Shown here piece after piece: positions 1 through 24,898 of a DNA stretch of 24,898 bases. The number at the start of each line of letters is the position of its first letter. Positions within the stretch are counted from its first letter, which is position 1. Position numbers and translations under genes: made by a program. This DNA comes from Chrysochromulina tobinii. Its lineage: Eukaryota; Haptophyta; Prymnesiales; Chrysochromulinaceae. The notes beneath the pieces were generated by a model that was not told the DNA's origin, searched no databases, and worked only from the letters and a program-made list of their open reading frames with translations. Location of the stretch: contig JWZX01001776.1 in the NCBI GenBank assembly GCA_001275005.1, positions 1-24,898 on the forward strand, read 5' to 3'.

Positions 1-390
1 TTGATGGGGTATCATGTAGCCCTGCTCCTCTGAGACGGAGTGAGGGAGTAGTTTTACTTTTCCTGTTGTACGTTACTTCTCTCATGGTCTCTCTGCTGGG
101 CTCGCGTTCCCTAATCAACACATGTGTGATCGTATGAGGATCCGGAATGCACAAGTGCAGCATGCTTCCACTGTGGTTTATGTAATCTCCCTTCCTTATG
201 GCGGTATGCATCGTTTGCCTGGTATCCATTGCCTGTGTCGGTATGCGCGGCGGTGTATTTGGCCTCTCTTTCTCTCTCTCTGCCTGTCTCGTGCTCATGG
301 GATGTTCCGTGATCGACTGTGTGGTAAGCGCCTGTGGCGGTACACTGTGCGATGGTGGGGCGTCATCTTGCCCCGCTCCGCCTCCGCCTA
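1..390. other. Non-coding flank with CT-rich run
   Basis: No convincing gene is seen here. Open frames in this stretch are short and lack recognisable domains. It contains a pyrimidine-rich run of CT dinucleotides near 262-290. It lies directly downstream of the minus-strand ORF that ends at 391, so it may be its 3' flank. No second ORF, such as a reverse transcriptase, begins on the minus strand within these bases. Confidence 0.4.
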
Positions 391-2886
391 TCATGGTAGC
401 AGAGTCGGTTCGATGAGGAATTGGGCGAGCCATTGGGTCTCTGCGTCAACTCCTGGCTCATAAACTGCGATCACGTTCGCGTCGTCAAGCGCATGCATGA
501 GAACTTCGGTAGTATCCGCGTCGAAGGTACCATAGGTTTCGCACGGGAAGGCCATGTATGCCTCGATGTGCGTGTATGGGACGAACCCGCCCTGCGCTTC
601 ATACGGTGCAACGAGCCTCGCAAGTCCGTGTGCCAGTTTCCGCGCTGCGTTGAGGTGGGTGGATGGGATCCGAACGCCCGAATCGGCTTCGTTCGGGAGG
701 GGCATTGGCCAGTTCCACCCGTGTACTTTGTCCGTTTCTTTCATTACGGCGTCGCTGATCGAGCCGGCTGGTGCCACAGAGCCATACTCAGAGATCCCAA
801 GGGCATTCGTTGCGGCCGAGAGCTGGTGTCCCGGCGATGCTTGGAGGCGTCCCGGTGAGGCTTGGGAAGGGGTGCGTGCAGCTTTTTGCTGTTGCGTCTC
901 TGCGGTTTCGGCGGTGATGGCCTGGGGCGCTGTGGGCGTGGGTGCCTTTGGCTGTGTGGGCATCGTTGTCGAGCCCTGGCCGTTTGCTTTGCGCCAGGTG
1001 CCGTATCCAAAGGTCGACTGAGAGGCAGCTTGCGCGGCACTGGCGTTTGCCTGCGCCGTCGCAAAGTTCGTTGCAGCGCGTGAGGTTTTCGGCGCTGCAC
1101 CCGCAGCCTCCCAGTGCTCGTGGTCGCCATAGAATGCAAAGAACTCGGCTTTCGTGTATGCCTCCGTTCCTCCCACATCGTAGCGGTGCTCCTCGGGGTT
1201 TTTTGCTACTGCCATGGGTGCTTTAGGGTGGCTTAGTCGGGCAGCTTGCGTGGGCGGTCTGGCGGTGGGCGTGTTTCCCTTGCCTGATCCCTTGCCAGCG
1301 TGGGGCGGAGGCTGCGAGGTGCCGGCTTGGGGTTTGGTCCGCGGTACGAAGGTTTGCGACGCGGTCTCCAGGATGGCGCCCTCCCAGGATTTTGTCTCGA
1401 GGTTGGCGGCGGCCTTGGCACGTCCTTCGGTGCGAGCTGCTAGAACGGCAACGGCTGTCCTATTGAGGCTGATGCACATGTTCGTTCGGCACTTGTCCGA
1501 GCGGCACGCGGCGTTGAGAACTTCGCTTGGGATTTCCATCTTTGTAGCAAAGTCCATCGCGCGATCGGCAGGCACAAAGGTCGGTGAGTCGCGGGTCGAA
1601 AGGCGCTTGATTGCATCTTCGCAGGTGCCCGTGCTAAAGTAGATCGTCGCAAAGGCAGTCGCGTGGGCTTTCATGCATTCCTTGTCGATTTTGGCCGCTT
1701 GTGCTTTTGCAGCGGCCTTGCGCTGCTGTGCGCGGTGCTCATTGTGTCCATGCACGTGCGTCGGGACTACCGTGAGCCCTTGGTCATCCTGCGGTTCTTC
1801 TTGCGCATCGTCTCCCGCTCGCCAGAACTGCTCGCCATCGTCGGCTTGCACTATCGTGCCGCGTACATTGTTCACGACGTAGCGAACGTTCACGCCGTCG
1901 CCAGCGTTGTTCTTCCCGCCCTGGCAGCGCATCGCACGGGTCATTGGAATAACGATAGCGGGATCGTCAGGGTCGTTGTGCCAAAAGTTGATGAATTGCG
2001 GGTTGTCCAAAGGGCTAGCTGGGTCTTCCGCAATCTTGAGCGGGAAGAGAATGGGTGTTGGCAGTAGGATTCCCGCAATGGACGCAATGTCATGCGGGTG
2101 AGTCGGCGCGATCAGCCAGAATTTGACGGACATGCCTGTGGCCACCCCGCCCGGTGTCTTCGGGCTCAAGCGTGTCGGCTGACCGGGGATGGTTTGCGTC
2201 TTGAAACCACTGAGCGGCTGGCGCTCGTCGGTAAGCACCTTGTTAAGATCGTTCATGAGTTCGTCCATGGCCCAGGTGCGAAGCGTTTCATGGGCAACGC
2301 GGTGCTCTCTGGTGTTTTGGATGTACATGACCACCTGGATGCCCGGCACTTGGTCACCTGCCTGAATTGAGGTGTCGGTCCGACCGCCGAACATGGGGAG
2401 GCTTGGGATTTGCGAGGGCGTGGTGACCACGATGGAGACGCCCGCGCGCGGTTTACCATCTTCCTCTGTAGTAGATCCAGCGATGATGTAGTCAATGAGC
2501 TTGTACACAACGCTGGTGGCGCCGAGGATAGCATCAGCTGTCGCTTGCGTTACGAGAAGGATGATAAAGAAGGACGGTTCTTTGTACACCGAGATCTGAT
2601 CCACTCGGCACTGTTCGTACGGAACGCCTGGCAATGTGGCAGTGATGATGGAGTTCATGGTTCTCTCGACGCTGTCACGTGTGCGAGCGTTCGTGTCGCC
2701 GAGTCCCCCGTAGGCGCCCTTCTTCCCATCGCTCGTGTCGAAGATCAGGGCGATCTCCACCATATTTATGGCGGCCCTTATGCTTTCAAGTTGGCCCGCA
2801 GGAGCTGTGCGGCCTCCTCGTTTGCGCGATGGTCCCATCGGTGCATCTGGTGGCGGTAGTGAAGTTCCTTCGGTGTTGGGCTCCAT
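391..2886 (-). CDS. Large hypothetical protein, possibly retroelement ORF1-like
   Basis: The frame is open from 3774 to 391 (1127 codons), but the first 296 codons are low-complexity (Thr/Ala/Ile-rich, derived from a GGN-type repeat), so I prefer the ATG at 2886, giving 831 residues; an ATG at 2838 is an alternative. The preferred product opens with a basic stretch (PSRKRGGR), continues with a mixed alpha/beta-looking region, then an Ala/Lys/Gln-rich segment, a basic Gly-Lys linker (GKGSGKG), and near residue 575 the short motif YTKAEFFAFYGDHEHWEAAG. I recall motifs of the form YTxxEFxxxYG....W..A from algal and dinoflagellate repetitive-element proteins, but I cannot verify this. No zinc knuckle, reverse transcriptase, integrase or transposase motif is visible. 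It could be ORF1 or a gag-like part of a retroelement whose other part is outside the window or lost, or an unknown host protein. Intact length argues for recent function. Confidence 0.5.
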   Translation of the reverse strand: MEPNTEGTSLPPPDAPMGPSRKRGGRTAPAGQLESIRAAINMVEIALIFDTSDGKKGAYGGLGDTNARTRDSVERTMNSIITATLPGVPYEQCRVDQISVYKEPSFFIILLVTQATADAILGATSVVYKLIDYIIAGSTTEEDGKPRAGVSIVVTTPSQIPSLPMFGGRTDTSIQAGDQVPGIQVVMYIQNTREHRVAHETLRTWAMDELMNDLNKVLTDERQPLSGFKTQTIPGQPTRLSPKTPGGVATGMSVKFWLIAPTHPHDIASIAGILLPTPILFPLKIAEDPASPLDNPQFINFWHNDPDDPAIVIPMTRAMRCQGGKNNAGDGVNVRYVVNNVRGTIVQADDGEQFWRAGDDAQEEPQDDQGLTVVPTHVHGHNEHRAQQRKAAAKAQAAKIDKECMKAHATAFATIYFSTGTCEDAIKRLSTRDSPTFVPADRAMDFATKMEIPSEVLNAACRSDKCRTNMCISLNRTAVAVLAARTEGRAKAAANLETKSWEGAILETASQTFVPRTKPQAGTSQPPPHAGKGSGKGNTPTARPPTQAARLSHPKAPMAVAKNPEEHRYDVGGTEAYTKAEFFAFYGDHEHWEAAGAAPKTSRAATNFATAQANASAAQAASQSTFGYGTWRKANGQGSTTMPTQPKAPTPTAPQAITAETAETQQQKAARTPSQASPGRLQASPGHQLSAATNALGISEYGSVAPAGSISDAVMKETDKVHGWNWPMPLPNEADSGVRIPSTHLNAARKLAHGLARLVAPYEAQGGFVPYTHIEAYMAFPCETYGTFDADTTEVLMHALDDANVIAVYEPGVDAETQWLAQFLIEPTLLP

Positions 2887-3774
2887 TGAGCTTCGAGATC
2901 GGCTGAGCAGCAATGTGGGCGGTTTTCTGTTGCGTCGCCGTAACAGAAAAAATTTGGGCAACTTGTGTTTGGGGAAGGGCATGCATATACAGATTGCGTG
3001 TCTTTTATTTTGGGCGTTCCAGTCCACCCTAGTCTCGTCAAGTAAGGTGTATGCAATTGGGGTAGTCGAGCCTCTTGTGTATAGTGTCTTTATTTCGTGG
3101 TCAATGAGCAGGGACGCTGACGATGCATACGGTGGAGGTTGTGATGTTGGGTTGGAGTGTAGTACCGCTCCACGGATACGAGGGGTTATCATCCGTTCCG
3201 TGTTCATGTGTGTTTTTCGGATTCTGTCTATACAAGCTTTGCTCTTACCGTTCACGGCGACGTGGAGGGCGGTGGTGGCAGCGATGGTGGAGTGAGGGTG
3301 GACAATGGAGACGGGGAGTGTGGTTGTAGCGGGAATGGCGATGGCGATGGCCATTGGAGGGGCGGTGATGGTGGTGGTGTCGGCAATAACGGCGGTGTTG
3401 GTGGCGGTAGCGGGGACACTGGCGGTGACGAGGGGTTCATGGGCGATGGCTGTGGCAATTGTCATAGCTAGTTTACCAGTCGTCTCGAATGTGACAAGAG
3501 TTGCAGCGGTGGTGGCGTTCTCTGAAAGCGTGGGAGCAGGAGCAGAAGCTCGGGTTCCAATACGGGCTGCGGCACCAACATCGATATGAGTTTCAGATGT
3601 AGGCAATCCTGTGAGAGCAAAAGAGAAAGCAGCAGGAGGGATAGACGGAACGGTGCACCTTTCGGTGATTTGATTAGAGATTACGGGGCGGTCAACGTCG
3701 AGCGAGACCGCACACCGCATGGTAGCAGGGCGGTTCAAGTCTCGTCTGGGCACACCGGCAATGTCGTGCGGCAT
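2887..3774 (-). other. Open upstream extension of the 391-2886 ORF
   Basis: This stretch stays open in frame with the downstream protein and begins with an ATG at 3774. Its translation is dominated by Ala, Thr, Ile and Pro where it crosses the G-rich repeat, and it shows no domain. It may be a true N-terminal extension, a 5' untranslated region that is open by chance, or an alternative start region. Composition changes clearly near codon 297. Confidence 0.35.
3248..3450. repeat. Imperfect GGY/GAY-rich low-complexity repeat
   Basis: The plus strand is a run of imperfect triplet and hexamer units of the type GGCGGT, GGTGAT and GGCGATGG. It is purine-rich on the plus strand and keeps long open frames on both strands. 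This explains several overlapping glycine-rich or threonine-rich open frames that are not genes. Confidence 0.6.
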
Positions 3775-3975
3775 TGATTTACGACGAGCGCATGGAGTTA
3801 TTCATGTTAATGTTATTGCGTTCATGTGAATGTAACATCACAGCTCGATGGTTCACGAGATGCTTGAGAACACGCTGGACCTAGGCTTACGTCTGGACTA
3901 CTACATGCTACTACATAGATGGATGTGGATTGATTGTATATTGCTGATAGCCTCCGCTGAGCACAACAGGCTCAC
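3775..3975. other. Short intergenic spacer with AT-rich direct repeat
   Basis: This spacer lies between the start of the long minus ORF and the 3' end of the ARM-repeat gene. It holds two near-copies of TTCATGTTAATGTTA (3801-3815 and 3821-3835, the second with two changes) spaced by 20 bases. It is noticeably more AT-rich than its surroundings and could be the promoter or 5' end of the neighbouring ORF. Confidence 0.35.
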
Positions 3976-6321
3976 TCACAAGCCGCCGACGAGCTCGCTT
4001 GTCGCTACGGCTACGCCTGCAGGGTGGGCAATGAGCTGGATGCCCGTTGGGTTCCACGTGCGATAGTTTGTTCGCACTGGGGACGCGATGACAGTCGCGT
4101 TCGAGGTGCTGGCAGCTGCAACAGGTGTGGCTTGTGGCGTGTCCGCTACCCTCACCGAGCTCGTGCGCTTGCTGTTGCCTGGGATCGAGTCCCTCGGTGG
4201 AGTTGCCGTTCGTGAGGTGGTCCCGCTCGCGGGGACAGCAGCAGACGAAGCATGCGAGCCGACGATGCCTCCTACGGCTGCCTCGAAGACCGCCGCCTTC
4301 GTCGCCGCTGCCGTCGTCGTCGTCGTCGCCGCCGCCGCCACCTCCGCGTGAGAAGCCCCGTAAGTAGTGGAAGAATACGCATTCGCCGCGGCCTCGTCGA
4401 GCTGCCAGTGGAAGTGGAGCAAGCTGTCGGCCACCCCAAAGTTGGCGCCGAGTGAGCGATCCTTGGCAGCAAGCAGCTCCCGGAAGCGTCGCTTGACCAC
4501 GTCGCTCTCGCCCAGGCGCCGCTGCCGCGACTGGACTGCATCCAGCTGATGACGGTTGGCCAGTGCAGCGGCGCGCGTGTCCACGAGCCGTGTTGAGCGC
4601 TCGCGGCACGCGTGCTCCACGTGGTCAAGCTCGGCCCGCACTTGCTCCATGCGCTGCACTTGCTCGAACCGGAGCCGGCGGGTGGCGTTCATGCTGCTTG
4701 GGCCGAGCCTGTCGGAGCTGAGAAGGCCGGCACTCGAGCGGGGGAGTGAACTCATGCCGCGTGAGCCCAGTCTAGGCTCACGCACAAACGATTTGCCCAT
4801 AAGGTCGTCGTCGGCATTTTCGCCCTCGACGACGCTCTGGAGAAGCGCAGCGCTCACGCGATGGTGTGACGCGAGGACCGAAGAAGACGGGACTGGCGTG
4901 GCGCCTCGCCCTGGACGTCGGCTGCTGCTCATGCCGCTGGCACCAACGCTGCCTTCGCTGCCTCCTCCACCGCCTCCGCCTTGTCCTCCGCCGATTACTC
5001 CTTTGCTGCTGCTGCCACTACTGCTGCCACCATTCACACCTCGACTGCTCGCGAGCGGTTTTCGGCCGCGATGCGACGTGAGCGACGACCGATCGCTCGG
5101 CTGGCTGAGCGGCTGGCTTGCTTTCGCCCCGCCTGCGCTCGCCGCAGGCCTCTTACCGCCGCCACCGCGTTCAGAGGCTTGGGCGCCCCCTCGCTTGCCC
5201 TTCACATCGTGGGCACCTAGGTCGAGCTTGCGCACGCCAAGCTTTCCACCCTTGCTTGCTCCCACACCCACACCCTTGCTCGCGCCTGATGCGGCTCCGG
5301 ACGCGTGCGCGGCATCGGGACCGCCAGAGCTCGCGATCACCGCTGCGCTGGCCGACTTGGTCCGTGCCGTAGCACTGCCGCCGCCAGCGCCGCCGCCAGC
5401 GCCGCCAATCTCCGCGCCGAGACTGCGTGCCGTCAATGCCGTGGCGCCCCCGCCCATATGTGGCGTGCGCGGCGTGACCGCTAGCAAGCGCTTCGGGTCG
5501 TTCAGGTCTGCCTCCAGGTTGCCGATGCCCATCTCGAGCCGTCGAAGCCTCTGCGCCTCCACGTGTCGCCGCTTGTCCAGCGCGGCCTTGAAGTTGTTGC
5601 GTGCCTCACCAAGCATGATGGTGGGTACCTTGATCCACCGGCCAAACTCAAGCGCCGATTGCAGGGCCTGCTGGTCGTTGCCTTGCTGCACGAGCGTGAG
5701 CTGCTCCTCGGCCGTCGAGCGAAGGATCTGCATGAGCGCGGGCACGTCCTCGGGCGGCTTCGAGCCGGGCTGCTGCACTGTCGAGATGATGGCGCCGATG
5801 ATGATCTTCTTCACCTCGTCCTTTCCCTGCAGGATGAGCGTGTGCAGCATTTGGCCGGCGCTCTCGGCGAGCTGGCGCAGCTCGCGCCCGGATTCCTTGC
5901 GTGCGGCGATCTCGGCCTTGCTGAGCATGTACGCCTTCTTCTCGGGCGCATCATCCGAGCCGGACGTGCCGCTCTGACCCGAGGTCTCACTCTTGGGCTT
6001 GTTCTTGCTGTCGCCCGAGGTGGCCGACCGGTTCTCGTCGCCGCCGTCGTGCATCTTCGTCATCAGAGCCACGAGCTGTGGGATCACCGTCTTCTGAGCC
6101 GAGATGTACTCGAGATTGCGGTCACTTGAGAGAGCGATGTTGCGGAGCGCAACGAGCGCATCGGTCTTGCTGCTGATCGGCACAGTCATAGGGCGCGCCT
6201 TCTCCTTCTCGTCCGCGTCGAGCGCGTCGATTGCCGCCGACATGCCGGGAAGCAGCCCTGACATCTCGGAGAGGCTCGTGGCACGGGGTCGCAGGCCTGC
6301 TGCTGGTATGCTGCGGTCTTC

Positions 6322-6412
<91 letters not shown>

Positions 6413-6990
6413 GTGGCGGTAGCTGTCGTGGCTCGTCGACTAACGTCCAGTGTGGTGTCACTGGCGGCGGACTTGACCTCAACGGCGGTGGCCTTGTCAG
6501 AGATGATTGCAGCGAGGAAAGAAATGGCGTCGGCTTCACGCATCAGATCGCAGGCACGCGTGTTATTGGTCGTGACGGCTGCAATGGCACCGATTGCCTC
6601 GAGCGCACCCGACTTCATGAGACTGACCAGCTTGGTTGCCATGCCCGGCACCTCGGTCACCTCTCGCTTAAGCTGCTCGCCGCACTGCGACGCGAGCGCA
6701 GTGATGGTCTTAGTGGCCCTCATCTGCATGGTGCGCGATGCCGAGTTGATCATCAGCGTGACGATTTGAATGGCTTCAAGACGCCATGAGCTCTCGTCGT
6801 TCGCGTCCGTGGCCTCGTCGCGCTCGCGCTGTGCCAGCTCGTCGATGACGTTGCAGATCTGACAGACTGCAGCTGAGAACTCTGTCCGTGTGCTCGTGCT
6901 CGAAGTGGCCTCCAATACGGCAGCGGCAGCGGCAGTCGAGCTGTTCTGCCGCAAGTTGCGCTTGCCAGCGCCCGCCTTGAAGGAGCTCAT
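3976..6990 (-). CDS. ARM-repeat-like protein with polyglutamine tract and C-terminal coiled coil
   Basis: This is an intronless 1004-residue protein. The frame extends slightly upstream only through a TTG codon, so the ATG at 6990 is the start. Residues about 15-185 and 270-450 are alpha-helical repeats of armadillo/HEAT type, for example LEAIQIVTLMINSASRTMQM and TDALVALRNIALSSDRNLEY. They are interrupted by 30 consecutive glutamines at residues 194-223. Residues about 480-760 are a long Gly/Ser/Ala-rich, probably disordered linker with basic patches. Residues about 767-840 form a charged helical region (RRLRFEQVQRMEQVRAELDH) that looks like a coiled coil. ARM proteins are adaptors, and I infer a scaffold role, perhaps at the cytoskeleton or cilium given the divergent MORN partner. 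No catalytic motif is seen. The specific orthologue is not recognised. Confidence 0.8.
6322..6411 (-). repeat. CAG microsatellite encoding 30 glutamines
   Basis: On the gene strand this is 29 CAG codons followed by one CAA at the 3' end of the tract. The tract is almost pure, which implies a recent or length-variable expansion. It lies between two helical-repeat blocks of the ARM-like protein, so length changes would alter only a linker. Confidence 0.95.
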
Positions 6991-7277
6991 GGCGCACGGC
7001 CAAGGTACGGCCAAGTACGGCCAAGGGCCAGGCGAATAAATAAAAACCTGCCAGGCGCGCCGCCGCTTGCCAGTCCAACACGGAGAGGAACCTCGAAATT
7101 TTCGTTTTTATCTTTTTTGTGAAGCATGCATCAATTTGATCGACGGAGGTCTGTCAGGCGGCGGCTCATGTATTCAGACACTCTACGGTGAGTGCGAATA
7201 TTCACGCGTCCTGCCGGGCGTGAAGTTGCGAGGCTTGTGTGAACCAGCACCGCTACGCAGTTACGCCGTCCACCAAC
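6991..7277. promoter_or_regulatory. Bidirectional promoter region of the ARM and MORN genes
   Basis: Only 287 bases separate the two divergent ATGs. Next to the ARM start are three near-identical ten-base units, CACGGCCAAG (6995-7004) and TACGGCCAAG (7006-7015 and 7016-7025). An AT-rich stretch containing AATAAATAAA follows at about 7036, and a T-rich stretch at about 7099-7118. The repeats could be transcription-factor sites shared by the pair; this is inference from position and repetition. Confidence 0.55.
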
Positions 7278-9221
7278 ATGAGCCTGAGTTTCAGCGCTCC
7301 AACCACCTACCCTGGCCCTGGCGGCTACCGTGGTAAGACCGCCGACGGCCTGCGCAGCGGCAAGGGCAGGTACAAGTTCTCTAACGCCTTTTACGAGTAC
7401 GAGGGCGAGTGGGTCGACGGGATCATGCACGGCGAGGGCAAGCTCTCCATGCGTGACGGCAGCGTGTACGAGGGACGCTTCGACCGCGGCGCGATGAACG
7501 GTTGGGGCACGCGCAGCTGGGCCGATGGGTCGACATACTCGGGCCAGTTCTCGCAGGGCGAGATGGACGGCGACGGCCTCTACATCTCCAGCCGTGGAGA
7601 GAAGTACGAGGGCAAGTTCGAGCGCAACTTGCGCCAAGGCCGCGGCCAGCTGACGAAGGCGACGGGCGACGTATACGAGGGCCAGTTCGCCGCGCACCAC
7701 ATGGCGGGCCAGGGCACCATGTCCTACGTCGATGGCAGCCAATACGTCGGCTCTTGGGAGCGGAGCAAGCGAGCGGGCGTTGGCACGATGTCATGGCCCA
7801 ATGGCGACAGCTACGAGGGCGAGTGGACGGCCGATCAGGTGCACGGGGGCGGCCTCTTCGTGGGCGAGCGCGGCGAGGGCTACGTGCGCGAGAGCCAGTG
7901 GCACGAGGGCGCACCGACGGTCCTCGCATCGGCTATGCTCCTCGCTCGGCACCAGTATCCGGCGGGTGACCTCGAACTCAGCCACCTCGTGCTGCAGCGG
8001 CATCCGGCCGCGCCGCCTGCGGAGGATGAGGACGCGCCACCGCCGCCCGAGCCGCCGCCCGAGCTCACGCTCGTGTGCACGCTCCTGATGGAGGGCAGCC
8101 CGAGTGTACAGGCGACCCTGACGCTCCTCCCGGGTGCGGCTGACCTACTCGAGTACGCGGCGATCGCGCCGATCACGCTGCCGCTCCCCGCTGGCGCTGC
8201 CCGCCCGTTGCGCGTGCGCTTCGCCCTGAGCGATGCTGAGGGCCTCGCCATCGAGCTCACACTGGACGAGAGCAGTGGGACAACAGAGGGCCTCGTGAAT
8301 GCAGCGGCGCTCAACAAGGACGGTGGGTACGGCACGATGAAGACGCTCATCTCCATGGGCTATGCCGCTGCGGAGCCGATGGCGCCGCTCGACCCGGCGG
8401 AGGTGGTGCCGGGCACGAACACGGCCGAGTCTCTGGCCGCGCTCTTCCCCAAGCCACTCAAGGCGGGCGCCAGGCTGCCCCCTCTCAGCATTCTCTGCCT
8501 TCGCACGGTTGAACGCGAGCCGAGCGAGGCGGAGCAGGCAGCACACAGAGCCGCGGCGGAAGAGGCGGCCGCCGCCGCGGCCAAGGGCAAGAAGAAGGGC
8601 GCGGAGCCCGAACCTGAGCCCGAGCCACTCGGCAATGTGTGCGAGCAGTTTGCTGTCGTCGACGAAAGCGGTCGGAGCGTCTGTGTGACGCTGGTGCTGC
8701 CGGACGAGGTGGCGGCGCAGCGCATCAGCGCTGCCGAGCTGGCGGCGGGCCAGGCGACCCAAGCGTGGCAGGCGGCACAGCAGCAGCTCGATGACGCCGC
8801 GAAGGCGGCAAGCGCCGCCGCCGAGAACGAGGGCTTCGCCGAGTACCACGTGCCCGAGGGACCGCCAGAGGGTCAACCCATCAAGCTTAAGGGGTGGGGA
8901 CTGACCTTGCCCGTTGGCGTGTTCCCCTCCACGATGCCGTTCGCAGAGCAGCCGCCGCCGCCGCCGCCGCCGCCGCCGAATGAGTGGACGCTCGGCGTGC
9001 CGCTCAGCGCGAGCGGCCGGGTGCTGCTTTGCGGGCTCACGGTGCCCGTCGAGGTGCCCTCTGGCCCAGCCACGCTGCTCCTCAAGGAGGTCACGCGGCC
9101 GCCGGCGCTCTTTGAGCTGCCGCCCTTGGGCGAGGTGGCTGTGCCGGTGAAGCTGCTGGCCGAGGGCGACGACGGGGCGCCGCCGCCGCCGCCGCCCGAT
9201 CCAAAAGGCAAGAAGAAATGA
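7278..9221 (+). CDS. MORN-repeat protein, similar in layout to MORN1
   Basis: This 647-residue intronless protein starts at the ATG at 7278; the frame continues upstream only to a GTG at 7239, and the ATG has A at -3. Residues about 38-200 contain seven consecutive 23-residue MORN units with the pattern YEGEW..G..HGEG......G, such as YEGRFDRGAMNGWGTRSWAD and YEGKFERNLRQGRGQLTKAT. MORN units bind membranes or partner proteins and are common in cilium and cell-cortex proteins. The N-terminal arrangement (GKGRYKFSNAFYEYEGEW) resembles MORN1. The remaining two thirds is unlike any family I know: Pro-rich linkers, predicted beta-rich stretches, an Ala/Glu helix near residues 405-440 ending in KGKKKG, a run of eight or more prolines, and a terminal KGKKK. 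It is divergently paired with the ARM-repeat gene. Function is inferred as structural. Confidence 0.85.
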   Translation: MSLSFSAPTTYPGPGGYRGKTADGLRSGKGRYKFSNAFYEYEGEWVDGIMHGEGKLSMRDGSVYEGRFDRGAMNGWGTRSWADGSTYSGQFSQGEMDGDGLYISSRGEKYEGKFERNLRQGRGQLTKATGDVYEGQFAAHHMAGQGTMSYVDGSQYVGSWERSKRAGVGTMSWPNGDSYEGEWTADQVHGGGLFVGERGEGYVRESQWHEGAPTVLASAMLLARHQYPAGDLELSHLVLQRHPAAPPAEDEDAPPPPEPPPELTLVCTLLMEGSPSVQATLTLLPGAADLLEYAAIAPITLPLPAGAARPLRVRFALSDAEGLAIELTLDESSGTTEGLVNAAALNKDGGYGTMKTLISMGYAAAEPMAPLDPAEVVPGTNTAESLAALFPKPLKAGARLPPLSILCLRTVEREPSEAEQAAHRAAAEEAAAAAAKGKKKGAEPEPEPEPLGNVCEQFAVVDESGRSVCVTLVLPDEVAAQRISAAELAAGQATQAWQAAQQQLDDAAKAASAAAENEGFAEYHVPEGPPEGQPIKLKGWGLTLPVGVFPSTMPFAEQPPPPPPPPPNEWTLGVPLSASGRVLLCGLTVPVEVPSGPATLLLKEVTRPPALFELPPLGEVAVPVKLLAEGDDGAPPPPPPDPKGKKK

Positions 9222-9885
9222 GTGCGAAGAGCATCGCTGCGAAGGGTCTGGCCGAAGCTCACTGGATCGTGCTGGACGTATCGCTACGTGTGACGCTTGT
9301 TCGTACCTGCATTCAATTCCCAAACAGGTGTAGAAGGGTTGGGCCCTTAAAAACATGCAAAAATTTAGTAGACCACTCCCAATCCCCCTTGTGTGAAGCT
9401 GACTCCTAGGCACTTCTCGCACGTCGGTGGAAGCTTTGCGGGATTGCGCGTCCATTGAGCATTGTCCTCTCGCCGTGCGTGGTTCACACCTCGAGATCGA
9501 GACACACTAAAGCCTGAATGGTAAGGTGAATGACAACATGAACATCCCTTTACCGCTAACACACTCAAACACAGCCGCGTGGCTCGTTAAATCGAGACGT
9601 CCATTTCCCATGCCATTTCCGCGGATCGGTCGCGTCCCCGACGGGTCCGCAGATGTGCCCCCCGCGCTCGCGGCTTCTACGCGGCTTCGGGCACGAACGA
9701 GCGGCCGGTTCGTGGGCGAGCTCGTGGGATTGCACCGGGCGGTCGAGCGCACCGAACTAAGGCGGCGCGTGTTGCCGCACGCTCGCAGGACGCAGCTGCT
9801 AGCATATGGCCTTGCATGTGGCGAGATGTAGACGAGGGGCGCTGGGGGATCGCCGATGAGAGGATCGCAGTCAGCATGCTCTGCT
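9222..9885. other. Intergenic region, no gene seen
   Basis: This is downstream of the MORN gene. Short open frames exist on both strands but have no domain, biased composition or good start context. The first 200 bases are likely the MORN 3' untranslated region. Base composition drops in GC relative to the coding regions. Confidence 0.4.
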
Positions 9886-10477
9886 CTAAGCCGAGTTCAA
9901 GTTCAAGTTACTTCATAAACAACAGACAACCTAACGGAAGCCTATCGAATGTGCTCTCGAGGCTAGCAGTGGGGGTGAGAGTCGACGGAGATGGTGAGAC
10001 ACAATGGAAGGAGCACGAGCGGGAAGGAGACCAGGAGGAGACACGCCACAGGATGCTAGCCTGCGTGCCCTCGAGTACAGGTAGAGATCGAAGAGAATAG
10101 AAAGAGAGGGGGGATTGGGGGAGAGAAAGCGGGGACATAGACCATGGCATAGACGCCTCGATCGAAGAACTCGAGGCCGGTCGGTGCAGCGTCACGTTCA
10201 CCGAGATGACCAACGCAAGCAAGAGGGCCCTTCCCAGTAGTCGTTGCCGACACGGAAACCGGAACCCTTTCACTCGCGCCAGTCCGCTCAACTCCCGCTC
10301 GCCTCATCCGCCGCCGGTCGTAGAACTGTCATTGCCAGGGACTGCCTCAGCCGTTGCCCTCTGTTCAGCCTTTTGCCCTTGTTGCGCTTCCTCTTCGCGA
10401 TGCCGCCTATTAGGCCGCTGCCCCCCTCTGCGCACTGCACCGATACATTCACTTGAACTTGAACTTGAACTAAGCCG
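9886..10477. mobile_element. Candidate non-autonomous TIR element (MITE-like), 576 bp
   Basis: The same eight bases, CTAAGCCG, occur at 9886-9893 and 10470-10477. Immediately inside are inverted repeats made of the hexamer GTTCAA: AGTTCAAGTTCAAGTT at 9894-9909 and its complement within 10451-10469. This is the structure of a TIR element flanked by an 8-bp target-site duplication, the length typical of hAT-type transposition. No transposase is encoded, so it would be non-autonomous. The inverted repeats are offset by two bases at the outer end, and being simple hexamer repeats they could also be coincidental microsatellites. Confidence 0.5.
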
Positions 10478-10537
10478 CAGGAAACCGGCTAAAACATGCG
10501 AGGAAAGCTATGAAACTTGCTCCCCCTGCTCCAATTT

Positions 10538-10590
10538 ATTGGGGGCGGGGTCGAAAACCCCCAATTTTAGGGTCAAGCGAAAAGACCCTA
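10538..10590 (+). promoter_or_regulatory. Two adjacent perfect hairpins upstream of the proline-rich gene
   Basis: Hairpin one pairs ATTGGGGG (10538-10545) with CCCCCAAT (10558-10565). Hairpin two pairs TAGGGTC (10568-10574) with GACCCTA (10584-10590) around a nine-base loop. Both stems are perfect and end only 13 bases before the ATG at 10604. If transcribed they would sit in the 5' leader; if not, they are promoter palindromes. Which of these is right cannot be told from sequence. Confidence 0.5.
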
Positions 10591-10603
10591 TTTAGGACAC
10601 GCG

Positions 10604-11476
10604 ATGCAAGCGATGAAAGCGATTGTGCTGCTCGCGCTCGCCCTGATAGATCCGACATACACGCAGCGGTCACCTTCGCCGCCTCCGCCATCACCGTCGC
10701 CGCCCCAGCCTCCGTCGTCGCCTCCATCGCCACCCCTGCCACCGGCGCCCTATTTCCCGCCCTTCCCGCCCATCACTTCGGGGAGCGGGGAAAACATTAG
10801 TTCCGTGGTGGCGACGGTCGTGAAGCTCGGCCTCACAATTGGTGGTGACGTGTCTAGCTGGAATGCTCCGATGATTAGCGATGTGCTGAAATCCCTCCGC
10901 GGAGATCTGAAATGTCTCCTCCCGCACTGCCGCATCAGTGGGCGCGCCTCCGCGGGCAGCGTGCTGCTCTCGATCGACCTCATCATAGACCAAAACGGTC
11001 CAGACGACCCCAGCTTCACCGTTGCCGTCGCCCGAGCCGCCGCCATCGCGTTTGTCGCTACCAATGTCACCGAACTATCGAGCATCCTCAACGTGACTGT
11101 CCTCGCGACGACTGGCGTGACTACGACGACTGGTCTCTCCGTGCCGATCGTGGTCGCGCCGCCGCCGCCATCGCCGCCGCCAAGTCCACCAAGATTGCCC
11201 GGCACTGTCTGCACCGACGCATGCATCGGATTCCCTTCTTACAACTCCGACGGCGCGTGCGACGACGGTGGTCCCGGCGAGGAGTTTTCGCTTTGTGCGT
11301 ACGGCACTGACTGCTACGACTGCGGCGTGCGCCAAGCGTCGCCCCCACCGCCGCCCTCGCCGCCGCCGCCCTCGACGCCTTCGCCGCCGCCGCCTACGCC
11401 GCCGCCGCCCTCGCCGCCGCCGCCCTCGCCGCCGCCACCCTCGCAGCCCGGCCGCCGCCCACGCCGCGAGGAATGA
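10604..11476 (+). CDS. Secreted proline-rich (HRGP/pherophorin-type) glycoprotein
   Basis: This 290-residue protein starts at the ATG at 10604 or the one at 10613. It opens with a signal peptide (MKAIVLLALALIDPTYTQ). Then come a Ser-Pro-rich stretch to about residue 58, a globular domain at about 65-190 (...SGENISSVVATVVKLGLTIGGDVSS...) with two cysteines and N-glycosylation sequons, a second Pro-Ser linker, a cysteine module at about 206-245 containing YNSDGACDDGGPGEE, and a C-terminal (SPPPP)n tail ending RRPRREE. Such SPPP tracts are hydroxylated and glycosylated in algal wall and matrix proteins. The SDGxCDDGGPG module is a calcium-binding-like, Notch/LNR-reminiscent motif frequent in algal surface proteins. 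No membrane anchor is visible, so it is probably released or wall-bound. A 3' exon cannot be excluded. Confidence 0.8.
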   Translation: MQAMKAIVLLALALIDPTYTQRSPSPPPPSPSPPQPPSSPPSPPLPPAPYFPPFPPITSGSGENISSVVATVVKLGLTIGGDVSSWNAPMISDVLKSLRGDLKCLLPHCRISGRASAGSVLLSIDLIIDQNGPDDPSFTVAVARAAAIAFVATNVTELSSILNVTVLATTGVTTTTGLSVPIVVAPPPPSPPPSPPRLPGTVCTDACIGFPSYNSDGACDDGGPGEEFSLCAYGTDCYDCGVRQASPPPPPSPPPPSTPSPPPPTPPPPSPPPPSPPPPSQPGRRPRREE

Positions 11477-11578
11477 GCGTGGTACCGGCCACGTCCTTGG
11501 TCCCGAGGTGTTACCAGGACTATCGACAGTCTTCCCTGGCGCCCTGGGGCCGACTATTGGAAGTGTCGCGCCCTCTCC

Positions 11579-11896
11579 ATGCCACACACATCGACCCGTC
11601 CCGACAAGCCGCTCGACCCGCCCGCCGTGTGCTGCGGTCGCGAGTTCCGCGTGCGACACGCCCTCGAAGCGCACGAGCGCAGCCACGACGCGTGCGGCGA
11701 AGCTGGGTGCACCTTCGCCAGCAGCCGCGCCGTCCTTTGGCTGCACGCGTGGGAGGCGCACGGGTGTCCGCGACCCCACAGCAGGCGCTGCGCACCCTCG
11801 CGCTCGACCTCTATGAGCGCGGTCGCCAGGCGGACAAGCCGGACACGTTCCCGCCGCCCTCAACCTCCTGGGGGGTGTCCGACGCGCCAAAGATAG
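11579..11896 (+). CDS. Possible C2H2 zinc-finger fragment
   Basis: The 105-residue open frame starts with an ATG. It contains CGREFRVRHALEAHERSH, which resembles a C2H2 finger with an irregular first Cys pair (two adjacent Cys). It is followed by CGEAGCTFASSRAVLWLH and AWEAHG, a good C-x4-C-x11-H-x4-H pattern. The tandem arrangement recalls NUFIP1-type fingers, but that is a weak analogy. The residues after the second finger become Arg/Ser-rich and look out of frame, while another frame looks more protein-like, so there may be a frameshift, a small intron or decay. Confidence 0.35.
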   Translation: MPHTSTRPDKPLDPPAVCCGREFRVRHALEAHERSHDACGEAGCTFASSRAVLWLHAWEAHGCPRPHSRRCAPSRSTSMSAVARRTSRTRSRRPQPPGGCPTRQR

Positions 11897-12098
11897 CTCG
11901 GTGCCTTCACAGTGGCCGCGCGGTGCCGGCTCACTCCCCTCGTCAAAAGGCGAGGTGTACTAGGGGCGGCTGTACCCGGGCCTGCCCCACCCCTGCGCGC
12001 CCACGCCTCGTCCCGAGTCGGTTTTCCTCCCGGCCGCGGCCGTCCTGCACAGCCCTGCCCCACCCCTGCCGCCACGCTTCGGCAGCGCGCCAAAGACC

Positions 12099-12590
12099 GT
12101 GCGTGGCGGCAGCAGCTTGCACGACGAGCTGTGCGCCGGCCGAGCCGGCAACGAGTGCAAGGTTGTCGACGAACTGCCTGCGGAGGCGGTGCCTCTCGAG
12201 GTGCGCCTCCCCTTCGTGTGGATTCACGACGCGGCGGAAGCGGGCGCCCTTGGGCCGGCGCTGTGTCGGGCGCCCTTGGGCCGGCGGAGGACGGCGCGGA
12301 CGATGATGAGTGGTCGCGCGAGGCCGGAGAGCTGCCGCATTTTCATGATGATCGTCGGCGCGACGGGCAGCGGCAAGACGCGGCTGCTTCGCTCGCTCGC
12401 CGGGTGCGCGGCCTCGCTCCGCAGCCGGCCGCGCTGGCCGTCGGGCCGCTCGATCCTCGATGGCCTGGGAGCCGACGGCGCGGCGCGCAGCGGGGCGGTC
12501 GGCGCCGATGGCGCATGGCCGATGGCGGACGGCGGTGCGGCGGACGGCGGTGCGGCCGCGGTGCGGCGGTGCGGCGAACGCATGGGCGAA
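12099..12590 (+). pseudogene. P-loop NTPase-like fragment
   Basis: The frame is open without an ATG at its 5' end. It reads ELPAEAVPLEVRLPFVWIHD and, after about 35 residues, IFMMIVGATGSGKTRLLRSL, where GATGSGKT (12357-12380) is a canonical Walker A motif. This is followed by W-P-x-G-R-S-I-L-D-G-L-G. The combination is reminiscent of ABC-type ATPases with a GNAT-like partner domain, from memory only. No Walker B or signature motif follows: the frame runs straight into a minisatellite. It is therefore probably a broken gene, or one exon of a gene whose other exons I could not define. Confidence 0.35.
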
Positions 12591-12591
12591 C

Positions 12592-12722
12592 GGCGGTGCG
12601 GCGACGGCGACGGCGGTGCGGCGACGGCGGTGCGGCGACGGCGGTGCGGCGACGGCGGTGCGGCGACGGCGGTGCGGCGACGGCGGTGCGGCGACGGCGG
12701 TACGGCGACGGCGGTACGGCGC
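12592..12722. repeat. 14-bp GC-rich minisatellite
   Basis: The unit GGCGGTGCGGCGAC is repeated about nine times with few changes; looser related units extend upstream to about 12527. Because 14 is not a multiple of three, the array cycles through all three frames and lacks stops in each, which creates spurious 14-residue protein repeats on both strands. It directly abuts the P-loop-like fragment. Confidence 0.85.
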
Positions 12723-13038
12723 GAAGCTCTACTGCGCGGCTACTACTCGCGGGGTCATCGCTCTCACCGCTCAGACACGCTCCTCGTCGGTCCATATCAC
12801 GGTGCTCCGTTCTTCGCTTCTCGTGTTGCAGCGGCCGCGGCCGCGTTTGGGCACCGGATGGCAAGAGGAAGAGCAGTCCGTACGCGACCCCTGCTAAACC
12901 AGTGACTAGTAACGGTTACGGTTTCGACTTTTACGATCACGCACGGCGTTATACGACAAGTCGCCACCTCGCTGCTCTTGTGCTCACCGGAACCGATCGC
13001 TCCACACAAATTGCCGACGCTGTGGCGCGCATCAATCA

Positions 13039-14644
13039 TCACCAGTTCGCGCGGCTGGACCACGTGGATAAGTCCACCGCGCTGCCCTTGCGCACGACGA
13101 CCCCCGCCTGCCACTGCACCGCCGCCGGTGCGTCCGGATGTCGTTGCAGATAGGCCGCGCTGTAGTTGCCTCGCATGTTCACTTGCGGATTGTTCGGGTC
13201 CTCCTGGTGTTTGAGCCAGCACTGGGGCCAGCACGTAATCAGCACGTAATCAGCACGTAATCAGCACGCAATCAGCATGCAATCATCATCTGGTGTTTGA
13301 GCCAGCACTGGGGCCGATCATCGAGCCCAGTGGCAGTCAGCACGCAATCAGCACTCAACAAGCACGCAATCAACACGCAGTCAGCACGCAATCAACACGC
13401 AATCAGCATGCAGTCAGCACGCAATCAGCACGCAATCAGCATGCAATCAGAGAGGTCGCACCTGGCCGGTCATCGCAATCAGCACGCAATCAGCATGCAA
13501 TCAGAGAGGTCGCACCTGGCCGGTCATCGAGCCCGGTGGCAGCGCCGCGGGCGCATAGCACTTTGGCAGCGGGCAGAAGACGAATACGTTGCATGCAAAG
13601 AGGCTTGGCTTCTGAGGCTTCCAATTTAGGCAGCGCTCGCCGCACTCGTCGAGCGTGCGCGTCCGATGCCGATCGCCCCACACGAGCGCGTAGCCGTCAA
13701 AGTCCATGTTCGGGTATGCATGCACCACGCGCTCGGCCTGAGCCTCGGCAAGGTGGCAATCAGCACACAATCAGCCTGAAATCAGCCCGCAATCAGCATG
13801 CAATCAGCATGCAATCAGAGAGGTCGCACCTGAGCCTCGGCAAGGTGCTTGTCGGCGTCTTGCTTGAGTGTCCACTCGATCGCCTTCTGCACGTCCTCCT
13901 GCTTCGTGGCGTTCACGGCCGAGAGCGCAGCGACGGCCTGGGTGCGCGACAAGCCCAGTCTCGTCAATATCGTCAGATGAGTTGCGCGAAAAGCCCGGTG
14001 GCAATCAGCGTGCCATCAGCATGTAATCAGCAGGCCATCAGCATGCCATACAATCAGAGAGGTCGCACCTGGGTGCGCGAAAAGCCCGCCTCGATCATGG
14101 CCTGAATGAGCGGCGAGCTCTCGGCGACGCGAGGTGCGCCGCCCGGGTCAGTTGCCCCTTTGGCGTCCACCACGCGGGCCGCCGCCGCCGCCGCCGCCGC
14201 CGCTGCCGTTGCTGCTGCTGCTGCTCCTGCGCCTGCGGCTGCATGGCTGGGCGAGGGCGACGGCAGCGGCGGTGGCGAGGACAGCGGCGGCGGCGGAGGA
14301 GGCGGTGGTGGAGGAGGAGGCGGTGGTGGAGATGCTGCAAATAGCATACGCAGCTGGCGGTGGGTTGGCTGGCCGAGCGCTACGACGACTGGGCCGCCAG
14401 CCGCGAACAGCGTGACCGCGATGATGGAGAGAACGCTGAAGGTGAGCCATGGCCGCTTGCAAGACCTGGACGTTGTCTGCAGTCCGTCCTCCACATTGGC
14501 AGCGAGGACGTCGAGCAAGGCCGAATTGGCAGCGAGTTCGCCGAGCGAGGCCGACATATGATCGGCGACCGATTTCACAGGAAAACCAAGAAGCCAGGAA
14601 CGACAAGACTCCAGACTAGAAAGCCACACCTGCATGCATAGCAT
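13039..14644 (-). CDS. Membrane protein with UBA-like and PAN/apple-like domains, four exons
   Basis: Hand-built exons are 14644-14069, 13937-13830, 13737-13516 and 13221-13039, all in phase 0, giving 362 residues. Residues 66-90 are a single hydrophobic segment (WLTFSVLSIIAVTLFAAGG), suggesting a type II membrane protein. Poly-Pro (about 106-120) and poly-Ala linkers follow. Across the exon 1/2 junction, IEAGFSRTQ joins AVAALSAVNATKQEDVQKAI and EWTLKQ, a good UBA-like three-helix pattern. Exons 3 and 4 give a Cys-rich domain (DECGERCLNW, CNVFVFCPLPKC, then CWLKHQEDPNNPQVNMRGNY), which resembles PAN/apple-like modules seen in algal secreted or Golgi proteins. The join TGQ|CWLK supports the third splice. 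The three introns share their first 18 bases and carry tandem arrays. Start could also be the ATG at 14635 or 14557. Function is unknown; a lumenal binding role is inferred. Confidence 0.72.
13222..13515 (-). repeat. Intron 3 of the UBA/PAN gene: nested duplications and CTGATTGC array
   Basis: The 294-nt intron begins GTGCGACCTCTCTGATTG and carries a second copy of that head about 54 bases later, preceded by a copy of the end of exon 3 (GATGACCGGCCAG). Arrays of about 11 bases (CATGCTGATTG, CGTGCTGATTG and variants) follow. Further copies of the end of exon 3 (GCTCGATGATCGGCCCCAG) and of the start of exon 4 (TGCTGGCTCAAACACCAG at 13294-13311) occur before the final acceptor at 13222. Several competing splice sites therefore exist; only the model with the outermost pair gives a single clean join. 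Confidence 0.75.
13738..13829 (-). repeat. Intron 2 of the UBA/PAN gene
   Basis: This 92-nt intron starts with the same 18 bases as introns 1 and 3. It has five to six copies of a TGATTGC-type unit and ends in an exact 18-base copy of the end of exon 2 (CACCTTGCCGAGGCTCAG). The acceptor is thus provided by a duplicate of the upstream exon edge. Splicing joins AEAQ to AERVVHAYPN in frame. Confidence 0.75.
13938..14068 (-). repeat. Intron 1 of the UBA/PAN gene
   Basis: This 131-nt intron starts with GTGCGACCTCTCTGATTG, then has about five CTGAT-containing units. It ends in GGGCTTGTCGCGCACCCAG, a near-copy (one or two changes) of the end of exon 1 (GGGCTTTTCGCGCACCCAG). A partial third copy lies in between at about 13981-13999. 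The in-frame join reconstitutes a UBA-like helix pair. Confidence 0.72.
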
Positions 14645-14764
14645 ACCGACGGCACGTCACCGGAACTACACGCACCTAAGAAAACGCGTGTCCGGTGCAC
14701 AGCATACAACAGGATCCAAATTCCAATCATCAATGTATGTCAATGAGCTCCTATTGACAATTGC
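14645..14764. other. Spacer between two minus-strand genes
   Basis: This 120-base AT-richer spacer separates the stop of the SAM-like gene from the start of the UBA/PAN gene. It contains CAATGTATGTCAATGAG and the local repeat CTATTGACAATTGCCTATTGAC (first 16 bases CTATTGACAATTGCCT). It is probably the 3' end of one gene and the promoter of the next. Confidence 0.35.
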
Positions 14765-15436
14765 CTATTGACGCGTCCAACTGGCCAAGGCACGTCTCCT
14801 GACTGGAGCCCTTGTCCCGCTCATCCCCTCGCCGGCTGGAGCTGCGGATCCGCCCTGCGCTGGGTGCTGCTGGCCGCCATTCTCGACGGCCGCCCGAACC
14901 GCCATGTGGAGACGATTGAAGAATGGCAGGGCGACGCGAACGGCGTCCTCGACGGGGGAGATGAGCCCGAAAGCCAGCTCAGCGCGCAGCGCGCTCCCGT
15001 TCCCTTTGATGTCGACGCTCGTGTTCGGGCTTCGTAGCGTCGCCTCGAGCGCGACCTGTTGCTGCAGGCGCTCGTGGAGCATCGTCCCGTTGATGCCGAG
15101 CGCCTTGAAGCGTACGGCGGAATCGTTGAAGAGTCCGGGCGTCTTGCAACCAGACATGCAGGTGTTGCGTGCCCCCGTCTCCGAGAGCGAATCGACGAAT
15201 GCCGCCACTTCGTCGACGGACCAGTGAGCGAGCGGCGGTAGCATGTGTAGTCTTCTCGTAGCATTTGTCCTCTCTGCCGCGGAGCTTGGGCCGGTGGCTG
15301 CCTCGCAAACGCCGTATGCATCGCACATGCATCTGCCACAGGCTCGACAGCACCACGGCGCGACAAAGGACACCTGACATGCCAATTGCATCACGCGCAG
15401 CAGCCGACCGGTCGACGGCATTTTTATGGCCTTCAT
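14765..15436 (-). CDS. SAM-like-domain protein with putative signal sequence
   Basis: The frame is open from 15547 to 14765. I choose the ATG at 15436 because it places a hydrophobic signal-like stretch (MQLACQVSFVAPWCCRACG) near the N-terminus; ATGs at 15547 and 15391 are alternatives. The 223-residue product has HWSVDEVAAFVDSLSETGAR, then FNDSAVRFKALGINGTMLHE, which fits the W..eeV..fv...g.......l...gi.g..L pattern of a SAM domain, with an inserted Cys pair (CMSGC) and several N-glycosylation sequons. The C-terminal region reads like a second helical segment (AELAFGLISPVEDAVRVALP) with a Gly/Arg-rich end. SAM domains mediate protein or RNA binding and are usually cytosolic, so a secreted form would be unusual. 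It is divergent from the HTTM-like gene, with 179 bases between ATGs. Confidence 0.6.
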   Translation of the reverse strand: MKAIKMPSTGRLLRVMQLACQVSFVAPWCCRACGRCMCDAYGVCEAATGPSSAAERTNATRRLHMLPPLAHWSVDEVAAFVDSLSETGARNTCMSGCKTPGLFNDSAVRFKALGINGTMLHERLQQQVALEATLRSPNTSVDIKGNGSALRAELAFGLISPVEDAVRVALPFFNRLHMAVRAAVENGGQQHPAQGGSAAPAGEGMSGTRAPVRRRALASWTRQ

Positions 15437-15615
15437 CGTCGACCGTTTTCGTGCAATGGATCTTAATTCACAGGTTGCCGTCATCCGATCGAAACATGCG
15501 GGTGCGAGAGCGGAGAAAGAGCCGAATTGTGAGCGGCGAAAACTCATCTGTCTCGTTCACAGCCAATGATCTTAACGAAGCTTTCCATGGGAGAAGTCAC
15601 TGGAATCCTGGTCCG

Positions 15616-18600
15616 ATGAGACGCCGCCAGCTGGCGCGTGACGCCCGCTCGAGCGCTCCACGTTCTGACGACGACGACGACGAGGACGACTACGAAGAGT
15701 GGGTTGCGCTGCCCAATGGCTCTTTTCAGTTCGCATCGGCCGGTGCCTCAGAGAGGCAGCCATCGTCGCTGTCCAGTCCTGGCTCAGCTGGCTCGGGCGC
15801 CCTCGCGGCGTACGCCCGAATGTGGGCGGTGTACGTGTGCGTGCCGGCCGTAGATGCAGCACTCCTCGGTGCTCAGGGCGCGGTTGACAGCCGGCCGCTC
15901 GGCTATGGTGACCTGGTTCTCCTTCCCGCCGCCGTGCTCGCGGGCCTTTGGCCGACTCCGCGCAACCTTGTCGCGGCGCACCTCTGCAAGCTCCTTCTCT
16001 TCGCCGCTCGCCTGCCGTTCGTCTGGGACCACGAGTGGTGGGCGTCTCTGAACGAGGCTGCGCTCGTTGCCGCGTGGCTGCTCTGCCCGCCCCAGCGCTT
16101 CTGCTCGGCATTCTGCGCAGCCGCGCGCATGCAACTCATCGTCCTCTACGCGAGCGCGGCATTCTGGAAGCTGAATACGAGCTTCCTCTCGCCGTCGACG
16201 TCGTGCGCGACCGTCATCCTGATCCAGCAGCTCGCCGCCTACGCGCCCCGCGGCCTCGCGACGTCCATCGCACCCCTCGTCGGTAAGGCACCCTGCATGC
16301 AAGAGAGGGCTCCCTGCATGCAAGTGCCCACCACGGCGCCGCCCCTCCTCCCTCCTGAGCACAGGTGCGGTGGCCCCCGTGCTCGGCCCGAATTGCCCTG
16401 ATTGCCCTAATTGCCCTAATTGCCCTAATTAGGTGCGGTGGCCCCCGTGCTCGGCCTCGTCGTCGAGTCGCTCATCCCCCTAATTGCCCTGATTGCCCTA
16501 ATTGCCCTAATTAGGTGCGGTGGCCCCCGTGCTCGGCCTCGTCGTCGAGTCGCTCATCCCCTTGCTGCTCCTCTTCATCCCCACTTTGGGCGTCGCGCTC
16601 GCGCTCGCGTTCCACGCTCTCGTCCTCCTCACGCCCGCGCCCAACTACGCGGGCGGCTTCTCGGTGTCGTGTGCATGCCGGCTGCTCCTCGCGCTGCCGG
16701 ATCTGGAGCAGGCAGGATCTCGCGGCCTAATCCCTGATTGCCCTAATTGCCCTAATTGCCCTAATTGCCCTAATTGCCCTAATCCCGGATCTGGAGCAGG
16801 CGGCGAGCGTTCAGCTCTTCTCGCGCGCCGGCGTGATCGCGGGCGCTGTCTCGAGCGCGTTGGTGCCCAGTGCAACCTTCGGGGCGTTCGCTGCCATCGG
16901 TGCGGCGCTCATAACGGCGCTCGTGCCTAATTTGGAGCGGATGGCTTTCTTGCCTAATTTGGACCGGGTGGCGCTCCTCCGCGGCCGCATGGCACCCCAC
17001 CGCATGCAACGGCCCTCACCGCCGCTGGCAGCCGACCCTAATCTGGAAGCAGACCCTAATTTGGGAGCCCGACGGCTGATGCATGCTGCGAGCTACGCGA
17101 CGGCACTGTACGCCTTCGCGCTGCCGGTGCTCGGGTTGCTGCATATGGGCTCGAGCTCGATGTAACGGCTGCTCCCACTGATTGCCCCTGATTGCCCCTG
17201 CGATGGGCTCGAGCTCGATGTAACGGCTGCTGCCACTGATTGCCACTGATTGCCCCTGCGATGGGCTCGAGCTCGATGTAACGGCTGCTGCCACTGATGG
17301 CGGAGTGCCACTGATTACGATTGAGTGCTTATTAGTGCCGCTGGCGATACTTTTAGTCCATCTCTCTCCCACTGTGTGCCTCTGATTGCGTCTGATTGCA
17401 TCTGATTGCCTCTGATTGCCTCTGATTGCCTCTGACTGCCGCGTATGAGTCCATCTCCCTCACACTAATGTCACCGATGGCCTTTCGAGTGCTCACCACG
17501 GCGCCTGCGCCCCACAGGAACGCGAACCTGATTGCCTCTGATTGCCTCTGATTGCCTCTGATTGCCTCTGATTGCCTTTCGAGTGCTCACCACGGCGCCT
17601 GCGCCCCACAGGTACGCGAACCTGAAGCACTGGGGGGGCAGCAACCATCTCCTCGTCCCGACTGGACTCTTGCAGGTGCCCTCGAGTGCCTCTGAGTGCC
17701 ACTGAGTGCTGACTGATTGCAATCAATCATTCACAGATTGCTCACTGATTGCTCACTGATTGCTCACTGATTGCTCACTGATTCCACTGATTGCTCACTG
17801 ATTCCACTGATTGCTCACTGATTGCTGACTGATTCCACTGATTGCTCACTGATGCCCCCCTTGCAGGATTGGTTTGCCAAGAGAGTGCTCCCTGCATGCA
17901 AGTGCCCACCACGGCGCCACCCCTCCTCCCTTTTTTGCAGGATTGGTTTGCCGAGTCGGGGGGCGCTCTGGGCGACTGGTTCGGCGGCGGGCTTGTGCGC
18001 GTCGAGATGGCGCGAGATATGTCGAGCTCGGCCCAGATTGCGAGGGCGGGCGTTGGGGCTGGCACTGGCGGGCTTGAGTCACTCAACGCGTGGGTGCAGG
18101 TGGAGCCATCCCCAGCCGCGTCGGAGCTGCTGCATGCAAGTGCTCACCACGGCGCCTCCGCCTCTTCCCCACAGGTGGAGCCATCCCCAGCCGCGTCGGA
18201 GCTGCTGCATGCAAGTGCTCACCACGGCGCCTCCGCCTCTTCCCCACAGGTGGAGCCATCCCCAGCCGCGTCGGAGCTGCTGCGTGCAAGTGCTCACCAC
18301 GGCGCCTCCGCCTCTTCCCCACAGGTGGAGCCATCCCCAGCCGCGTCGGAGCTGCTGCGAGCTGCCGGGCACAGCGGTACGCTGCGCTGAGTGCGACTGA
18401 GTGCACCTGAGTGGTCTGATTGCGTCCGACACAGCGGTACGCTGCTCTGAGTGCACCTGAGTGCGACTGCGTGTTTCTGATTGCGCGTGTCTGATTGCGT
18501 CAGAGTGCGTCAGAGTGCGTCTCTCCCCTCTTGATGGCATGCATCATCAGACCTCTCCTCTTGATTGCATGCTTCATCAGCCTGAGTGCGTCCCTCCACA

Positions 18601-19284
18601 GGCAAGCAACTCTCCGCGTACTACTCACCAGGGCGCATGGCGTCCCTTGATGCCGCGGGCCACTCCGTCTCTATCCCCGCGTGGCCCGTTGCGATGCCCG
18701 CCTTCGAGGTGCGCGCATCGGGCGCCCACGACGGCGCGCACCCCTCCAGACTCCCTCCCTCGCCCACGACGGCGCGTAGCCCTCCAGACTCCCTCCCTCG
18801 CCCACGACGGCGCGTAGCCCTCCAGACTCCCTCCCTCGCCCACGACGGCGCGTAGCCCTCCAGACTCCCTCCCTCGCCCACGACGGCGCCCCCTCTCCTG
18901 AGCTGCGCCATGTCCGCACAGGTGCGGCGCGTGCTCACGACGGCGCGTACCCTGGGCATTCGATTGGAGTTCACACTCACGCGGCTGCCTCCGGCCCTGC
19001 GCACGCCTGCCACGTGGCTTGAGTACAAGGGGCGTTCGGTGCAGGTGCGCAGTGACGGGACGTGCGTACCGGTACGGCGCTCTCGGTGGACCCTTGGCCG
19101 TTGGGCGCCGTCGTGGGCACCGAAGCGGGCGCCGTTCTGGGCGCGTGGCCGTGTGGAAGATGCATGCACGCCGAGCGAGGCGCAGCTAGCCCAGCCGCCG
19201 CCTCGGCTCTTGAGTGCGCTGCTGCTGCCGTACCCAGCGCCGCTGCTCGAGGGTGATGGGGCGGAACTCCACTGCAGTTCTTGA
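15616..19284 (+). CDS. HTTM-like multi-pass membrane protein, eight exons
   Basis: Hand-built exons are 15616-16282, 16515-16711, 16800-17161, 17612-17675, 17941-18099, 18325-18376, 18602-18708 and 18922-19284; phases close throughout to give 656 residues. The N-terminus is acidic (SDDDDDEDDYEEW). Several hydrophobic segments follow, including LVLLPAAVLAGLW, LLLLFIPTLGVALALAFHAL and YATALYAFALPVLGLLH. Diagnostic stretches are VLYASAAFWKLNTSFLSPST, YANLKHWGGSNHLLVPTGLL and DWFGGGLVRVE, which I associate with HTTM/gamma-carboxylase-like proteins of algae. A C-terminal soluble part ends LLLPYPAPLLEGDGAELHCS. Family enzymes modify or bind lipid or quinone substrates, but no catalytic claim is possible here. 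Exon 3 contains a 27-base in-frame duplication (PNLERMAF/PNLDRVAL). All introns but one use GT-AG; intron 2 uses GC-AG. Fusion of exon 6 with flanking 75-bp repeats is possible because they are in frame. Confidence 0.72.
16283..16514 (+). repeat. Intron 1 of the HTTM-like gene: acceptor and exon start triplicated
   Basis: The 232-nt intron starts GTAAGG. The start of exon 2 (GTGCGGTGGCCCCCGTGCTC) occurs three times after an AG: at 16365, at 16433 and at the true exon start 16515. The copies are 24 and about 47 bases long and are separated by arrays of the 9-base unit AATTGCCCT. The first acceptor is preceded by GTGCCCACCACGGCGCC. All three acceptors are plausible, but only the last leads into continuous coding sequence. 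Confidence 0.75.
16712..16799 (+). repeat. Intron 2 of the HTTM-like gene, GC-AG with flanking duplication
   Basis: This 88-nt intron has a GCAGGA donor. It holds about six 9-base units (AATTGCCCT type) and ends in CCGGATCTGGAGCAG, an exact copy of the end of exon 2. The length is not a multiple of three, so removal is required to keep LPDLEQ|AASVQLFSRAG in frame. Confidence 0.7.
17162..17611 (+). repeat. Intron 3 of the HTTM-like gene: donor triplicated, acceptor duplicated
   Basis: The 450-nt intron starts GTAACGG. The end of exon 3 plus donor (GGGCTCGAGCTCGATGTAAC) recurs twice more inside the intron, near 17205 and 17264, each followed by GGCTGCTGCCACTGATTGCC-like units. Later come arrays of the 10-base unit GATTGCCTCT. 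The acceptor region (TGCTCACCACGGCGCCTGCG...CACAG plus ACGCGAACCTG of exon 4) occurs twice, ending at 17517 and 17611. The join gives SSSMYANLKHWGGSNH. Confidence 0.72.
17676..17940 (+). repeat. Intron 4 of the HTTM-like gene: GATTGCTCACT array and duplicated acceptor
   Basis: The 265-nt intron starts GTGCCC. It carries an array of the 11-base unit GATTGCTCACT at about 17733-17853. The acceptor plus exon start (TTGCAGGATTGGTTTGCC) appears at 17861 and again at the true junction (exon 5 begins 17941). The last 62 bases are nearly identical to part of intron 1. Confidence 0.75.
18100..18324 (+). repeat. Three 75-bp tandem units acting as intron 5 (or in-frame coding repeat)
   Basis: Units start at 18100, 18175 and 18250, and a partial fourth starts at 18325 (exon 6). 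Each unit begins GTGGAGCCATCCCCAGCC after CAG and ends GTGCTCACC...CCCCACAG, so each border reads CAG|GTG and can serve both as donor and acceptor. Because 75 is a multiple of three and no stop occurs, the array may be spliced out fully, partly or retained as four 25-residue coding repeats. Confidence 0.8.
18377..18601 (+). repeat. Intron 6 of the HTTM-like gene
   Basis: The 225-nt intron starts GTACGC. The exon end plus donor (ACACAGCGGTACGCTG) is repeated at about 18430, followed by GAGTGC and TGATTGC units, then two copies of a TCTCCTCTTGATTGCATGC-like element. It ends CTCCACAG. The join gives GHS-G-KQLSAYYSPG in frame. Confidence 0.68.
18709..18921 (+). repeat. Intron 7 of the HTTM-like gene with 38-bp tandem repeat
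   Basis: The 213-nt intron starts GTGCGC and contains about four copies of a 38-bp unit (CACGACGGCGCGTAGCCCTC plus CAGACTCCCTCCCTCGCC) at about 18727-18888. The unit resembles the start of exon 8 (GCTCACGACGGCGCGTACCC), so the array may have grown from a copy of that exon edge. The acceptor is CCGCACAG. The join gives PAFE|VRRVLTTAR. Confidence 0.68.
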
Positions 19285-19610
19285 AACCATTCGGGTGCAG
19301 TTTACAATTGTATTAGTGCAGATTCCCGGGCGAGAATTTTTCACGTCCTGTGGTTTCATTGAAGATCGTCTCCATCATTCACGCGCCCGCGGCGCGTCGA
19401 AGACCCAAACGAGGGATGGCGCCGCACACGCTAGCGCGTCTACTGCCTGCCGGCACGTTGTCGGAATTTCCACCAATACATCCTCCTCCTTGCCACGACA
19501 ATCGCTCCAACATCCGCGCAGCCTTCTACGCGCGCGGTGCGCACGTCTTCCAGCGGCAAGCGCGAGGACTGCTGCCCTTGAAGGGTGAGGCGCCCGCGGA
19601 GCCCAGGACG

Positions 19611-20841
19611 ATGCGCCTAGCGTTGGTCATACCTTGGGTCAAGACTGGTAGCGTACGCTCGTCGTGCGAGACGACCTCACGCTCGTACGAGGCCAAAGCC
19701 TTCGGTGCGCCGTGCACGGCTTTTGGTCTGGCGACTCTGCCTCCGTCTTGGCCATTTTGGGTGGCGTCGGCAGCCATGAATGCTGACGTTGCCGACTTTC
19801 TTCTCATGCACGGACTCGACTACGACCCGTCCGAGTTCTATGTGCGTGCGGGCTTGCTAGCTCTCCCTCGCAATGTGCGCTCCATCCTAGTGCCTAACAT
19901 GACGGCGCTGTACCAGCGACGGCTTCGGGTCCGTGTGGAGCTCACGGATGACAAGGTCAAGGATTTCAAGTGCGCCATGCCATGCCATGTGTGCTCTCGA
20001 GCCCACGCCGCCATGGCGGCATGGTCTGCCTCCGCATCGCAGACGCTTCGTGTGCTGACCAGCGCGCGGTGCACTCGTTCGGCACAGACCCGTGATCGGC
20101 CAGGTCTTTCGGCACTATCTGCAGTCGTACTCGCACTGGGCGTTTGGCGACGTCGACGTGGTCTACGGCAGGCTGAGCCATTTTCTGACGCCGCAAGTGC
20201 TCGAGCACGACGTGATCACGTTTCGCACGGACGACCTGTGCTATCCGATGACGAAGACGGTCTGGGCCGGCCAGCTCAGCGTCTTTGCCAACAACAACTG
20301 GACGAGGACGCTCTACAGGGCGAGTGCGGCGTGGTCGCGGATCGCGCTCGACCCGAGGTTCCTCTTCTTCGACGAGCGCTTGCTCCCATTCGAGGTGCTG
20401 CAGGTCGCGCCCGCACGGGTGGCCCTCGTGGTTGGTCAGCTCACGGATCGAAAGGCGGGACGACGGCCGGTTCCGGCTCACTTGGAGCGACGGATGCTGT
20501 GGCTGGCGGACAGCGGCCGCCTCGTCCTGTCGCAGTCTCACGGCACGGCCGGCTCGCCGCGCACACATTGCATCGAGAGCGAGTTTGCGGTAGTGCACCT
20601 GAACGTGTACAAGTTCAAGCACTTTGCCGCCACCATCAGCGCGGCTAGCGCGCGGGCCTTTTCGTACAGCGTGAGCGCGGGCATTGTGCCTTTGACCAAC
20701 ACGGCGCTTCCGAAAGATCCCGAAGCACTGGCCATCGTCGAGTCCCTGGCGCGCGGAGAGCGGCTGCCCACGTGCGAGCGTGTACCACCGCATCGTGGTG
20801 GAATCTCGAGCGCAACATACGAGGGCGTCATGCCCCAGTGA
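19611..20841 (+). CDS. DUF6625-like glycosyltransferase, two exons
   Basis: Exons are 19611-19969 and 20088-20841, giving 370 residues; an in-frame ATG at 19416 would add 65 low-complexity residues. Exon 1 has LALVIPWVKTG, SWPFWVASAAMNADVADFLL and NVRSILVPNM, the nucleotide-sugar-fold N-terminus typical of this family. The splice (118-nt intron, GTGCGC...GGCACAG) rebuilds DDKVKDFKPVIGQVFRHYL, then SHWAFGDVDVVYGRLSHFL with a DVD (DXD-type) metal/nucleotide-sugar motif at about 20149-20157, AGQLSVFANN and RFLFFDERLL. In the unspliced frame the motif order breaks, which strongly supports the intron. The intron has a branch-like CTGAC, 28 nt before the acceptor. No signal or membrane segment is obvious in the chosen start, so an upstream exon carrying a Golgi anchor may be missing. 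Donor and acceptor sugars cannot be read from the sequence. Confidence 0.78.
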
Positions 20842-21001
20842 ACACTCAGTGCGTAACTACGGAGTACCGACTTTTGACACAGTTGACCTATCTCTGCGAG
20901 TTGGTGTGGATATGGTGTGAACTCGAGTATTCCCGTATAGCACCTACACAGAGTTACCGCGTCGCGCTGACCATCTAAAACTTCGGTGCGGCGCCGCGGT
21001 G

Positions 21002-21382
21002 TCACAAATACGCGTGGGCAAGCAATGCAAGCAAGACAGGAGCTGAGAGCGCCACCAGGATAATTTCGCCGCGCTTGTTGATCTTCAGGCTATCGCTCCT
21101 CGTGACGGTATCCTCGTCGAATGTGTCAGCCTCGCGCAATATCGCACCCCACTTCTCGATGTTGGCGCGCTTGGCCTTCTCTCGCACCGTGCGCTCCTCT
21201 GCGTTCTCTAGCAGCTCATCGAGCCACCAGAGCCGCGGGTCGCCCGTTGGCTTGAGCAACCGTGAGTCGTCCCTCCTTGGCTCGTTGGCGGTGATGGATA
21301 CGCCGCGAACTGCTGGGCGCACCAACATCGGCGGCGTCGATGGCACGAACGCAATGGCGAGAGCGACGAGTAAGCCGAACAT
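21002..21382 (-). CDS. Small plastid-type membrane protein of unknown function
   Basis: The ATG at 21382 gives 126 residues; an upstream ATG at 21424 would add a Cys-rich leader that weakens the signal, and a hairpin lies between the two. The N-terminus MFGLLVALAIAFVPSTPP has a hydrophobic signal core ending in A|FVP, like the bipartite presequences with a conserved Phe used by secondary red plastids. It is followed by an Arg/Ser-rich, acid-poor transit-like stretch (VRPAVRGVSITANEPRRD). The mature part is charged (RLWWLDELLENAEERTVREK) and ends in one membrane helix (EIILVALSAPVLLALLAHAY) near the C-terminus. I do not recognise the family. It is divergent from the 21760 gene. Confidence 0.65.
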   Translation of the reverse strand: MFGLLVALAIAFVPSTPPMLVRPAVRGVSITANEPRRDDSRLLKPTGDPRLWWLDELLENAEERTVREKAKRANIEKWGAILREADTFDEDTVTRSDSLKINKRGEIILVALSAPVLLALLAHAYL

Positions 21383-21388
21383 CGATGT

Positions 21389-21410
21389 GTGTGAACAGGG
21401 CTGTTCACAC
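21389..21410. promoter_or_regulatory. Perfect 10-bp-arm palindrome upstream of the plastid-type gene
   Basis: GTGTGAACAG (21389-21398) and CTGTTCACAC (21401-21410) are perfect complements around GG. The motif lies six bases upstream of the ATG at 21382. Half-site-like TGTGTGAA occurs again near 21425 and 21558 in the same divergent promoter region. It could be a transcription-factor dimer site or a leader hairpin. Confidence 0.6.
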
Positions 21411-21759
21411 TTCCGGAGCGTCATGTGTGTGAATTGGCTTCGTAGATTGGTTCAAGTGACAATTCAGTCTGTCAGTCAAGTTTCCCCGGTCCAACTGCAT
21501 TTGTGTCATGTCGACACAACACAAGCCCGCGAGCAAGCCGTACACAATCGTCTTTGGTGTGTGAACTAGGAGGGGAAAACTGCGATGACACGAGATGATG
21601 ATGTGCAAAAAAGACGATATGGGTAGGGGTGTGGTCGAACGCGCACTCTCTCGAATAATCTCAGAGAAGATCATAGAGCTGGGCTGAGAAGATCGCCACA
21701 CGGGGTGCAAGGGTGCACGTTCCTTGATTTTTCCAATCAGTCCAGTGTCCACGCACCTA

Positions 21760-22119
21760 ATGCTTCTTCACCTCGTGTCCGTCGCCGCCGCCGGGCTCTA
21801 CGCCTCGATCAGCATGTCACCGGACAGCGGCCTTGCCTCGCTCTCGCGCCCAATCACAGTCAGCGGCCTGGGAGAGCCAGCCACTCTGCGTGCGCAGCTC
21901 GACACCGCCGCCCAGCGAGCAGTCCGCCAGGCCGTGCGCTCGACGGCCTCGCAGCAGCAGCTCGAGGAGGCGTTCGTGATGCAGACGAGCGCCGGAGGGC
22001 GCTTCGACAGCATCGACGAGTGGGATTCGCTCATCAGCTCCTCGTGGGCGTTCAGCGACGATGAGATGGTCGACACGACCTCAAGGCTGGCGGTGGACGA
22101 TTACTATCTCATGCGGTGA
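21760..22119 (+). CDS. Small secreted or organelle-targeted protein, unknown
   Basis: The ATG at 21760 gives 119 residues; the frame extends upstream only to a TTG. The start MLLHLVSVAAAGLYASISMS is a signal-like hydrophobic segment. The rest is soluble, with a helical stretch (LRAQLDTAAQRAVRQAVRST) and an acidic, Ser-rich end (SDDEMVDTTSRLAVDDYYLM). No family is recognised. It is divergent from the plastid-type gene, about 377 bases between ATGs. Confidence 0.5.
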   Translation: MLLHLVSVAAAGLYASISMSPDSGLASLSRPITVSGLGEPATLRAQLDTAAQRAVRQAVRSTASQQQLEEAFVMQTSAGGRFDSIDEWDSLISSSWAFSDDEMVDTTSRLAVDDYYLMR

Positions 22120-22830
22120 GCGCTCGCAGCTCGCATAGGGCGACTGCTGGGCTCGGCGGATCCGACGAGGCAGTTCGTGTACGGTGCGCGCGTCTACAAG
22201 ACGCTGTGTGCGTGTGACTCTGGTTTGCGGCTGCTGTGTGCGTACCGTCCGTAGACTAAGACACGTCGGAGTTGGGGAGAGGCCGCACGGCCCGCCGCGG
22301 GGGTGCGGCTGCCAGGGCCGCGCGCCGCCATGTACGTTTGGGCTAACTGTATAATTACGGCATCTTTGAACAGACTGACCTACCCACGATCATGAATCGA
22401 ATTACAATTGCGTTCCGTCCGGTGGACCGGACGAGGTCGCGCCGGCCGCCGCGGCGCTCGAGAGCCGCCGACGGCGACGCCGGCGCGAGATACGTCGCCG
22501 ATGCCGACCGCCGACCGGGCCGCACAGGCGACGAGGCTCGGGGGCCGGCCGGGGCCGCGCGGCGAGGCACCTCAGAGACCCAATGCAGAGACCTATAGAC
22601 CGTAGTCTCTCTTTTTCAATTGCTCTTTTTAATCGCAGCACAAGTTGCGTTGTAACAACGTGGTCGCGAAACGTTGAAGCGATTCGCTCGTCGATGGTTG
22701 CTCAAAAAGCGTTTTAAGGTAGAATGTATGGTGTACAATTGTATCATGGTTAGGCCGTGTAACCTCTCCGCTTCACACTCGCCTGAAGTCCGACAAAAAA
22801 CAATTTGCATGTTTCCAGAACTCTGTTAGC
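22120..22830. other. Intergenic region, no gene seen
   Basis: No supported coding frame or RNA gene is found. A GC-rich hairpin pairs GCCGCAC (22282-22288) with GTGCGGC (22303-22309). A second GC-rich block spans about 22430-22575 and is followed by a clearly AT-richer block to 22830, which is probably the upstream region of the next gene. Confidence 0.4.
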
Positions 22831-23040
22831 ATGTCCAAGATTCTCTATTTCCTAGGGATGGCGGGCGTGCCGTTGCGGCTGGCCATAGGTTCGACACCGC
22901 GCTGCGTCGGCATCGACGAGGCTTGGCAGGGCATGCAAAACGCTAAAGAATCGCCGCAGAACACACGCGTGAGGACTGCGAATTCAGAGTTGAGCTTTCA
23001 GTCTCGAGCATGCTGCACAACAACACATCAGATGTTTTGA
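22831..23040 (+). CDS. Short upstream ORF, doubtful
   Basis: The 69-residue frame starts with ATG and a weak signal-like stretch (MSKILYFLGMAGVPLRLAIG). It overlaps the start of the SGNH-like ORF in another frame. I tested whether it could be its first exon: the best GTGAGG...TTTCAG pair (22969-23001) is only 33 nt and does not change frame, so they do not join. It may be an upstream ORF or chance. Confidence 0.2.
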   Translation: MSKILYFLGMAGVPLRLAIGSTPRCVGIDEAWQGMQNAKESPQNTRVRTANSELSFQSRACCTTTHQMF

Positions 23041-24461
23041 GAAGTGAACAGCTCGACCAAACGCTCAGGATGGTGGTTGACTCTTCGGAATGGACAAATG
23101 CCATATCCAAACAAGGTGAGCGCGCCATTCGAGTGGCAATCCTCGGCTGCTCAGTCAGCGCAGGGTGCGGGGCGGAAGACAGCAACCCAGCAGAGTGCAG
23201 CTTCAAACACTCTTGGGGCAGTCAACTGGCCTCTTGGCTTGACGGCTTCCCAGGCGTGCGTTTCAACGTGCAAATATGGGCTAGGCGAGCTGTGAAACCC
23301 GAGTACTTCAAGGCCTGTACAGACCGCTTCGTCTCCAGAGCCGACGTCGTCATGCTCGAGTTTCAGCCGACGCTTCAGGCGGATTCCATGCAGCGAATCA
23401 GCGAAGCGCTCGAGGAGATCGTGGCCGCTGTGCGCCGAGCTGCACCCAGGGCTCCAATCGTCGTTGTGGGGTGGCGCTCTGTGAGCAGCTCGGCACGAGG
23501 TCGGGCAGGTTCTTGCGAGACGGCTCTAACGATGTCGGCCATACATCTCGGCGTCGACCTCGTGCTCTCCGGCACACTGCTTCCCCTGGTGGGAAACCTA
23601 TCGCTTCATGCGAGAGATCGCATCCACCCAAACACCCTGGGGTCCGAGGTGCTCGCACAGGCTGTGGCCCGGCTAGTGGCCCGCCACACTGTGGATGCCA
23701 TGTGCTCGTCCACGAGAATGCATTTGGGCACCCTTCAGCCGAGACTGCCGCAAACAACAAGTCCCAGAGTGGATGAAAAAGAGTGGTGCACCGAGGACGC
23801 TCGCTCCTTGCCCGCTGTGCACACCAACGGCTGGAGCCTAGTAAACGAAGGTGGCTCAGGTCAGGCTTCCAAATATGGATACCTCTCCACCACCGCAGAG
23901 GCAGATGACTCCCTAAAGCCACTCACCTTGAACGTCTCTGCCATGCTTCCGGGAGTGACCTGCGCTGTTCTCAGAGGATCTCTCCTATACGAACAAAGCT
24001 GGCGCCCCTCCGCAGGAGACTTCTACGTCAGGTGCTCAGGCTCGTGCCTGTGTACTCAATTGCCTGGCGAGCCGTTTCCGCACGTCACTGCGCATCTGCC
24101 GAGCCTTGGCGCGACCATCACGAGTGCGACTCGCTTCATTATCCGATACGGGGTTGGAGACTTCAGCAACTGCTTCCTTCACGTCAAGCATATCAAACGA
24201 AGAAAAAGCAGCCAGCGCAACACAACACGCGTGCGCATCGACGGGCTGAATTTGGAAGTCTTAGATTGCCGGTCTTTGTGCTTCGCTTTGATGAGACCCA
24301 AGCACGTGTCAAGGGTCTCTTCAATGATAGGTGAGTTCGGGCGAGGTTGCGCTGTTGGGTACAGAGAAGGCAAGCCTGGACATTTGGGACCGTCGTGCTT
24401 ACAGAACACAAGTAATGCGACTGATGCGAGAAGTGTGTGCGTGAAGACTCTAAGATTCTAG
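23010..24461 (+). CDS. SGNH-hydrolase-like protein with C-terminal accessory domain
   Basis: The 483-residue intronless protein starts at the ATG at 23010. Block I is VAILGCSVSAGCG with the candidate nucleophile Ser48. The central region (WGSQLASWLDGFPGVRFNVQ, then ADVVMLEFQPT) follows the SGNH fold order, but the usual block III G-x-N-D is not present; EFQPT stands in its place. Block V is DRIHPNTLGSEVLAQAV with Asp203 and His206. The C-terminal half (about 280-483) contains NGWSLVNEG, KYGYLSTTAE and VRCSGSCLC, a beta-rich, Cys-containing accessory domain that I associate with algal SGNH proteins. Family members deacetylate or de-esterify surface polysaccharides or lipids. No signal peptide is evident, so the start may be incomplete. 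Codon composition is less GC-rich than its neighbours. Confidence 0.75.
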   Translation: MLHNNTSDVLRSEQLDQTLRMVVDSSEWTNAISKQGERAIRVAILGCSVSAGCGAEDSNPAECSFKHSWGSQLASWLDGFPGVRFNVQIWARRAVKPEYFKACTDRFVSRADVVMLEFQPTLQADSMQRISEALEEIVAAVRRAAPRAPIVVVGWRSVSSSARGRAGSCETALTMSAIHLGVDLVLSGTLLPLVGNLSLHARDRIHPNTLGSEVLAQAVARLVARHTVDAMCSSTRMHLGTLQPRLPQTTSPRVDEKEWCTEDARSLPAVHTNGWSLVNEGGSGQASKYGYLSTTAEADDSLKPLTLNVSAMLPGVTCAVLRGSLLYEQSWRPSAGDFYVRCSGSCLCTQLPGEPFPHVTAHLPSLGATITSATRFIIRYGVGDFSNCFLHVKHIKRRKSSQRNTTRVRIDGLNLEVLDCRSLCFALMRPKHVSRVSSMIGEFGRGCAVGYREGKPGHLGPSCLQNTSNATDARSVCVKTLRF

Positions 24462-24694
24462 GGCGCCATTGATTTTATTAAATAGACCAGCGGGGACAGA
24501 CGAGCGCGAGTGCCGAGAGCGACAGTCTCCTCAGTCTGAACAGTCTGAAGTGTCCACGACCGCGTGAAACCTCGGTGCACCTGCTCACAGTAAGCTCACG
24601 AGTTCAGAGTGTTCCGAGACGCGCCACGGACGACTAATTTACTAATCCCCGTCTCTGCGTCTATCTCCGCGGCGTCCCAGCTACCGAGGTACGA
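24462..24694. other. Downstream flank of the SGNH-like gene
   Basis: No gene is seen. A local direct repeat (CAGTCTGAACAGTCTGAAG) occurs at about 24533-24551. TTATTAAAT just after the stop may contribute to 3' end formation. Confidence 0.35.
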
Positions 24695-24773
24695 GCTAGA
24701 GACCCAACTCGTTACAACTACAACGCAGCTAGTGCTAGAGACCCAACTTGCAACAACAACGCAACTAGCTAGT
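24695..24773. repeat. Diverged tandem duplication of about 39 bp
   Basis: Copy one begins GCTAGAGACCCAACTCGTTA at 24695 and copy two begins GCTAGAGACCCAACTTGCAA at 24734. Both continue into CAAC-rich sequence and end near CTAGT. No coding function is apparent, and the flanks to the window end show no gene. Confidence 0.6.
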
Positions 24774-24898
24774 AAGGGCTCCGCGCCGTCTCGAGCGCAG
24801 GCCGCCGCGTCCGCCCCTCCCCTCCTAATTGGGAACTCTGTTCCTGATGGTCGAGCTGTACGCGCGGCTGAGATACCCGAGCCGGGCGCCGTGGCGGG
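24774..24898. other. Window end, no gene seen
   Basis: GC-rich sequence resumes after the AT-richer repeat. A gene may begin beyond the window, but nothing can be assigned here. Confidence 0.3.

Follow-up and report, generated by a model that had tools for sequence, protein, structure and literature searches.

The nuclear genome of the haptophyte Chrysochromulina tobinii probably carries introner-like insertions, in which an insert is flanked by a duplication of exon sequence. On our best reading of the sequences, a long, variable duplication gives one splice site, while the insert gives the other together with a branch-site-like array. A short insert lies in coding sequence between two copies of 13–55 exon bases and bears a branch-site-like TGATTGC array and/or a pyrimidine tract. 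It also contributes one splice site, which is either an AG that closes the insert or a GT (or GC) that opens it. The second splice site is provided by the corresponding edge of the duplicated exon stretch, and splicing from the first copy to the second would remove one copy and the insert and leave the frame unchanged. The introns would then grow when further insertions hit an acceptor or donor already in place, or when copy–insert units are amplified in tandem.

The window, the whole 24,898-nt stretch analysed, includes two genes on opposite strands. The plus-strand gene has eight exons, which form a single open frame once its seven introns (P1–P7) are removed; the minus-strand gene has three introns (M1–M3), and its last exon starts at 13221. 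The first-pass annotation had labelled them HTTM-like and UBA/PAN, respectively. In a Pfam scan the minus-gene product matched UBA_7 (E 7e-4; residues 150–192, crossing intron M1), UBA (0.03) and PAN_4 (0.12), all weak and below Pfam cut-offs, and the plus-gene product matched no Pfam family at E up to 1. The predicted splicing of the minus gene is supported at the protein level: the excised product aligned without a break at all three junctions with 10 relatives (10 aligned of 43 found), two of them (P0158 and P0163) MMETSP transcriptome sequences. P0158 carries an insert elsewhere in the protein (DFDG/ALVWG). Rfam at the gathering threshold gave no match in the window.

Most of the ten introns had been said to contain extra copies of the adjoining exon edge. 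For each intron we took the 60 exon bases on either side, searched the intron for their best ungapped copy and compared it with 100 dinucleotide shuffles. Eight introns (P1–P5 and M1–M3) hold an extra exon copy of 12–47 bases no more than 2 nt from the junction, matched by 0/100 shuffles in each case, and the claim stands. The copies measure 47 bases in P1, 15 in P2, 17 (plus 12) in P3, 12 in P4, 35 in P5, 19 in M1, 18 in M2 and 25 (plus 18) in M3 (table 1). P6 failed the junction-copy test against its 100 dinucleotide shuffles, with 7 exon bases only; its donor is spanned by a 44-base repeat, 86% identical (18370 and 18430). P7 contains an array of 38 bp as well as an exon match of 17 bases that no shuffle reached, but the match lies 14 nt off the junction. 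In M1, M2 and P2 the exon copy sits exactly at the 3′ splice site, and the earlier description of M2 as closing with 18 bases identical to the end of exon 2 was correct. The copies of the exon 2 start reported in P1 are real, but the extra ones number two (16363 and 16431) rather than three, the third (16513) being the exon itself. P5 is built of three units of 75 bp, in each of which a copied exon-start segment is joined to a GTGCTCACCACGGCGCC insert.

Table 1. Introns, exon-edge copies and associated sequences in the window (P, plus-strand gene; M, minus-strand gene).
Feature	Position	Strand	Basis
M3, intron 3 of minus gene, GTGCGA...CCAG	13222..13515	-	sequence, relatives alignment, shuffle test
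Exon 4 start copy, 18 bases, in M3	13290..13307	-	shuffle test
Exon 3 end copy, 25 bases, 2 mismatches, in M3	13312..13336	-	shuffle test
Second M3 copy of gene-private 22-mer (CAG + donor GTGCGACCTCTCTGATTGC)	13443..13464	-	genome motif search
Exon 3 end copy, 13 bases, then second copy of private donor sequence	13462..13474	-	read from sequence
Gene-private 22-mer at M3 donor	13497..13518	-	genome motif search
M2, intron 2 of minus gene	13738..13829	-	gene model, relatives alignment, shuffle test
Exact 18-base copy of exon 2 end; supplies M2 acceptor	13738..13755	-	shuffle test
Gene-private 22-mer at M2 donor	13811..13832	-	genome motif search
M1, intron 1 of minus gene	13938..14068	-	gene model, relatives alignment, shuffle test
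19-base copy of exon 1 end, 1 mismatch; supplies M1 acceptor	13938..13956	-	shuffle test
Further partial exon 1 end copy, 14 bases, in M1	13983..13996	-	read from sequence
Gene-private 22-mer, 1 mismatch, at M1 donor	14050..14071	-	genome motif search
P1, intron 1 of plus gene, GTAAGG...TTAG	16283..16514	+	gene model, shuffle test
First duplicate, AG + exon 2 start, 26 bases, in P1	16363..16388	+	duplication search
Second duplicate, AG + exon 2 start, 49 bases (47 exonic), in P1	16431..16479	+	sequence, shuffle test
P2, intron 2 of plus gene, GC-AG	16712..16799	+	shuffle test
Exon 2 end copy, last 15 bases of P2	16785-16799	+	shuffle test
P3, intron 3 of plus gene	17162..17611	+	repeats, shuffle test
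Exon-end copies in P3, 58-bp units	from 17203 and 17261	+	repeats, shuffle test
Exon-start copy in P3	17520-17531	+	shuffle test
P4, intron 4 of plus gene	17676..17940	+	gene model, shuffle test
Upstream duplication copy in P4, TTGCAGGATTGGTTTGCC	17861..17878	+	duplication search
Insert between the two P4 duplication copies	17879..17934	+	repeats
Downstream copy of TTGCAGGATTGGTTTGCC duplication (acceptor + exon start), P4	17935-17952	+	duplication search
P5, intron 5 of plus gene	18100..18324	+	repeats, shuffle test
P6, intron 6 of plus gene	18377..18601	+	repeats, shuffle test
P7, intron 7 of plus gene	18709..18921	+	repeats, shuffle test

Duplication–insert–duplication structures were searched for across the genome with a 10-base exact seed and a length of at least 13 bases, a floor below which duplications are invisible. 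The sample combined loci targeted for motif clusters with a blind set of 25 ten-kb stretches, and only the blind set is unbiased, because the targeted loci were chosen for those clusters. From 62 structures found, 12 (including the window's P4 and P5 cases) were dropped for a segment above 60 bp or one with GATTGC, TGATGG or GATTGG, which left 50. Their duplicated segments vary from 13 to 55 bp (median 26.5 bp) around an insert with a median of about 60 bases. The two copies are identical in 29 of the 50, and at 1320 of 1350 bases overall, in a search that itself favours near-identical copies. The blind set gave 18 usable cases spread over 7 of its 25 stretches, which is at odds with the earlier suggestion of an active process local to two adjacent genes.

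Exact GT–AG excision was found in 22/50 structures (null mean 5.3, maximum 13 in 1000), and all 22 excision sites fell at an edge of the duplicated segment, 15 at the left and 7 at the right (null edge 1.7, maximum 7). The other 28 have no exact sense GT–AG site, and six of them have GC–AG; sites on the antisense strand occurred in 8/50, a count without a null. The blind subset showed a modest excess of exact excision (6/18; null 1.5, maximum 6 in 500). Edge sites on either strand of the blind stretches accompanied 5/18 motif-bearing duplications versus 11/97 motif-less ones. By eye, several of the 11 motif-less cases resemble inserts under the motif threshold. We take the copies to be genuine, associated with splice sites and, by their look, recent. 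An early direct-repeat scan for right edges at AG/GT or AG/GC returned 41/756 on both strands, with shifted edges reaching up to 5.3%, and was uninformative alone; swamped by arrays and coding repeats, it was dropped for the search that also finds left edges.

Between the exon copies lies a non-exonic insert, in some cases an array of TGATTGC units with a tail of pyrimidines and in others a GTGCTCACCACGGCGCC element. The 21-mer TGATTGCCTCCCTCATCAGGT has 298+292 exact copies (590) in the 53 Mb genome, and its reversed control has 0; the 17-mer GTGCTCACCACGGCGCC has 334+334 (668), with a control of 0. Through these two motifs many introns share sequence, the intronic location of motif copies having been checked at the loci that were read. 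Pattern scans beyond this genome returned 0 viral contigs and one prokaryote contig, which we take as chance. In the window the array motifs follow the strand of the gene: of 39 on the plus strand, 37 fall in the span from the first to the last plus-gene intron, and of 18 on the minus strand, 17 fall inside 13222–14068, the minus-gene intron stretch. Among 14 left-edge cases, seven have their last TRAY adenine 16 nt upstream of the intron end. Insert ends are not constant among structures. Exact overlap of the junction with the array occurred at 9 of the 17 junctions that allowed it, against 4% expected, and in 9/50 overall; such microhomology is suggestive and not a general rule. One of the nine overlapping junctions (P3) lies inside an array.

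Some inserts are confined almost to single genes. All four genome matches of one 22-mer fall in the minus gene, where M1–M3 have a donor sequence in common at three exon positions that is absent outside this gene, and four of six genome matches of a 20-mer lie in one contig (C420). These two inserts, each nearly private to one gene, point to local copying. Insert similarity was 0.43 within contigs versus 0.33 between them, a difference reached by 3 of 2000 permutations; at two loci (L011 and L017) it was lower within the contig than to other contigs. Within the plus gene, the P4 insert region (17878–17931) is 96% identical over 54 bases to 16300–16353 in P1.

At two further genes, removal of the predicted insert restores a conserved protein with no gap at the junction: CRNKL1 (L021, from the blind sample) and FtsZ (L040, cut by hand and outside the 50). 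In both, as in the UBA/PAN gene, coding insertions would be removed by splicing without change to the protein. A relative, P0012 (79% identical over 26% of the query; a protein record), has a 29-residue intron-like stretch with VLTTAP, which falls where the window's exon 1 is uninterrupted and may reflect intron turnover. At the DNA level, neither an allele nor a relative with just one copy of a duplicated segment came to light. HTTM paralogs in the same assembly have long open frames at 30–42% identity and are too distant to prove gain; we rejected them as proof for that distance, because one (C1862) is in two pieces and because the genome bin may be mixed. In a tetranucleotide PCA that asked whether insert-rich contigs belong to another organism, L011, L017 and L036 sit off centre, as do the motif-poor L016 and L033, and the insert-rich half of the window sits with the bulk. 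Of the 28 cases with an excision site, 26 lose their frame when the segment is retained, and 23 have 25 or more open codons on either side after excision. Both tests are weak, since most random insertions also disrupt a frame and 62% of random excisions likewise leave it open.

As to how the insertions arise, the duplication would come from fill-in of two offset nicks or of a staggered break, and the filler would be copied by template switching from introns already present, in many cases within the same gene. Taken alone, this copying step has in our judgement not quite an even chance, and insertion in the manner of a transposon, with a stagger of varying length, is almost as likely. A stricter form of the copying idea, possible but doubtful, is that every affected gene generates a family of introns of its own, with no transposon involved: repair of offset nicks or breaks would duplicate 15–50 bp of exon and use the tail of an adjacent intron of that gene as the template for filling the gap. 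Branch-site arrays would then be copied together with one splice site, the duplicated exon would give the other, and insertions stacked at AG/GT would create zero-length-exon (recursive) splice points, as in P1.

The probabilities that we attach to rival explanations overlap with that of insertion with exon duplication, as single introns may have grown, and they do not add up to a whole. The strongest rival, though an unlikely one, is that old introns were lengthened by slippage or unequal exchange, with no gain; duplications over a splice site would be tolerated because splicing removes the extra copy. This fits P3, where the exon end and donor are repeated, the tandem units at L040, L048 and L051, and P1 and P4, where an acceptor-like stretch precedes the upstream copy and the insertion seems to have come later, at an acceptor already in place, as growth rather than birth. 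For single introns it may hold beside insertion. Against it, the bases before the first copy look exon-like by eye, and not like an intron 3′ end, in 13 of the 15 left-edge cases (exceptions L039 and P1), and the donor sequence common to M1–M3 occupies three exon positions in this gene only.

We consider it quite improbable that a DNA transposase of the cut-and-paste type moved these elements as classical introners and left short target-site duplications of fixed length. Other introners, including those of Chrysochromulina sp. TARA_PON_109_MAG_00232, are described as genome-wide families that carry one splice site and co-opt the other, and there, as here, repeated inserts become introns and the frame is mostly kept (Gozashti et al. 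2022, PMC9860276). The target-site duplications given in that report are 3–9 bp, and 4 bp in Chrysochromulina, whereas the 50 usable cases here have variable copies of 13–55 bp (search floor 13) around minisatellite-like inserts with varying ends. The same survey describes excluding low-complexity families and demanding similarity to near both splice boundaries. Here shared sequence reaches one splice site only, because the other intron end copies the local exon, so the minisatellite-like kind could have escaped those filters.

The first-pass annotation had favoured tandem duplication of an AGGT-containing exon segment (the Rogers 1989 model), in which both splice sites are duplicated and the intron is exon-derived. 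The arrangement does fit intron birth with exon-edge duplication: copied segments start at or near AGGT in many left-edge cases, AG precedes GT in the first copy in 9 of 15, and copy–insert units stand in tandem in the window and at L040, L048, L051 and L052. As in the duplication introns covered by one review, such as a potato intron that inherited most splice signals from a parental intron, the duplicated segment supplies splice sites; unlike those single contiguous duplications, many genes here have an insert between two exon copies (PMC3443670). Plain tandem duplication would leave an exon-only intron, so an insert from a genome-wide, unrelated family leaves the simple model unsupported as stated, and in 6/15 left-edge cases the GT of the first copy is not preceded by AG, so that the insert must complete or supply the acceptor. 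We regard this explanation as very unlikely. Least probable of all are coding tandem repeats or assembly errors taken for introns: spacing is divisible by 3 in 65/97 motif-less blind duplications (8/18 motif-bearing) and the reading frame runs open through the 75-bp units of P5, but conserved proteins are restored on excision, the frame is mostly broken when the segment is kept (a weak argument), and error would not be expected to place splice sites at segment edges.

Other systems share parts of this anatomy. New introns of Daphnia pulex, ascribed to repair of staggered double-strand breaks, also show stacked later insertions; the repeats reported there are 4–12 bp, against a median of 26.5 bp (floor 13) here, together with a genome-wide or gene-private insert (Li et al. 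2014, PMC4202315). Amoebophrya introner elements, said to spread like transposable elements, likewise have variable motifs and direct repeats over exon/intron borders, but these are described as 3–5 nt, with 8–20 nt inverted repeats and mostly non-canonical introns, in contrast to the long direct copies and GT/GC–AG introns found here (PMC7789003). A broad survey of 213 introns reads direct repeats of 4–30 bp (mean 11.4) at or near the borders as insertion scars; its abstract describes no insert family or splice-site-edge rule of the present kind (Rogers and Bendich 2025, PMC11782384). A search of the openly licensed literature found nothing on haptophyte introns with minisatellites or on Emiliania tandem-repeat introns.

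The origin of introns is a long-standing question, and few systems have been caught in the act. One genome here offers many recent-looking cases, whose anatomy separates the insert-derived from the exon-derived parts of an intron. Minisatellite-like inserts of this type may have been overlooked wherever low-complexity introns were filtered out. Duplications of such length might allow every case to be dated, and they predict exactly one copy in the empty allele.

The window is the whole of contig C791 in a eukaryotic assembly of 53.15 Mb and 2253 contigs, which may be a mixed bin. An ETF-QO protein encoded on the blind contig L028 shows 98% identity to a database entry (source ENA), and among named organisms Coccolithus braarudii (79%) and a pavlovophyte (68%) come closest, which makes a haptophyte the most likely source. 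Its plus-strand gene gives a single open frame once seven introns (P1 to P7) are taken out, as does its minus-strand gene after removal of three (M1 to M3). The names HTTM-like and UBA/PAN come from the first-pass annotation: a Pfam scan of the plus-gene product (E up to 1) found no family, and that of the minus-gene product gave sub-threshold matches only. The same annotation had described extra copies of the exon edges inside most introns, and this held in eight of the ten, which contain a copy of exon sequence that extends to within 2 nt of the junction and beats all 100 shuffles. P6 and P7 fail this test; in P6 a repeat spans the donor, and P7 has a significant exon match 14 nt away from the junction. 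The proposed splice models of the minus gene also stood up: the excised protein runs unbroken across the three junctions when aligned with ten relatives, selected out of 43 found and including the MMETSP transcriptome proteins P0158 and P0163. HTTM paralogs in the same assembly (contigs C1914, C1862, C2198 and C2241) have long open frames at 30-42% identity, that in C1862 being in two pieces.

Positions of features in the window (C791) and in two sampled stretches
Feature	Contig	Position	Strand
Run of about 30 glutamines inside an open frame of 1043 aa; no Pfam match	C791	about 6300-6420	-
GC-rich repeated unit, visible as repeating translations in several frames	C791	about 12580-12720	
Last exon of minus-strand gene, start	C791	13221	-
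Exon 1 of plus-strand gene, uninterrupted where relative P0012 has 29 further residues	C791	about 16040	
Serial AG/GT copies in P1, possible zero-length-exon (recursive) splice points	C791	16363-16515	
Repeated 38-bp units (CGCCCACGACGGCGCGTAGCCCTCCAGACTCCCTCCCT) in P7, similar to the GTGCTCACCACGGCGCC theme	C791	18723-18890	
L055: 17-mer element repeated, flanked by duplications, in sequence that looks coding; several frames open by eye	C343	1950-2850	
L052: four 57-bp array units; exact GT-AG excision only on the strand opposite TGATTGC	C358	2350-2950	

M1, M2 and M3 have a common start, GTGCGACCTCTCTGATTG, followed by an array of TGATTGC-type units spaced mostly by 11 bases. The whole genome has four occurrences of their 22-base donor sequence (at most one mismatch), all of them inside the minus gene. 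M1 ends in a 19-base copy of the exon preceding the donor and M2, as originally reported, in an 18-base one, while M3 carries a 25-base exon copy deeper inside, then another duplication. In the plus gene, P2 is a GC-AG intron with a 15-base exon copy at its end, and P5 is built of three units of 75 bases, in each of which a copied piece of the exon start is joined to an insert bearing GTGCTCACCACGGCGCC. The P4 insert sits between two exact 18-base copies of acceptor plus exon start and, over 54 bases, shares 96% identity with a portion of P1, which looks like an older intron with two successive later inserts at its acceptor. In the window the array motif is oriented with the coding strand: 37 of 39 plus-strand occurrences fall in the part of the plus gene that bears introns, and 17 of 18 minus-strand ones in the corresponding part of the minus gene.

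The underlying structure, a duplicated exon segment S, an insert and a second S, was searched for in a blind sample of 25 stretches of ten kb picked by contig number, in a targeted sample of 20 short stretches (19 at arrays, 1 at the 17-mer element) plus seven of eight 17-mer loci, the eighth being left out as overlapping another locus, and in the window. The search took direct repeats of at least 13 bases flanking an array or 17-mer insert. It found 62 structures, of which 12, P4 and P5 among them, were dropped for a segment longer than 60 bases or containing GATTGC, TGATGG or GATTGG. The 50 usable structures comprise 18 blind, 24 from targeted loci preselected for motif clusters and 8 from the window. 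The process is not confined to two neighbouring genes but occurs genome-wide, with structures in 7/25 blind stretches. Since 11 of the 18 blind structures sit in two stretches, it is patchy. The 21-base word TGATTGCCTCCCTCATCAGGT has 590 exact genome copies, and its reversed control none. S has a median length of 26.5 bases and the insert of 59.5 (n=50 for both); the S pairs are identical in 29/50 and match at 1320/1350 bases, in a search that favours near-identical copies.

Exact restoration of the exon requires GT (or GC) in the first S and AG just upstream of the matching place in the second. GT-AG excision is possible in 22/50 structures (28/50 if GC is counted), against a mean of 5.3 and a maximum of 13 in 1000 trials in which random same-locus segments were duplicated around the same inserts. 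All 22 are edge sites: 15 are no more than 5 nt from the left end of S, and 7 no more than 3 nt from its right end (null 1.7 on average, maximum 7). The blind set alone gave 6/18, where the null was 1.5 and reached 6 at most. With either strand counted, 5/18 motif-bearing and 11/97 motif-less blind duplications have an edge site. The antisense strand has an excision site in 8/50, a figure that carries no null. At the left edge, the insert end provides the acceptor and the exon-copy start the donor; at the right edge, the donor is the insert start and the acceptor the exon-copy end. In 7/14 of the left class, the final TRAY adenine is 16 nt upstream of the intron end, a plausible branch-site distance.

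Excision of the modelled intron from the blind stretch L021 yielded CRNKL1, gap-free at the junction between TSHPK and VWISFARFE against solved CRNKL1 (8c6j). In L040, excised by hand, FtsZ was restored between NVDFAD and VRAVM, again gap-free against a solved structure (2vam). After excision, L011 and L051 give products with matches to ion-channel and ankyrin families, and a fifth product searched, the excised piece from L044, gave no match. Retention would break the frame in 26/28 cases, a test less telling than protein restoration; random excisions leave frames open in 62% of trials. The several open frames through the L055 element suggest that some copies may be translated instead of spliced.

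Introners that bring one splice site along and co-opt the other are already known, including those of a Chrysochromulina MAG, which have 4-bp duplications (PMC9860276). The present structures behave like introners, although shared sequence, usually required to reach both splice sites, did not do so here. Exon repeats of 4-12 bp are quoted for Daphnia staggered-break introns (PMC4202315), and excerpts of two further papers treat AGGT tandem duplication as a recognised route to introns (PMC3443670; PMC4974935). Our duplications lie beyond the ranges quoted for the Chrysochromulina MAG and Daphnia, lengths below 13 being outside the search range. Among the matches listed from openly licensed literature, no title or abstract start describes such haptophyte introns.

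Some insert families are genome-wide and some near-private to one gene. Insert similarity within contigs exceeds that between contigs (3/2000 permutations reach it), with L011 and L017 showing the opposite, and exon and insert overlap at the junction, at a CTGATTGC unit, in 9/17 possible cases (9/50 overall). Together, the long variable duplications, the mixture of widespread and near-private inserts and the junction overlaps limit the mechanism. We tentatively prefer a repair model, in which offset nicks or staggered breaks would be mended with filler copied from resident introns. A mobile element with variable staggering ranks next and is only somewhat less probable.

In the plus-gene relative P0012 (79% identity across 26% of the query), WDHEW and WASL are separated by 29 residues that include VLTTAPSPPHR. 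Judged from the protein, this segment looks like a retained GTGCTCACCACGGCGCC-type intron without counterpart in the window, and the two are a candidate presence/absence pair. P0012 also seems to share the read-through of intron 1, so that this intron may predate the split. Another record, P0184, contains part of minus-gene exon 3 at 100% identity, then QVRPL, the read-through of the M3 donor, showing that this sequence is present elsewhere. P0184 is a predicted protein that carries domain PF05013 (N-formylglutamate amidohydrolase) and continues into that exon, and is probably a gene-prediction or contig chimera. Intron-like stretches are visible by eye between DFDG and YALVWG in the minus-gene relatives P0171 and P0183, where the window has no intron. 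P0158 has an insert at this position in the alignment, so intron positions seem to differ between relatives. Acceptor-like bases before the first copy, seen by eye in L039, in P1 and also in P4, which is not among the 50, point to growth, and the bases upstream of the first copy that resemble exon by eye in 13/15 left-edge cases point to gain.
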